Origin: Fervidobacterium sp. | GTDB lineage: Bacteria; Thermotogota; Thermotogae; Thermotogales; Fervidobacteriaceae | Assembly (NCBI GenBank): GCA_026419195.1 | Contig: JANZZV010000011.1 | Location: forward strand, 1-61,994 | DNA: 61,994 nt | Reading direction: 5' to 3' | Shown here: piece by piece, positions 1-61,994 of the stretch | Numbering within the stretch: position 1 is the first letter of the stretch | Layout of the letters: every line of letters begins with the position of its first letter | The notes under the pieces: generated by a model | Database searches by the model: none | Seen by the model: the letters and a program-made list of their open reading frames with translations, nothing else | What the model was told of the DNA's origin: nothing | Translations under genes and position numbers: made by a program

Positions 1-2
1 TA

Positions 3-269
3 ATAAGTGGGATACTGATGGGTAGTGGGATATATCATGAGATAGAAGTAGAGGTAGCGGGGGGAATAATAGACATACTGATAGAGAACAATGGAGTGGT
101 GTATATAATAGAGTTGAAGGTAGACAGAAGTGCAAAAGAAGCAGTTGAGCAGATAAAAGAAAGAAGGTATTATGAAGGCTTTGCAGGTAGGAAATGCTAT
201 TTGATAGGAGTGAATATAGACAGTAGTAAGAGGAACATATCGGAATGGGAATATGAGGTGGTAGTTTAA
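3..269 (+). CDS. C-terminal part of a PD-(D/E)XK nuclease-domain protein (AAA-ATPase-like/DUF1703 type), 5' end outside window
   Basis: The reading frame is open to the left edge, so only the last 88 or so codons are visible. It contains a PD-(D/E)XK pattern: a GGIIDILI strand supplying the Asp, then IIELKVD supplying the E-x-K. The following EAVEQIKERRYYEGF and GVNIDSSKRNISEW segments are typical of the C-terminus of bacterial proteins that pair an AAA-ATPase-like domain with this nuclease domain. Such genes are numerous and mobile in anaerobic bacteria and are of uncertain function, possibly defence-related. An in-frame ATG at 18 is present but is unlikely to be the true start, because the domain is already under way. 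The gene may be complete outside the window or a fragment. Confidence 0.7.
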   Translation: MSGILMGSGIYHEIEVEVAGGIIDILIENNGVVYIIELKVDRSAKEAVEQIKERRYYEGFAGRKCYLIGVNIDSSKRNISEWEYEVVV

Positions 270-1459
270 AGTAATGAACAGACAAGTTTTACCCTATTTT
301 AAGCTTCTCTGGAGAAGGAATACGATAATGTAAATTTTAGGATAGAACAGGTGAAGTGTTCCACAGAAAGCTTGTGCGAACAAGCGATGCGGAAAACCAT
401 ATAACTGTTATGTTGCCATATTCGTAAACGCTTAAAACTCAAGAAACAAAGGAAAAGACTTCAATCTTAAAAATTAAACGATTAGGAAGTAATTGTATTT
501 GCAAGATATATTATTGGCTAACGGATTTGATACGTGTTTTTGTCGTTGATTTGTTCATTTTAGCCATTTCTGTATAAACTCAAAAACAGTTACTCGATCT
601 TTTCTTAATTTTCTTTACAGTTGGGTACCAAGTCGGAAAAGTCTCTGTATTTTTGTCTTTTAGAAAATTTCCTTTCCTATGTCTGCAAACTTTGCTTATT
701 ATATTGCAGTTAGTACTTGTTAGATCTTTTATACTTTTTTACAACGTTTTCTTGGACTTGTAGTATTATAAAGCTTTTTTGCACAAACCACTTTTACAAA
801 TTCTTTAGCCCTTCACGTAGTTTTGTGTTTCAACTTTGCGCTTTTGATAGTTAAAAAACTCAAAGATGTTACAAAATTGCCGAGGTATTTTCTTTGTGTT
901 GTGTTCAAGTTTTAATTTGACCGCTTTGTATCTATCTTTTTGAACATTGCATGTAATAAACACAAATTCTACATTGTTTTTCCTCTTATTGTCTACTTTC
1001 TCTTTAAAACCCGAGATTCCCAATTTTTCTTTCAGTTTTTTTAGTTTCTCTTCACTGAGATTAAGTTTGTTTTCAATTTTCTATAGTTTGATAAGAAGTT
1101 TGTCTAATTTCTCTTGCTTTTGAAATTTCTTAGCTCTTTATAGTAATCTAAAATATTAAAAACTGTTTGCTATTTTTATCATTGCTACAAACCCCGAGGA
1201 AAAAACGAATATTCATCAAAATTACCGTAAACAGAATACTTTCTGTTTTGCAAGTAATGAATTTAGAACGGAAATTCTCCGATATTTATACTTGCACAAA
1301 TGGTGCTTCTATTGATTGAAGGAATGTTCCAGTAGATTTTGTTAATAAAACAAAAGTCTCACATTTCTATGAATTAATGCTAGGTTACTATCCAAAACTT
1401 AACGCATATTCGAGAAAATTTTGCAGTTTTTTATGAATAAATATTGCATGGTATTTATT
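270..1459. other. About 1.2 kb without an intact gene; degraded sequence
   Basis: No convincing complete gene lies between the nuclease fragment and hflC. All frames are broken by stops except a short stretch on the minus strand (separate entry). A small perfect hairpin with 6-bp arms (370-375 and 380-385) and a GCGA tetraloop is present, but no U-rich tail follows it. The density of stops and the absence of start signals in such a packed genome suggest decayed genes or a decayed mobile element. I could not identify terminal inverted repeats or a transposase motif. Confidence 0.5.
805..1080 (-). pseudogene. Degraded coding remnant, unrecognised
   Basis: This is a stop-free stretch of roughly 90 codons. 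It begins just after an in-frame TAG near 1081 and ends with a TAG at 805. It is rich in Lys, Glu and Asn, with a coiled-coil-like start (NLSEEKLKKLKEKL) and a later EFVFITCNVQKDRYKAVKLK segment. Upstream, the same frame continues as lysine-rich sequence (KKFQKQEKLDKLLIKL) across the stop, which suggests a longer ancestral gene. A transposase origin is possible, but I see no DDE signature and do not claim one. It could also be a chance open frame. Confidence 0.3.
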
Positions 1460-2308
1460 TTATTTCATATACTGTAATATCTCCATGTCTTTACCTATGA
1501 TAATCGTACTACCAGGAATTATTTCCTTGTAGCTTTCCAAAATTTTCCAGAGTTTGTAAAACTTTTCATCTTTTTCGTAAGCTTCTGCATAAATTTTTGT
1601 CGCACTTGCATCCCCCGTACCTTTTATGTATTCTGCTCTGCTAAGTGCCTCTGCTTTTATAATAGCAGCCTTTTTATCTGCCTCTGACTTTATTCTTTGT
1701 GCTTCTTTTTCACCTTCTGCCCTTATGAGTGCAGCTATGCTCTGTCTTTCAGATTTCATTCTTTCAAAAACGGCATTCCTATTTTCAAGTGGAAGATCTG
1801 TTCGTTTGACCCTTACATCCATTATCTCTATACCAAATTCTTTCACGTTGTTTATAGAGAACTCGAGTACCTCCTTAAGGAAAGCCCTTTCTTGTGTAAC
1901 AATTGTATCCATATCCAACTTTGCGAGAGTGTTTCTCAAACCAGAATAAACTATGTCATCAAGTCGTGACAATGCAAGATTTTCAGTTCTCATGCTTTCA
2001 AGAAATAACTTTGGATTAGAAATTTTCCATATTATGAACGAATCAACCACAAGGGTCTTTTTATCCTTAGTTATCACTCGTTCCGGAGGATTATCGTATA
2101 TGGAATACCTTTTATCAAACTTTACTACGTTGTCTACAAAAGGTGTTTTGAAGTTCAAACCTGGTTTGTCTATTACCTGTTTTATTTCCCCAAATCTAAG
2201 TATTACAGCATACTGTGTTTCATCAACAATTACAACAGATAGGGAAATGAATATTATAAGTAGGACACTTAAAACTATCACGCTTATTACTACTAATTTT
2301 CTCGTCAT
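1460..2308 (-). CDS. hflC: HflC-type SPFH/band-7 membrane protein
   Basis: This 282-residue protein has one N-terminal membrane segment (about residues 5-27), followed by the band-7 domain (DETQYAVILRFGEIKQV) and a long alanine/glutamate-rich helix (residues about 170-240, with RAEGEKEAQRIKSEA). This is the standard HflC layout. HflC and HflK form a large membrane cage around the FtsH protease and tune its activity. The ATG overlaps the hflK stop by 4 nt (ATGA), indicating translational coupling. It is the last gene of a seven-gene minus-strand operon. No hairpin terminator is obvious after it. Confidence 0.9.
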   Translation of the reverse strand: MTRKLVVISVIVLSVLLIIFISLSVVIVDETQYAVILRFGEIKQVIDKPGLNFKTPFVDNVVKFDKRYSIYDNPPERVITKDKKTLVVDSFIIWKISNPKLFLESMRTENLALSRLDDIVYSGLRNTLAKLDMDTIVTQERAFLKEVLEFSINNVKEFGIEIMDVRVKRTDLPLENRNAVFERMKSERQSIAALIRAEGEKEAQRIKSEADKKAAIIKAEALSRAEYIKGTGDASATKIYAEAYEKDEKFYKLWKILESYKEIIPGSTIIIGKDMEILQYMK

Positions 2309-3225
2309 TTTTCATCACCACCGAGTAATTTGTCCAAAGAAAGTAGGTTAATTTTCTGCGAATCATCGAGCATGATAATCTTTTTTGTCTTTGCAAGAAC
2401 TTCTTGTAAAGTAGCAAGTTTTAGTCGTGTTTCTGTTACACGTGGAGATTTTTGGTATTCCTCAAGAAGTGCTAAATATCTCTGAGTTTCTCCTTTGGCT
2501 TTTAACACTTGTTGCTGCGCGTATGACTCAGCTTCTAAGATTATTTTCAAAGCCTCTCCTTCTATTTTTGGTATAAGGTCGTTTGCATATTTATTAGCTT
2601 CATTTATGTAACGTTCTTTGTCTTGTTTTGCATTGTTTACGTCATCAAAAGCAGATACAACTTCTGCTGGAGGCACTACTTCTTGAAGTAAGACATTGAC
2701 TATTTTTATTCCGGCTTGGTATTTATCAAGCAAGTCTTGGACAATCAATAAGACCTCATCTGCAACTTTTTCACGTTCTTGGGTGAGGATTTCATCAACT
2801 GTTCGTTTTGAAATTCTGTCTCGTAAAGCGGATTCAGTAACAAATTTTACAAGATTACTCGGATCCTTTATCCTAAATGCAAATTTTACGGGGTCAGAGA
2901 CTTTATACGACACAACAGCTTCAACACTTACTATGTTACCATCACCTGTAAGCATTAACGCTTCCAATTCTTTTGCCTCATATTTCCTGTCATCAACCGT
3001 TTTAAAACCTATTTCTTCCTTTCTTATACTTTGTACATCAACAATCACATGTGTCTGAAACGGAACAGGGGCATGCATATGGATACCTGGTCCGACTGTT
3101 GACGTGAATTTACCAAATGTTTTTATTAATGCAACTTCAGAAGGATTTACTTGGAAGATTCCAGTACCTAAGTAAATTAACAAGAGAATAACTATTATTG
3201 AAAATAAAATTACTCCTTTTTTCAT
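2305..3225 (-). CDS. hflK: HflK-type SPFH/band-7 membrane protein
   Basis: The protein has 306 residues from the ATG at 3225. That start lies 5 nt after the upstream stop and is preceded by GGATGTGAG. A TTG seven codons earlier (3246) is in frame, but it overlaps the previous gene and lacks a ribosome binding site. There is one N-terminal membrane helix (VILFSIIVILLLIYLGTGIF), a band-7 domain (VNPSEVALIKTFGKF) and an Ala/Glu-rich C-terminal helix. It lacks the long glycine-rich cytoplasmic N-terminus of E. coli HflK. It is the presumed partner of the adjacent HflC in an FtsH-regulating complex; ftsH is not in this window. Confidence 0.88.
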   Translation of the reverse strand: MKKGVILFSIIVILLLIYLGTGIFQVNPSEVALIKTFGKFTSTVGPGIHMHAPVPFQTHVIVDVQSIRKEEIGFKTVDDRKYEAKELEALMLTGDGNIVSVEAVVSYKVSDPVKFAFRIKDPSNLVKFVTESALRDRISKRTVDEILTQEREKVADEVLLIVQDLLDKYQAGIKIVNVLLQEVVPPAEVVSAFDDVNNAKQDKERYINEANKYANDLIPKIEGEALKIILEAESYAQQQVLKAKGETQRYLALLEEYQKSPRVTETRLKLATLQEVLAKTKKIIMLDDSQKINLLSLDKLLGGDEK

Positions 3226-3232
3226 ATAGTTC

Positions 3233-4954
3233 TCACATCCTCTCAATTATTTTGTACAAAGTCTTTGCTGCAAGATAAGTTCCTTCCTTTTCATATCCTT
3301 CAACTCCGAGCATTGTTCTAATTTCACCAACTCTTACTCCTGTCTCAAACATTCTTTTTAAGAATATTTGTGCTATTTCATGATGTTTTTCTTTTCTTTG
3401 AACTGCTCCAAATGGATTGGCAAAGTAACTTTCTGTGAGTCCTTCCTCTGAAGTTGTACCTTTCGACATACGTTTACCAGCTGAGAATACTTCTAAGGCT
3501 TCCTCTAATTCATCAAAGAGTACTATCCGTTCATTATCATCTTTTACTTCTGTATAATTATTTGCGTACAGGAAGAAATCTATAGGTGTTGGTTTCACTA
3601 TCTCTTTGTAATTGTTAAATGGAACAATAACCCTTGCGTTTATCTTGTCTGGATTCATAAAGATACTTCTATCCATAGTATAGTAGGCATAGCCTGGTGG
3701 TAAGTCATCTAATCTTACAAATGCCCCTGTCTCAGTGCCGTAAGCTACCACTTTGCCGTTCAATATGTCAAGTGTTCCCATGTCGTCTATTATAACATCA
3801 ACGTATGCCACTTCTTCCAATCTGTTTAATGCATCTAAGGTTTCGCTTTTACCCGCACCACTGTCACCTACAAACATCGCAACTGCACTCTTGCCGTTTT
3901 TTAAAACGATTCTTGCCATTGAGCCATGTATTGGCAATTTTCCTTGGTCTATACGTATCAGGTTGTGTATGGTAAGTGTAGTTTTTTTCATGTAACCAAA
4001 GTAATCGTTTTCATCAAGTGCAGGTATTACTCCGATGTACAACTCACCATCTTTGAAGATAACGCCATTTTTCCACCGTTCTTCATAATCTGGAATATTT
4101 TCTATTGGTAGTCCAAAAATTAATACACCTGACACTATTTTACTTTTCATTTCTGTAATATCGGCAAATTGGAACAGATTTCCAAGACCTGCTGCATGTG
4201 ACAAATACTCCTTTTGAACGTATATATACATGAGCAGTTCGCCAACAAAGATAGGAAAGAGAAACCAATCTTTATCTTTGTTTGGTAACACCAAATTATC
4301 AATCACTTTCTTTTCTACTACTGGTAATACGCCCTTTCTTTTATTGGAGCGCGTATAGAAAATAACAGGTGGATCAAATATAGCTCCCCATACAACCGGA
4401 ATACCTGAAAGATTGCACAATCGCTCGTCAGTGCAGTCAACGTTATCAACAAGAAATGTTACTTGTGCACCACTTGGTAACTGACGAATTATGTTTGTAC
4501 TATCCGGCGAGATATTTTTCATTATAGTTCTGTATAAGTTTCTCACAAGGTTTTTAAATTCCTCAGCTATCATCGTAGCTGTGAACACAATGCTTGTTTT
4601 TCTTGCGTTATCAACTGTATATTTCTCTTTCTTTATCATAAATCTGTGTTTGTTCCTCCAGAAGGAATAGAAGGATTCGATGAATTTTGCCAAATCATCA
4701 GGATTAACGTAGTTAATTATCGTCGTTATTTCTTTTATATCTCTTAAGGTTAACAAATGAAGGTATTCTGTAAAATGCCTTATATTGTAATCGTTCCCAA
4801 CTCTAAACGCTTCGAGAGTTCTCAACAAAGGACTGTTACGCTCTTTAAGAAGATCGATATATTCTTGTAACAAATTTTCGAAACCAGAATTACTAAGGAT
4901 TTCACTTGAATCTGTGTATACAATTGATCCATCAATGATTACACTTCGTCCCAT
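3233..4954 (-). CDS. Phosphoenolpyruvate carboxykinase-like P-loop protein
   Basis: This 573-residue protein has a C-terminal half that follows the ATP-dependent PEPCK order. It has a YMKK segment (K323, K324), PIHGS (H343, counterpart of the metal-binding His), a P-loop GDSGAGKSE (363-371), an acidic pair at D390-D391 (kinase-2 position), an ETGAFVRL segment like EGGCYAK, and NARVIVPF like the arginine-containing TRVSYP. The N-terminal 300 residues resemble no PEPCK domain I recognise. PEPCK interconverts oxaloacetate and PEP, but distant homologues phosphorylate other substrates, so the reaction is uncertain. The start is an ATG with AAAGGAGGGA upstream, overlapping the mini-RNase III gene by 16 nt. 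hflK follows after 7 nt. Confidence 0.7.
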   Translation of the reverse strand: MGRSVIIDGSIVYTDSSEILSNSGFENLLQEYIDLLKERNSPLLRTLEAFRVGNDYNIRHFTEYLHLLTLRDIKEITTIINYVNPDDLAKFIESFYSFWRNKHRFMIKKEKYTVDNARKTSIVFTATMIAEEFKNLVRNLYRTIMKNISPDSTNIIRQLPSGAQVTFLVDNVDCTDERLCNLSGIPVVWGAIFDPPVIFYTRSNKRKGVLPVVEKKVIDNLVLPNKDKDWFLFPIFVGELLMYIYVQKEYLSHAAGLGNLFQFADITEMKSKIVSGVLIFGLPIENIPDYEERWKNGVIFKDGELYIGVIPALDENDYFGYMKKTTLTIHNLIRIDQGKLPIHGSMARIVLKNGKSAVAMFVGDSGAGKSETLDALNRLEEVAYVDVIIDDMGTLDILNGKVVAYGTETGAFVRLDDLPPGYAYYTMDRSIFMNPDKINARVIVPFNNYKEIVKPTPIDFFLYANNYTEVKDDNERIVLFDELEEALEVFSAGKRMSKGTTSEEGLTESYFANPFGAVQRKEKHHEIAQIFLKRMFETGVRVGEIRTMLGVEGYEKEGTYLAAKTLYKIIERM

Positions 4955-5346
4955 TTAAGTCCCTCCTTTAAAAGGTAAGAAAGTCTCACCTTGTCTACAA
5001 GGTAAAGATATCCTACAAGCGCCTCAAATCCAGTACTTTCTTTGTACCGCAAATCATTACCGTGTTTCTTTGCACCTTTACTGTTGATCCCTCTACGAAC
5101 AATTCCTTGCTCTTTTTCGTTCAGTAAAGGCAATATTGTTTTCAATATTTTACTTTGTCCTTCACGTGAAACATATTTGTTTGCCATCTTGTGCAGTTCA
5201 GTTACTTTTGTATCCGTAAGAATATGTAACTTTGCGTATAAATTGAAAACTGCATCGCCTATATATGCCAGTGAATCGGTGGACATTTCGTTTGGATTAA
5301 CGCTTGGTTCTGGAAATATTTCAAGCGATTTTGATTCTTTCAACAT
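4939..5346 (-). CDS. mrnC: Mini-ribonuclease III
   Basis: The protein has about 135 residues from the ATG at 5346; a TTG at 5358 is also in frame. It is a single RNase III catalytic domain without a double-stranded RNA-binding domain. The signature LAYIGDAVFNLYAK carries the catalytic Asp, and KESTGFEALVGYLYL carries the second acidic motif. MrnC matures 23S rRNA ends in Bacillus; the same role is inferred here. In many bacteria it sits next to cysS, but here it is in the GlpA-like/HflKC operon and cysS is at 26 kb. The start lies inside the DUF1667 gene and the end overlaps the PEPCK-like gene. Confidence 0.85.
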   Translation of the reverse strand: MLKESKSLEIFPEPSVNPNEMSTDSLAYIGDAVFNLYAKLHILTDTKVTELHKMANKYVSREGQSKILKTILPLLNEKEQGIVRRGINSKGAKKHGNDLRYKESTGFEALVGYLYLVDKVRLSYLLKEGLKWDEV

Positions 5347-5695
5347 TTCTTGTTGCAATTATATCAGCTCCCGTGTCAAGCACGTTTTTTATTAACACAT
5401 CTCCAGAACTTACGGGTGCTTCAACAACTGTACTTTTCAAAATTTTCATAATGTCAGCCAAAAGTCTACGCGGAATAGGTTTTGAGGTTTTTACTGAAAC
5501 CAATGGAATATCCCCATTGCGCACAAGTATACTTGATGTGAGTATTCTTAGGGGTTCAGTCATTTCTTGTCGTCCATACTCTATTCCACGGGGACATTTG
5601 TTACCTGTAACAATTATTTCACCATCATTTTCAAGGGTAACAATTAATCTGCATCCAAGTGGACACATTATACATACCATTTCATCTTTTTTCAT
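5321..5695 (-). CDS. DUF1667 cysteine-cluster protein linked to glycerol-3-phosphate oxidation
   Basis: The protein has 124 residues. Its N-terminus carries C8-x2-C11-x3-C15 and C34 (MVCIMCPLGC then NKCPRG), which looks like a metal or iron-sulfur site. DUF1667 proteins are commonly encoded directly after a GlpA-like dehydrogenase and an FAD/NAD-dependent oxidoreductase, as here, and are thought to belong to that enzyme complex. The rest, including VSVKTSKPIPRRLLADIM, is typical of the family. The ATG overlaps the upstream oxidoreductase stop by 4 nt. The exact biochemical role is not established. Confidence 0.82.
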   Translation of the reverse strand: MKKDEMVCIMCPLGCRLIVTLENDGEIIVTGNKCPRGIEYGRQEMTEPLRILTSSILVRNGDIPLVSVKTSKPIPRRLLADIMKILKSTVVEAPVSSGDVLIKNVLDTGADIIATRNVERIKIA

Positions 5696-6930
5696 TCTAC
5701 CACCTCCACAGTAATGTCTCCTGTTCCAATTCTTGACTCGGGAATTTTGATGTTTATCATCTCACTTGGCATTAAATTTGCATGCTTTTTGTTGTAGAGT
5801 AGGTTGTTTCTTTGTTTGACTCTGATTGTTCCAATCTCCAAAGGTTTTTTTACTCTAAGATACAGATTCAAGTTTGTTCCTTCCTCATACCATGTTGGAA
5901 ATAATATTCCAACGTTCTGTCCTTTTTCAACAGTGAATTTGGCTGCTTCCCAGTTATTCTTTACATACATAGCTGCAAACTTACCAGCGATGGCACCTTC
6001 TTCGGTAACCCAGTCAACTAAATCATATATAACTGTGCAATTACCTGCAGCAAATATCCAATTTAAAGAGGTTCTACCCGAACTTGACGTTACTATTCCT
6101 TTTGTCCAAGGATCAATTTTTAAGAAATCCTTGAAGAGTGTACTTTGTGGTATTAGACCAACTGAAAGAACTAGTGTATCTACATTAAAAGTTTTTTCAG
6201 TACCTGGTATAGGTTTGAAATTTTCATCTAATTGAGCGATGATAACTTTTTCAAGACGTTCCTTGCCGTATATGCCAACCACTGTATGACTTAAGTAAAG
6301 TGGAATATTAAAATCTTTGAGACATTGTCTAATATTCCGTTCAAGTCCTCCAGGATAAGGCATCCGTTCTACGACAGCTACAACTTCTACACCTTCTAAC
6401 GTTAATCTTCTTGCCATGATAAGTCCTATATCTCCTGAACCTACTATTATAGCTTTTTTACCGGGGAGTCTATTTTCTAAGTTAACAAACCGCTGTGCTA
6501 CACCTGCGGTGAAGACACCAGCTGGACGTGTACCCGGAACTAATATACCACCCATGGGTCTTTCTCTAGCTCCTGTGGCGACTACAAGGGTTTTGGGTTT
6601 GTAAATCGTTACACCTTCTGTTGAAACGACGACAACTTCTTTCCTCCTGTAATCAATTTGATGAACGTATTGTTCCACTTTTACGATTACGTTTGGATAT
6701 TGTTTAACTATATTCTTAACTCTTTCAGCATATTCTGGTCCTGTTAATTCTTCTCTGAAATAATGGAGTCCAAAACCGTTGTGTATGCATTGATTCAAAA
6801 TTCCTCCACTTCGTTCGTCTCGTTCTACTATGACCACTTCATTAACACCTTCTCGGGCAGCACCAATTGCAGCACCAAGTCCAGCGGCGCCGGCACCTAT
6901 AACGAGTACGTCAACAGTTTGTTCTTTCAT
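5692..6930 (-). CDS. FAD/NAD(P)-dependent oxidoreductase, second subunit of a GlpA-like complex
   Basis: The protein has 412 residues. It starts with a Rossmann FAD motif (VLVIGAGAAGLGAAIGAA), has a second dinucleotide-binding motif (AIIVGSGDIGLIMARRL, about residues 160-176), and a C-terminal FAD segment (WIFAAGNCTVIYDLVDW). This is the pyridine-nucleotide disulfide oxidoreductase fold without the redox CxxxxC pair. By position between GlpA-like and DUF1667 genes it is probably the electron-transfer subunit that moves reducing equivalents from glycerol-3-phosphate oxidation. Both ends overlap neighbours by 4 nt, so the three genes are translated as a unit. Confidence 0.82.
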   Translation of the reverse strand: MKEQTVDVLVIGAGAAGLGAAIGAAREGVNEVVIVERDERSGGILNQCIHNGFGLHYFREELTGPEYAERVKNIVKQYPNVIVKVEQYVHQIDYRRKEVVVVSTEGVTIYKPKTLVVATGARERPMGGILVPGTRPAGVFTAGVAQRFVNLENRLPGKKAIIVGSGDIGLIMARRLTLEGVEVVAVVERMPYPGGLERNIRQCLKDFNIPLYLSHTVVGIYGKERLEKVIIAQLDENFKPIPGTEKTFNVDTLVLSVGLIPQSTLFKDFLKIDPWTKGIVTSSSGRTSLNWIFAAGNCTVIYDLVDWVTEEGAIAGKFAAMYVKNNWEAAKFTVEKGQNVGILFPTWYEEGTNLNLYLRVKKPLEIGTIRVKQRNNLLYNKKHANLMPSEMINIKIPESRIGTGDITVEVVE

Positions 6931-8372
6931 AACCCTCTCACCTTCCCGTTTAAGATAACACTTTTTTCGCTTCTAAGTCTTATTTCAGATAGATCAACAT
7001 TAAGCTCTCTTGCAAGGATTTTCATAATTCGATGCATACAAAAGCCACCTTGACAACTACCAAACATCGCTCTCGTCCTAAACTTTATGCTATCAACTGT
7101 TTTTGCACCCTTTCTTATTGCTTGTATGATTTCGCGTTCAGTTACTTTGTTACAAAAGCAGATCATTTTACCGGCGAGTGGATCTTTTTTAATTTCTTCG
7201 TCCCATAATATTGTTGGTAAATCCGCATAATGTTTTATTCTTTCTCTGGTTGATTTAAAATCTTGTTTTGCAATAAATGTTTCACCAAGCACTTCTTGTA
7301 TCTCCTCTACCATGAACTTTGCTATCGCTGGAGCTGCTGTTAAACCAGGTGAGCGCATCGCCATTGCATTGAAGAATCCAACAATATTTGTTCTACCAAT
7401 GAAAAAGTCTTTTTGTGGGCTTTCCGGTCTAAGACCTGCGAATGTCTTAATTGATGTACGAAAATCTATAAGCGGAGTCATTTTAAGCGCCTTAGACATA
7501 AGTGATTCGAATCCCTCGAAGGTTGTTGATGTATCTTCTCTAAATTCACGTTCCGGTGGAAGATCAACAGCTGTTGGACCAACAAGTATCCCTCCATCCA
7601 CCGTAGGAGTTACAAGAGTACCTTTACCGAGTACAGATGGTGTTGGGAAGAGAATACTTTTAACAAATCCACTAAACTCTTGCTTGTCTAGGAGTATATA
7701 TTCACCTTTTCTTGGATGAAGTGGAACGTACGTAGCTTGAGCCATTTTTGCGATCTCGTCAGCGTATATACCAGCAGCATTTATGATAACATCAACGTCA
7801 AACTCTCCTTTATTTGTTATCAATTTTTCTATCCTTCCACTTGTTGTTTTTATACCAACAACTTCGGTTTCAAGATAGAGCTTGGCACCGTTTTCTACTG
7901 CATTTTCGACAGCTGCTATTGAGACCATCCAAGGCTCAGTGATACCTGCTGTTGGAGCCCAGAGAGCAGCTATAACCTCGGGGTTTACGTTTGGTTCATG
8001 GGAAAGTACTTTGTCTCTGTCCCATATTTCAAGACCTTCAACACCATTTTCTTCTCCACGTTTATACAAAGTTTCAAGAATTCTCACTTCCTCCTCTTTG
8101 AATGCTAAAACAAGAGAACCAATTCTTTTTAAATCAATCTGCAATTCTTTTGCAAGATCCGTGTACATCCTGTTGCCAGGTACGCAAAATTTTGCCCTCA
8201 CTGTTCCAGGCTCGTCATCATATCCCGCATGAATTATTGCCGAATTAGCTTTTGTGATTCCCATCCCTACGTCACTGTTTTTTTCGAAGATCAAAACTTC
8301 AACATCATAACGCGATAATTCACGGGCTATCAATGCCCCAACTACTCCTGAACCAATAATCCCAATTTTCAT
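6927..8372 (-). CDS. glpA: GlpA-like glycerol-3-phosphate dehydrogenase with C-terminal BFD-like [2Fe-2S] domain
   Basis: The protein has 481 residues. It has an N-terminal FAD-binding GxGxxG (IGIIGSGVVGALIARELS), a DAO-type oxidase domain (to about residue 370), and a C-terminal BFD-like domain with four cysteines (C405, C407, C440, C445). This is the layout of anaerobic glycerol-3-phosphate dehydrogenase GlpA and related 2-hydroxy-acid oxidases. It probably oxidises glycerol-3-phosphate to dihydroxyacetone phosphate and passes electrons to the next subunit. It is the first gene of the seven-gene operon, divergent from tmk. No glpK or glpF is present in the window, so the substrate is inferred only from family and the DUF1667 neighbour. 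Confidence 0.8.
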   Translation of the reverse strand: MKIGIIGSGVVGALIARELSRYDVEVLIFEKNSDVGMGITKANSAIIHAGYDDEPGTVRAKFCVPGNRMYTDLAKELQIDLKRIGSLVLAFKEEEVRILETLYKRGEENGVEGLEIWDRDKVLSHEPNVNPEVIAALWAPTAGITEPWMVSIAAVENAVENGAKLYLETEVVGIKTTSGRIEKLITNKGEFDVDVIINAAGIYADEIAKMAQATYVPLHPRKGEYILLDKQEFSGFVKSILFPTPSVLGKGTLVTPTVDGGILVGPTAVDLPPEREFREDTSTTFEGFESLMSKALKMTPLIDFRTSIKTFAGLRPESPQKDFFIGRTNIVGFFNAMAMRSPGLTAAPAIAKFMVEEIQEVLGETFIAKQDFKSTRERIKHYADLPTILWDEEIKKDPLAGKMICFCNKVTEREIIQAIRKGAKTVDSIKFRTRAMFGSCQGGFCMHRIMKILARELNVDLSEIRLRSEKSVILNGKVRGL

Positions 8373-8427
8373 GTAATTAATCCCTCCCAGATAGACAAAG
8401 AATAGCTAATTTAGCTTCTTTTATTAT

Positions 8428-8456
8428 ATTGTATCACATGATAAAATATTTTCTAA
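8428..8456 (-). promoter_or_regulatory. Possible promoter of the GlpA-like/HflKC operon
   Basis: On the minus strand TTAGAA (8451-8456) and TACAAT (8428-8433) are separated by 17 nt, about 55 nt before the start codon at 8372. The match to the -10 consensus is good and to the -35 only partial. The stretch is short and AT-rich, so a chance match is possible. Confidence 0.35.
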
Positions 8457-8486
8457 GCAAGCAAATTATTAATGGGAGGAGAACGG

Positions 8487-9104
8487 ATGTTTGTATCCTT
8501 TGAAGGTATAGATGGTTGTGGGAAAAGCACTCAGGTAGAGCTTTTTACTGAATACTTAAAATCTAAGAATCTGGATTTTGTAAAAGTAAGAGAACCTGGC
8601 GGAACAGAGCTTGGAGAGAAAATCAGACAACTGTTAATAAATCAACAAATGTGCGCAAGAAGTGAGTTATTACTTTTTCTTGCTTCAAGAGCACAGCTTG
8701 TTGAGGAAATTATAAAACCAGCCTTGAGAAATAAAAAAGTTGTTGTAGCTGATAGATTTGCCCACTCGAGTTTAGCTTATCAAGGATGTGGAAGAGAACT
8801 TGGAATAGATACTGTACAGTTGCTCAACGACTTCGCAACAGATAAAGTATATCCAGATATTGTTTTTTTCATAGATGTAAGTGTTGACATCGCGATGAGT
8901 AGAATAAAAAATACACAAAAAGATCGAATAGAAAGAGAGGAAAGAGATTTTTGGGAAAAAATAAGAGACTGCTACATTGAACTGGCAAAAAAGGAAGCAC
9001 ACTTTGTAATTATCAATGGCGAGCGTGATCCAGAGAGTATCCATAGGGACATAGTAAATAGTTTTGAGAATTTTTACAAAAAAATGGAACTTCTGAATTG
9101 TTAA
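8487..9104 (+). CDS. tmk: Thymidylate kinase
   Basis: The protein has 205 residues from the ATG at 8487, which has GGGAGGAG 6 nt upstream; the in-frame ATG at 8472 would place the ribosome binding site inside the gene. It has the P-loop FEGIDGCGKST, the DRFAHSSLAYQG substrate motif that follows from DR(Y/F), and the lid region around RIKNTQKDRIERE. It phosphorylates dTMP to dTDP in DNA precursor synthesis. It is the only plus-strand gene between two long minus-strand operons, and its last 4 nt overlap the end of fliQ (convergent). Confidence 0.93.
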   Translation: MFVSFEGIDGCGKSTQVELFTEYLKSKNLDFVKVREPGGTELGEKIRQLLINQQMCARSELLLFLASRAQLVEEIIKPALRNKKVVVADRFAHSSLAYQGCGRELGIDTVQLLNDFATDKVYPDIVFFIDVSVDIAMSRIKNTQKDRIEREERDFWEKIRDCYIELAKKEAHFVIINGERDPESIHRDIVNSFENFYKKMELLNC

Positions 9105-9367
9105 ATCATACTTATATATTTTTCAATTATATCTTTCATAAATTCTAACATGCTTTCAATCATCCATCCGAATAAAAGCATAAGAGTCAAAAAAACTACG
9201 ATGATTCTTGGAGCAAACGTAAGAGTTTGCTCATGGATTTGAGTGGCAGCTTGGAAGATGCTAATCAAAATACCAACCACCAAGCTTACAAGCAATGGAG
9301 GTGTTATTAGAATGAGTAACAACTGAATAGCATGCTTCGTTACATCTATGAAAACTTCTAGTGTCAT
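9101..9367 (-). CDS. fliQ: Flagellar export apparatus protein FliQ
   Basis: The protein has 88 residues with two hydrophobic helices (about 14-40 and 48-75) and the family pattern TPPLLVSLVVGILISIFQAATQI. FliQ is a small subunit of the flagellar type III export gate with FliP and FliR. I chose the ATG at 9367, with AGAGGTG upstream, over an in-frame GTG at 9376. It is the last gene of the che/fli operon. In many genomes fliR and flhB follow directly, but here the next gene is tmk on the other strand. Confidence 0.92.
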   Translation of the reverse strand: MTLEVFIDVTKHAIQLLLILITPPLLVSLVVGILISIFQAATQIHEQTLTFAPRIIVVFLTLMLLFGWMIESMLEFMKDIIEKYISMI

Positions 9368-9393
9368 ATAATGCACCTCTAAGAATTTTTTGA

Positions 9394-10149
9394 TTATTGA
9401 GCAAAACTTTTGACAAGGCTTACAATTATCGATTCCCAGCCATTTGCTAAAACAAAAACAAGTATTTTGAATGGTAACGACACAAGTACTGGTGGTATCA
9501 TTATCATACCTAAGGAAAGTAATATACTTGCAACAACCATATCGATTACAATGAACGGTATATAGATTAATATCCCCATTTTAAATCCAATCTCCACTTC
9601 ACCTAAGACGAATGCAGCTGTAAGTAAAGAATCTGAAGCTTCCTCTATTTTTCTCACGTTTTGCTTCAGTGCTGCTGCGATTGTAAACACGTTATCCTCG
9701 TTATGGTGGTTAACCAATTCGTTTATCATAAATTTCCTAACACTTCCCATGGTCCTTGAAAAAAAATCTTGATATGTTATCTTACCATCCATATATGGTT
9801 GTAAAGCTGTGTTGTTTATTTCATTCCATGTCGGTTGCATTATGAAGAAAGTCAATATCAAAGCCAACCCTATAAGTACCTGGTTCGGTGGGACCTGGCG
9901 TGTTCCAAGTGCGTTTCTTACAAACGAGAACACAATTATTATCCTGGTGAAAGAAGTAAAGAGTATTAATATACTTGGAGCTAAGGTTAGTACAGTTAAA
10001 ACTAATAGTATTTCAAGTGTAGCTACAAGATCTCTGGGCTGTTGTGTTGGTGTGACTTGTATACTAATTCCAGGAATTGGTGCTTCTTCTTGAGGAAAAA
10101 GCGTTGAAGATAATAGAATTATTAACGCAAAAATTACGAATCTTTTCAC
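9394..10149 (-). CDS. fliP: Flagellar export gate protein FliP
   Basis: The protein has 251 residues. It has a signal peptide (MKRFVIFALIILLSSTLF), typical of FliP, then hydrophobic segments at about 45-65, 90-110, 185-210 and 215-240. Family landmarks are TSFTRIIIVFSFVRNALGT and PPNQVLIGLALILTFFIM. FliP forms the core ring of the export gate. The ATG overlaps fliO by 4 nt and fliQ follows after a short gap. Confidence 0.95.
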   Translation of the reverse strand: MKRFVIFALIILLSSTLFPQEEAPIPGISIQVTPTQQPRDLVATLEILLVLTVLTLAPSILILFTSFTRIIIVFSFVRNALGTRQVPPNQVLIGLALILTFFIMQPTWNEINNTALQPYMDGKITYQDFFSRTMGSVRKFMINELVNHHNEDNVFTIAAALKQNVRKIEEASDSLLTAAFVLGEVEIGFKMGILIYIPFIVIDMVVASILLSLGMIMIPPVLVSLPFKILVFVLANGWESIIVSLVKSFAQ

Positions 10150-10478
10150 TTTTTATCACCAACGTATTTGTGAAGGATATTTTTAAAATCTTCTTGTTGT
10201 TCAATTTCACCTTCTTCTATGGTGTCAAGTTTTTTTATAATTTGTGCTTTTCCAGGTGATATGAGTAAAACATAATATTCTTTGAATATTCTTACTAAGG
10301 CAAGGTATGTATTCCTATCTAAATAAACTTTACTTATAACCCTAGCAAAACGCCCCCCAACTAAATTGGGGAGCTTTCTTTTTACAAGCCAGTATGTAAC
10401 TAACATCAAAGCAGTAAAAATCAAAAGCCCTATGAAGAAACTTATAAATTCCTTTATTTTATCCCACTCCTCAGTCAA
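10146..10478 (-). CDS. fliO: FliO-family flagellar biosynthesis protein
   Basis: The protein has 110 residues with one membrane helix (FISFFIGLLIFTALMLVTYWLV) followed by a small cytoplasmic domain (ARVISKVYLDRNTYLALVRI, then YYVLLISPGKAQIIKKLD), the usual FliO pattern. FliO assists assembly of the FliP ring. It starts with TTG and has no clear ribosome binding site, so the start is the least certain part. It lies 8 nt after cheY and overlaps fliP. Confidence 0.85.
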   Translation of the reverse strand: MTEEWDKIKEFISFFIGLLIFTALMLVTYWLVKRKLPNLVGGRFARVISKVYLDRNTYLALVRIFKEYYVLLISPGKAQIIKKLDTIEEGEIEQQEDFKNILHKYVGDKK

Positions 10479-10486
10479 GTTCTAAA

Positions 10487-10846
10487 TTACTTAAGAACTT
10501 TTTGTACCGCTTCGACTACACGTGACGCTTGGAATGGCTTTACTATAAAATCTTTCGCACCAGCTTGTATAGCCTCTATAACCATCGCTTGTTGACCCAT
10601 AGCACTGCAGACAATTACCGTGGCGTTAGGATCGAATTTCTTGATCTCTTTAATTGCATCGATTCCATTCATTTCAGGCATAGTTATATCCATTGTAACA
10701 ACGTCCGGTTTGAGTTCTTTATATTTTTCTACCGCTTCTACACCGTTTGCAGCTTCTCCAACAACTTCATGCCCTGCTTTTGTAAGGATATCTTTCAGCA
10801 TCATCCTCATAAATGCTGCATCATCAACAACTAAGACTTTCGCCAT
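10487..10846 (-). CDS. cheY: Chemotaxis response regulator CheY
   Basis: The protein has 119 residues from the ATG at 10846, which has GGAGGTGG upstream. It is a single receiver domain with acidic pocket D8-D9, phosphoacceptor D53 (VTMDITMPEMNG) and the conserved Lys in DFIVKPF. CheY-P, made by CheA, binds the flagellar motor switch. It follows cheW by 1 nt and precedes fliO by 8 nt, so chemotaxis signalling and flagellar export genes are co-transcribed. Confidence 0.95.
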   Translation of the reverse strand: MAKVLVVDDAAFMRMMLKDILTKAGHEVVGEAANGVEAVEKYKELKPDVVTMDITMPEMNGIDAIKEIKKFDPNATVIVCSAMGQQAMVIEAIQAGAKDFIVKPFQASRVVEAVQKVLK

Positions 10847-10847
10847 T

Positions 10848-11291
10848 TTATGCCACCTCCGAACCAATAATTTCTTTAACTATTTCTTCCAAATTAAGAT
10901 AAACTATTAGTCTTGCACCTTTCTTGATCAATCCTCTTGCTTTTTTCCCGTACGTATTCATCTTCCCAAGATTTGTTTCAAGTTCCGAAGTATTCGTTCT
11001 CAAAACCCCAACCACTTCATCAACCATGAGACCAAATTCTATATCTTCTACTTTTGTAATTATTATCTTTTTATAATTTTTAGACTCGACACCTGCCAAC
11101 AACATAGCAAGGCTTATGACCGGAATTATTTTACCACGCAAGTTTATAACACCTTCTATTATTTTTCTGGCACGAGGTACAGGTGTTATCTCAGTTTTGT
11201 CTATGACGATCTCGACCATCTCAACATCTATTGCCATCTCTTGGTTCAGTGCTTTGAAAACAAGTACTTCGAATTCTTTAATCTCATCCAT
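10848..11291 (-). CDS. cheW: Chemotaxis coupling protein CheW
   Basis: The protein has 147 residues from the ATG at 11291 (GAGGTGAG upstream), 10 nt after the cheA stop. It is a single CheW domain with the typical RARKIIEGVINLRGKIIPVISL and later VDEVVGVLRTNTSELE segments. CheW links CheA to methyl-accepting receptors. No receptor gene is present in the window. Confidence 0.94.
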   Translation of the reverse strand: MDEIKEFEVLVFKALNQEMAIDVEMVEIVIDKTEITPVPRARKIIEGVINLRGKIIPVISLAMLLAGVESKNYKKIIITKVEDIEFGLMVDEVVGVLRTNTSELETNLGKMNTYGKKARGLIKKGARLIVYLNLEEIVKEIIGSEVA

Positions 11292-11301
11292 CTTACTCAC
11301 C

Positions 11302-13323
11302 TCACTCAACAATATTTGAAACATCAAGGATTAAAGCTATGCTTCCATCACCAAGTGTTGCTCCTCCACTAAATATTTTAACATCGCTGAAGATTTTTCC
11401 AAGCGATTTTATAACAATATCTTCTTGCCCTATTAATGTATCAACAGCTAATCCATACTTTCGTGTACCAGCTTTCACTACAACTACGTTCATTTCCTTT
11501 GGACTAACTTCATGTTCCATACCAAATACTTCCCAAAGTTTTACTATAGGTATTACCTCTCCTCGTATAACAATAACTTCCTCGTTTTGGACAACTTTTA
11601 TTTCTTCTGTAGTTATTATCAACGTACTATCGATTATTGAAATGGGTATAGCATAAACGTAATTATTTACTTTTACAAGCAAAGCCTGTATTATGGCAAG
11701 TGTCAATGGAAGTCTGATGGTAACCTTTGTTCCTTTACCAATTTTACTTTCAATTGATACGGTACCGTTGAGAGCTTCTACCGTGTTTTTTACAACATCC
11801 ATTCCAACGCCCCTACCTGAAAGTTCACTTACCTGCTCTTTCGTTGAGAACCCAGGTAGGAATATGAATTCAAATATTCTTTCATCAGGTAGGCCCGCAG
11901 CTTTTTCCTCAGTTATTAAACCTCTTTCAATTGCTTTTCTCAATATTTTTTCTCTACTCATTCCGCGTCCATCATCTTCTACTTCTATGACTACGTTATT
12001 TCCTTCGTGCCTTGCAGACAACTTAACAGTTCCTATTGGTGGTTTTCCATGAGCGATTCTCTCTTCTTTTGTTTCTATACCGTGGTCTATGGCATTTCTA
12101 ATTAGATGAACTAATGGATCACCTATTACTTCTACAAATGTTCTATCAAGCTCTGTCTCCTCACCCTCCATGATGAAATTAATCTCTTTTCCAAGATTCT
12201 TTGACAAATCTCTAACCATCCTTGGGAATCGGTTGAACACAAATTCAATAGGAACCATTCTAACTTTCATAACAACATTTTGCAGATCAAGCGTTATACG
12301 ACTCAGTTGAGCAAGTGATTCATCAACTTCCTTGATATTGTACTTTTTAAGTATATCTGCTATTCTACTTCTAGCTATTACCAATTCTCCCATAAGATTC
12401 ATTAAATTATCAAGTTTCTCTATATCAACTCTCACCGTCTGGGTTACTTTTACCCTTTTTTGTTCTTCAGTACTTTTTTCCTTTTCAGTTTCTTTTCTTT
12501 CCTCTTCATTCACTTTTTCTCTTTCAAGCTTTACAGGTTTAACTATTACATTCTTTATCTCTGATATACCCATGATCTTGTCGTAAATCTTTTCTTGTGA
12601 TACCTTGCCAATTCCTATGAGTTCAACAGTCAAGTCAAATTTTTCATTTTCAATATCTTCAACAGAAGGTATAGAGTGTATTATGTCAACACCTATCTCC
12701 TCAAGTGTATGGAATACCATGTACATCCTTGCAGACTTTAATTGTGTACCTTCTTGAAGGTTAACTACTATGTGATAGGCAGGTATACCTTTCTTGGCAG
12801 CCTCAGAAAGTACATCATTTATAACTTCCTGAGTAAAACTTTCATTTAACTTAATAGCCGGTCCAACTTCAGCAGAAGTTACAGCCTTTTCCTTTTCTTT
12901 TCCCTGTACTGATTCTTTAATTTTGGCAACTTTCTCGCCACTTGCAATCCTTTCAAATATTTCAACAAGTCCAGTAACATCTTCATCAATTTCATCTGAC
13001 CCAGTGTTAACAATGTTGTTCAACATCTTCTCAATATAATCAAGCCCCGCGAAAAGATAGTCAAGTTCATCGCTACTTATTGATATATTTCCAGCTCTTG
13101 CAGCATCCAAATAATTTTCCATTCTGTGACACAGCTTCGCTAACAACTCAAATCCCATAGTACCTGCCATACCTTTTAATGTGTGCAAAGCACGGAACGC
13201 ACGGTTGATCTGCTCAACATCGGATGGATTTTTCTCGAGTTCCAATAACGAGTCATTTAACAGCTGAATGTACTCTTTTGTCTCATCGATGAAAACACTA
13301 AGATATTCGTTGAACTCACCCAT
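11302..13323 (-). CDS. cheA: Chemotaxis histidine kinase CheA
   Basis: The protein has 673 residues with the full CheA layout. It has an Hpt/P1 domain with phospho-His H47 ([11 protein letters not shown]) and a P2 CheY-binding domain at about residues 165-275. A charged linker ([16 protein letters not shown]) leads into the P3 dimerisation helices, the P4 ATPase with N-box NAIDHG, G1 DDGRGM and G2 GRGVGMDVV, and a C-terminal CheW-like P5. It phosphorylates CheY. The start is an ATG with a GGGAGGGAG ribosome binding site. It is followed directly by cheW and cheY. Confidence 0.96.
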
Positions 13324-13337
13324 TTAACTCCCTCCCT

Positions 13338-14726
13338 TCAGGAGATGATAAATTTATAATAACTTAAATAACCGATTGAGTACTGCCAGAACAAAAGTTT
13401 TGAAATAACATTAAAACCTGTGGTTGTTTTTATTATATCACCGATATCCATGAAAAGCTTCATATCGTAAGTCGATATTTTTGAGAAATCAAAGTATATC
13501 GGCAGATCCTTCAAACGCTTGTTTAATCTTTCGTACTGCTCGAATTTTGACTTATCGATAGTTGAAGCTATTAACCTATTCCCACTTTTATATATGTAAA
13601 ATTTTGAATTCTGAAAATTAAGGAGCCACTCTTGCTTTTGCGAATCATACTTTGGTCCCAACTTTGCAATGTTAAGTTCAAGATCCTTTCCTGTAAAGTT
13701 GTCAAATATGAATACAAGTTCCCCTGACTCGAACCTACCAACAACGTAAACATTGGTTGACGACAAGGCAATGTACTTAAGAAATTCAGTTAGTCTAGTC
13801 AAATCAGATGTTACACCGGAAAACCAAACCTCGATTGAGTTTATTAAAGCAGTTGTGTTCTTTGAGGGAACGCAAATATAGTAATTCCAACTTAATGGTA
13901 AAGTACCAATGTTGTCACTCACTTTGGAAGTGTTGTTTTGTTTCTTATTTTTTTGCTCTATAGTGAAGTTAAACATTCCGGCTGAAATCACAGAAGTGAA
14001 AAGCAAATACTCAGAATCAGAATCATCTATTTTTATTCCACCCGGTAAATTTATCTTTAAAGTATTTGGTTTAGAAAACCCACTGATAAAAAACGTTCCC
14101 GCTTTGAGTCTATCAAATTCTTTGAAAATTCTTGCCAATTGCATTTCTGGTGTCTGAAATGTTTTAAGCGCTAACTCCAGAGCTTGCTTGCTTCCTGCAA
14201 TAATAAAATACTTACCGTTTACTGATGCGTAAAGTGTATCTCCAAACAAATACATATTCTGGGAGAATACTTTAAAATTAACACCTAAAAGATATGAAAG
14301 TGCTTTGGGCAACTGAGTTGGGTATTTTGTTTCGAAAACGATAAAGCTGTTTGTTGCAATATTTCTTATGAACTCCAGATAGTAGTTTATGTCAAAAGAT
14401 ACAAAATTAGATATGTCGATCTCTATTCCTTTGGAAGCGAACAGAACGTCATTTGACATTGCATCTCGAACAACATCAGGTAAAACCCCTGTTTTATATC
14501 TCATATCTTCTAAAACTCTTGAAAAAGAATCTTCAAATCCCAACCCTTTCCTATCCAACATGAATGCAAAAAACGGCACTTTTTTAACCTCGTCGTACCA
14601 GCTTCCGCCTTTCGATATTCGTAAAACAAAATCGTAATCTTTATGAACAAAGTTAAAAATATCAGATGCTGCGAATAAGTTTAAAAATAGCAAAAATAAC
14701 ATTGTAACGATCAACATTTTTTTCAT
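13338..14726 (-). CDS. Predicted secreted protein of unknown function
   Basis: The protein has 462 residues with a clear signal peptide (MKKMLIVTMLFLLFLNLFA, cut near residue 20). The mature part has repeated short beta-strand-like stretches and no motif I recognise. It loosely resembles the DUF3352-type exported proteins found in thermophiles (VFETKYPTQLPKALSYLLG, KYFIIAGSKQALELAL). It probably sits in the periplasm or on the envelope. The ATG overlaps the tlyA stop by 4 nt and cheA follows 14 nt later, so it is co-expressed with chemotaxis genes, but any link to motility is unproven. Confidence 0.6.
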   Translation of the reverse strand: MKKMLIVTMLFLLFLNLFAASDIFNFVHKDYDFVLRISKGGSWYDEVKKVPFFAFMLDRKGLGFEDSFSRVLEDMRYKTGVLPDVVRDAMSNDVLFASKGIEIDISNFVSFDINYYLEFIRNIATNSFIVFETKYPTQLPKALSYLLGVNFKVFSQNMYLFGDTLYASVNGKYFIIAGSKQALELALKTFQTPEMQLARIFKEFDRLKAGTFFISGFSKPNTLKINLPGGIKIDDSDSEYLLFTSVISAGMFNFTIEQKNKKQNNTSKVSDNIGTLPLSWNYYICVPSKNTTALINSIEVWFSGVTSDLTRLTEFLKYIALSSTNVYVVGRFESGELVFIFDNFTGKDLELNIAKLGPKYDSQKQEWLLNFQNSKFYIYKSGNRLIASTIDKSKFEQYERLNKRLKDLPIYFDFSKISTYDMKLFMDIGDIIKTTTGFNVISKLLFWQYSIGYLSYYKFIIS

Positions 14727-15517
14727 CTAAGTGCCTCCCAAGCTGTGTCCACAATTTTTATTATATCAGTTTCTGTATAGTTTTTTTCAGTTATTTTTTT
14801 TGAGAATAAAGCAAAAAATTCAATATTACCATCCGAGCCTGGCAACTTGGAAAATGTTAGATATTCCGTATAAAAGTTGCATTCAGCAAAAGATTTGAGA
14901 ACTTTATCAAGCACTTCAAAATGCACTTTTTTATTTGTTACGATACCATTCCTTGTTTTATTTGTTTCAAATTGTGGCTTTATAAGGGCTATTAACTTGG
15001 TTTTCTCTAAACACAACTTTTCCAATGCCGGTAATAGTTTTTCCAAGGATATGAAGGAAACATCAACGGTTATTATATCAAGCTGATCTTTTATATCATC
15101 ATACGTTAGTAACCGTGCATTTTTTTCTATCTTGACCACTCTTTCATCCATGGCAATCTTTGGGTGCAACTGATCAGTATTTACATCTACTGCGTAAACT
15201 TTTCTTATACCATTTTGGAGCAGGTAATCAACAAAACCTCCTGTGGAACTTCCTATATCGCAAGCTATTTTTCCGAATATATCTACTTTGCGCTCTTTCA
15301 TGAATCCTTCAAGTTTGTAACCCGCTCTACTTACGTACTTTACACCATCGATAAGTTCAATTTTATCTTTGTAAAAAAATCGCTTAGAAGGCTTGGTGAC
15401 AACTACGTTGTTCACGGCAACAGAACCTGCTTGTATTAACAACTGCGCTTTTGTACGGCTCTCAACAAGGCCTTTCAAGACTAAAAGTTGATCCAATCTG
15501 ATATATTTATCTTCCAA
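14723..15517 (-). CDS. tlyA: TlyA-family rRNA methyltransferase (S4 plus FtsJ-like domains)
   Basis: The protein has 264 residues. The N-terminal S4 RNA-binding domain ([21 protein letters not shown], then G..V.V....V.KPS) is followed by a Rossmann methyltransferase domain with the SAM-binding DIGSSTGGFVDYLLQ and the TVDVSFISLEKLLP motif. TlyA proteins 2'-O-methylate cytidines in 16S/23S rRNA; older annotations call them hemolysins. The start appears to be TTG, preceded by GGAAGTGGGA, and lies within the end of the upstream gene (37-nt overlap). Confidence 0.88.
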   Translation of the reverse strand: MEDKYIRLDQLLVLKGLVESRTKAQLLIQAGSVAVNNVVVTKPSKRFFYKDKIELIDGVKYVSRAGYKLEGFMKERKVDIFGKIACDIGSSTGGFVDYLLQNGIRKVYAVDVNTDQLHPKIAMDERVVKIEKNARLLTYDDIKDQLDIITVDVSFISLEKLLPALEKLCLEKTKLIALIKPQFETNKTRNGIVTNKKVHFEVLDKVLKSFAECNFYTEYLTFSKLPGSDGNIEFFALFSKKITEKNYTETDIIKIVDTAWEALR

Positions 15518-16539
15518 GTTCCCACTTCCGTAACCACATACGCTATTTTATCTTTTATATAAGTAAATTTAATTTGTTGACCTATAAATATATCTTCATA
15601 AAAATATCCAAAAGGAGTAACGTACAAATTTAAAATAGATGGATACACTATTGGAAACATACCTTTACTTCTTTGTTCTTCCACCTGCTTGCTATCGAAA
15701 TTCGTTTCTTTTTCGTTTATTATAATATATCGCCCATTTGTGCTGTACACAATGAGCATGTTGTTTGGTTCCAGTTTTATCATGTAAGAACCTTCAAAAA
15801 CTTTATTGAAAACAAACCGCCGGGTTTTTAAATTCAGCACAACGAGTTGCCCAGTAACATCAAGTAAAAAAAGCCTGTTTCCAGAAAATATGTAATCTAA
15901 CGGAGTATTTGAAACTTTCATTTTCCATGTGAATGAAAGATCTGATACACTGCCATCAGCATATAGAACATAGTTATCCCATACAAAAACTATTTTATCA
16001 TTTTTTAAACTTATTGAGTCTAATGAACGCTGCTCATTCTCAAAATCTATATTGTCATACAAAACAATGTAAGGTTCCCCAATAAATTTGCTTAAATACA
16101 CTTTGTTCATTTTTTTATTGTGGATTATACTTTTTATTTCCCTTGCATCGTTTACCGGGTTTTTTCCAAAATCACCAAATATTTCTGAAAGTACTTTCAT
16201 CATGTTACTAGGTTCATCCAAGATAACACCCTTAGGGATTGTGTACTCGTTTTCTTTGAAAGCTATATTCAAATAGTCATCTGTGCTCTCGAATATAATT
16301 ATATCACTACCAAGTTTGATATTTTCAATGGAGGATGTTTTTAAAATATTCACGTCTATCGGTAAGACCCCCAAGGTGACTAATTGGCAAGATATGTATT
16401 TTTTAAGCACATTGTGAACATTTCTGAATTCTACAAATATGATAGGCCACTGAGATGATTTGTCAATATAGGTTTGTATTTCTTTATCGTTTATTTCTGG
16501 AATTAGATTTTTATACAATGTAGAAGCATTAATGTTCAT
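15481..16539 (-). CDS. Protein of unknown function, beta-propeller-like repeats; possibly exported
   Basis: The protein has 352 residues from the ATG at 16539, which overlaps the truA stop in an ATGA. The C-terminal two thirds contain recurrent strand pairs such as [30 protein letters not shown] and [14 protein letters not shown], suggestive of a beta-propeller or quinoprotein-like fold. The frame stays open upstream to 16647. That extension encodes a basic then hydrophobic stretch ending in INA-S that looks like a signal peptide, but it contains no ATG, GTG or TTG downstream of a usable ribosome binding site (see findings). Function is unknown; the neighbours are RNA-modification genes. Confidence 0.6.
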
Positions 16540-17279
16540 TGAAAAAATAAAACTTTGTACAAGAACAATCCATGCGCAGGTGCTAAACCAGCTGATTTTG
16601 ATCTGTCTTTTGATTCTAACACCTCCTGTACAGTTTGCGGTTCCCAAAGATTTGTGCCTACACGTACAAGATTTGCAACTATATTTCTTACCATACCTCG
16701 AAGGAAAGAAATACCTTCAACCCTTATAAGTATTAGTCCTTTTCTCAATTGCACAATTCTTATATTGTTTATCGTTCTTACAGTCTTTTTATCCTCTCCT
16801 TTCTTACTAAATGCAACAAAATCGTGTTCGCCTATTAAATATTTTGCAGCTTCGCGCATTTTTTGTATATCAAGATGATAAGGGAACCACCATACGTACT
16901 TCCTTAAAAACAAATCTTTCATTTTCGAGTTGCAAATGTAATAATGATATATCCTGCGTTTGGCATGATGCCTCGGGTTAAAATTCGGTTCTGTAAACCA
17001 AGCTCTTTTAACGTATATATCAGAAGGTAAATTTGCATTCAACGCGTTGCGAATATCAACTTCAGTTAGCTTATCGTTAGGACAATCAAAGGCGGCTACC
17101 TGTCCATTCGCGTGAACACCTGTATCTGTTCTGCCTGCTGCCAACGTATCAATGTGCACTTTAAATATACGTTCAAGTGCCTTTTCGAGTTCGCCCTGTA
17201 CAGTTCGTACATCGTTTTGTATCTGATATCCAAAAAATTCAGATCCGTCGTATGAAAATTCTATTGCAACTCTTTTCAT
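16536..17279 (-). CDS. truA: tRNA pseudouridine(38-40) synthase TruA
   Basis: The protein has 247 residues. The catalytic aspartate lies in the [18 protein letters not shown] motif (about residue 53), and the C-terminal [17 protein letters not shown] and [18 protein letters not shown] blocks are typical. It isomerises uridines 38-40 in the anticodon arm of tRNAs. The ATG overlaps the upstream GGDEF-like gene stop by 4 nt. It is followed by an overlapping unrecognised gene and tlyA. Confidence 0.94.
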
Positions 17280-18925
17280 AAACTTATAATGCGCCCACCT
17301 CCGGATTTTTTTGCCGTAACGAGACCTGTTCTACACTTTTCGATTAATTCATCAAATGTTTGCGCATCAGTGGGATATTTAACAACACTGGCACTTATAC
17401 TTATCATATTGTACCTTACCTTCATTTCCTCTATGATTCGCTCTGCGAGCAAGACTCCATCAGATTTACTTTTGCTCCAAAGAAGTATTATCTCTTCATC
17501 ACCTACTTGCGAAAATACGCCAAGGTTCTTAACTTCCTCGGTTGTTATTTCACCGAGTGTTTTAAGTATCTCATCTCCTGTGTGGAAACCAAACAGCATG
17601 TTAACTTTCTCAAAATGATCGATATCAATATAAAGTAGTATGAAATTCTTTTTCAACTCTATGTTCTTTGAGATCTCTTCCATCAATATAGAATAAGGTT
17701 GCTTTTTCTCGTACTCACTTGCGAAAAATAACGAATATTTGCTTTCAGCAAGAATCTTCGATATTTGCCAAGAGAAAAATCTTGCAAATTCTACTTCCCT
17801 TTTAGAAGGTCTCAGTAAATTCTTGGGTTTGTCATAACTAACGTACCCAATTATTCTTCCTTCGTAATTTATCGGTACTATAAAAAGATCGTCTGGATCC
17901 CACGCATTTTCTGATTCCAGTTTAACATATTCAAATGGTCTGTATGTAAAAGTTTTATTTAAGTCAACACTACCTTTTGGTATGAAATATGCCCCTCCTA
18001 TATCAAATCTTTGTTGCATGAATACAAATGTTTCTTTTATTTCAGGTTTTTTCTCCTTTAGCTTAACAAATTCTTCATCACTTATTCCCGACTTCGCTAA
18101 CCTAATGACCTTTCCACTTCGGAAGTCGAAAATGCTAAGTAAAGCATACTCAAAACCTACTATTTGACAAGATATATCAAGCACCTTCTCGAGAACGGTT
18201 TCTATAGGTTTCTCTGAAATGTTATCCAATACCTCTGGTAGCTTCATAATATTTTGTATTTCCCTGATAATTTGCTGTTTTTCAAGTTCAAGTTCTTCAT
18301 GCCATATTTCAGCATTAACTGTGTAATAAAGATGTATGATAAAACCAGCGTAAACAAGTGTTGAAAAAAGTAGTTGAGGCAATCTGGCCTCGGGAAATAA
18401 GTAAAACATTGTCAGTATAAACGAACTATATATAGATAAAATAAGTATTATCGCAATGGCTCGTAAGTATTTTCTTAAATCAGTTTTTGCAAGAACCTTC
18501 ACGTACAATGCTGTTAAGATAAAATTGACAAAAAAGTATCCAATGGAGAAAAATAATATTCTAAGGTGATCGATCATAGCAAATCTTACCAAAAGTGTCC
18601 CTACAGCTATTTGTAGGAATTCAAAAGAGCCCCTGAACAAAAACGTTCTAATGTTATTTAAGTAAATCAGTAAGGTGAGTAAGCTTAACACAAGCAAACT
18701 TTCCGGTGTCAAATACAGAAGAAGATAAAGTAACACAAAACTTTTTAAATTGAGAACCAATCCACCGATTGTTATTTGCACTGACTGAGCAAAGAATATT
18801 AAAGCTAAAGATAGCAACATTAAAGGAACATCAGTAATGACTACAAGTGGTTGAGACATTAACAAAGCAGCAATTCCGATAAAAATAGTTGTTAGTACAA
18901 ATATCCATTCATTTTTAGTCAACAT
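17276..18925 (-). CDS. Membrane GAF-GGDEF-like protein with degenerate active-site motif
   Basis: The protein has 549 residues from the ATG at 18925, preceded by GGGGGGAAGG. Six to eight hydrophobic helices occupy residues 5-205, a short coiled coil leads into a GAF-like sensor domain (about 235-395), and a GGDEF-fold domain fills the C-terminus ([22 protein letters not shown] onward). Where diguanylate cyclases have GGDEF this protein has VGDEE (about residue 475). The metal-binding Asp of the DID segment, the Asn of VNM and the Asp of TGD are retained. It may be inactive or altered as a cyclic-di-GMP synthase. It is the first gene of the che/fli operon. Confidence 0.78.
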
Positions 18926-19056
18926 CCTTCCCCCCAATGTAGAGTTATAGTAATTGTAACATATTCACGATATATTTTAAACTGATTTTTATGTATATTT
19001 TGGCATTTATATTCTATCATAAGTTCGATAATTCATAAAGGGAGGTATATGGGAAG

Positions 19057-20253
19057 ATGGAAAAACTCAGGTATATCGCGGAAAAGTTCGGAACACCTGT
19101 CTTAGTCATGGACTTAAACGTAATTGCAAAAAACTACAGACAACTTGTGGATAACATAAATAACTGCAAAGTTTATTACGCGGTAAAAGCTAACTCCAAC
19201 GTTGAGATAGTAAAGTTGCTCAGAGACATGGGCAGTCATTTTGATGTAGCCTCCCGTGGTGAGATTGAAAAATTGCTATCACTTGGTGTTGAACCCTACA
19301 GAATGAGTTTTGGAAATACAATAAAAAAACTTGAAGATATAAAATTTGCCTACGAAGTTGGTATAAAAATGTTTGCAGTTGATGCAGAGATGGAAATTGA
19401 GAAAATAGCGTTTGCCGCACCTGGTTCCGATATATATGTGAGAATTAGTACGAATGGCATGGAAAATGACGCAGATTGGCCACTGACAAGAAAATTTGGA
19501 ACAAGTGTTAATCACGCAATTGAACTAGTAAAATACGCAAAAGAAAAAGGTCTTAACCCAATCGGATTGAGCTTTCACGTAGGCTCTCAAAATTATAATC
19601 CAGAAAACTGGAGAATCGCTATCAGAGAGGCTTCTATCGTTTTCGAGGAAGCAAGGCAATTTGGAATAGAGATGAAGATGATTAACACAGGTGGCGGAAT
19701 GCCTGTGTTGTACACAAGAGAAATCCCAAAGATAAGTGAGATTGCAAAAGTTATAAATGAAGCAGTCGAAGAATATCTTGGAAGCGATGTAACTGTAATT
19801 GTCGAACCCGGAAGATCAATGGTTGGCAACGCAGGGATTATGATTACAAAGGTTATCTTAAGAAGTAAAAAAGCGGATGAAAATTGGTTGTATCTTGATG
19901 CTGGTGTTTTCCATGGACTAACAGAGACTATCCAAAACATCAGATACAGAATAACAGTGGATGGCAAAGAGAACGAAGAACTTGAAAAGTTTGTTCTTGC
20001 TGGTCCAACATGCGATAGTGTTGATGTAATGTATTACGATGCAATGCTTCCAAAAAGTACTACACTTGGAGATATTGTTTATTTCCATACTGCAGGAGCT
20101 TATACGACAGAATACGGCACTTCATTTAACGGAATAGCTTCACCAACAATTGTATTTGAAAATGGCATTCTCTTACCAGATGAAAATGAATTCGAAGACG
20201 AAGAAAGTCTGGAAAAGGAAAAACCAAGAGAAAAGTTGAGAATTGAAGATTAA
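19057..20253 (+). CDS. Fold-III PLP-dependent lysine/ornithine decarboxylase
   Basis: The protein has 398 residues. The PLP lysine is K44 (YYAVKAN); H174 (HVGSQ), a GGG motif near residue 212, E250 (EPGR) and C319 (GPTCDSVD) complete the alanine-racemase-fold decarboxylase site. GPTCDSVD and GLTETIQNIRY point to the ornithine/lysine branch rather than diaminopimelate decarboxylase, although LysA cannot be excluded by eye. It would supply putrescine or cadaverine for the polyamines important in thermophiles. The start is an ATG with GGGAGG 11 nt upstream and GGGAAG closer. The gene stands alone and ends at a strong terminator. Confidence 0.82.
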   Translation: MEKLRYIAEKFGTPVLVMDLNVIAKNYRQLVDNINNCKVYYAVKANSNVEIVKLLRDMGSHFDVASRGEIEKLLSLGVEPYRMSFGNTIKKLEDIKFAYEVGIKMFAVDAEMEIEKIAFAAPGSDIYVRISTNGMENDADWPLTRKFGTSVNHAIELVKYAKEKGLNPIGLSFHVGSQNYNPENWRIAIREASIVFEEARQFGIEMKMINTGGGMPVLYTREIPKISEIAKVINEAVEEYLGSDVTVIVEPGRSMVGNAGIMITKVILRSKKADENWLYLDAGVFHGLTETIQNIRYRITVDGKENEELEKFVLAGPTCDSVDVMYYDAMLPKSTTLGDIVYFHTAGAYTTEYGTSFNGIASPTIVFENGILLPDENEFEDEESLEKEKPREKLRIED

Positions 20254-20262
20254 TTTTAAATA

Positions 20263-20303
20263 AAATAAAAAAGATGCCGATTTGTTCGGCATCTTTTTTA
20301 TTT
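20263..20303. terminator. Bidirectional rho-independent terminator
   Basis: An 11-bp-class hairpin (AAGATGCCGA, loop TTTGT, TCGGCATCTT) is flanked by A-runs on the left and T-runs on the right. It can stop transcription of the decarboxylase gene (plus) and of the MFS gene converging from the right (minus). Confidence 0.9.
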
Positions 20304-20312
20304 TGCTAACAA

Positions 20313-21686
20313 TTACCACCATCTTTCCATGCGTTTACGCCCAATTATAACTTCTTGTCTGTTTCCTTCCTGAATTCTTATCATATGTCTTCCTGAGAGC
20401 ATTGAAAGGACGTTTGTAAACAATGTTATAGGCGAGACGTATTTTTTTGTTGAAATTCCCGCAAACATTGGAATCGTAATAAATCTTAATATACTTTCTA
20501 TGACAAAGAATATTTGCAGTCCAAAAACGTGGTATTCTTTTATGTAAAAATCAAAGGAATTAAAAAATTTTGCTACTGGTCCTCCAAGCATCGAACCAAT
20601 CATACCACCAAGTCCCCCGAATGCCGAGAAAACGGCAAAGTACATCGGGGAATTGCTTGAGGCTGTTTCCATAGGTAATGTTATAAATGCCAAATTTACA
20701 GCTGCCCATCCAACACCAGATAAAATTGCGTCAAGTGTCATTCCAAATATCCAATCTTTTTCATTCATTAAAAACCATATAGCTGGAGTGATTGAGACAA
20801 TCGATAATCCAGTAACCAAAACACTTTTGTGACCAAATTCGTCTGATAATCTCCCCCAAACTGTGTAGAATAACATAGATAACAGCGAAGCGGCTATTGA
20901 AGCATAACTTATGTATGTCATTGGTAATCTCAAATTGTGTATTTGATGATACGGAAAAAATGGCGCTGCGAATAGTACAACAAAATTCCAGATAAAATAC
21001 GCCCTTGATAGTTTCATAAAGTTCTTATCTTTCAAGACAATTCTTAAATCATTTAAAGAACCTGTACGTTTGGATGGACTTTCCCTTACCGGTATCAGTG
21101 AAATCAAGGATAATAAAGAAGTTAGCATTGATATAATTATTACGATCATAAAATTGTATGGCTTCCTAAGGTTGTCTGTTATTATCGAGAACAAGTAAAA
21201 TACTAACAAAGTTGCTAGGGAAACAAAAAAGTTCCGTACACCAAGATACTTTCCTCGCCGCTCTGGGTGGATTGTATCTGAAATAATACTGATCCAAACA
21301 TTACCAGCAAAAGCACCAAAAATTTGACTCAGCGCAAAAATCAAAATGAACAACTCTGGTTTTTTGTGTTCAGAAAAGAGCATCGGTATCAAAACGAGCC
21401 ATAAAAATCTGCCAGAATTGAAAAAAATCAGTAAGTACTTTTTGCTTGGTATTTTTTCAATTATTCCGGGCGCAAGTATTTGAAATATTTGAAATGCCAT
21501 TGGAAAGGAAGAAACAAGTCCAAGTGTAACTTCATCTAAACCAAAATATATAGCTATTGCGGTAAAAACAACCGTTTGGGTTAAAACTAAATAAAAAGTA
21601 GATAGTACCCCTTCTAAGGTCAAAAGAAATTCATCTTTCGAAGTATGCCATTTTAGACCTTTTGATAGCTTGTGTGTTTCACTCAT
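20313..21686 (-). CDS. Major facilitator superfamily transporter
   Basis: The protein has 457 residues from the ATG at 21686, which overlaps the rtcB stop in an ATGA. GGAGTGAT, inside the end of rtcB, acts as ribosome binding site. It has about twelve hydrophobic helices with the MFS inter-helix signature (SDTIHPERRGKYLGVRNF between helices 4 and 5, and WGRLSDEFGHKSVLVTG between 8 and 9). The substrate is unknown. Co-translation with rtcB is noteworthy, but I can offer no functional link. Confidence 0.83.
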   Translation of the reverse strand: MSETHKLSKGLKWHTSKDEFLLTLEGVLSTFYLVLTQTVVFTAIAIYFGLDEVTLGLVSSFPMAFQIFQILAPGIIEKIPSKKYLLIFFNSGRFLWLVLIPMLFSEHKKPELFILIFALSQIFGAFAGNVWISIISDTIHPERRGKYLGVRNFFVSLATLLVFYLFSIITDNLRKPYNFMIVIIISMLTSLLSLISLIPVRESPSKRTGSLNDLRIVLKDKNFMKLSRAYFIWNFVVLFAAPFFPYHQIHNLRLPMTYISYASIAASLLSMLFYTVWGRLSDEFGHKSVLVTGLSIVSITPAIWFLMNEKDWIFGMTLDAILSGVGWAAVNLAFITLPMETASSNSPMYFAVFSAFGGLGGMIGSMLGGPVAKFFNSFDFYIKEYHVFGLQIFFVIESILRFITIPMFAGISTKKYVSPITLFTNVLSMLSGRHMIRIQEGNRQEVIIGRKRMERWW

Positions 21687-23101
21687 CCTTTTATCACTCC
21701 GACTGGAACGCACTTTGCTACTCTAAGCGATATTCCAAGCTCATCAACAACTTTTACAACTTTGTCCACATCTTTATAGGCTTCTGGTGCTTCTTCCACA
21801 ATTCCTTTCTTTGACTTTGCCATAAGTTTAACACCCTTGTCATTTAGTTCCTTAATAACACGATCAGTTGAGAGTTCTCTTGTTGCTTCCCTTCTTCCAA
21901 GTGTTCGACCAGCACCATGTGCTGTCGAGCCAAATGTCATTTGTTCTGCTTTCTTGGTTCCCACAAGTATGTAAGAAGCCGTTCCCATACTTCCAGGAAT
22001 GATCACTGGTTGACCTGTTTTTCTAAAAATTTCAGGTAATAGAGGGTGATTAGGTCCAAAAGCCCTCGTAGCGCCTTTCCTGTGTACCACAAGTTTTTTT
22101 ACTTTTCCATCAATATCGTATTCTTCTACTTTTGCTATATTGTGTGCAACATCGTACACTAATTTCACATTTACACCAACAACGGCCTTGAAAACTTTTC
22201 TAATTAAATGTGTTATAATTTGTCTGTTGGAGAAGGCATAATTTGCTGCACAATTCATAGCATGGTAATAGGCTTGTCCCAATTCACTCTTGAAAGGCGC
22301 ATTTATGAGTTGTTTATCAGGGAGATTTTTGTTGTGCTCTTTTAAATTATCCCTCATTATTCTTATATAATCCGTTGCTATCTGATGTCCAAAGCCTCGG
22401 CTACCTGTGTGAATTAATATTGTTATAGCACCTTTATATATTCCAAAAACCTTAGCTATCTCTTCGTTGTAAACCTCTTCTACAACCTGGATTTCTATGA
22501 AATGATTTCCCGCTCCCAAGGTTCCAAGTTCGTCTTTTCCTCTTTCAACGGCTTCTGAGCTAACTTTTGTAAAATCACATAGATGTATACAACCATAGTC
22601 TTCTATTCTCTCTAAATCACTTTCATATCCAAATCCAAGTTTTACAACTTCACGTACTCCCTCTGTAACTATCTTTTTAAAGTCATTCTTCGAAAAATGA
22701 AGCTCGCTTGTTTCACCAACACCAACTGGCACTGATTCATAAATGCGCTTTATCAATGTTTCTAAATTCTTCTTAACTAACTGTGCATCACCATCAACAA
22801 CGAGCATTCTAACGCCGCAGTTGATATCAAAACCCACACCACCTGGGCTGATAATTCCATCGTCGACGTCAAACGCCGCCACACCACCTATAGGGAATCC
22901 ATAACCCCAATGTATATCTGGCATTGCGTATGCAGCATTCACTATCCCAGGTAAAGTAGCTACATTTTTTATTTGTTCAATAGCTTCTTGATCAATGGTT
23001 TCCCAATCTGAAAGTATTATTGCGTCAACCAGCATCCTATCGTGCTTCTTGATTTTATAAATGTATTTGTCTATTTTTTCTAATCCATCTACCGAACTCA
23101 T
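21683..23101 (-). CDS. rtcB: RNA-splicing ligase RtcB
   Basis: The protein has 472 residues. It has the RtcB core motifs: AMPDIHWGYGFPIGGVAAF, SPGGVGFDINCGVRML (metal-binding Cys and Asp), GTLGAGNHFIEIQ, and LIHTGSRGFGHQ. A later VHRKGATRAFGPNHPLLP carries the region near the guanylated histidine, and HGAGRTLGRR lies near the end. RtcB joins 2',3'-cyclic phosphate or 3'-phosphate RNA ends to 5'-OH ends using GTP and manganese. No archease or rtcA is adjacent. The start is an ATG with a GGGGGGAAG ribosome binding site. A palindrome overlaps the predicted promoter. Confidence 0.94.
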   Translation of the reverse strand: MSSVDGLEKIDKYIYKIKKHDRMLVDAIILSDWETIDQEAIEQIKNVATLPGIVNAAYAMPDIHWGYGFPIGGVAAFDVDDGIISPGGVGFDINCGVRMLVVDGDAQLVKKNLETLIKRIYESVPVGVGETSELHFSKNDFKKIVTEGVREVVKLGFGYESDLERIEDYGCIHLCDFTKVSSEAVERGKDELGTLGAGNHFIEIQVVEEVYNEEIAKVFGIYKGAITILIHTGSRGFGHQIATDYIRIMRDNLKEHNKNLPDKQLINAPFKSELGQAYYHAMNCAANYAFSNRQIITHLIRKVFKAVVGVNVKLVYDVAHNIAKVEEYDIDGKVKKLVVHRKGATRAFGPNHPLLPEIFRKTGQPVIIPGSMGTASYILVGTKKAEQMTFGSTAHGAGRTLGRREATRELSTDRVIKELNDKGVKLMAKSKKGIVEEAPEAYKDVDKVVKVVDELGISLRVAKCVPVGVIKG

Positions 23102-23118
23102 AGTTCTTCCCCCCTTTC

Positions 23119-23133
23119 ATTAGATTATCTAAT
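23119..23133. promoter_or_regulatory. Perfect 15-bp palindrome over the predicted rtcB -10 box
   Basis: ATTAGAT-T-ATCTAAT is a perfect inverted repeat with 7-nt arms around one central base. It lies 18 nt upstream of the rtcB start and covers the predicted -10 element. The position fits a repressor operator. The sequence is AT-only apart from one G and one C, so chance is not excluded. Confidence 0.45.
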
Positions 23134-23151
23134 CTTTGAGATGCTCCGCAA
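23124..23151 (-). promoter_or_regulatory. Predicted rtcB promoter
   Basis: On the minus strand TTGCGG (23146-23151) and GATAAT (23124-23129) are spaced by 16 nt, a reasonable sigma-70 type match placed just upstream of the rtcB ribosome binding site. The 5' leader would be very short. Confidence 0.45.
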
Positions 23152-23186
23152 TTTTTTAGACAACAAAAGAATTGAATTTGTTTTTA

Positions 23187-23216
23187 CAAAAAAGCCACCA
23201 AGATGGTGGCTTTCTC
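23187..23216 (-). terminator. Rho-independent terminator after proS
   Basis: On the minus strand the stem AAAGCCACC / GGTGGCTTT with loop ATCTT is followed by a run of T. It lies 10 nt after the proS stop and ends the gltX-cysS-proS operon. Confidence 0.9.
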
Positions 23217-23225
23217 AAAATTATT

Positions 23226-24944
23226 TTATGCTCTAAAATGGGGATTATATTCTCTTTTGGCTTTTTCCAAAAATTGATGTATCTCTTCAAATTCTGCCTT
23301 AACCGTGAAATGATGACCTGTTCTGTATTTTATCTCCACTATACCTTGAGAAAGTGTCTTTCCCACAGTAATCCTGAACGGAACACCGATTAAATCTGCA
23401 TCATTAAATTTCATACCCGGAGAAATATTTCTATCATCGAACAGTACTTCTTCACCTTTCTGAATAAGGTAATTGTACAAACCTTCGGAAAAATTCATTA
23501 AATTTTCGTTATTACTTACAGGTGTAATCACTACAGTGAATGGTGCAACAGAAACAGGCCAGATAATACCTTTCTCATCGTGAAGTTGTTCAACGATTGC
23601 TCCCATTGTTCGCGAGACACCCCAACCATAACACCCCATTATAAAGGGTTTAAGTTGACCGTCTCTATCCATATATTTTGTACCCATTGCTTCAGAGTAC
23701 TTAGTTCCAAGTTTGAATATGTGTCCGAGTTCTATGCCTTTTTTTGAATTCAACGGTCTACCGCATACTGGGCATGGATCATTTTTCTGAGTTACGACCA
23801 AATCTGCCCAACTGTCTACCTTGAAATCTTTTCCCGGACTAACATTTACAAAATGATAATCTTTTTCCATACCACCAACAACAAAGTTTTTCATCCCTTT
23901 CACGAGGTTATCTGCTATAATTCTTATCCCCTTCGCTCCAACAGGACCAAGAAATCCAATTGGTACACCAAAGTCTTTTAGTATATCTTCCGGGGAAGCA
24001 AATACTAAGGATTGGTCATTTACAAACGATTTGAGCTTTTCCTCATTTAATTCCCGGTCACCAGGTACGAGCGCCATGTAGTATCCATTTCTTCCTTTAT
24101 AAATTAACGTTTTTACTATTTTCCTTACAGGTACATTCAAAAAGTCTGCTACATCCTGCGCCGTTTTGACATTTGGAGTGAAAACTTTCTCTATACTTTT
24201 TTCTTCCTCGTTATCGTACTGTATATTACCTACATACGGAACTCTTTCATCATTACCTGCGTACCCGCATTCACAGAAAAGGATATTACTTTCTCCCGTA
24301 TCAGCAAATGCAACAAACTCATGCGATTCACTCCCACCAATCGTGCCTGTTGAAGCCTCAACTACCGCATATTTCAATCCTATTCGTTCCATTATATTTG
24401 AGTACGCTTTTCTATGCGCTTGGTAGGTTTCATCCAAGGATTCAAAACTACTGTGAAAACTATATCCGTCTTTCATTATGAATTCCCTTGCTCTTAATAC
24501 CCCAAATCTTGGTCTTATTTCGTCTCTGTATTTATTAGCAATCTGATAAAGGGTTATAGGTAATTGCTTATAACTGTTCAATTCATTTTGCACAAGGAAA
24601 GTAACAAGTTCTTCATGAGTTGGTCCCAGTGTAAAATCTCTTCCGTGTCTGTCTTTTAGTTTCATCATTTCCGGTCCGTAATCATCCCATCTTCCAGACT
24701 GCTTCCATAGTTCTGCAGGTTGTATTATTGGCATTAATATTTCATTTGCTCCAATTTTATCCATTTCTTCTCTCACTATTTTCTCGATTTTCAAGAGCAC
24801 CTTTCTACCAAGTGGGAGATATGTGTAAACTCCTGCTGCAATTTTTCTTATAAAACCCGCTCTTATCAGTAATTCTTGACTTGGTACTTCTGCATCTGAA
24901 GGTGCTTCTTTAAGCGTTGGAGCATAAAATTGCGAATACCTCAT
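23226..24944 (-). CDS. proS: Prolyl-tRNA synthetase (bacterial type with editing insertion)
   Basis: The protein has 572 residues, the usual length for the long bacterial ProRS. It has class II motif 2 ([25 protein letters not shown]) and motif 3 ([17 protein letters not shown]), with an editing (INS) domain between them (about residues 225-380, including [19 protein letters not shown]). The anticodon-binding domain is at the C-terminus ([23 protein letters not shown]). It charges tRNA-Pro. The ATG overlaps the cysS stop by 4 nt. It is the last gene of the operon and is followed by a terminator. Confidence 0.96.
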
Positions 24945-26362
24945 CTTTCTCCCTCCACAATCTCATACTTTGTTCCTTCCGGTGTATCGAGTAATCTTAT
25001 TCCAGATTTGGTGAGGACATTCCTTATTTTATCTGCAAATTCGAATTGTCTTTGTTTTCTAAATTCACTTCTCAGCTCGATCAGATTGTTAATTAAATTG
25101 CCAAATTGTTCAGAATCAAATGATGTGCGTTTTTCAAACTCGCTGTCAAAAATTCCCAAAACAGATCCGTACACTCTCTTAACAAGATGATACATCCTCA
25201 ATGCTCTTTCATCTTTGCCCTCATCCATGGACTTATTTAACTCTTTAACAGTATCAAATAACACTGAAAGCGCAATAGGTGTATTAAGATCATCTGCAAG
25301 TGCATCTACAAATCTGTTTATGTATTCTTTCATTTCTTCATCGTACTTTGGTACAAGTGGATAAGGGTATTTTTCAGTAAATCTTTTCAGTGAAGCATGA
25401 ACTCTATAAGCCGCTTTCATGTTATCTTGCAGCACTTCTTCAGAAAACTCTATTGGAGATCTGTAATGTTTAGAAAGCAAAAACAATTTCACAGCATCTT
25501 TACCGTATCTTCTTACAGCTTCTCTTATCATGAAAATGTTTCCCAAAGACTTGCTCATTTTATCCCCGCGAACTATTATCATTCCGTTATGCATCCAATA
25601 TTTTGCTGGTGGTTTACCAGTTAACGCTTCACTCTGTGCAATTTCATCTTCATGATGTGGAAATATCAAGTCTTCGCCACCACCGTGTATATCAAACATA
25701 TCTCCGAGTAATTTTTGCGACATCACGGAACACTCGATGTGCCATCCTGGTCTACCATCACACCAAGGACTTTTCCAAGTTGGCTCCGCCGGTTTTGCTG
25801 ATTTCCAAAGAACAAAATCGAGTGGGTCTCTTTTTTTCTCATTCACATCAACTCTTGCACCCGCCACTAAATCATTCAAATTTTTTCCTGATAGCTTGCC
25901 GTAGCTTGGCAATTTCCTAACAGAAAAGTACACATCACCATTTTCAACAACGTATGCAAACTCTTTTCTAATCATCATTTCTATTGCTTTAACAATATCA
26001 TCTACAAAGTCAGTTGTCCTCGGGTGATAGTTTGCTGCTCTAACTCCAAGCAACTGAGCATCGTGAAAATACTCTGATATAAACGTGTCAGCTACTGTTC
26101 TCCAGTCAACATTCCATTCTTTTGCCTCGTTTATAATCTTGTCATCAATATCCGTAAAATTCTGAACTAAGGTAACACGATACCCAATAAATTCTAAGAA
26201 CCTTCTAAATGCATCAAAAATCACCATAGGGCGAGCATTACCTATATGTATGTAATTGTACACCGTCGGACCACATACATACATCTTTACTTCTCCCGGA
26301 TTTATAGGTTCAAATTTTACCTTGTTCTTATTAAGTGTGTCAGTTATGTAAACGTCGATCAC
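24941..26362 (-). CDS. cysS: Cysteinyl-tRNA synthetase
   Basis: The protein has 473 residues. It is a class I enzyme with a HIGH-like motif ([17 protein letters not shown]), zinc-ligand region (VSC-less start then [15 protein letters not shown] and [11 protein letters not shown]), and the KMSKS motif ([10 protein letters not shown]). It charges tRNA-Cys. The start is GTG with AGGTGG just upstream, 24 nt after gltX. A tRNA-Cys gene lies at 29.5 kb. Confidence 0.96.
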
Positions 26363-26386
26363 AGTACCACCTACTTTGAGATTATA

Positions 26387-27793
26387 TTATGAAACGAAAT
26401 TCTTTATCCTAGCTATAACTTCTGACTTACCAAGTATTTCAATTATGTCTATCAACTCTGGACCTTCTGTTTTTCCTGTTAGAATAAGCCTAAGAGTCAT
26501 ATAAAACTCTTTTCCTTTTAGTCTTGCGCCTTTCATTGCATTTTTAAATGCTAGATATATTTCCTCTTTTGTCCATTGGTCAAGCTTTTCGAGTTCTTGA
26601 ACAAGCATTCGATAGGTCTCAACAGCTTCAACACTTTTTTCTACAACAATCGAAGGTCTTTCGAAGAAAAATTCGGTGAGTTCGGGAAGTTGAGAAAGTT
26701 CTTCTAATCTATCTCTAACAGCATGTAGTATTTTTTCAAAATACTCATCACTCACACTGCGTTTTAAAAAGTCTTTGGCAATAACTGTAAGTTCTTTTAA
26801 ATCTTTCATTCTAATATGTTCTGCATTCATCCATCTGAGTTTATCAGGGTTAAAAATTGCAGGGTTTTTAACTAGTCGTTCAAGAGAAAAACTTTCAATT
26901 AATTCAAATTTGGTCAATATTTCTCTACCCTCTGGATGAGACCATCCGAGCAAAGCGAGGAAGTTGACGAGTGCTTCTGGTAGGTATCCTCTTGCTTTAA
27001 ATTCCTCAACAGAAGTTGCTCCATGTCTTTTGCTCAACTTGCTGCCATCTGGTCCAAGAATCATAGAAACATGTCCAAACACAGGTGTACTCCAACCAAA
27101 AGCTTCATAAAGGGCTACTTGCTTTACGGTATTTGAGAGATGATCATCACCACGAAGAACATGAGTAATCTTCATCAAACCATCATCTATTACACAAGCA
27201 TAATTGTACGTTGGCATGCCGTTACTTCTTAAAAGCGCAAAATCTCCTACACTCCCTGCTTTAAAAACGACCTCACCTTTTACTATGTCATGTAACACAT
27301 AATCTTTTCTGGGCATTGAAAAATAAACAGCTGGTCTGAGACCTTTCGCCTCGTATTCTCTTTTTCTTTCAGCAGTATTGTAAGGTTCAAGCATTTCTCT
27401 TGTGTAATGTGGGGCTTTTCCTTCAGCAAGTAATCTTTCTCTCAGTTGTTCTATTTCTTCAGGATATGCATAAACTTCATAGGCTATACCTTGGTCTATA
27501 AGCTTTTGTGCGTACTCTTGATAAAGATGCGCTCTCTCACTCTGCCTATAAGGGCCATATTCTCCACCAACATCAGGTCCTTCATCCCAATCGAGTCCAA
27601 GCCATCTCAAAGCTGACATCAATTGCTCTTCGAAAATTTTTTCTGATCTTTCTATATCCGTATCTTCAATTCTTAATATAAACTTGCCATTCATCTTCCT
27701 TGCGTAAAGATAATTAAATAGTGCCGTTCTTGCTCCGCCAACATGTAAATATCCGGTTGGACTGGGAGCAAATCTTACCCTAACTTCACTCAT
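26387..27793 (-). CDS. gltX: Glutamyl-tRNA synthetase
   Basis: The protein has 468 residues. It is a class I enzyme with [16 protein letters not shown] (HIGH-like) and GSKLSKRHG (KMSKS-like), and the bacterial all-helical anticodon-binding C-terminus. Thermotogota often carry two GltX copies, one of which can charge tRNA-Gln; which copy this is cannot be told by eye. The start is an ATG with AAGGAGAGGG upstream. It is the first gene of the synthetase operon and is separated from the rubredoxin gene by a terminator. I see no T-box leader. Confidence 0.95.
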
Positions 27794-27835
27794 TTAACCC
27801 TCTCCTTCCTTATTGAATTGCTAAATATATTTAAT

Positions 27836-27860
27836 AAACGGGGGGCTTTGCCCCCCTGAT
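27836..27860 (-). terminator. Rho-independent terminator after rubredoxin
   Basis: A G/C-only stem of six to seven base pairs (GGGGGGC, loop AAA in the minus-strand reading, GCCCCCC) is followed on the minus strand by GTTTATT. It lies between the rubredoxin stop and gltX. The tail is short but the stem is very strong. Confidence 0.75.
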
Positions 27861-27882
27861 TGTATGCAATCAAGACAGTCAA

Positions 27883-28044
27883 TCACTCTTCTAAAGGTTC
27901 GAACATGTCCTTACTAACTCCACAAACGGGGCAGGTCCAATCTTCGGGAAGATCTTCAAAAGATGTTCCTGGATTGATTCCGGAATCTGGATCACCAACT
28001 TCTGGATCATAGATATAACCGCAAACTGTGCATCTGTACTTCAT
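27883..28044 (-). CDS. rub: Rubredoxin
   Basis: The protein has 53 residues from the ATG at 28044 (GGAGGTGG upstream); a longer frame reaches 28107 but would be a poor N-terminus. The two CPVCG-type knuckles ([12 protein letters not shown] and [16 protein letters not shown]) bind one iron. It is a small cytoplasmic electron carrier, often feeding superoxide reductase, rubrerythrin or flavodiiron proteins in anaerobes; none of these is adjacent here. Confidence 0.95.
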
Positions 28045-28096
28045 TTCTTCCACCTCCATTTTTTGCGTGGTACATAAATTATACCACACAATACAT

Positions 28097-29296
28097 TTAC
28101 TTTTCAACTAAAAGTTTTCTTGTACTGAAAATAAACTGTGTCGCGTATATAAAAAGTGTCATAAGAAAAGAAAGCAAAGTAAGTCCAAAACTACTTTTGA
28201 AAAGGTCGAGAAAAACTCCGCCAACAAGAGGACCTATTCCAAATAACAAACCAATAACCATCTCGTGGAGAGCACCTTGCTTTCCGTGTTCAACAGAGGT
28301 AGAAAGCAAACCATAAAATATGGCAAATGTATACGGAACAGCATAACTACATCCAGCTGCAAAAGCTGTCAAGAAAAACAGAAGAGAACTTTTTGCAAAG
28401 AAAGAAAGTACTCCAGTTATTGGAACAACCAAGAGAAGTAATGCACAAATTTTTTCATTACCCACCCACTTTTTCCAATACTGAAGAATAATAAATGTTA
28501 GTAGAACACCTATATTTGCACCAACTGTCAAAAAGCCTGATCTTTCAAGCTTTAAACCAGCCATTGTAACCAATTTTGGAAAATCTGCAAGTACGGATGT
28601 GTATATCAAACCACCAAGGAAGAGAATAATTCGATACTCAAAACGTAAGTGCCTCATCCGAAGTTCATCAACCACAACATTTGAATTAGATGAATGCTCT
28701 TTCAATTTATCTGTTGGTGAAAATTCCACAAGTGGACCATTATTCTTGAAATCTAAGAATATCAAAAAGCTCAATAAACCTGACACAAAAAGTCCGTATA
28801 AGAATATAATATTCTTTGCGTAGACTGTAAGATAAGGACCAAAAGCCATTCCAAATATATTACCAGTACTCCAAGATAGAGTAAATCTCCCAGTAATTGA
28901 TGGTGGATCAACACCCAGTGTAGTTTCAGACTTTGCAATTAATCCCTCTACTTGAGGAAAAAAAGCGCCAAAGAATACCCCTTGCATTATTGCAAATATG
29001 TGCAAAAATAAACTGCTTTTAATCAATAAACCAACTATACAAACTAAGAACAAATACAGAAACAAACCAGAAATAACCTTTTTGTAACCTTGCTTATCAC
29101 CAAGATGACCAATACTAATACTCGCCAGGGCATAAACAAACGACGCGAGAAAATTAAGAAAACCAATCTGTGAGAACGTAAAACCCCATCTTGTTGCTGT
29201 CGCATTCATAAACGAATTGAACAAATATGCTTGAATAGAAACTAGGAAAGCAACTAAATGATAAAAGTGGAAAGTGGAATTCCTATTTACTCTCAT
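28097..29296 (-). CDS. Major facilitator superfamily transporter
   Basis: The protein has 399 residues with about twelve hydrophobic helices, and an MFS motif after helix 2 ([17 protein letters not shown]). The central loop is charged ([18 protein letters not shown]). The substrate is unknown. It ends 52 nt before the rubredoxin start on the same strand, so the two may share a transcript. It differs from the two other MFS genes in the window, and no family specificity can be assigned. Confidence 0.8.
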
Positions 29297-29468
29297 ATCT
29301 ACCTACCCCCAACAAATATGCTCTGAAAAAATTTGGCATAAACAAATTAAAATACAAATGAATTAATTGATATTTTAACATAAGAAATCTCAAAGTTCAA
29401 CATTGAAGAGGTAGAGCTTGTTTGATTACCATTTGATTACCAAATGTACTAATTGGAGAATTAACCTG

Positions 29469-29497
29469 TTGACAGTCAAAAAACTCTGTGGTAGAAT
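29469..29497 (+). promoter_or_regulatory. Strong promoter of the tRNA-Cys/tRNA-Met unit
   Basis: A perfect TTGACA (29469-29474), a 17-nt spacer and TAGAAT (29492-29497) lie 14 nt upstream of the tRNA-Cys 5' end. This near-consensus sigma-70 promoter fits stable RNA expression. Confidence 0.88.
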
Positions 29498-29511
29498 TTA
29501 ACACGCGATGG

Positions 29512-29588
29512 GGCGACGTAGCCAAGGGGTCTAAGGCGGAGGTCTGCAAAATCTCTATTCGAGGGTTCAAATCCCTCCGTCGCCTCCA
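29512..29588 (+). tRNA. tRNA-Cys (GCA)
   Basis: A 77-nt cloverleaf with acceptor arms GGCGACG and CGTCGCC, discriminator T, and encoded CCA. The anticodon stem GAGGT/ATCTC carries loop CTGCAAA with anticodon GCA at 29546-29548. The T-arm has the GTTCAAATC loop. Confidence 0.96.
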
Positions 29589-29594
29589 CAAATT

Positions 29595-29670
29595 GGGCTC
29601 GTAGCTCAGTTGGTAGAGCATCCGGCTCATAACCGGACGGTCGGGGGTTCGATCCCTCCCGAGCCCACCA
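29595..29670 (+). tRNA. tRNA-Met (CAT), elongator type
   Basis: A 76-nt cloverleaf with acceptor GGGCTCG/CGAGCCC, encoded ACCA, anticodon CAT at 29628-29630 and T-loop TTCGATC. The fully paired first acceptor base pair excludes a typical initiator tRNA. A CAT-anticodon tRNA-Ile that is lysidine-modified is a less likely alternative. Confidence 0.92.
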
Positions 29671-29689
29671 AAAATTTTTATAAGAGACT

Positions 29690-29719
29690 AAACGGGCTTG
29701 TTTGCCCGTGTTTGTTTTA
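29690..29719 (+). terminator. Terminator of the tRNA-Cys/tRNA-Met unit
   Basis: The stem ACGGGC/GCCCGT (29692-29697 and 29704-29709) with loop TTGTTT is followed by GTTTGTTTT. It separates the tRNA genes from the rpsF leader. Confidence 0.8.
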
Positions 29720-29748
29720 TAGTTTATATGAAATTTAGAGTATTATAA

Positions 29749-29797
29749 ATCCCGCTCTGCTTTGGAAGGCATGAGCAGGGCCGCATAGACCGAGGGA
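29749..29797 (+). promoter_or_regulatory. Candidate S6:S18 ribosomal-protein leader motif
   Basis: Just upstream of rpsF, a hairpin GCTCTGC/GCAGGGC (with one G-U pair) is enclosed by TCCC/GGGA pairing. The large asymmetric internal loop on the 3' side contains CCGCATAGACCGA. An internal loop with a conserved CCG facing a closed hairpin is the hallmark of the S6:S18 binding leader reported for many bacterial rpsF operons. The second strand runs into the ribosome binding site GGGAGGAGG, so binding could block translation. The structure was predicted by eye. Confidence 0.6.
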
Positions 29798-29808
29798 GGA
29801 GGTGCTTT

Positions 29809-30195
29809 ATGAGGATTTACGAAACGATGTTCATCATCAAACCTGATATACCAGAAGAAGAGAGAAACAAGCTTGTGGAGAACGTGAAGAAGTTTTTGGA
29901 AGAAAGAGTAAAGGCTCAAGTGGATAACGTTGACAGATGGGGTATGAGGAAGCTTGCTTATAAGATAGGAAGATATTTTGACGGCGATTACACTGTGGTT
30001 TACTTCCGATGCAATGGACAAGGTTTGGATCAACTTGAAAATTACTTCAAGGTACATCCAGAATTCATAAGATGGCAGACTTTTAGAAGAGAAGATCTCG
30101 AAAAGAAAGAAAGGAGAGCAGCAAGAGCTAAGAAAGAAGAAGCTGTTCAACAAGTTGTTCAAGAGGAAGGTAAATCAGAAGAGAAGGTGGAGTAA
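29809..30195 (+). CDS. rpsF: Ribosomal protein S6
   Basis: The protein has 128 residues. S6 core: MRIYETMFIIKPDIPEEER, WGMRKLAYKI and YTVVYFRCNGQGLDQLENYFKVHPEFIRWQ, followed by a lysine/glutamate-rich tail. S6 binds S18 in the platform of the 30S subunit. The ATG has GGGAGGAGG upstream. It is the first gene of the rpsF-ssb-rpsR operon and probably regulated by the leader described above. Confidence 0.97.
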   Translation: MRIYETMFIIKPDIPEEERNKLVENVKKFLEERVKAQVDNVDRWGMRKLAYKIGRYFDGDYTVVYFRCNGQGLDQLENYFKVHPEFIRWQTFRREDLEKKERRAARAKKEEAVQQVVQEEGKSEEKVE

Positions 30196-30197
30196 TA

Positions 30198-30608
30198 ATG
30201 TCTTATAACAAGGTAGTGTTGGTTGGTAGGCTTACACGAGATCCCGAAACAAGACAAACCTTAGATGGGAATTTGATTGCAACTTTTACATTGGCTGTTA
30301 ACAGATCAAATAATGGAGAAGCTGATTTTATACGTATAGTTGCATTTAGGAAACTTGCTGAGTTAGTTCATAATTACCTTCAGAAAGGTAGAATGGTTCT
30401 TGTAGAAGGTAAGTTAAGGATAAATAAATGGAAAACTAACGATGGACAGACAAGATCAACACCAGAAATTTGGGCTGATAATATAGTCTTCGTCGAATCA
30501 AAAAGGACTGACAAAGACGTACCGGAAGAGATACCATACGAGGATGTCTTCGGCACAGATGAAGAGTTAATCGAAGATATACCAGATGACGACGAACCAC
30601 CATTTTGA
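30198..30608 (+). CDS. ssb: Single-stranded DNA-binding protein
   Basis: The protein has 136 residues. It has an OB fold with the N-terminal SYNKVVLVGRLTRDPETRQT, then TFTLAVNRSNNG and KGRMVLVEGKLRINKW. The acidic C-terminal tail ends in DDDEPPF, the partner-binding tip. It coats single-stranded DNA in replication and repair. It lies 2 nt after rpsF in the classical S6-SSB-S18 order. Confidence 0.97.
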   Translation: MSYNKVVLVGRLTRDPETRQTLDGNLIATFTLAVNRSNNGEADFIRIVAFRKLAELVHNYLQKGRMVLVEGKLRINKWKTNDGQTRSTPEIWADNIVFVESKRTDKDVPEEIPYEDVFGTDEELIEDIPDDDEPPF

Positions 30609-30645
30609 TTTACCTAAACTTAACGCTTAAAGGAGGGATTAAAAA

Positions 30646-30876
30646 ATGCCCAAAGTAAGGCAAAGGAGAAGAAAGGTTAAAGCATGCAAAATGTGTGAAA
30701 TGAAAGTTGAATATGTTGATTATAAAGATACAAGAATTCTCAGAGATTTTCTCAACGAAAAGGGTAAGATATTACCAAGAAGATTGACAGGGAACTGTGC
30801 AAAACATCAAAGAATGGTCAAAGATGCTATAAAGAGAGCTAGACAAATGGCACTTTTACCATACATAAGATACTAA
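30646..30876 (+). CDS. rpsR: Ribosomal protein S18, zinc-ligand form
   Basis: The protein has 76 residues with a basic N-terminus, [16 protein letters not shown] and [13 protein letters not shown]14-x2-C17 and C51-x2-H54 form a probable zinc site, i.e. the C+ form of S18. The start is an ATG after AAAGGAGGGATT. It is followed by a strong terminator. Confidence 0.97.
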
Positions 30877-30880
30877 TTCA

Positions 30881-30914
30881 AACAAATCGCCCTATACTGG
30901 GCGATTTGTTTTTT
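30881..30914 (+). terminator. Terminator after rpsR
   Basis: The stem ACAAATCGCCC/GGGCGATTTGT with loop TATACT is followed by a T-run. It ends the rpsF operon. Confidence 0.93.
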
Positions 30915-30942
30915 AAGAACTTTTGAAATGGAAGTGACAAAC

Positions 30943-31839
30943 ATGTTGAATGAAATTGTGAAATATTTAGTTTTAACACTTTTGACAATTTTAATATCAG
31001 TTTTAATGTTTACTGCCGAGATAAAGCAAGATTGGATCTTGTTCACTAATGGTAGCAAGATAGAGTTATTAGTAAATGTTGATTCTAAAGTAGTCATAAT
31101 TGATTATTCTGCTGATGGTACTGAAAAAGGTGAGTTCAGCAAAGAGCAAATAGATACTCTCAGAAATTCTGGAAAAAAGGTATTTGCTTATCTTAATGTT
31201 GGTATAGCTGAAGATTGGCGTTTTTACTGGAAAAATCTTGACAAATCACTTATATTGATGCCTCTTGAAGGATGGAAAGGTGAATTCTATGTAAAATACT
31301 GGGAACAGAAATGGTTTGAAATCGTTAGCGAATACATCAAAAGAATTAGCTATGCAAATTTTGATGGTGTAATGTTTGATTGGGTTAATGTGTATGAGCA
31401 TAGCAGTTTGCAAAAGTCTTCAAAAAAATCCCAGCACGATTTGGAAAAATCTATGGTAGAACTTTTGAAAAAATTAATAAATAATTATCCTAATCTCGAA
31501 ATTGCCTTGGTGAATGGTGAAAAATTGCTGAAGAATTATCCAGAACTTACTCAAAGAGTCAAATATGTAGTAGTTGAGAGTCTATTTTTCAAAAAAGGAA
31601 AATTAAACGTAGATTCATCAGAATTTTTGTCTCGAATTAACCTAATATCAAGTATACAAAAACTTGGGGTAATTGTTCTTTCGGTAGAATACATTGATAA
31701 CGGTAATCCACTGGACAGGAACAACGTAGAAAGAGTTAAGCAATACATAAGTCTTGCAAAAAAATACAACTTCTTTTATTATGTGGCACGAGATGATTTA
31801 AAACTCGACAGTGTAAATATTCCTCGGATATCAAATTAA
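30943..31839 (+). CDS. TM1410-type GH114 TIM-barrel protein, exported
   Basis: The protein has 298 residues from the ATG at 30943; GGAAGTGA lies 5 nt upstream, within a longer open frame starting at 30928. It has an N-terminal membrane/signal helix (YLVLTLLTILISVLMFTAE). The barrel carries KVFAYLNVGIAEDWRFYW, then FDGVMFDWVNVYEHSS, where an Asp serves as the likely acidic residue. This is the MJ1477/TM1410 family, related to endo-alpha-1,4-polygalactosaminidases. A sugar-hydrolase role in the envelope is inferred; the substrate is unknown. Confidence 0.8.
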   Translation: MLNEIVKYLVLTLLTILISVLMFTAEIKQDWILFTNGSKIELLVNVDSKVVIIDYSADGTEKGEFSKEQIDTLRNSGKKVFAYLNVGIAEDWRFYWKNLDKSLILMPLEGWKGEFYVKYWEQKWFEIVSEYIKRISYANFDGVMFDWVNVYEHSSLQKSSKKSQHDLEKSMVELLKKLINNYPNLEIALVNGEKLLKNYPELTQRVKYVVVESLFFKKGKLNVDSSEFLSRINLISSIQKLGVIVLSVEYIDNGNPLDRNNVERVKQYISLAKKYNFFYYVARDDLKLDSVNIPRISN

Positions 31840-31861
31840 ACTCTGGTTGTGTTGAGTTATC

Positions 31862-32770
31862 TTAGCCGTCAATATCGTCACGCATTCCTACTTCATTTAG
31901 TATTATAAAATCTTTGTTTCTCCAGTCTTTTTTCACTTTTACAAAAAGGTCCAAATAAACCTTTGATTCTATAAAATACTCAATATCCTTCCTTGCACTC
32001 TCTCCTATCTTTTTTATCATTTGTCCTTTTTGACCTATAATTATTCCCTTTTGACTCTCTCTTTCTACGTATATGTTTGCCCTAATGTATGTTACACCTT
32101 TCTCTCTCTCTTTTACTTCCTCTACTATAACAGCAACTGAGTGGGGAATTTCTTCGTACGTGAATTGAAATACCTTTTCTCGGATCAATTCTGCGACAAT
32201 AAATGAGAGAGGTCTATCCACAATAACATCATCCGGGTAAAATTGAGGACCTTCAGGAAGATTTTCCTTTATCTTACCTAGCAATTCATCGAGTCCTTCC
32301 CCAGTTACCGCTGAAGTATCAACAGTACAAATAAGATTATTGACTTTTTCTTGGAGTAAATTTTTAATACGATCTATTTTCTCTCTTTTAACAAGGTCTA
32401 TCTTGTTTATCACACCTATCACTGGTGTTTGTACTCTATTTATATGCTGAGTAATGTATTCTTCGGAATTTTCGAATCCTTCCTTAGCATCTATTATGAA
32501 AAGCAAGATATCCACATTCTTCAAAGCTTCAATAGCTGCTCTTACCATGTATTCTCCTAGCCTGTGAAGTGGTTTGTGGATACCTGGTGTATCAACAAAA
32601 ATTATTTGACTTTCGCCATCGTTGTATACCACATTTATCCTGTTTCTAGTTGTTTGAGGTTTTTCTGAAACAATAACAACTTTTCTCTTCATTATCGAAT
32701 TTATTATTGAAGATTTACCAACATTTGGCTTTCCTACAAAACAAACAAATCCAGATTTTTTTGATTCCAT
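31862..32770 (-). CDS. era: GTPase Era
   Basis: The protein has 302 residues from the ATG at 32770 (AAGGTGA upstream); the GTG at 32782 lacks spacing for a ribosome binding site. It has G1 [10 protein letters not shown]3 DTPG, G4 NKID and a G5-like TSAVTGEG, and a C-terminal KH domain ([22 protein letters not shown]). Era assists 16S rRNA maturation and 30S assembly. It is the last gene of a long operon, convergent with the GH114 gene. Confidence 0.96.
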
Positions 32771-32771
32771 A

Positions 32772-33788
32772 TCAATCTTCACCTTCTTCTAATGGTGTTG
32801 AGACCTCTGCAGCTTCAATGTGCTTATCTAAGTTTTTGAGTTTTTGAATAAAGTCCAGCAGAAGTATTTTCAGTTCATTTCCCAATTTTACTTGTCTGTC
32901 AATATAATACAAAATTTCCAAAATGGATTTAATTTTCTTTGGAGTATACATTTCCATATGGTTTACAGGCATATATTTTGAATCTTTGAATTTGAATCCG
33001 ACAAATCTGGCTACTTTTGGTATAGGGACTGAAGTTTTTTTGGAGATTTCCACAATTTCTGGCCATGAATAAAATGGTTTTCCACTGCAAAGAACAACAA
33101 TTTGCATTAGATCAATAAAATGCTTACTTAACGAATAGACTACAATAACAGGTTCATATTGCTTGACCACCTCGTCGATTAATCCATAGGCTTTTACTAA
33201 CTGCATTTCACTTAAAGCAAATAAGAATTCATCAAGTTTACTTACAGTTCTTTTGTAAACTATCTCCCCTATGTCTTCTAAAGAAATTCTATCAGAATAC
33301 ACTCTTAACTTCTCGAGTTCCGTCAAGAGTGCCATTTCGTCCGTTCCTATTAGTCTGAAAAGTTCTATTGCCATCTGGTTTGATAATTCAACACCAAGCC
33401 ATTTTGAGTTTTCAACTATGAACTCTATCCACTTTTCTTCTTCCCACTCCTTAGGTTTCTCAAAGCTTAGTATTGATACATGCTTAGAATCTTTTACATC
33501 CTTACCTACCTTCTCTGTTCGTACAAAAACGATGAGCTCCTCTTTAGAAAAATCTATTTTAGAAAACTCTTCTCTCTCCGACTTTGACCATTGATCGAAA
33601 TCTACAAGATCGTATATCTTCCTATTTGAAAATAACCCTCCACTCATAGAGGCGTTGATCAATTCTTGGATTTTCCCATTTTCATCCGAAAATATCTTTC
33701 TGTATTCACAATTTTTTTCTTTTTTGAGAAATTCACGTATGTAAAGCTCTTTTCTCAATTCAGAATCACCAGTAAGGTAAACTAACAT
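32772..33788 (-). CDS. holA: DNA polymerase III delta subunit
   Basis: The protein has 338 residues. It begins [21 protein letters not shown] and shows [14 protein letters not shown] and [23 protein letters not shown], matching the HolA fold of the clamp-loader wrench. It is a diverged family, so the call rests on a few blocks. It opens the sliding clamp during loading. The ATG has AGGGGT upstream and the frame overlaps the preceding small ORF by 23 nt. Confidence 0.85.
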
Positions 33789-34074
33789 TTTTAGTACCCC
33801 TTTTCGTTTTCACAATTTGAAAGTTAACCTTAAAGTTTCTTAAAAGCAATTTGTACATCATTATCATATGAAACATTAATCTTGTTATTTCTTTCTTTGT
33901 AGACGTGAACTGTCTGTTGGATTTTTTCTTTCCGTGAACCAAACATACAGCTACCTTTTGTCTCTCTTGTTTGCCCGGTAAGTATTTTTCTTGCTGGTAT
34001 TCTGAAAGTTTTCCAGATCTTATTTTTAACTTGAGTTTCGATGTTCCAATTAAAAGGAGTATATTGATCCTCAT
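33766..34074 (-). CDS. Small basic protein of unknown function
   Basis: The protein has 102 residues and is strongly basic (about a quarter Lys and Arg), with no membrane segment apart from a short hydrophobic N-terminus (INILLLIG). The ATG overlaps the ABC ATPase stop by 4 nt, and the gene overlaps holA by 23 nt, as expected for a real gene in this packed operon. No motif is recognised. It could also be a frame left over from a lost gene. Confidence 0.5.
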   Translation of the reverse strand: MRINILLLIGTSKLKLKIRSGKLSEYQQEKYLPGKQERQKVAVCLVHGKKKSNRQFTSTKKEITRLMFHMIMMYKLLLRNFKVNFQIVKTKRGTKNVSLPYW

Positions 34075-34778
34075 TTTTCGATTATCTCGGCTATCTTTCC
34101 ACTTTCCATTTTCACGATTCGGTCGGCAATTTGTGCAACGGATGGGTCGTGTGTTACGATAACAAATGTCGTTCTTAATTCTTTATTGAGTTGAATGATG
34201 AGATTTTTTATTTGTTCACCATTTTTCGAATCAAGAGCTCCAGTGGGCTCGTCTGCCCAAATTATTTTTGGTTTTGTCGATAAAGCACGTGCTATAGATA
34301 CTCTCTGCTGTTCTCCACCAGAAAGCTGGGGTGGATACGCATCTTTTCTATGTAAAATGTTCATTTTCTCAAGTAATTCAAGTGCTCTTCTTCTTGCCTC
34401 AGAGATCGGGTACTTGTTGAGCAACATTGGAAGTTCAACATTTTCTATGGCTGTTAAAACTGGAACAAGGTTGAAAAACTGGAATATGAATCCCATATTT
34501 CTCGCCCTAAATCTTGTCTTTTCTTCTTCACTCAAACTTGTAATTTCCACACCATCGATTACAACACGACCGGTTGTTGGTAAGTCTAAGCCAGCTAACA
34601 GGTTAAGCAATGTAGTCTTACCCGATCCAGAAGGACCTAATATTGCAATTATTTCCCCTTTGTAGATGGTTAAGTTTACATTATCCAATGCTACGACTTT
34701 TGAATTTCCACTTCCATAGACTTTTGATAAACTTTCGGCTGATACGATAATATCTTTTGAGTTAGACACAGAATTCAC
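34071..34778 (-). CDS. ABC transporter ATPase, MacB/LolD type, without adjacent permease
   Basis: The protein has 235 residues with Walker [13 protein letters not shown], signature [15 protein letters not shown], Walker [14 protein letters not shown] and the H-loop VIVTHD. The MacB/LolD/FtsE-like type usually works with an FtsX-fold permease for lipoproteins or peptides. No permease gene is next to it; the next frame encodes a small basic protein. The partner must be elsewhere, or the ATPase has another role. The ATG overlaps coaD by 4 nt. Confidence 0.9.
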
Positions 34779-35254
34779 CTCTTATACTTTTCCAGAAGTT
34801 TCTTTTCCACATTCTCCGGTACCCATTGGGAAATTTTACCACCAAAAGAAGCAACTTCTTTTACAAGACTAGACGAAAGAAAAGAAAAGCTCTTGTCTGT
34901 CATAAGAAATACAGTTTCTACACCGTTACAGATCTCTTTATTTGCGAGTGCCATTTGGAGCTCATACTCAAAGTCTGTTACTGCTCTTAATCCACGAATT
35001 ACAACGTCAATCTTATTCTTAATTGTGTATTCTACAAGTAATCCGGAGAAACTTTCAACCCTTATATTTGGTATATCTTTGAGACATTCTTTTACCATTT
35101 CAATTCTTTCATCAACAGTAAATGTGTAAGTCTTTCTTTTATTTTCCATAACAACAACGTACAGTTCATCAAATAGTTTCGAAGCTCTTTTTGCAATATC
35201 TATGTGACCATAAGTTATTGGATCAAAAGATCCAGGATAAGCAGCTTTTATCAT
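34775..35254 (-). CDS. coaD: Phosphopantetheine adenylyltransferase
   Basis: The protein has 159 residues from the ATG at 35254, which has GGAGGAAT upstream. It has the nucleotidyltransferase motif [21 protein letters not shown] and later [20 protein letters not shown] and [13 protein letters not shown]. It catalyses the fourth step of coenzyme A synthesis. The gene is in a mixed operon between dnaB and an ABC ATPase gene. Confidence 0.96.
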
Positions 35255-35295
35255 TTTAGATTCCTCCAATTAAAAGTTTGGCTTGCTGTTTTACC

Positions 35296-36636
35296 TCATT
35301 CCTCTTTATGAAATACATCTGCCTCAAAGAAATTAGTAAATGAAGGATTAAACATCAGAGTAACAGTACCAATAGGTCCATTTCGCTGCTTGCCTATTAT
35401 TATTTCAGTTTCATGAGGAAGGTCTATATGCTGTTTTTTGTAATACTCGTCTCTGTAAAGAAATATGACAACGTCTGCATCTTGTTCTATAGCTCCAGAC
35501 TCTCTAAGATCACTAAGTCTTGGTCTCTTATCTTCCCTTTGTTCAACAGCCCTTGATAGCTGTGAGAGTGCTATTATTGAAATATCAAGTTCCCTTGCTA
35601 AAAGTTTTAGGGAACGGGAGATTTCAGAAATCTCTTGTTGTCTACTATCTCTTCTGTCACCTAAATTCATTAGTTGAAGATAATCTATAAATATAGCATC
35701 CACGTTGTATTCCTTCTTCATTCTTCTTGCCTTTGCTCTTAAAACTCTTGGTTCAAGATTGGATTCATCGTCTACTACAATATTTGCCTTCATCAATTTT
35801 GACGCGCCTTGCACGAGCCTTTTCCACTCGTCGTCACTCAGCCAACCTCTTCTCACTTTTTGAAGATCTACAAGCGATTCCATACACAACAACCTTTGAA
35901 TAAGCTGTTCTCTGCTCATTTCAAGGCTGAAGATTCCAACAGATGCTTCGCCAATTGTTGACATATTCTTTGCTATGTTTAATGCAAACGCTGTTTTTCC
36001 AACACTTGGTCTTGCAGCTATTATTATAAGATCAGACTTATGAAATCCGGATGTCATCTCGTCAAGCCTTTTAAATCCAGTTGGTATACCTGTAACCAGT
36101 CCACTTAATCCCTTAAGGTGTTTGGAACGTAAATCCTCCAAGTGCTCAAATACTTCTGTCAATGCACTTTTTACATCTACATAGGTTTTAGTAGCCTTAG
36201 ATTCTGCTATTCTGAAAATTAATCTTTCTGCTTCATCAAGTATCTCATCCACATCACTATCGGAATAAGCATTTTGAACAATTTGACTGCCAGCAGCAAT
36301 TAGTTCCCTTAATATCGATTTATCGCGCACAATCTGAGCATAGACTTCCGCGTGTGCTGATGTCGGAACGTTATCGGCAAGTTGAGCAACGTACAATTCT
36401 CCTCCTACCTTTTCTAACAAACCCTGATCCTTTAACCTGTCACAGACCGAGATAATATCAATAGGTAATCCTTCATCATGTAGTTGTTCTATAACTGAGA
36501 AAATATATCTATGACGCTGATCATAAAAATCCGCTGAACTAACTATGGAAACTATATTATCTAATCTTTCCGGTTCTATAAATATACTACCTATTAATGC
36601 CTGTTCAGCCTCTATATTTGCTGGAATGTTCTTCAC
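35296..36636 (-). CDS. dnaB: Replicative DNA helicase DnaB
   Basis: The protein has 446 residues, no intein. The N-terminal domain (NIEAEQALIGSIFIEPE) is followed by a RecA-like ATPase with Walker A AARPSVGKTAFALN, FSLEMSREQLIQRLLC, the AIFIDYLQLM Walker B, and the arginine-finger region QRNGPIGTV. It unwinds DNA at the replication fork. It starts with GTG after CAGGAGGGTG. Neighbours are lnt upstream and coaD downstream. Confidence 0.97.
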   Translation of the reverse strand: MKNIPANIEAEQALIGSIFIEPERLDNIVSIVSSADFYDQRHRYIFSVIEQLHDEGLPIDIISVCDRLKDQGLLEKVGGELYVAQLADNVPTSAHAEVYAQIVRDKSILRELIAAGSQIVQNAYSDSDVDEILDEAERLIFRIAESKATKTYVDVKSALTEVFEHLEDLRSKHLKGLSGLVTGIPTGFKRLDEMTSGFHKSDLIIIAARPSVGKTAFALNIAKNMSTIGEASVGIFSLEMSREQLIQRLLCMESLVDLQKVRRGWLSDDEWKRLVQGASKLMKANIVVDDESNLEPRVLRAKARRMKKEYNVDAIFIDYLQLMNLGDRRDSRQQEISEISRSLKLLARELDISIIALSQLSRAVEQREDKRPRLSDLRESGAIEQDADVVIFLYRDEYYKKQHIDLPHETEIIIGKQRNGPIGTVTLMFNPSFTNFFEADVFHKEE

Positions 36637-36660
36637 ATATCACCCTCCTGAACACTATAA

Positions 36661-38133
36661 TCAGTCAAACATGTAATTTTTTCTTTTAGCTGTTAACCCA
36701 GCGGTTATAACCATTAACAACGAAACAAGAAAAATGTAATCCCCATGTTTGTTGTAAAATGTTATTTTATTAATCGGATCAACATATAAAATCTTCCAGT
36801 TTGTTTTCTCAGGTAGTAATTGAAAATTGCCGAACGGATCGGAAATTCCACTTATCCCCGTGTTCGAAACTTGTACAAAATATCGATTGTTCTCAACTGC
36901 CCTGAATATCATTTGCACAAAGTGCTGCATCAAAGCTATCTGTGAGTTATACCATCCATCATTAGTTGATACTACGATAAATTCAGACTGAGTTGCTAAT
37001 TTTCTTACAACGGAAGGAAAGAAAGATTCAAAACAAATTATCATACCAACGTTTCCGTATTTCTCTATATTGATACTTTTTTGAGTACCTGCAGTAAAGT
37101 AATATATTCCTTTAAGAAAGTCAAACTTGCCGAATACAGATTTGTAAGGTAACATTTCAACAAATGGAAAGAGCTTAACTTTGTCATATCTACCAATGTA
37201 TTTCCCTTTCGAATAGATATGCAGACTATTAAACACATCTTTTTCTTCCACTGTAGGATATCCAATAACTATGGTTTTATCCCCAAATGTGTTCAGTAAT
37301 CTTTTCTCAATATCAGAATTTCTGATATCCTCTCCGGGGAAAACAGCTTCTGGAAATATTATCAAATAATCCGGCACTTCAGAAAACTTTTGCTCGAGAT
37401 ATCGCAGTATCTTTTCTGATGGATAGTTGTATTTCACATTTTGTGGCACATTTGTCTGAGCTAAAACAACAGGTTTACTTCCAATACTTTTAGGTAATTG
37501 TGATTCAACAACTCCGTTTATCAAAATGATTCCAGCAAATATAGACAGCACATATGGCATATTCCACTTGTTCTTTTTTAATATCCTGTAAAATTCATAA
37601 TTTACCACTGTAATTAAAAAAACTAAACCAAGTGTTCCTGTAAATGGTAGAATCTGTAGTAAACCCTTAAAATTGTATAAAGCATCGCTTAACCTACCAC
37701 CTGTAAATCCTATATCGCCAATTCCCCTCAAGAAATCTGAAATAACGTACAGGGAAGCTACAAAAATTGGTTCAAGTACTCTAAATCTAATTTTTTGACT
37801 CCAAAGTCCGTAAAAGATTCCAAAAATTATAAAAGGTATTGCCTCTATGATACAAAAAAGTATGTAAATAAAGATTCCCGTCAAAGGAGAAAACCTTCCA
37901 AATAATTCTGGTAATCCTTTTGTTAAAATTGGGATCAAGTAGTTAAAGTTGAGAAAAGAAAATAGGAAAAAGTAAAGGAAACATATCAATCCACCTACTA
38001 TCGGACCTTTCTTGTCAAGAGCAAAAAATAACGGAATCAGAGCAAAAAAAACAAAACCTCCGTAAATGTAACCAGGCATTGCTGCTGTGAGTAAAAGAGA
38101 AGAAAGTAAAACATTAAGTATAGTATCCAACAT
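36661..38133 (-). CDS. lnt: Apolipoprotein N-acyltransferase
   Basis: The protein has 490 residues from the ATG at 38133 with AAGGGGGAT upstream. Several N-terminal membrane helices precede a nitrilase-fold domain with the Glu in IIFPEAVFPGE, the Lys in GRYDKVKLFPFVE and the Cys in MIICFESFFP, plus a final C-terminal helix. It adds the third acyl chain to lipoproteins, consistent with a diderm envelope. Confidence 0.9.
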   Translation of the reverse strand: MLDTILNVLLSSLLLTAAMPGYIYGGFVFFALIPLFFALDKKGPIVGGLICFLYFFLFSFLNFNYLIPILTKGLPELFGRFSPLTGIFIYILFCIIEAIPFIIFGIFYGLWSQKIRFRVLEPIFVASLYVISDFLRGIGDIGFTGGRLSDALYNFKGLLQILPFTGTLGLVFLITVVNYEFYRILKKNKWNMPYVLSIFAGIILINGVVESQLPKSIGSKPVVLAQTNVPQNVKYNYPSEKILRYLEQKFSEVPDYLIIFPEAVFPGEDIRNSDIEKRLLNTFGDKTIVIGYPTVEEKDVFNSLHIYSKGKYIGRYDKVKLFPFVEMLPYKSVFGKFDFLKGIYYFTAGTQKSINIEKYGNVGMIICFESFFPSVVRKLATQSEFIVVSTNDGWYNSQIALMQHFVQMIFRAVENNRYFVQVSNTGISGISDPFGNFQLLPEKTNWKILYVDPINKITFYNKHGDYIFLVSLLMVITAGLTAKRKNYMFD

Positions 38134-38171
38134 GTAAATCCCCCTTATTCTTTCATTCAATCTTTCAAACT

Positions 38172-39311
38172 TTATTTTATGAACAATTCAAGGGCATTTT
38201 TTAACTTTTCAACAACGTATTCTTGATCTTCCAACGTTAGATCAGTATAGAATGGTAAAGCAATTGTTCTGGTTGAAACTTGTTCAGTAACGGGGAGCAT
38301 TCCCTCTTTCCATCCTAATTCTCTGTAAGGTTTTTGAAGATGAACTGGTTCAAAATAACTTCTTACCTGCACACCTTCCATTTCCAAGTATTCCATAATT
38401 CTTTGTCGAGTCAATCTATCTACATGTTCTGGTAATCGAATAACGTAAACAAACCAAGACATTCTTGTAACATAATCTTTTACAACTGGAATTTGAATAC
38501 CTAATTTTGACAAAAGTTTGTTGTATCTATTTGCAACATCACTTCTTCTATTTATGATTTCATCAATTCTTTGCATCTGTGACCAACCCAATGCTGCTGA
38601 CATTTCATCAATTCTATAGTTATAACCTACATATTCATGCACAAGCCACTCTGAGCCTTCTCCTCTTCCCTGATTTCTAAGAGACTTTGAAATTTTGTAA
38701 ACAGTTTCGTCGTTAGTTACAATTATTCCTCCTTCTCCTGTTGTGATTTGCTTATTAGCATAAAATGCAAATGCACCCGCGATTCCAAAAGTTCCTACTT
38801 TTTTGCCTTTATACTCACTACCAAGTGCTTCACAGGAATCTTCGATAATTGTTACGTTGTAGTTTGAGCAAATTTCTGTTATTTTATCCCAGTCCATCGG
38901 ATGACCAAAAATGTCAACCCCCATCAAGTATATTTCCGAATACTCTTTTGAACATTTGTCAAGCACATATTCTAACGCGAAAGGATCAATATTCATTGTA
39001 TCTGGCTGTATATCTACAAAGGCAACTTTACCTTTTTCAAAAAGCGCTACATTGGCAGAGGCAACAAATGTAAAAGAAGGTACTATTAAGAGTGATTTTT
39101 CATTAAAATTAGCGGCTTTTAATATAAGATGCAGCGCACTTGTACCGCTGGAGACTGCAACAGCATACCTAAGACCAGTGAATTCAGCAATAACTTTTTC
39201 AAACGCTTCAGTGTAAGGACCTATACTTAACCTTCCTGACTTGAGAACCTGAACAACCACATCTATATCAGATTGAGATATCTGCGGACTTGAAAGCTGG
39301 ACTTTTTTCAA
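38172..39311 (-). CDS. DegT/DnrJ/EryC1/StrS-family PLP aminotransferase
   Basis: The protein has 379 residues with AVSSGTSALHLIL, EDSCEALGSEYKGKKVG and the PLP lysine in FYANKQITTGEGG, then WLVHEYVGYNYRIDEMSAALG. Family members aminate nucleotide-linked keto-sugars for surface polysaccharides. It starts with TTG, preceded by GGATGTGA. No sugar-nucleotide neighbours are present; it lies between a TPR protein and lnt, so a cell-surface role is only inferred. Confidence 0.88.
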   Translation of the reverse strand: MKKVQLSSPQISQSDIDVVVQVLKSGRLSIGPYTEAFEKVIAEFTGLRYAVAVSSGTSALHLILKAANFNEKSLLIVPSFTFVASANVALFEKGKVAFVDIQPDTMNIDPFALEYVLDKCSKEYSEIYLMGVDIFGHPMDWDKITEICSNYNVTIIEDSCEALGSEYKGKKVGTFGIAGAFAFYANKQITTGEGGIIVTNDETVYKISKSLRNQGRGEGSEWLVHEYVGYNYRIDEMSAALGWSQMQRIDEIINRRSDVANRYNKLLSKLGIQIPVVKDYVTRMSWFVYVIRLPEHVDRLTRQRIMEYLEMEGVQVRSYFEPVHLQKPYRELGWKEGMLPVTEQVSTRTIALPFYTDLTLEDQEYVVEKLKNALELFIK

Positions 39312-39374
39312 TCCTCTTCACATCCTTTTTACTTTTTTCAATTGTATTATATCATCGATTTACATAACATTGCC

Positions 39375-40394
39375 CTATTCAAGTTTTATTCTTTTTAGGA
39401 AATTGTATTCGTTCAATGCTTCATCGTACATTCCTGCCTTTTCGTATAACTGAGCTAGCTTTAACCTTTTGTTTTCGTTCAACGGGTCTTTTTCAACGAC
39501 TTTTCTATAATTCAAAGCAGCTTTCCTCCAGATCCCAAAAGTTAACCAAACATAATATCTAACTATTGGGAAAGAAAGAAGAATCGAAAACAACAAAATA
39601 CAAACAGCTACAACTAACAGCAAAAGATATTTTAGTGAGCTGAACATCTTCTTTGAAATAATTTCCAGTAATTTTTGTATATTTTCTTGTAAATTTTTAA
39701 GAGCAGGTGTACTTGATTTGTAAGAACTTTTTAAATTTGGTTCTTTGTATTCTGGATAGTACTCAACAATCGAATTGTAAATTTCCAAATACCTTTGTTT
39801 TTTTTCTTCAGTTTTTTCCTTGGATAACTTTTCGAAAAGAACCTTTACAATGCTCCTTAACAACTTATCTTTGCTTTGGACTTTTGAGAGTATTTGAACA
39901 TAACCTTTTTTGCCTCCATCTTTTAAGAGTACGTTTATTAGTTCTTCCGAGATTTTTTCATAATCATATTCGTTTATTACATCGATAATCACATCAAACA
40001 AGTATAAAACATCTGGATTATTTTGCACGTTATTTATGGCATAATCAAGGAGTGTATCTTTGTTAAATATATCAATTAGGTAATACCTCATAACCTTTGT
40101 CAAAGAAGCAGACTTTAAAAAATTCACAAGTCCCTCGATGTCTTCTTTAACTGCGAACTCGTAATCTTTTAACTTGCGTTTGGCGTGTAGGAATTTACCT
40201 AACTTGTCTATAGTTTCGGTATCTGAAGTTTGTTGATTAGAAATATACAACAAATACATATCCCAAGCAAATTCTGGGTCTACTTTAGATTTTGCAATGA
40301 TATCTTCAACAGTAAGTGAGAATGCCAAAAAGTTACTTAGAATCACTATTATTAGAATCTTTATTTTCAGAAAGGCCGTACGGTTCTTTTTCAT
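39375..40394 (-). CDS. TPR-containing membrane protein of unknown function
   Basis: The protein has 339 residues from the ATG at 40394 (GGAGGATAACG upstream), inside the 3' end of the CDF gene. The N-terminal hydrophobic stretch (LKIKILIIVILSNFLAFS) is a signal peptide or anchor, a second membrane helix lies near residues 250-275 (YLLLLVVAVCILLFSILLSF), and the C-terminal part has a tetratricopeptide-like unit (KRLKLAQLYEKAGMYDEALNEY). The large central helical region is likely outside the cytoplasm. No family is recognised. Confidence 0.6.
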   Translation of the reverse strand: MKKNRTAFLKIKILIIVILSNFLAFSLTVEDIIAKSKVDPEFAWDMYLLYISNQQTSDTETIDKLGKFLHAKRKLKDYEFAVKEDIEGLVNFLKSASLTKVMRYYLIDIFNKDTLLDYAINNVQNNPDVLYLFDVIIDVINEYDYEKISEELINVLLKDGGKKGYVQILSKVQSKDKLLRSIVKVLFEKLSKEKTEEKKQRYLEIYNSIVEYYPEYKEPNLKSSYKSSTPALKNLQENIQKLLEIISKKMFSSLKYLLLLVVAVCILLFSILLSFPIVRYYVWLTFGIWRKAALNYRKVVEKDPLNENKRLKLAQLYEKAGMYDEALNEYNFLKRIKLE

Positions 40395-41268
40395 CGTTAT
40401 CCTCCGGTTCAACATGAATAACGACATCGTAAATATTTTTAGTATCACAAAGTTTTTCTTTTATACACTTTGTTATATCATGAGCTTCCCTAACACTCAT
40501 ATGCTCATCAACTTCAACATCCATATCGATATCAAATTTTCCACCTATTTTTCTAACTCTTACCTTGTGTGGATTTGATGCACCACATACTTTACAAGCA
40601 TTGAAGATCTTTTCATATATCCACATTTCCTCTTCCTTCAGTCCATCCATCAATTCGTGAGCATTCTCTTCGAAAACTTCCCATGCTACTTTTATTATTA
40701 TACCAGACATGATCAAACCAACAAGCGGATCCATCCAAGATAAACCAATTTTGTTTAAAAATACACCGAGAAACACCAATCCAGACATCATAATATCGTT
40801 CCGCATATTCTTTGCTTCTGCAATCATAGCATAGCTTTTGTTTTTCTTACCAGCTGAATATTCTATTGCAAACAGGAAAGTCTTTCCAATTACGGATATG
40901 ACCGCTGCTAAAAGCGGAAGCACACCTGAAAGTATTTCGTGTTCACCTGTTATCAATCTTTTTGCGCTCTCAATTAAAAGTGTAAGACCTGCATAAAATA
41001 TGACAAAAGATATGACCTTTGCTCCTATGTTTTCGGCTTTCTGGTGTCCATACGGATGTTCCTTATCGGCTGGTCTACGCGATATTACAGTCGATACAAG
41101 CATTGTCGAAGATGTAAGTATATCCGTTGAAGTATCAATACCATCAGCAAGAACTGCCATACTTTTAAATATTAATCCTATGCTTACCTTTATCACTGCA
41201 AGTATAAGATTAGTGACAACGGCAATAGTTGAAACTATTTTTAGTTCCCTTTCTGCCGAGCTTTCCAT
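40333..41268 (-). CDS. Cation diffusion facilitator transporter
   Basis: The protein has 311 residues. It has about six membrane helices and the family features VLADGIDTSTDILTSS (metal-site Asp residues), HPYGHQKAENIGAKVISF and KNMRNDIMMSGLVFLG, and a C-terminal cytoplasmic metallochaperone-like domain (VRKIGGKFDIDMDVEVDEHMSV with a final charged tail). It exports divalent metals such as zinc, iron or manganese in exchange for protons. The start is an ATG after GGAGGAATTAGT. It is the first gene of the era operon. Confidence 0.9.
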   Translation of the reverse strand: MESSAERELKIVSTIAVVTNLILAVIKVSIGLIFKSMAVLADGIDTSTDILTSSTMLVSTVISRRPADKEHPYGHQKAENIGAKVISFVIFYAGLTLLIESAKRLITGEHEILSGVLPLLAAVISVIGKTFLFAIEYSAGKKNKSYAMIAEAKNMRNDIMMSGLVFLGVFLNKIGLSWMDPLVGLIMSGIIIKVAWEVFEENAHELMDGLKEEEMWIYEKIFNACKVCGASNPHKVRVRKIGGKFDIDMDVEVDEHMSVREAHDITKCIKEKLCDTKNIYDVVIHVEPEDNDEKEPYGLSENKDSNNSDSK

Positions 41269-41291
41269 ACTAATTCCTCCAATCTTTACGA

Positions 41292-41324
41292 ATAAAAAAC
41301 AAGGGGCTTTTCTAACCCCTTGTT
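41292..41324 (-). terminator. Terminator of the infC-rpmI-rplT operon
   Basis: On the minus strand the stem AACAAGGGG/CCCCTTGTT (41298-41306 and 41316-41324) has loop TTAGAAAAG and is followed by TTTTTTATT. It closes the infC operon downstream of rplT and lies just before the CDF gene. Confidence 0.9.
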
Positions 41325-41344
41325 AATGAGATTCATTATCATCC

Positions 41345-41701
41345 TTACTTTCCAAGCGCCACCTTTGCTATATTCACATACTCTTTGAAACTTTCTGGAT
41401 CATTCACGGCAAGTTCTGCAAGCATCTTTCTATTAATTGCAACATTTGCAAGCTTCAATCCGTGAATAAGTTCATTGTATTTCAGCCCTTCATTTCTCGC
41501 TGCGATGTTTATTCTTGTTATCCACAATTTTCTGAAATTACCTTTTTTATTTTTCCTTCCATCAAATGCGAATTTTAAAGCCCTGTAATACGACTGCTTA
41601 GCTAGTGTATATCTTCTACTTAAAGCACCTCTGAATCCTTTCACAAATTTAAGAAATTTCTTTTTCTTCTTTTTCGAATTTAAAGCATTTTTGACGCGCA
41701 T
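41345..41701 (-). CDS. rplT: Ribosomal protein L20
   Basis: The protein has 118 residues from the ATG at 41701 (AAGGAGGAAG upstream), giving the usual MRVKNAL start; the GTG at 41707 is not needed. It is highly basic at the N-terminus, with FRGALSRRYTLAKQSYYRALKFAF and LWITRINIAARNEG. L20 is a primary 23S rRNA binding protein and, in other bacteria, represses its own operon through the infC leader. Confidence 0.97.
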   Translation of the reverse strand: MRVKNALNSKKKKKKFLKFVKGFRGALSRRYTLAKQSYYRALKFAFDGRKNKKGNFRKLWITRINIAARNEGLKYNELIHGLKLANVAINRKMLAELAVNDPESFKEYVNIAKVALGK

Positions 41702-41729
41702 ATACACTTCCTCCTTTTCAAAGATCTAT

Positions 41730-41933
41730 TTATTTTCTACCAAGTAACCTGAGAATCCTTGCTTCGTCAGATTTTGAAACAACATCTTCAAGTCTTAGAG
41801 CTCTCAACGTTGATCTTCTTTTCTTACCTGTTTTATGCCATGCATTTGCATGTCTTCTCATGATTTTTCCATTCTTTGTAACCCTGAAGCGCTTTGCGGC
41901 TGTTTTGCTTGTCTTCATTTTCCTCTTAGCCAT
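41730..41933 (-). CDS. rpmI: Ribosomal protein L35
   Basis: The protein has 67 residues: MAKRKMKTSKTAAKRFRVT, then KIMRRHANAWHKTGKKRRST and a short C-terminal helix. It lies between infC and rplT in the standard order. The start is an ATG after AGGAGGGATAAAC. Confidence 0.97.
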   Translation of the reverse strand: MAKRKMKTSKTAAKRFRVTKNGKIMRRHANAWHKTGKKRRSTLRALRLEDVVSKSDEARILRLLGRK

Positions 41934-41994
41934 GTTTATCCCTCCTGTCTTATTGGTAAGAAGTTACAGGTAACGAATTATGAGTTGATCAAAA

Positions 41995-42516
41995 CTATAA
42001 ATTCTTTGGTTTCAAAACCATCCACATGTCTCGACCTTCCATTTTAGCTTCCTTTTCTACATTCCCAATATCAGAAATATCCTTAGCGATCCTGTCTAAT
42101 ATTTCCTTACCCTTTTCAACGAAAGCCAATTCTCTTCCCCTGAACATTACAGTAACTTTAACTTTGTTTCCATCGTTCAAGAATCTCTTTATATGTTTTA
42201 GTTTCGTTTGATAATCATGTTCATTTATAACTGGTCTGAACTTCATTTCCTTAACTTCAATAATCTTTTGATTTTTCTTTGCTTTCTGTTCCTTCTTTGA
42301 CAATTCGTACTTGTATTTTCCATAATCCAGTACACGGGCAACTGGTGGTTGAGCATTTGGGGCTACCAATATCAAGTCCAAACCTTTTGACCTTGCAAAA
42401 TCAATGGCAGCAGACTTTGACATGATTCCAATAGCTTTGCCTTCTTCGTCAACTACTCGAACCTCACTGAATGGAATTTCTTCGTTTTTTATAATTTTCT
42501 CTTTCTCGTTTTTAAT
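41995..42516 (-). CDS. infC: Translation initiation factor IF-3, apparent AUU start
   Basis: The protein has 173 residues with the standard two-domain layout: VRVVDEEGKAIGIMSKSAAIDFARSKGLDLILVAP, then YKYELSKKEQKAKKNQK and the C-domain with VTVMFRGRELAF. The ribosome binding site AGGAGG is followed immediately by GTG (42525), which is too close, and 9 nt later by ATT (42516). I chose ATT because infC starts with AUU in several bacteria, where IF-3 discriminates against non-AUG starts and so represses its own synthesis. If GTG is used the protein is 176 residues. Confidence 0.9.
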   Translation of the reverse strand: MKNEKEKIIKNEEIPFSEVRVVDEEGKAIGIMSKSAAIDFARSKGLDLILVAPNAQPPVARVLDYGKYKYELSKKEQKAKKNQKIIEVKEMKFRPVINEHDYQTKLKHIKRFLNDGNKVKVTVMFRGRELAFVEKGKEILDRIAKDISDIGNVEKEAKMEGRDMWMVLKPKNL

Positions 42517-42545
42517 AGTTTTCACCCTCCTGTTAACATATATTA

Positions 42546-42582
42546 TTAAAAAAGTTTAGGCGGACTCGACGCCCGCCTAAAT
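42546..42582 (-). terminator. Attenuator terminator in the infC leader
   Basis: On the minus strand the stem TTTAGGCGG/CCGCCTAAA (42555-42563 and 42573-42581) has a 9-nt loop and is followed by CTTTTTTAATAATA. The hairpin lies 30 nt upstream of the infC start and would stop transcription before infC, so it is an attenuator, not an operon end. Confidence 0.85.
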
Positions 42583-42688
42583 CTTTTCGATTAATTATTT
42601 ACTAAAAGCTATCACCTCAAAATACCTAACGAGCCTGCGCTGTTAGGTGGGAAGCCGGGCGCCTCCACTTCCAAATTATCATACCTTT
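42583..42688 (-). promoter_or_regulatory. infC leader with alternative antiterminator pairing
   Basis: Between tRNA-Lys and the attenuator, the leader contains two sequence blocks (42656-42660 and 42643-42647, minus-strand reading GCCCG and CCTAA, separated by 8 nt). Together they are complementary over 10 nt to one arm of the terminator (plus-strand 42571-42580). A local hairpin CCTAAC/GTTAGG competes for the second block. This three-way competition is how L20 or IF-3 leaders switch infC expression in other phyla. Confidence 0.6.
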
Positions 42689-42764
42689 TGGTGGGCCGCG
42701 TGGGATTCGAACCCACGGCCACCTGATTAAGAGTCAGGTGCTCTACCTACTGAGCTAGCGGCCC
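42689..42764 (-). tRNA. tRNA-Lys (CTT)
   Basis: A 76-nt cloverleaf with acceptor GGGCCGC/GCGGCCC, encoded ACCA, anticodon CTT within CTGACTCTTAATCAG, and T-loop TTCGAAT. It is the last of three tRNA genes read on the minus strand, upstream of infC. Confidence 0.96.
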
Positions 42765-42769
42765 GATCA

Positions 42770-42844
42770 TGGTGCCCCCAGGAGGAATCGAACCTCCATT
42801 TGCGGATTAGGAATCCGCCGTTCTATCCTTTGAACTATGGGGGC
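42770..42844 (-). tRNA. tRNA-Arg (CCT)
   Basis: A 75-nt cloverleaf with acceptor GCCCCCA/TGGGGGC, encoded ACCA, and anticodon CCT within GGATTCCTAATCC. The T-arm GGAGG/CCTCC has TTCGATT. It is separated from tRNA-Lys by 5 nt. Confidence 0.95.
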
Positions 42845-42871
42845 TGTTAACTAACGTTGTTATATTACATC

Positions 42872-42946
42872 TGGCAGCCCCACGGGGAATCGAACCCCGA
42901 CCCTCGGACTGAGAATCCGATGGACTAGCCGTTATCCTATGGGGCC
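42872..42946 (-). tRNA. tRNA-Glu (CTC)
   Basis: A 75-nt cloverleaf with acceptor GGCCCCA/TGGGGCT, discriminator G, encoded CCA, and anticodon CTC within GGATTCTCAGTCC. It is the first gene of the tRNA unit after the promoter at about 43.0 kb. Confidence 0.95.
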
Positions 42947-43002
42947 AAAGATTGAAAATGCCAAAAGCTGAAATTTGGTAAAATAATTACTGACCGTGAT
43001 AT

Positions 43003-43030
43003 ATATTAGCACAAGCCTAAAAAAAGTCAA
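43003..43030 (-). promoter_or_regulatory. Promoter of the tRNA/infC operon
   Basis: On the minus strand TTGACT (43025-43030) and TAATAT (43003-43008) are 16 nt apart, about 56 nt before the tRNA-Glu 5' end. It fits a sigma-70 promoter, divergent from the HD-protein promoter. Confidence 0.65.
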
Positions 43031-43045
43031 GTACTTTTTTCTTGT

Positions 43046-43076
43046 GTGACAAATATAGCATAATTTGTGTTATAAT
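43046..43076 (+). promoter_or_regulatory. Promoter of the HD-domain gene
   Basis: A consensus TATAAT at 43071-43076 and GTGACA at 43046-43051 (19-nt spacer) lie 17 nt upstream of the start codon. The -10 is perfect; the spacer is longer than ideal. Confidence 0.6.
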
Positions 43077-43093
43077 TATTTTGAGGTGGTCCA

Positions 43094-44347
43094 ATGATAG
43101 ACGTATTGTTAAAAACTATTCTCTTCGTACCACGGTTTGGTATACATTCTTTTCAAGTAGGTTTTTTAGCATCGCAGATAGCAAATTCCTTAGGTTTGGA
43201 TGCTTTGGAAGCCTTTTATTGTGGCGTGCTTCACGATATAGGTGTTTTAACCCCTCACAAAGGTATAATATTGGACGATATCGACAATCAATTTTTAATT
43301 CATCAGGATATTCCTACCCACGAATCACCTACTAAAGATCACACTCTTATATCGGCGTTTGAGATTTCTAAAATCTCTGTTTTGACAGAGAAGTTCAAAA
43401 ACATTTCGTCATCTACTCTTCTTCATCATTCGATGCCTCACTATCTGAACGATACCATTTTAGATAACGTTTATGCAAACATACTATCGATAAGCGAAGA
43501 AATCTCCAAGTACGTCCTTGTAAACGATGAAGAACTTAGTTATGATGATATAATGATACCACTTTCTACCATCAGTAACAGATATTTCGACTTCATCTAC
43601 GAAGCTGCAAAAAAAGTGTTAAAAAAAGAATACGTAAGGTGGATGCTATACGATATAAAAGCCGGTTACAACAGAGAAAAGTTAATTTTGGAATACAGTT
43701 TTGATATAAATCCAACCTTTGAACAGATTGTAGAGATAGGTGCCGTTTTATCTTACATAATAGATTCAAAAAGTCAGTTCACAAGAGAACATTCCTGGAG
43801 GGTTGCAAAGGTATCTTCAGCAATAGCAAAAGAGATAATGTTAAAGGATGAAGAATTTTTTATCGCTGGTTTGTTCCACGATATAGGTAAGATTACAACA
43901 CCTGTACAAGTTTTAGAAAAAAAGGGAAAACTAACACCGCAAGAAATGGAGATTATGAGGAAGCATGTGTATTATAGCTACGTTATTTTAGATAATCATA
44001 AAGATGAACCTTGGTTTTTGCCTGCCGTGAGACATCAGGAAAGAATTGACGGAAGCGGTTATCCATGGAAATTGAAGGGTGATCAAATGACATTCAAAGA
44101 TAAAATTCTTCAAGTAGCAGACTACTTTGTAGCAGTTCTTGAACCAAGGCCTTATAGGGGGCCTAATACTCCTGAAAAAGCTTTTGAGGAAGTTGCTCGT
44201 GCTGTTGAAAATGGAACTCTTGACAAGGGACCAGCAAACATCCTCAAAGAACTTGTGTATGGTGGTTATAATTTTGATAAGATTGACTTTATGTCATCTA
44301 TTCAGGAAGATATATCCAATTTTGAAAAAAGTTTAGCGGAGGGATAG
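43094..44347 (+). CDS. Tandem HD-domain protein with HD-GYP output domain
   Basis: The protein has 417 residues. The N-terminal HD domain (GIHSFQVGFLASQ, then CGVLHDIGV) is followed by a second HD domain at about 220-400 with REHSWRVAK, AGLFHDIGK and RHQERIDGSGYP, the GYP motif of cyclic-di-GMP phosphodiesterases. It likely cleaves cyclic-di-GMP or another nucleotide; whether the first domain is catalytic is unclear. The start is an ATG after GAGGTGG. The CoA-binding gene follows 2 nt later. Confidence 0.85.
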   Translation: MIDVLLKTILFVPRFGIHSFQVGFLASQIANSLGLDALEAFYCGVLHDIGVLTPHKGIILDDIDNQFLIHQDIPTHESPTKDHTLISAFEISKISVLTEKFKNISSSTLLHHSMPHYLNDTILDNVYANILSISEEISKYVLVNDEELSYDDIMIPLSTISNRYFDFIYEAAKKVLKKEYVRWMLYDIKAGYNREKLILEYSFDINPTFEQIVEIGAVLSYIIDSKSQFTREHSWRVAKVSSAIAKEIMLKDEEFFIAGLFHDIGKITTPVQVLEKKGKLTPQEMEIMRKHVYYSYVILDNHKDEPWFLPAVRHQERIDGSGYPWKLKGDQMTFKDKILQVADYFVAVLEPRPYRGPNTPEKAFEEVARAVENGTLDKGPANILKELVYGGYNFDKIDFMSSIQEDISNFEKSLAEG

Positions 44348-44349
44348 CT

Positions 44350-44721
44350 ATGGTTATTGATAAAATTAAAAAAATAGCCTTGATCGGCGCAACAAAAAAC
44401 AAAGAAAAGTTTGGTAACATAATTTTGAAAGATCTGGTGAAGAAAGGTTACATCGTATTCCCCGTTAATCCAAATTACGAGGAAATCGAAGGAATAAAAA
44501 CGTACAGGAGCGTACAAGAATTACCAAAAGATGTCGAACTTTTAGTCTTCGTTGTTCCACCACAAATCGGACTTGAAGAAATGAAGAAAGCCTACAAATT
44601 TGGTTTTAGAAAATTTTGGTTCCAACCAGGTGCTGAATCGGATGACATAATAACTTACTCTAAAACCCTTAAGGACGCGGAATTTTCTTTTTCAAAATGT
44701 ATAATGGTAGAAACAAAATAA
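44350..44721 (+). CDS. CoA-binding domain protein
   Basis: The protein has 123 residues. It is a single Rossmann CoA-binding domain (KKIALIGATKNKEKFGNIILKDL, then VFPVNPNYEEIEG and LVFVVPPQIGLEEM) of the YccU/HcgB-independent type, with KFWFQPGAES. Its role is unknown; family members bind CoA or NAD-like ligands. The ATG has GGAGGG upstream. It lies between two signalling proteins, so a regulatory role is possible. Confidence 0.85.
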   Translation: MVIDKIKKIALIGATKNKEKFGNIILKDLVKKGYIVFPVNPNYEEIEGIKTYRSVQELPKDVELLVFVVPPQIGLEEMKKAYKFGFRKFWFQPGAESDDIITYSKTLKDAEFSFSKCIMVETK

Positions 44722-44744
44722 AAGTTGATATGGAGTGAAGTCTT

Positions 44745-45674
44745 GTGACAGAAATTCTTGAAAAAGTGCAAAAAGTATTTGCGAATATAAAAGTTGCGGA
44801 ATTTATGACAAAGGATGTTGTATATGTAAAACCAGACAGAACAGTGGCTCAAGTGAAAGAGATATTAAGGCTTAAAAGAATCTCAGGTGTGCCGGTGCTA
44901 GATGAAGATGGTAAAGTTGTGGGAATTATAAGCATTGAAGATATAATCAAATGTCTTGAAAATGGCACACTAAACGAAAAAGTTTCGGAACACATGACCA
45001 AAAATGTTGTTTGTTTAAACAGTGATGCGACTCTTCAGGATGTGATAAAACAATTTGAGAGGTATAAATATGGAAGATTTCCCGTTATCGATAGCGAACA
45101 AAAACTTGTTGGCATAGTTACAAAAAACGACATCTTAGCTGCTGTAGCAACACGTCTTGGTTTGTTGTACCTTCACGATGAAAGGCGGAAAGAAGTGCTT
45201 GATTCCGATATACTGAACAGATCTCTAATCACAGGAGAAGAAATAAATAAGAAGGGAGCCGATTTTTATTTCAAGATAGATTATTTTGATGTCAATCTTG
45301 CTGGAGTTGGTGCAGCTCAACTGAAAAAATTTTTGCTCAGCAAAGGAGTCAAAGACAATGTTGTTAGAAGAGTGGCAGTAGCGGCTTATGAGGCAGAAAC
45401 CAATGTGGTAATTCACAGTGGTAGTGAGGGTGAACTTTATTGTTTCATAGCAGATGATAGAATAATCATCAGAGTGGAAGATACAGGAAAAGGGATAGAG
45501 AACATCGAGCTTGCAATGAAAGAAGGATACTCAACAGCACCAGATTATGTGCGCGAACTAGGATTTGGTGCCGGTATGGGCTTACCAAACATGCGGCGCT
45601 TTTCAGATAAGATGGTTGTACTTTCCGAAAAGGGAAAAGGCGTTGTTGTTGAAATGGTTTTCTACTTAAACTAA
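44745..45674 (+). CDS. Two CBS domains fused to an RsbW/SpoIIAB-like ATPase domain
   Basis: The protein has 309 residues. A CBS pair occupies residues about 15-135 (EFMTKDVVYVKPDRTVAQVKE and EHMTKNVVCLNSDATLQDVI), followed after a linker by a HATPase domain of the anti-sigma/serine-kinase type. The latter has an N-box in EAETNVVIHS, G1 in RVEDTGKGIENIE and G2 in GAGMGLPNMRR. CBS domains bind adenosine ligands, so the kinase may sense energy charge. GTG start with GGAGTGA upstream. The target protein is not evident nearby. Confidence 0.85.
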   Translation: MTEILEKVQKVFANIKVAEFMTKDVVYVKPDRTVAQVKEILRLKRISGVPVLDEDGKVVGIISIEDIIKCLENGTLNEKVSEHMTKNVVCLNSDATLQDVIKQFERYKYGRFPVIDSEQKLVGIVTKNDILAAVATRLGLLYLHDERRKEVLDSDILNRSLITGEEINKKGADFYFKIDYFDVNLAGVGAAQLKKFLLSKGVKDNVVRRVAVAAYEAETNVVIHSGSEGELYCFIADDRIIIRVEDTGKGIENIELAMKEGYSTAPDYVRELGFGAGMGLPNMRRFSDKMVVLSEKGKGVVVEMVFYLN

Positions 45675-45698
45675 AATCTTATGAACGAAATTCAAAAA

Positions 45699-45726
45699 TT
45701 GTGAGTCTAAAGATCGTAGATATTTT
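45699..45726 (+). promoter_or_regulatory. Possible promoter of the LPP20/CsgG-like cluster
   Basis: TTGTGA (45699-45704) and TATTTT (45721-45726) are separated by 16 nt, 35 nt before the GTG start. The match is moderate and the region is AT-rich. Confidence 0.35.
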
Positions 45727-45760
45727 TGTTAAACTACCCTACAAATAGGAGGGGATTTTT

Positions 45761-46420
45761 GTGGATAACACGATGATGTGGGTACTTGTAGGTGTTTTAG
45801 CGGCTGTTTTAATAGTTGGTGGTATATTCTTACTTATGCCAAAAGAGAGATATATTGAAGTTGATGGTGTCAAGATTTGGATGATTCCAGACGATGCAGA
45901 AGTTACGTTTATAAACCAAGCACAAGCAAATGCTGTGAAAAGTCTGAAGCAAAAGAATCAGCTTGTGGCATTCGTAGGTGAAGCTCAAGGTACAGGTACG
46001 GCACAAGATCAAGAAGTTGCAAAAATAAGAGCATTCCAGCAGGTAGCAGAGTTTTTGAACGCAAAGGTAACTACATTTGCCCAATTAGTTGAAGGTCAGC
46101 TGCAGAATGTCCAGGTCTCTGGTAAAAAACAAGATATTGTTAGTGCTTCAGTTAGTGCGTACAAAAGAGTCAGCGAACTTTTTGCTCAGGGAAGAGTTTC
46201 CGGTGCATATGTCTTTGCTGTATGGAGAGTTAAAAAAGGCAATATTGTTAACACTTACTCTTTACTCGTTTACGATCCTGGTGCAATATTGAAACTTGTC
46301 GAACTTGATGCGCAAGTTCAAAGAACAGTTGAGGAACTTGGAAAACAAGGTGTTGACTTCTTCAAAAACTTGAATGATGTAATGATGGAAGCCACAAAGG
46401 GGACACCAATGCAAAAGTAA
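45761..46420 (+). CDS. Membrane-anchored LPP20-like protein, paralogue 1
   Basis: The protein has 219 residues. One N-terminal helix (MWVLVGVLAAVLIVGGIFLL) anchors it; the rest is a single domain (about 30-205) with VAKIRAFQQVAEFLNAKVTTFAQLVEGQL, SAYKRVSELFAQGRVSGAYVFAVW and YSLLVYDP. This matches the LPP20-type pattern of envelope proteins but lacks a lipobox Cys. The same domain is in the proteins at 46494 and 50426. It starts with GTG after GGAGGGGAT and is followed by a terminator, so it may be made in excess over the next gene. Confidence 0.65.
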   Translation: MDNTMMWVLVGVLAAVLIVGGIFLLMPKERYIEVDGVKIWMIPDDAEVTFINQAQANAVKSLKQKNQLVAFVGEAQGTGTAQDQEVAKIRAFQQVAEFLNAKVTTFAQLVEGQLQNVQVSGKKQDIVSASVSAYKRVSELFAQGRVSGAYVFAVWRVKKGNIVNTYSLLVYDPGAILKLVELDAQVQRTVEELGKQGVDFFKNLNDVMMEATKGTPMQK

Positions 46421-46434
46421 TTGCTCTTTTTCAT

Positions 46435-46468
46435 CACCCCCTGCAATAATGCAGGGGGTTATTTCTTT
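46435..46468 (+). terminator. Internal terminator between LPP20-like paralogues 1 and 2
   Basis: The stem ACCCCCTGCA/TGCAGGGGGT with loop ATAA is followed by TATTTCTTTT. It lies between two genes of the same cluster on the same strand, so it probably attenuates rather than isolates expression of the downstream genes. Confidence 0.85.
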
Positions 46469-46493
46469 TGAAGAAGTATTTGGAGGTGATTTA

Positions 46494-49187
46494 ATGGACA
46501 ATACAGCACTTGTATTAATAGCCTTAGCCATCGCAATTGGAATCGTTGGTTTATTTTTTCTTATGCAACCGAAAGAACAATGGATTCAAGCAGATGGACT
46601 AAATGTGTGGAAAATACCCTCAAATTCAGAAATCTTAGAAATTAACATTGCAAAATCTTCTTCTGTGAAAAAATTGAAGGAATCAAACAAGTTGATGGCG
46701 TTTCAGGGTGAACATGTAGGAAGTGGTGCTGTACAAGATAAAGAAGTTGCAAAGATACGTGCTTATCAACAGCTTGCTGAACTTCTAAACGCGAAGATTT
46801 CAACTTTTGCTCAAGTTGTGGAAGGTCAAATTCAAAGCTTACAAACGAATGCAGATAAGCAACAACTGAAAAGTGCCTCACTTAGTGCTTACAAAAGAAT
46901 TACCGAATTGTTGGCACAAGCTCGTGTATCCGGTGCATACGTTTACGCTGTTTGGAGGATTAAAGAAGGGAATAATTACAGAACATACGTGCTTTTAGTT
47001 TACGATCCAGAAGATGTTAAAAAGTTTTTACAAATTCAACCTGATGTAAACCAAACAATTAATGAGCTTGGAAGTATTGGAATTGATTTTTTTGGTGCAT
47101 TAAATAGCGTGATTGACGAGGCTATTAGAGGTACACCTCTTACTTCGAATATAACAGAGCAGGCCCAACAAACACCTTCGTCACAATCTTCGCAAACTCA
47201 GAGTCCACAACTAACGCAGCAAATTCAACCAGTTCAGCAGTCGCTTCAACCTGGTGTAAAATACATGAAAGGTATCGGAGAAGCTTACGGAAAAACAGAA
47301 CTTGAAGCAGAGGAACTTGCTAAGAAAAATGCCCTTGCAAATCTTTCAGAACAACTCTACGTAGACGTTCAAGCTATTACACGATTGAAAGATCAATTTA
47401 TGCAAGTTGTAATAGGTAACGAAGCTAAGGGGAAATTACAAACAGAGTACCAAAAAACAATTGAAACACGATCACAATTTGAGTTTGTTGATGTTATATA
47501 TAGAACACTCGACAAGAAAGCAACTGGTGGTAAGTACTATGCAAAGGTAGAAGCTAATGTTGAGGAAGAAAACGCAAAAATGACTTTTGAAACATACATT
47601 TCTCTAAAACTTGCAAGCACTTTAACCGATGGAAAACTCCCATTTTCTGCGAAAAAAATATTGGATAGATACGAACCAATGGTTTCAAAATACAAATTTC
47701 CGCCAAAAATATCACAAGAAATAGCTGCTTACATTAGCAAAGTTAAGTCAAGATACAATGAAGTTGATGTGACAATTAAAGACATTAATTCAAGAAAAGT
47801 TTTTGACACTAAAAGCGCTATTGAAGTTGCACAACTTATAAACATGTTGGATATAATTGCTTCTGATCTACCTGATGGAATCATAAATAGAGAGCAATTA
47901 AGACCTTTTCTTAAAGAAATCACTATAGACATTGCTGGACCAAATGAGCTAATTATAGGAGAACAAGCGACACTGCAAATAAAGACAAACAATTCACAAG
48001 TAACATTATTGAGGGTAATAAATAACAAAGTTGACGGCCAAGAATTAGTAAGCTTAAAAGACGGAAACGCAGCACTTTCGGGTGTTATAAAAGGTCTTGA
48101 TCCAAAGATTACTTTGAGCCTTGGTGGAATTGTTAACGCCACATGGGCACCTGGTAAGATCTTAGTCAACCCAGATTTTTTGAGAGTTACTTACAAAGAT
48201 AAAGATACAATAAGAATAATTGCTGGGGGAACTTCAAAACCATCTGGTGATCAAAAATTGACACACGAAAAGGCTGTTAAAGATGCTTTAATAAAGATTG
48301 TCAGAAAGGTAGCAGCAGAAGTATTGATAGGTCAAGATAGAGACCTGCTGGACGTACCAATTGATGATTACATAATAAATAAAGTGATATCCAGTACAGA
48401 TTATGAAATAACGGCTACAGGTGAGTATCAAGGGTTGTATTATACCGTTGTAAGTTGTACGGTAGATAAAAAACGATTTGAAGAGGACATCAAAGATGCA
48501 CTTAAAAAGGCGCCAACGGGTTTTGCTTTGCTAATAGTCGAAGGTGATACTCTTGGATACATAGAACCAACCATAACATCAAAATTAGTCAATTCCGGCA
48601 TAAAGTTAGTATCAAAAGATTTTTCAAAAAAACTCTTAGAAGAACAACAAAGACTTGGTTATAACATTACAACTTTTGGAAAACTATCAGCCCTTTCAGC
48701 GGCAAGGTACGTGCTATACACCAAGGCAAACGTAACATCTACATGGCTGAACGATTATAACATCTATTCAGTACGAATACTTGTAACTACCCAAGTTATA
48801 GATACGATAACAGGTAATATACTCTCTGCTCCGCAATTTGAGGACGTAAATTCTGGTGCAACAGTTCAGGCAGCAGTGTCAAAAATAGTAAGTAGTCAAA
48901 AATTTCTTGACTACACACAGCAGATAGTCAATACGCTTAACTTTGAGAATGTAGAAATAAAGAAAGTGTACAAATACATATTTATACTTGAGAGAGCGGC
49001 GTACGGTTCAATGCTCATGGACTATCTCAATGCAAAATTTGATGGTATCAAGATTTTGGAAAAGGTAGACACAAGATTAGTTATAGAAACAAACGTAACC
49101 CCAAGCGAATTAGAAAACTCTATGAAAGCCATTGATACACTCAAGATCAAGAAAATATCAGATGACACGTATCAAGTTACGCGTTAG
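46494..49187 (+). CDS. Large membrane-anchored protein with LPP20-like and FlgT/CsgG-like regions
   Basis: The protein has 897 residues from the ATG at 46494 (GGAGGTGAT upstream). Residues 6-22 form a membrane helix, and residues 30-205 repeat the domain of paralogue 1. A Gln/Ser/Pro-rich linker (about 220-255) leads to a second LPP20/FlgT-N-like domain (GIGEAYGKTELEAEELAKKNALANLSEQ, to about 365). A third similar unit is near 590-690 (KLTHEKAVKDALIKIVRKVAAEVL), and a CsgG/FlgT-M-like fold follows with DTITGNILSAPQFEDV. It probably spans much of the periplasm as a scaffold. The exact function is unknown. Confidence 0.65.
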   Translation: MDNTALVLIALAIAIGIVGLFFLMQPKEQWIQADGLNVWKIPSNSEILEINIAKSSSVKKLKESNKLMAFQGEHVGSGAVQDKEVAKIRAYQQLAELLNAKISTFAQVVEGQIQSLQTNADKQQLKSASLSAYKRITELLAQARVSGAYVYAVWRIKEGNNYRTYVLLVYDPEDVKKFLQIQPDVNQTINELGSIGIDFFGALNSVIDEAIRGTPLTSNITEQAQQTPSSQSSQTQSPQLTQQIQPVQQSLQPGVKYMKGIGEAYGKTELEAEELAKKNALANLSEQLYVDVQAITRLKDQFMQVVIGNEAKGKLQTEYQKTIETRSQFEFVDVIYRTLDKKATGGKYYAKVEANVEEENAKMTFETYISLKLASTLTDGKLPFSAKKILDRYEPMVSKYKFPPKISQEIAAYISKVKSRYNEVDVTIKDINSRKVFDTKSAIEVAQLINMLDIIASDLPDGIINREQLRPFLKEITIDIAGPNELIIGEQATLQIKTNNSQVTLLRVINNKVDGQELVSLKDGNAALSGVIKGLDPKITLSLGGIVNATWAPGKILVNPDFLRVTYKDKDTIRIIAGGTSKPSGDQKLTHEKAVKDALIKIVRKVAAEVLIGQDRDLLDVPIDDYIINKVISSTDYEITATGEYQGLYYTVVSCTVDKKRFEEDIKDALKKAPTGFALLIVEGDTLGYIEPTITSKLVNSGIKLVSKDFSKKLLEEQQRLGYNITTFGKLSALSAARYVLYTKANVTSTWLNDYNIYSVRILVTTQVIDTITGNILSAPQFEDVNSGATVQAAVSKIVSSQKFLDYTQQIVNTLNFENVEIKKVYKYIFILERAAYGSMLMDYLNAKFDGIKILEKVDTRLVIETNVTPSELENSMKAIDTLKIKKISDDTYQVTR

Positions 49188-49221
49188 TAAAAACCAGTTT
49201 CCCCCTATGGAGGTGGGATTT

Positions 49222-50388
49222 ATGCGTAAAGGTGTTGTGTTAATTATTCTTTCAGTATTATTATCGTTAATATTTGCAGCAGGTGGCATCACTGTCACTG
49301 AGAAAATAAAACTTGTCATCTTACCTGGAAAAATAGGTACCGGGTGGAATATGGATGAAGTTGATTATCTACTTTCTGTTCTCGAAGAGCAAGCACTCGA
49401 GCTTGGTAGATTCCAACTTTTTCCGAGATCAGATCTTCAACAAATTATGAAAGAACGAAATATGGTAGAATTTGGTGTGTCAGAAGCTATCCAAATCGGT
49501 AAACTTGGGGGTTCAAAATATGCTTTGCTTTTAACATTAACAGAACTATCCGCTGCATGGAGTAGTAAAACAAGTACTTACGAAGCAGTTTCACGCTATA
49601 CAATAAAATTGTACAATATCGAAAACGGTGAATTACTTGCATCGAAAACCATGCAATCCTTAGGAAGCTCAAAGGAAACTTCCCAAAAAGCTATAAGTAA
49701 TGCCCTGAGATCAACTTCTTCTGACATTTGGGTTGAGCTGAGGAATATATTTAAACTTGAAGCATATGTTAAATCTGTTCAAGGAGATACGGTCATTCTT
49801 GCTGGTGTTGATCCAAAACTTGCAAAAACAGGCTTCATATTTCAAATTGAAACGGAAAGAGGAACCGGTTATGTAAGAGTTTCGGGGACAAATAAAGTTG
49901 AACAAACCGTCGTGACAAAATTTTTGTATGGAGAGAGACCCAACCAATACGATGTTGCGATTGAATATCCAACACTTCCAATTCACGCAGGCTTCGGTTT
50001 ATCTGTATTTTCCTCTATGTTCGGAATTGGGCTGACTGCTTGGTCTGATGCAAGTGGTGACATACCATTACCAATTTATCTTGGTTTTGGAACTTTCCTA
50101 TTTTCTATTTACTCTGATACCCCAGCTTATTTAAATTTTGGTGTGAATCTGAAAATTCTTGAGATGGGGCGAATAAGTGCTTCAATCAACGGTGGGTTAA
50201 GTATTCTTGGCTTGTTTGATCTGAACAATTTTGAGCCAAGTTCAATTATATACGGAGCTTTTGCTGGTGGATTGGTAACTTACGAATTTAATCCAAAATT
50301 TGGTATTTACTGTAGCACTGGGTATTCTTTGTATATTAGTGGGGCTGGACCTTCTGGTATCAGTTTTCAAATTGGTGTATACTTTTAG
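49222..50388 (+). CDS. CsgG-like protein with predicted C-terminal outer-membrane barrel
   Basis: The protein has 388 residues from the ATG at 49222 (ATGGAGGTGGGATTT). It has a signal peptide (VVLIILSVLLSLIFAAGG) and a CsgG/FlgO-like domain (residues 25-165: KIKLVILPGK, LELGRFQLFPRSDLQQIMKER, AIQIGKLGGSKYALLLTLTEL). An intermediate domain precedes alternating strands at 250-388 that end in ISFQIGVYF with a terminal Phe, the usual outer-membrane barrel signal. CsgG-like proteins form rings or secretion channels. Here the family match is pattern-based. Confidence 0.7.
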   Translation: MRKGVVLIILSVLLSLIFAAGGITVTEKIKLVILPGKIGTGWNMDEVDYLLSVLEEQALELGRFQLFPRSDLQQIMKERNMVEFGVSEAIQIGKLGGSKYALLLTLTELSAAWSSKTSTYEAVSRYTIKLYNIENGELLASKTMQSLGSSKETSQKAISNALRSTSSDIWVELRNIFKLEAYVKSVQGDTVILAGVDPKLAKTGFIFQIETERGTGYVRVSGTNKVEQTVVTKFLYGERPNQYDVAIEYPTLPIHAGFGLSVFSSMFGIGLTAWSDASGDIPLPIYLGFGTFLFSIYSDTPAYLNFGVNLKILEMGRISASINGGLSILGLFDLNNFEPSSIIYGAFAGGLVTYEFNPKFGIYCSTGYSLYISGAGPSGISFQIGVYF

Positions 50389-50425
50389 GTGAGTAACTTA
50401 ATTTTTGAATACAGAGGTGGTTTGT

Positions 50426-51094
50426 TTGTTTGACTTCTTTTCTCAAAATTGGTTAATCATCGTATTAGTTTTTGCCATAATAAGTATCATGTTTATTCTA
50501 AGTATGCCGAAAGACGAATATCAATGGATCTTGGCTGATGGAGTTAGGATCCAAAGTATATCTAAGGAAGCAAAAATTGTTTATGTAAACAATGCTTTCG
50601 AGTCAAGAGTAAAAGAACTTAAGTTGAAAAATAAGTTGATAGCCTTCAGAGGTGAATCTATAGGAGGTGGTGTAGATACAATAAGAGCAAGAGATAAAGC
50701 AAAGATGAATGCATACAAAGAACTTGCAGAATATTTTAACGCTAAAATACAGACGTTCGCACAACTTGTTGAAGGACAACTCCAATCAGTCTCAACTTCA
50801 GGAAAAAATCAACAAATTAAAGATGCCGCAATAAGTGCCTACAAGAGAGTTACAGAAATGTTTTCAGAAGCTCAGGTCTCTGGTACATATATTTACGCTA
50901 TTTGGGAAGAGTACGCTGGAAGTCTTGTTTACACAAATGTACTTTTAATATTTGATCCAGAAGGTGCCATTGAAGCAGCCAAGCAAAAGGTATTAGCTGA
51001 TAAAGAATTGTCTAACCAAATTGAAGAACTTGGAAAAAGTGGAGTGGATTTCTTTAAAGCTTTGAACTCAATAATCGAAGAAGCGAAAAAATAA
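50426..51094 (+). CDS. Membrane-anchored LPP20-like protein, paralogue 3
   Basis: The protein has 222 residues from a TTG at 50426, chosen because AGAGGTGG lies 5 nt upstream; an in-frame TTG at 50405 precedes it. One N-terminal helix (WLIIVLVFAIISIMFILSM) is followed by the same domain as paralogues 1 and 2 (KMNAYKELAEYFNAKIQTFAQLVEGQLQSV, SAYKRVTEMFSEAQVSGTYIYAIW). It ends at a strong terminator and closes the cluster. Confidence 0.65.
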   Translation: MFDFFSQNWLIIVLVFAIISIMFILSMPKDEYQWILADGVRIQSISKEAKIVYVNNAFESRVKELKLKNKLIAFRGESIGGGVDTIRARDKAKMNAYKELAEYFNAKIQTFAQLVEGQLQSVSTSGKNQQIKDAAISAYKRVTEMFSEAQVSGTYIYAIWEEYAGSLVYTNVLLIFDPEGAIEAAKQKVLADKELSNQIEELGKSGVDFFKALNSIIEEAKK

Positions 51095-51098
51095 AGAA

Positions 51099-51130
51099 AA
51101 AAGGGATGGTTTACCATCCCTTTTTTATTT
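51099..51130. terminator. Bidirectional terminator
   Basis: The stem AAAAAAGGGATGGT/ACCATCCCTTTTTT with loop TTA has A/T tails on both sides. It serves the LPP20/CsgG-like cluster (plus) and lepB (minus). Confidence 0.93.
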
Positions 51131-52021
51131 TACAAGTGGTTGAACAGGTCCAAATGCCTTAAATGGCCATATCCTAAGTATAGGACGACCTATTACAGTA
51201 TGTTTTGGTACAAATCCAAAATACCTTCCATCAAGACTCTGTGGAGCATTATCACCCATGAAGAAATAAAACCCCTTAGGAATTTTGATATAAACTTGTC
51301 CATTTTCTTCCCAAACATAGTCAGAGAATTTTATACCCTTAGGTTCCAAATATCTTTTTACATAAACACTGTAATCAATTCCGTAAGTAATTGGATCAAG
51401 TCCGCCAAGTATGCTAAATACAATATTTGCCAGTTGTGAACCTTCTTTTTGTGCAAGTGAAAATAAATAAACTTTGTATTGCTCCTTGTTATTTTTTAGC
51501 TTACTCGCTTCAGCAAGATAATCCCACAATTTTGGGTATCTGAATATTCCATCAGGTTCGTAATCCACATTTTTAAGATGCTCGGGTATAACCCCATTCA
51601 CAAAAAGTTTCCACTTTCCATCGACTTGTTTAAGTGTTAGCACATCTCCTTCTTTACCAACTAAACGTTTTACGTATTTCACAGAACCTTTGAACTCTTT
51701 TGGTGAAAATGCATCCATGAACTTATCGAAAGCTCTTAGCATCTGCTGAGCTCTTTCATCAGGAAACGGTGTATAAAAGACAACAATTTCTCCAATTTGT
51801 GGTTCACGTGCCGAATAGGTTATCTTTTCAACAAAAAGTCGATCCCCCACGTTTATCGTGGGGACCATTGATGGAGTAGGAACGAGCATTGTCTCAAACA
51901 CATACAACCTAATTATCGTAGCAGCAACAACTGCATATATGAGTGTAATTATAGTTTCTTTTAGTATGTTCTTTCCCTTTTCCAACTTTGATGACTTTTT
52001 GCGTTTTTCATTTGGGGGCAT
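51125..52021 (-). CDS. lepB: Signal peptidase I with insertion
   Basis: The protein has 298 residues. The N-terminal membrane helix is followed by the catalytic Ser (LVPTPSMVPTINVGDRL) and Lys (VKYVKRLVGKEGD), and box E GDNAPQSLDGRYFG. About 80 residues between the Lys region and box E (including PKLWDYLAEASKLKNNKEQY) are extra compared with short family members. It removes signal peptides. The start is an ATG 1 nt after the rplS stop with GGAGAG upstream, so it belongs to the rpsP operon. Confidence 0.94.
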   Translation of the reverse strand: MPPNEKRKKSSKLEKGKNILKETIITLIYAVVAATIIRLYVFETMLVPTPSMVPTINVGDRLFVEKITYSAREPQIGEIVVFYTPFPDERAQQMLRAFDKFMDAFSPKEFKGSVKYVKRLVGKEGDVLTLKQVDGKWKLFVNGVIPEHLKNVDYEPDGIFRYPKLWDYLAEASKLKNNKEQYKVYLFSLAQKEGSQLANIVFSILGGLDPITYGIDYSVYVKRYLEPKGIKFSDYVWEENGQVYIKIPKGFYFFMGDNAPQSLDGRYFGFVPKHTVIGRPILRIWPFKAFGPVQPLVK

Positions 52022-52022
52022 C

Positions 52023-52370
52023 TTACTTTCTCTCCTTGATCTTCACCTTACCTTTTACGTTCCTAAGATAATACAATTTCGCCCTCCTCACTCTACCTCT
52101 TCTAACAACTTCTATTTTATCAATAGTAGGTGCATAAAGTGGGAATATTCTTTCAACACCGACTCCTCCAGCAGCTATTCTTCTAACTGTAAATGTTTTG
52201 CTTATACCTGAACCTCTTATGGATATAACTATACCTTCGTATGCTTGAATTCTTTCTTTATCTCCTTCTTTGACTTTAACATGTACCCTTACAGTATCCC
52301 CTGGTCTGAATTCCGGAACTTCTTTCAACTGTGTTTTTTCTATAATCCTAACAATGTGATCCATGCTCAT
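52023..52370 (-). CDS. rplS: Ribosomal protein L19
   Basis: The protein has 115 residues: [33 protein letters not shown], then [22 protein letters not shown] and [11 protein letters not shown]. The start is an ATG after AAGGAGGGCAT. L19 sits at the 30S/50S interface. Its place after the SPOUT gene and before lepB extends the usual rpsP-rimM-trmD-rplS order. Confidence 0.97.
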
Positions 52371-52409
52371 ATCTATGCCCTCCTTTGTGCTATTCTTGTA
52401 CTAAAATAG

Positions 52410-53711
<1,302 letters not shown>

Positions 53712-53715
<4 letters not shown>

Positions 53716-54242
53716 TCCAACCACTCCGGCACTTTTACATAGACCTTCTTACCTTCTTTGTCAATCCTTTTCACATATCTTTCAATAACGGGTATGAGCA
53801 TCTCTTGTTTTTCTTTTCTCACAACAATCACATCGTTACTACCTGTTTCAATTATGTCTTCAATTACACCTATTAAATTTCCACTCTCGTCGTAAACTTC
53901 ACACTTCAGAAGTTCAAAAAAGTAATATTCACCATCTTTTGATTTTGGGAAAAAGCTTCTATCAAGATAAATCACAAAACCTTTTAACTTTTCTGCTTCT
54001 GAGATAGTGTTAACACCAACAAGATGGACAATAAAATATCCTTGTGCCTTCCTAACTTTTTCAAACTTTATAACAACAGCTTTCTTTTGAGTTTCGTTAT
54101 AGGCCAACGCCTCTGTCAACTTTCCAACGAGTTCAGGCATGTTGGAAAATATATACAATTTCATATCACCACTAAGTCCATGGGTATTGCTCAATATTCC
54201 GAACGGAACTTTATCCATTAGAAGATCTTCTATCCTTTTCAT
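53712..54242 (-). CDS. rimM: Ribosome maturation factor RimM
   Basis: The protein has 176 residues from the ATG at 54242 with AAGGTGAT upstream; it begins 5 nt after the khpA stop. It has VPFGILSNTHGLSGDMKLYIFSN and GEYYFFELLKCEVYDESGNLIGVIEDIIETGSNDV, the two-domain RimM layout. It assists 30S head assembly by binding S19. Confidence 0.93.
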
Positions 54243-54247
54243 GATAA

Positions 54248-54472
54248 TCACCTTAAGACCTTAAGAATAAATTCAGAATCTTCTGACATGCTTGATAGTA
54301 ATATTTTAATTGATTTAATAGTTCTTCCATCTTTTCCAATAACCTGTCCCACATCATCCGGATGAACTGAAATATCGAACACCTTTTTTCCGTCCTCTTC
54401 GTATTCAACGACCACTACATCATCTGGATGTTTTACAATAGATCGGAGGACGTACTCAAGGAAATCTCTCAC
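54248..54472 (-). CDS. khpA: KH-domain RNA-binding protein KhpA
   Basis: The protein has 74 residues: a single KH domain with the GKDGRTIKSIKILLSS loop preceded by VHPDDVGQVIG. KhpA, with KhpB, is a global RNA chaperone linked to cell size control in Firmicutes. It lies between rpsP and rimM as in many genomes. Confidence 0.94.
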   Translation of the reverse strand: MRDFLEYVLRSIVKHPDDVVVVEYEEDGKKVFDISVHPDDVGQVIGKDGRTIKSIKILLSSMSEDSEFILKVLR

Positions 54473-54489
54473 GTTTATGCCTCCTCATA

Positions 54490-54762
54490 TCATACCTTTT
54501 TAGATTTTGCAGCTTCAAGTTTTTCATACAGCCCAAGTTTTCCAAGCAACTTCGAAACAGTTTCGCTTGGTTGAGCACCCTTGAGCATCCATTCAACAGC
54601 CTTTTCAATGTCAACCTTTACTTCGTAAGGTTCCTTTAGCGGATTGTAATAACCTAAGCTCTCAATATAAGCACCATCTCTCTTTTTCCTCTGGTCAACT
54701 ACAACAATCCTATAAAATGGTTGTTTCTTCTTTCCCATGCGAGTAAGCCTAATCCTAACCAC
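54490..54762 (-). CDS. rpsP: Ribosomal protein S16
   Basis: The protein has 90 residues from the GTG at 54762, giving [25 protein letters not shown] lies 8 nt upstream. Earlier GTG/TTG codons (54771, 54768) are in frame but overlap the ribosome binding site. Later landmarks: [11 protein letters not shown] and [13 protein letters not shown]16 is an early 30S assembly protein. Confidence 0.97.
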
Positions 54763-54802
54763 TAACAACACCTCCAGTTTTCTTCAATTTAAAAGATTAA
54801 AA

Positions 54803-56107
54803 CTACCATTTAAAACCTCTTAGTCCAAATGGAACCTTACCTTTTTTAAACATCTTCATGAGCTTTTTCATCTCTTCATAAGATTTTAGAAGTTTATTTA
54901 CATCTTGTACGCTCGTACCGCTTCCCATTGCAATTCGCTTCTTTCGGCTCGCGTTTATAATATCTGGATTATTCCGTTCTTCTGGCGTCATAGAGTTTAT
55001 TATAGCTTCAATACGTTTAAGTTCTTTTTCACTTGTGTTCAAATCAACCTGTGGTGCCCCTGGTAGTGCTTCAAGCACTTTGTCTATTCCCAGCTTTTTA
55101 ATCTCTCTTATTTGTTCCTTAAAATCTTCAAGCGTGAACTCTGCACGAATGAATTTTTGACCCATTTTTTCCATCTTTTCCTTATCAAGCTCACGCTCTA
55201 CTTTTTCGATCAAAGACAAAACATCGCCTAGCGCAAGAATTCTATTTGCTATCCTATCTGGATAAAACTCATCGAAATCGTCTATTTTCTCACCAACACC
55301 TACGAACTTTATAGGTTTACCTGTAATATACCTTATCGTCAGAATAACTCCACCTCGGGAGTCACCGTCCAATTTAGTAACAACAAATCCAGTTATTCCA
55401 AGTCTGTCATTAAAAGCCTTACCAGAGTTTACAGCATCCTGACCTGCCATTGCGTCTACGGTAAGCAGAATTTCATCGGGCTCGACTAACTCTTTCACCT
55501 TTTCAAGTTCTTGCATCATCTCATCGTCTATATGCAACCTTCCAGCGGTATCAAGTATCACAACATCATATCCACTATCTTTGACCTGTCTTTTTGCCTC
55601 TTCAACAATCTTTATGGCATTCTTTCTGTCACCCGTTATAACTGGTACACCTATCTTTTTGCCAAGAGTTTCAAGTTGATCAATCGCAGCAGGTCTATAT
55701 GTGTCTGCTGCAACCAGTATTGGATGTTTTCCATGCTTTTTAAGGTAATTTGCTATTTTAGCTGCACTTGTTGTTTTTCCAGTACCTTGTAAACCCACCA
55801 TCATAATGTAAGCTGGCCTATGTATCAATTTAAACGGTTCTTTCTCACCCAGCAGTTTGACAATTTCATCTCTTATTATCTTGATAAACATCTGATCAGG
55901 TGTAAGGGATTTTAGCACCTCTTCTCCAAGTGCTCTCTTTTTTACATTTTCGACAAACTCTTTAACCACCTTATAATTCACGTCGGCAGCGAGAAGAGAA
56001 GTCTTAACTATTTGTAGAGCCTCTTCTATATTCCTCTCAGTGATTTTTCCTTTCCCCGAAAGAATTTTAAAGGCATTAGACAACTTGTCTCTTAAACCTT
56101 CAAACAT
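54803..56107 (-). CDS. ffh: Signal recognition particle protein Ffh
   Basis: The protein has 434 residues with the N-domain, a GTPase with GLQGTGKTTSAAKIA, DTAGRLHID and TKLDGDSRGG, and a short methionine-rich M domain (GSGTSVQDVNKLLKSYEEMKKLMKMF) ending in FGLRGFKW. It targets nascent membrane and exported proteins to the Sec translocon with 4.5S RNA and FtsY. It heads the rpsP-lepB operon. Confidence 0.96.
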   Translation of the reverse strand: MFEGLRDKLSNAFKILSGKGKITERNIEEALQIVKTSLLAADVNYKVVKEFVENVKKRALGEEVLKSLTPDQMFIKIIRDEIVKLLGEKEPFKLIHRPAYIMMVGLQGTGKTTSAAKIANYLKKHGKHPILVAADTYRPAAIDQLETLGKKIGVPVITGDRKNAIKIVEEAKRQVKDSGYDVVILDTAGRLHIDDEMMQELEKVKELVEPDEILLTVDAMAGQDAVNSGKAFNDRLGITGFVVTKLDGDSRGGVILTIRYITGKPIKFVGVGEKIDDFDEFYPDRIANRILALGDVLSLIEKVERELDKEKMEKMGQKFIRAEFTLEDFKEQIREIKKLGIDKVLEALPGAPQVDLNTSEKELKRIEAIINSMTPEERNNPDIINASRKKRIAMGSGTSVQDVNKLLKSYEEMKKLMKMFKKGKVPFGLRGFKW

Positions 56108-56140
56108 GCCCTCACCTCACGATTTTCACTCACGAATAAT

Positions 56141-56168
56141 ATAATACTATAACAAGCAAGAAAATCAA
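56141..56168 (-). promoter_or_regulatory. Promoter of the ffh operon
   Basis: On the minus strand TTGATT (56163-56168) and TATTAT (56141-56146) are 16 nt apart, about 34 nt upstream of the ffh start. It is a plausible sigma-70 promoter for the eight-gene operon. Confidence 0.6.
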
Positions 56169-56375
56169 TTAACTTGCCACTGCTAATGTAAACATTGAGA
56201 AAACATAAGATTAATTTCATGTTGAAAATTGGTGGTATGTTAACTTAACACACACATTGGTTGTTACTTTTTTGTAAGATTTATAGTTGAAGGAATATTT
56301 ACAATTTTATGATAGAATAAAAATACGGTCTATTTAACAAATCAGTTTCTGGATAATTTAAGGAGGAGATGTTGA

Positions 56376-57650
56376 TTGCTGTTTTACATAAACCTATATA
56401 CATTTCTCATTGGCATATCGAAAGCTGCATATACTGCGTTATTTAATCTTTACCTACGTTCAGCCTCATATGGTAATCAGGTGGTTGGGAAGGCTACATT
56501 CTATTATTCTTGGGGAATAGCCATAGGTGGTCTTGTATTTTCAAGTATTTCAGACAGAATAGGAAGAAAAACTACATTATTGTTAACTATGCCTTTGTTC
56601 TCATTTTTTGGATTCTTAAGACTATATCCAATGCCCGTTTTTTGGTTATATCTTTTTTCATTTTTATTTGGATTTTTTGACACATCTATAATTATACCAA
56701 CTATCTCTGTTATAGAGGGCTCAGATGAAAAGAAAAAGTTGAGAAATTCAAACATTAACTTTGCCATTGTTATGCTAACTGGCGTAATTGGTTATCTTGG
56801 TTCTGGTATTCTTTCTGAAAAGGTAGGTCTAAAAGAAAGTTTGAAAATATCGATGTTAATTTCTGTAGTTTCTCTGTTGCCTTTGTTGAAACTTCCAAAA
56901 GTAACAGTAAATCTGAAAAAAGCTGCACCAGTTTTAAACTTAGTACAATTGGTGATACTTATATATTATTTTACTTCCAGTGCTCTTGTAAGTGCTGCTG
57001 CTGGAGTTTTTATCAACTTTGGAAACGTAATTTTTTTGGATTTGTTTGCCTTTTCTGCACCGGTAATTACGCTGATATTGACAATATCTCAGTTGTCAAC
57101 AGCAATAACCTCCGTTTTTTCACACAAATTGACAAAAAAGCTTGGATTTAAATTTTCATTGTTTTTCTTCTATCTCTTGGTAACCATATTGATCTTTACA
57201 ATGCCTGCAATTATGAACAAACCTGCTTACTTTACGCTTGCTTATGTACTTAGGTATGTTCTTTTAAACATAACAACTCCTACTTTTACTGTCTTTTGTT
57301 TGTCTTATCTCCCAAATTCTTTCCTTGCAACATTCTCCGGGGTAAGTTATTTATTAAATAACATAATGCGTGCTACTTCAGCTCAAATATTTTCTCATCT
57401 ATCAAATGATAAAACAACAAATTATTCTCAATTATTCTTTACTACAGGTATATTTTATCTAACAAACACCCTTTTAACTTTGTTTACATTTATTGTCGTA
57501 AACGTGATTTCCCAGCGCAATATAAACTTACAAATATCCTTAGCTCTTCCGAAAAGGAAAAGGCGAAAAGTACTTATTGTTTCTAAAATAAACAAACCGA
57601 CAAAATCAAGTGTTCATTATCATAGTCATCTTGTAAACAGAAAAAGATAG
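56376..57650 (+). CDS. Major facilitator superfamily transporter
   Basis: The protein has 424 residues with about twelve helices and the helix 2-3 loop SSISDRIGRKTTLLLTM. The start is TTG at 56376, 7 nt after AGGAGGAG; an ATG at 56369 is out of frame and leads to a short peptide. The C-terminus is basic (LPKRKRRKVLIVSK, ending VNRKR). The substrate is unknown. Confidence 0.82.
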   Translation: MLFYINLYTFLIGISKAAYTALFNLYLRSASYGNQVVGKATFYYSWGIAIGGLVFSSISDRIGRKTTLLLTMPLFSFFGFLRLYPMPVFWLYLFSFLFGFFDTSIIIPTISVIEGSDEKKKLRNSNINFAIVMLTGVIGYLGSGILSEKVGLKESLKISMLISVVSLLPLLKLPKVTVNLKKAAPVLNLVQLVILIYYFTSSALVSAAAGVFINFGNVIFLDLFAFSAPVITLILTISQLSTAITSVFSHKLTKKLGFKFSLFFFYLLVTILIFTMPAIMNKPAYFTLAYVLRYVLLNITTPTFTVFCLSYLPNSFLATFSGVSYLLNNIMRATSAQIFSHLSNDKTTNYSQLFFTTGIFYLTNTLLTLFTFIVVNVISQRNINLQISLALPKRKRRKVLIVSKINKPTKSSVHYHSHLVNRKR

Positions 57651-57711
57651 GAAAAAACATTTTTATGGTAAAATAATTATATCCATTACCTCATGAAAGG
57701 AAGTGAATGTT

Positions 57712-58131
57712 ATGGGTATCAAAAACGGTGACAAAGTGAAAGTACACTACACAGGAAAGTTTGAAAGTGGCGAAGTATTCGACTCATCTTTAAACAGGCA
57801 ACCTCTTGAGTTTGTAATAGGAGCCGGGCAAGTAATTCAAGGGTTTGAAGAAGAACTATTAGGAATGGAAATTGGTGAAAAAAAGACATTTGTAATACCT
57901 TTTGAAAAAGCTTATGGGCCAATTCGCGAAGATTTAAAATTTTCTGTGCAAAGAAGTATGCTGCCTGACGATGTCAATGTTGGTGATTTATTAGAAGTTC
58001 ATCAACCAGATGGAAATGTTTTTATTGTTAAAGTAGACCAAATAAATAATTCAGTTGCAATACTTGATGCAAATCATCCGTTAGCTGGGAAAAATCTCGT
58101 ATTTGAAGTCGAAATAATAGCAATAAACTGA
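57712..58131 (+). CDS. slyD: FKBP-type peptidyl-prolyl isomerase (SlyD-like)
   Basis: The protein has 139 residues from the ATG at 57712 (AAGGAAGTGAATG); a GTG at 57703 is less well placed. FKBP domain VKVHYTGKFESGEVFDSSL, VIQGFEEELLGMEIGEKK and an inserted flap (about 70-125), as in SlyD, but no His-rich tail. It catalyses prolyl isomerisation and acts as a chaperone. The PelF gene follows 20 nt later. Confidence 0.88.
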   Translation: MGIKNGDKVKVHYTGKFESGEVFDSSLNRQPLEFVIGAGQVIQGFEEELLGMEIGEKKTFVIPFEKAYGPIREDLKFSVQRSMLPDDVNVGDLLEVHQPDGNVFIVKVDQINNSVAILDANHPLAGKNLVFEVEIIAIN

Positions 58132-58151
58132 TTGGTGAATAGAATTTAAAT

Positions 58152-59540
58152 ATGAAAGTTTGTATTGTTGTAGAAGGAACATATCCATACATTACAGGTG
58201 GAGTTTCAACATGGATTCAGATGTTGGTTGAAAACATGCCTGATGTTAATTTTGACGTTGTTCATCTTGCGCCATGGAGATGGACACGTTCTTTTGGGTA
58301 TAAATTACCTAAGAATTTGAATAACATATATGAGCATTTGCTTTTTTCATTAGATTACAAGTATAATAGCACCTTGGATCTTAAAAGAATTATCAATCAT
58401 ATAAACGACCTTATAAGCTTTTCTAAGAGTCGAAGATCCCAAAAGTTATCTGAGATAATTAAAGAAATCGCAGGCAAAAATATCGATTTTGTTCTAAAAA
58501 CAAAGGCATTTTGGGAATTTCTTGTAGACATATACACTAAACATTTTCAATTTGAAGGTTTCACGAGCTTTTATTGGACGGTCGTGGGCTTCCTGATTCC
58601 AATTCTTGGTGCGCTTCAAGCAATTCCTCCAAAAGCTGATATATATCATTCTACAACAACTGGTTATGCATCTTTAAGTGCTCTTGTTGGAAAATACATA
58701 CACAACGGAAAGTTAATTATCACAGAGCATGGAATTTACCACAGAGAAAGAGAAATAGAAATTACAAAATCGAAATCTGTTCAAGAAGTATACAAAAATA
58801 CTTGGATAGAAATTTTCAGGCTCATAAGCGAAACAGTTTATAGAGAATGCGACTTTCTAACAACACTCTTTGAGAAAAACCAACTTTTTCAGTTAGAACT
58901 AAATTCCGATTTCAAAAAGATGAGGGTTATAGCAAATGGCGTGGATGTTGATAAATTTGGAAATATCAGGAGGATAGAGCATCATACGTTCAACGTTGCT
59001 ATAATAGGAAGGGTAGTACCAATTAAAGACATCATCACAGGTATAAAAGCTTTTGATATAGTATCAAAAGAAGTTCCGAATTCAAAACTTTACATAATTG
59101 GTCCTACAGACGAAGATGAAGACTACTACAAAAGGTGTATTCAACTCGTCAATTTGTTTGAACTTAACGATAAAGTTGTTTTTACAGGTAAAGTCAACGT
59201 TCTTGATTATTATGGATTGATTGATGCATTACTTATAAGTAGTATCTCTGAAGGACAACCACTAGTTCAGCTTGAAGCAATGGCAAGTGGAATACCAGTA
59301 GTAACAACCAACGTTGGAAATTGCTCGGAGATAGCGCTTGATCCTGATGGTCAGTCTGGGTTCGTTGTTGAACCTAAGGACTACAACGCTATGGCTGAAA
59401 GACTCATTGAACTGGCTAAGAACAAGGAGCTATGGAATACATTCTCATCTAATGGCAAAAGGATAGTACGAAAAAAATACAGACTTGACCAAATGATAAA
59501 AGCATACAAGGAATTATACATGGAGGTTTTAAAAGTATGA
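58152..59540 (+). CDS. PelF-type GT4 glycosyltransferase
   Basis: The protein has 462 residues. The N-terminus VEGTYPYITGGVSTWIQMLVENMP is the PelF signature; the C-terminal half has the GT-B pattern IGRVVPIKDIITGIKAF, GKVNVLDYYGLIDALLISS and the E-x7-E site (SEGQPLVQLEAMASGIPVV). PelF polymerises the Pel exopolysaccharide from UDP-sugars in Pseudomonas. The other Pel proteins (PelD, PelE, PelG) are absent here. The stop overlaps the DUF2194 start by 4 nt. Confidence 0.88.
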   Translation: MKVCIVVEGTYPYITGGVSTWIQMLVENMPDVNFDVVHLAPWRWTRSFGYKLPKNLNNIYEHLLFSLDYKYNSTLDLKRIINHINDLISFSKSRRSQKLSEIIKEIAGKNIDFVLKTKAFWEFLVDIYTKHFQFEGFTSFYWTVVGFLIPILGALQAIPPKADIYHSTTTGYASLSALVGKYIHNGKLIITEHGIYHREREIEITKSKSVQEVYKNTWIEIFRLISETVYRECDFLTTLFEKNQLFQLELNSDFKKMRVIANGVDVDKFGNIRRIEHHTFNVAIIGRVVPIKDIITGIKAFDIVSKEVPNSKLYIIGPTDEDEDYYKRCIQLVNLFELNDKVVFTGKVNVLDYYGLIDALLISSISEGQPLVQLEAMASGIPVVTTNVGNCSEIALDPDGQSGFVVEPKDYNAMAERLIELAKNKELWNTFSSNGKRIVRKKYRLDQMIKAYKELYMEVLKV

Positions 59541-61750
59541 GAATGTTAAAATTAACAATCTTAATTTTTGTGCTGATTTTCACACTTGCTCCTATTTTTG
59601 CCAAAGCACTACTTTTGTACAAAGGCTCTGAGCAAGGATATGGTTATAGCATTCTTCTTAGGTATGTTGCTCCTGAATTGCGAAATTTGTCCGTAGTATA
59701 CGATATAGTTGATGTTGAAAGCGAAGTTTTTACGACTTTAGACTTAGCCAATTATGAACTGATAATATCTTGTTACTACAGTCCAACAATGCCAGGAGCT
59801 AAAAACTATTTGAAACGACTATACGACTTTATCCTTTCTGGAGGAAAGATATTTATTATGAATAATATAGGAGCAACGATAGACTCTTCTGGATCAAATC
59901 ATCCAGGACTTGCCGAAGTTAATTCAGTGTATAATCTGATTGGATTATCATACTCATTCGGTTGGAAAAAAGTAAAACCTTCAGAGGTAGTTATTGACTC
60001 TTATTATCTTAATACACAAAATCTTGTATATGAAAGCAATAGAGACGTGGAACCGTATACTGCAATAAGTCCTAACACTAAAGCAATCGTAACTGTAAAA
60101 ACAAAAGACGGAACTCTTTACGACATGGCTTTTGTGAGTCCACTCGGAGCGGTAATTAGCTACAGTTATTTATTTGATGATTTTGGAAAAGTTGCGATAG
60201 ACATTGCAAAAATCCTTGTATACTTAATTTACGGTAACTCTGATAACTTTAGAATTCTTGTGGTTGGAAAAGACAATTCGGTACTGTCGAAAGCACTTGA
60301 TTATACCTTGTGGCAATATGATTGGAAAGATAATATTCCATCAGTACTTTCTTCATATGATTCCATAATACTCTTCGATGCTTCCTTGCCAATTTCTGAT
60401 TCAAGAATTTCGAATTATGTATTATCTGGAGGAACGCTGGTTGTAATTTCAAAGGGTAACAAACAATCCTTAGTAAACACTCTTAAGATACCAAGTAAAA
60501 TATATCCAGTCCCCCCAAATTTCGAACTTCAACTGAACAAAACGGTTACGTATAGCGAAATGTTACCAAGTTCCGAGCCCCTCATTGTATCATCGGACAA
60601 TCAAGTATTGTCTTGGAAAGTAAAGATGGGTTCAGGTCAGATAATATATTACCCGGCAGATTTGTTAACTAAACCTTTAAGAGGACTCTTTATTCAGATA
60701 ATGCTTTCCCAATTACCAATTTCAATTCAACCAATAATAAATAGCTATACAATCTTCTTAGATGATTTTCCATTGCCTGCATATAACAGAAAGATTGAAG
60801 TTATAAAAAGAGAATTTGGAGATATAACAGATAATGATTTTTACTACAACGTTTGGTGGCCAACCATGAAAAAAATATCTAAGGAGTTTGGGTTGAAATA
60901 CACAGCAATTTTTGTCCCAAATTACAACGCATCTGTGACCTGGCCATTTAGTTTTCAAGAATATGCTAATACACCTCAGCAAAAACTTGTATTAAAGGAG
61001 CTCTTGACTACTAACGTAGAAATAGGTTTGCATGGGTACAACCACATACCACTGACAAAAGATAGGTGGAAGGAAGATGACTTAAAAAATGTTCTTAAAA
61101 CACTTAAAATATTTTTGAAAAACACGCTTGGTGAAAACTACATACCTTACACATATGTTGCACCGGACAACATAATCGACGAGTTCGGTATCCAAAAATT
61201 ATTAGAAAACTTTCCAACAATAAAGTTAATCGGTACAACTTATAAAGGTACAGATACTCCCTCAGAATTTACAGTTGTAAAAGAAGGTACAGTAATAGTT
61301 CCAAGAACAACGTCTGGTTACTATCCTGTTAGCAAACTGGTAACTGATTCTGTTCTTTCCCTTATGATGCTAGGTACCTTTCAATATTTCTTACATCCTG
61401 ATGATTTGTTTTCCAAAGATAGAAATCCTGAAGAAAGAACTTGGTCTGATATGTCTGCAAGCTTAATAGAGTTTTTTGATACAATGAAAAAGTATTACCC
61501 TTACTTAAGAAATCATTACTCATCAGAAAGCGCGGAAATAATATATGACTTTCTTACTCAAAAGCCCCTGATAAGAAAACAAAAAGAAAAAATAGTTGTG
61601 GAATTGTCAATGGGTTACCACTTACCAAGATATTATTACTTAAGAATCGATAGGCCATTTACTCTGGTAGGTGGGAAAATTGTATATTCGTACGATAAAT
61701 TGTTTGTAATTGAACAAAACGAAAAAAAGATGGAAATAATCTACTTTTAG
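59537..61750 (+). CDS. DUF2194 protein, exported, polysaccharide deacetylase-like
   Basis: The protein has 737 residues with a signal peptide (MLKLTILIFVLIFTLAPIFA). N-terminal Rossmann-like halves (about 20-390) lead to a domain with a TIFLDDFPLP motif (D409, D410), HGYNH (H499, H503) and FLHPDD. These correspond to the Asp and the two metal-binding His residues of family 4 carbohydrate esterases. DUF2194 proteins occur beside PelF in several bacteria; a role in modifying the polymer made by the adjacent enzyme is inferred. The start ATG has GGAGGTTTT upstream. Confidence 0.75.
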   Translation: MRMLKLTILIFVLIFTLAPIFAKALLLYKGSEQGYGYSILLRYVAPELRNLSVVYDIVDVESEVFTTLDLANYELIISCYYSPTMPGAKNYLKRLYDFILSGGKIFIMNNIGATIDSSGSNHPGLAEVNSVYNLIGLSYSFGWKKVKPSEVVIDSYYLNTQNLVYESNRDVEPYTAISPNTKAIVTVKTKDGTLYDMAFVSPLGAVISYSYLFDDFGKVAIDIAKILVYLIYGNSDNFRILVVGKDNSVLSKALDYTLWQYDWKDNIPSVLSSYDSIILFDASLPISDSRISNYVLSGGTLVVISKGNKQSLVNTLKIPSKIYPVPPNFELQLNKTVTYSEMLPSSEPLIVSSDNQVLSWKVKMGSGQIIYYPADLLTKPLRGLFIQIMLSQLPISIQPIINSYTIFLDDFPLPAYNRKIEVIKREFGDITDNDFYYNVWWPTMKKISKEFGLKYTAIFVPNYNASVTWPFSFQEYANTPQQKLVLKELLTTNVEIGLHGYNHIPLTKDRWKEDDLKNVLKTLKIFLKNTLGENYIPYTYVAPDNIIDEFGIQKLLENFPTIKLIGTTYKGTDTPSEFTVVKEGTVIVPRTTSGYYPVSKLVTDSVLSLMMLGTFQYFLHPDDLFSKDRNPEERTWSDMSASLIEFFDTMKKYYPYLRNHYSSESAEIIYDFLTQKPLIRKQKEKIVVELSMGYHLPRYYYLRIDRPFTLVGGKIVYSYDKLFVIEQNEKKMEIIYF

Positions 61751-61862
61751 TAGTTAGACCACCCAAAACAAAAATCGGAAGTAAAAAACTCACATATTAA
61801 TCTTTGCGCTCTCTTTTATTTTACCTCAAAAATAGCATTAATATTTTTGTTTGGAAAAGTCT
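61751..61862. other. Convergent intergenic region
   Basis: The DUF2194 gene ends and an HD-GYP gene ends here from the other side. The stretch is AT-rich; I see no strong hairpin with a U-tail and no open frame. Confidence 0.5.
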
Positions 61863-61994
61863 TTAGTCTTTTAGCTTTTCATAAACCATACGGATATCAT
61901 CTATTCTTTTCAAAAACGCTTCAACTACCTTTGGATCAAAATGTGTTCCTCTTTCCTTTATTATCTGCTCCACCGCCTCTTCAAAACTATACGC
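61863..61994 (-). CDS. C-terminal end of an HD-GYP-domain protein, 5' end outside window
   Basis: An open frame of 43 codons runs from the right edge to a TAA at 61863-61865. It encodes SFEEAVEQIIKERGTHFDPKVVEAFLKR, matching the end of HD-GYP phosphodiesterase domains, where GTHFDP is a conserved block. Upstream domains are not visible. It is too short for this window to say whether a receiver or sensor domain is attached. Confidence 0.8.
   Translation of the reverse strand, partial: AYSFEEAVEQIIKERGTHFDPKVVEAFLKRIDDIRMVYEKLKD

Follow-up and report, generated by a model that had tools for sequence, protein, structure and literature searches.

Four neighboring genes on a Fervidobacterium contig, here called A to D, may encode a scaffold that spans the cell envelope from the inner to the outer membrane, a reading to which we assign a probability of about 45%. 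The genes lie within a window of 61,994 nucleotides (the whole stretch of DNA that was analyzed), and a first-pass annotation made from the sequence had given their coordinates and sizes correctly (Table 1). A scaffold across the double envelope is suggested because three of the products are predicted to be anchored in the inner membrane and one to carry a barrel, and because they are built of the modules of Vibrio FlgT. Gene A has a GTG start codon, preceded by AGGAGGGG, and shows 80% identity to Fervidobacterium MAGs. Upstream of it, at 44745-45674, is a CBS-CBS-HATPase gene with a SpoIIAB-like kinase domain behind the CBS pair. The same gene precedes A in several Fervidobacterium genomes, following HD-domain and CoA-binding genes, and its position is taken by other genes in G072 and G076. 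At the other end of the cluster, a terminator-like inverted repeat was found by scanning the minus strand; it is symmetric and could serve both D and lepB.

Table 1. Features of the four-gene cluster, with positions in the window and, where given, residue ranges in the encoded protein.
Feature	Position	Strand	Description
Gene A	45761-46420	+	219 aa; predicted signal anchor (residues about 4-23) and LPP20/SHS2-like domain
Intrinsic terminator/attenuator A-B	46436-46469	+	ACCCCCTGCA ATAA TGCAGGGGGT + TATTTCTTTT
Gene B	46494-49187	+	897 aa
B N-terminal part	46494-47132	+	residues 1-213; predicted signal anchor and A-type domain
B linker	47133-47240	+	residues 214-249, low-complexity S/T/Q/P; pLDDT below 50 at 215-247
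B LPP20-like unit 1	47241-47579	+	residues 250-362; from profiles and model
B helical section (about 363-455), then Ig-like beta section (about 478-565)	47580-48188	+	from model only
B second LPP20-like unit (candidate)	48189-48512	+	residues 566-673; from predicted secondary structure only
B CsgG/TolB-like domain (674-818) and small alpha/beta C-terminal domain (826-896)	48513-49187	+	
Gene C	49222-50388	+	388 aa; Sec-type signal
C Sec signal peptide and CsgG/TolB/FlgT-M-like domain	49222-49755	+	residues 1-178
C small beta domain, SH3-like as in FlgT-C	49756-49971	+	residues about 179-250
C 8-stranded OmpA/NspA/OprF-type barrel (predicted)	49972-50388	+	residues about 251-388; ends ...FQIGVYF
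Gene D	50426-51094	+	222 aa, TTG start; predicted signal anchor and LPP20/SHS2-like domain
Terminator-like inverted repeat	51097-51126	-	between D and convergent lepB

Protein A, the N-terminal part of B, and D are paralogs, with a similarity far beyond chance: residues 1-216 of B are 55% identical to A (E = 3e-75), and D is 47% identical to A (E = 9e-54). The earlier proposal that one membrane-anchored domain recurs in three genes thus holds, with two motif blocks present in all of them, the first reading SAYKRVSELFAQ, SAYKRITELLAQ, and SAYKRVTEMFSE in A, B, and D, respectively, and the second FAQLVEGQLQ in A and D and FAQVVEGQIQ in B. An alignment search of the A family against the PDB gave one meaningful match, Francisella FTT_1539c (4qvr, E = 8.7e-4); matches to influenza haemagglutinin were taken as coiled-coil chance. 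FlgP, Lpp20, and FlgT share an SHS2 fold, and ring formation among them goes with an insertion placed after the SHS2 helix and before the second strand (PMC12222027). The A domain carries an insertion between these two elements, at about residues 115-147, modeled as a helix (122-142) at low confidence (pLDDT about 55-62), whereas the insert of FlgP is a ring-forming beta-hairpin. The likeness to the LPP20/FlgP family (PF02169) lies in the SHS2-like beta-alpha-(insert)-beta-beta domain; the window members differ in being signal-anchored rather than lipoproteins and in scoring under the cut-off of the family.

Each of A, B, and D has a single N-terminal helix preceded by an acidic, not a basic, residue, so that orientation is not evident from charge, and no lipobox cysteine was found in the three signal anchors. 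Clear lipoboxes mark the B orthologs of G077-G080 and G085 as lipoproteins, and likewise A-family proteins of G042, G044, G045, and G100-G102, which argues that the A-, B-, and D-type domains are almost certainly extracytoplasmic; from these lipoprotein relatives, we infer a periplasmic orientation for A, B, and D. Several members in family f3 have a basic N-region ahead of the helix. The N-termini of some A-family proteins (L025, L027, L030, L031, and L046) consist of (K/R)(G/A)-x-x-D/E followed by a hydrophobic helix and appear reminiscent of class III (prepilin-like) signals.

The AlphaFold model of B, built on a 53-sequence alignment (mean pLDDT 79.6), begins with a helix (4-23), followed by the A domain and the disordered linker, and its inter-domain geometry is uncertain (pTM 0.48). 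An SHS2-like beta-alpha-insert-beta-beta core is modeled at 68-76/80-114/148-158/161-170 and at 257-266/269-294/335-344/347-357. Two LPP20/FlgT-like units had originally been proposed for B, and profiles support the first of them. Although B itself scores 14.4 bits against Pfam LPP20 (PF02169), under the gathering cut-off of 25.9, its orthologs in sister genera reach up to 29.7 bits and a relative in G074 reaches 34.9 bits; in a profile-profile comparison (hhalign), the A domain aligns with this first unit over 96 columns (E = 1.3e-5). The second unit (566-674) gives no match in the profile-profile comparison and is a candidate from predicted secondary structure. The first reading had overlooked the helical section, the Ig-like section, and the CsgG/TolB-like domain at residues 674-818, the last of which aligns with the CsgG-like domain of C over 113 columns (hhalign, E = 2.3e-7), a similarity on which we regard the two domains as homologous. 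Foldseek places Vibrio FlgT as the best PDB match of the B model (E = 5.1e-7, probability 1.00); its many antibody matches were attributed to the Ig-like section. A 1365-aa lipoprotein in G074 (L096:3287-7384) joins the LPP20 and helical part of B to five fibronectin type III domains, and a VWA-domain protein in G088 (L098:4829-6853), with a weak LPP20 match, is encoded next to a B-like gene.

Protein C had been described as an exported CsgG-like protein with a barrel, and its Sec signal, its CsgG match, and its modeled fold all agree with this. Against Pfam CsgG (PF03783), C gives an E-value of 0.0016 and 18.3 bits, short of the gathering cut-off of 20.8; its orthologs score 23-32 bits, above that cut-off, and in G080 adjacent genes pass both thresholds (CsgG 25.8 bits, LPP20 29.7 bits). 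The AlphaFold model (21-sequence alignment, mean pLDDT 81.6) predicts a barrel of eight C-terminal strands, from 254-263 to 378-387, with a C-terminus typical of outer-membrane proteins and an aromatic F as the last residue. In Foldseek, C matches FlgT (3w1e) first (E = 5.3e-10, probability 1.00) and the LPHT ring chain 8z5n_0 (E = 1.3e-8), then GNA1162, CsgG, and PelC, and its barrel matches NspA, OmpA, and OprF (TM-score by target 0.60-0.65). The Pfam FlgT models gave no match to C at E up to 1, PDB sequence searches with C or its alignment gave chance matches only, and the viral fold library gave generic small barrels only. Overall, the CsgG, LPP20, and FlgT homologies first drawn by eye are borne out by profiles and AlphaFold models. 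As separate observations, proteins of G073 and G074 (L099:67-2316 and L100:1148-3532) join the CsgG/SH3 part of C to another long C-terminal region in place of the barrel, and in G080 (L085:5603-8559) proteins of 398 and 588 aa are encoded upstream of C-B. The 588-aa protein matches the C profile in its SH3/barrel part, so that barrel proteins of this kind may make up a wider family.

The fold matches to CsgG and PelC might suggest that C forms an oligomeric channel of the CsgG type that secretes an extracellular polymer or fiber, which we consider highly improbable. C and B (residues 1-178 and 674-818) appear to share the periplasmic alpha/beta fold of the CsgG/PelC/GNA1162 group (PF03783), but C lacks a lipobox cysteine, and in the model it ends in a separate 8-strand, OmpA/NspA-like domain in place of the shared-pore hairpins of CsgG; on this single-protein model, we rejected a CsgG-type pore. 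None of the genes nearby was recognized as coding for curli, Pel, or another substrate. The barrel itself resembles those of OmpA, NspA, and OprF but sits behind a CsgG-like/SH3 module rather than standing alone or at the N-terminus. It also seems very unlikely, if somewhat less so, that the CsgG/TolB-like domains reach inward and activate a class A penicillin-binding protein (PBP), as in LpoB-like regulation of peptidoglycan synthesis. A C ortholog does match LpoB weakly (E = 0.014), and in family f11 three tandem A-family genes have a Ham1-like gene and one for a class A PBP as neighbors (L028, L029, and L044). However, the LpoB match is under its cut-off, the fold is generic, and the PBP neighborhood is limited to f11. 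LpoB, moreover, has neither a barrel nor an LPP20 domain.

FlgT combines three parts in one chain: the LPP20-like FlgT-N, the CsgG/TolB-like FlgT-M, and the SH3-like FlgT-C. Vibrio FlgT (3w1e; LPHT ring chain 8z5n) thus has LPP20/SHS2-like, CsgG/TolB-like, and SH3-like units in common with B and C, whereas here the modules are divided and duplicated over several proteins, between B and C, with C adding an outer-membrane barrel and B an inner-membrane anchor and helical and Ig-like parts. TM-scores of B and C against the whole of FlgT are low (0.22-0.31 by target), which supports module identity but not relative placement. B and C are not members of the FlgT family, though they may work like FlgT. 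Among Thermotogota, the toga proteins OmpA1 (anchor) and OmpB (porin) are envelope proteins of the same phylum; CsgG and lipoproteins are not mentioned in the text of the paper on them (PMC3387000). Among the papers searched, none dealt with LPP20 or CsgG in Thermotogota.

The layout of the cluster varies among relatives. Fervidobacterium and its nearest relatives show two layouts. The order A-B-C-D is found in the window, G070, G072, and G076. The other layout, A-B'-D, has a B' without the A domain, and C is either located elsewhere (G067 and G068) or missing (G069 and G071), indicating that A, B, and D can do without C. In genera g3 and g5, C adjoins a lipoprotein B and A is located elsewhere; in other parts of the phylum, A-family genes often occur singly. 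Two genomes of one genus differ by the whole block: the flanks of G075 and G076 are collinear (77-81% identity), but G075 lacks the ABCD block, which is about 6 kb long. With the flanks intact, gain or loss there affected all four genes at once, and the cluster as a whole is dispensable.

These layouts bear on whether the four products work as one. The first-pass annotation had spoken of a four-gene assembly, which is too strong a term, since two congeners have C unlinked and two more keep A, B, and D without it. Alternatively, A, B, and D could form a periplasmic hetero-oligomer on the inner membrane, with C an independent outer-membrane protein that shares an operon with them in some species and takes no part in a four-way complex. 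Such an arrangement, which we think improbable, fits the genomes in which C is unlinked or absent and A, B, and D stay together, as well as the many genomes in which A is solitary; it fits poorly with the adjacency of C and B in four genera (the window, G076, G078/G080, and G085), with their related CsgG-like domains, and with the loss or non-acquisition of C along with the other three genes in G075.

A conserved terminator that separates A from B had also been overlooked initially; its hairpin has the form CCCCCTGC-loop-GCAGGGGG, and a T-rich tail comes after it. The hairpin is kept, with varying loops, in 8/9 orthologous loci, the window included, and hairpins also terminate stand-alone A orthologs. 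The case for the terminator rests on this conservation, since the terminator scan alone was not above chance (3 found against 3.7 expected). As the conserved terminator separates A from the genes behind it, the simplest reading is that A is made in excess over B-C-D.

In the envelope-spanning scaffold that we favor, A, B, and D would each place one N-terminal helix in the inner membrane and an LPP20/SHS2-type oligomerization domain in the periplasm, with A in excess owing to the terminator. B would be the long member, extending past its flexible linker with LPP20-like, helical, Ig-like, and CsgG/TolB-like modules toward the outer membrane. C would be held in the outer (toga) membrane by its 8-strand C-terminal barrel, with FlgT-M/C-like CsgG/TolB and SH3 modules hanging into the periplasm and perhaps packing against the related CsgG-like domain of B. 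The CsgG/TolB-type fold makes rings in CsgG, PelC, and FlgT. A link between inner membrane and toga, as had been suggested for the cluster, is compatible with this predicted anatomy, in which the anchors of A, B, and D and the modeled barrel of C would sit in opposite membranes; complex formation, contact between B and C, and a tethering role would be part of the proposed scaffold. It counts against the scaffold that the A domain is missing from some B proteins of Fervidobacterium. A flagellar outer ring, or a tether from inner membrane to toga, specific to Thermotogota, with the modules of FlgT shared out among several proteins, one of which is joined to an outer-membrane barrel, is a tentative suggestion that we hold at less than even odds by some distance.

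More specifically, the cluster could correspond in Thermotogota to the H-ring of Vibrio (FlgO/FlgP/FlgT), as a periplasmic or outer-membrane ring around the flagellar motor, which could stabilize the motor, help the flagellum cross the toga, or anchor stators. In Vibrio, the H-ring has been implicated in passage through the outer membrane and in assembly of the stators (PMC7990780), and, in gammaproteobacteria, it correlates with Na+ stators (PMC6375700). We judge this correspondence unlikely, though it accommodates several observations: by fold, the top PDB match of both B and C is FlgT, with the FlgT-like LPHT ring chain among the matches; the SHS2 fold is common to FlgP, Lpp20, and FlgT (PMC12222027); and flgA-flgH-flgI is preceded in G042 and G045, at a distance of 61 bp, by a gene for an A-family lipoprotein. 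Moreover, FliF is present in all 32 genomes with full-length A-family members and in 79/103 Thermotogota genomes overall, an association that gives 3e-5 by genome (hypergeometric) but only p = 0.07 by genus because the flagellum-less genomes represent a few clades. Against a flagellar ring, the A family is missing from more than half of the flagellated genomes, including all of family f2, and G039, G040, and G044 have no A gene at flgAHI. The cluster has no adjoining flagellar gene, and C has no FlgT Pfam match at the threshold given above. Finally, G075 retains FliF and FlgI without the cluster, and the flagellum-less G028 has a 426-aa C-like protein (49 bits, covering most of the profile); per these two genomes, an obligate flagellar role is not supported. 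The idea that a missing P-ring calls for an alternative ring was also rejected, as FlgI is present in 84/103 genomes.

To our knowledge, the connection of the toga to the cell body and the accessory outer rings of Thermotogota flagella are poorly known, and proteins A to D are named, testable candidates for either. If a ring or tether is indeed formed, they would be the first candidate, at the molecular level, for a ring or a link that crosses the toga periplasm. H-ring modules have reportedly been described in Na+-driven gammaproteobacterial motors, and the fusion of a FlgT-like module to an OmpA-type barrel would point to these modules being older and broader than such motors.
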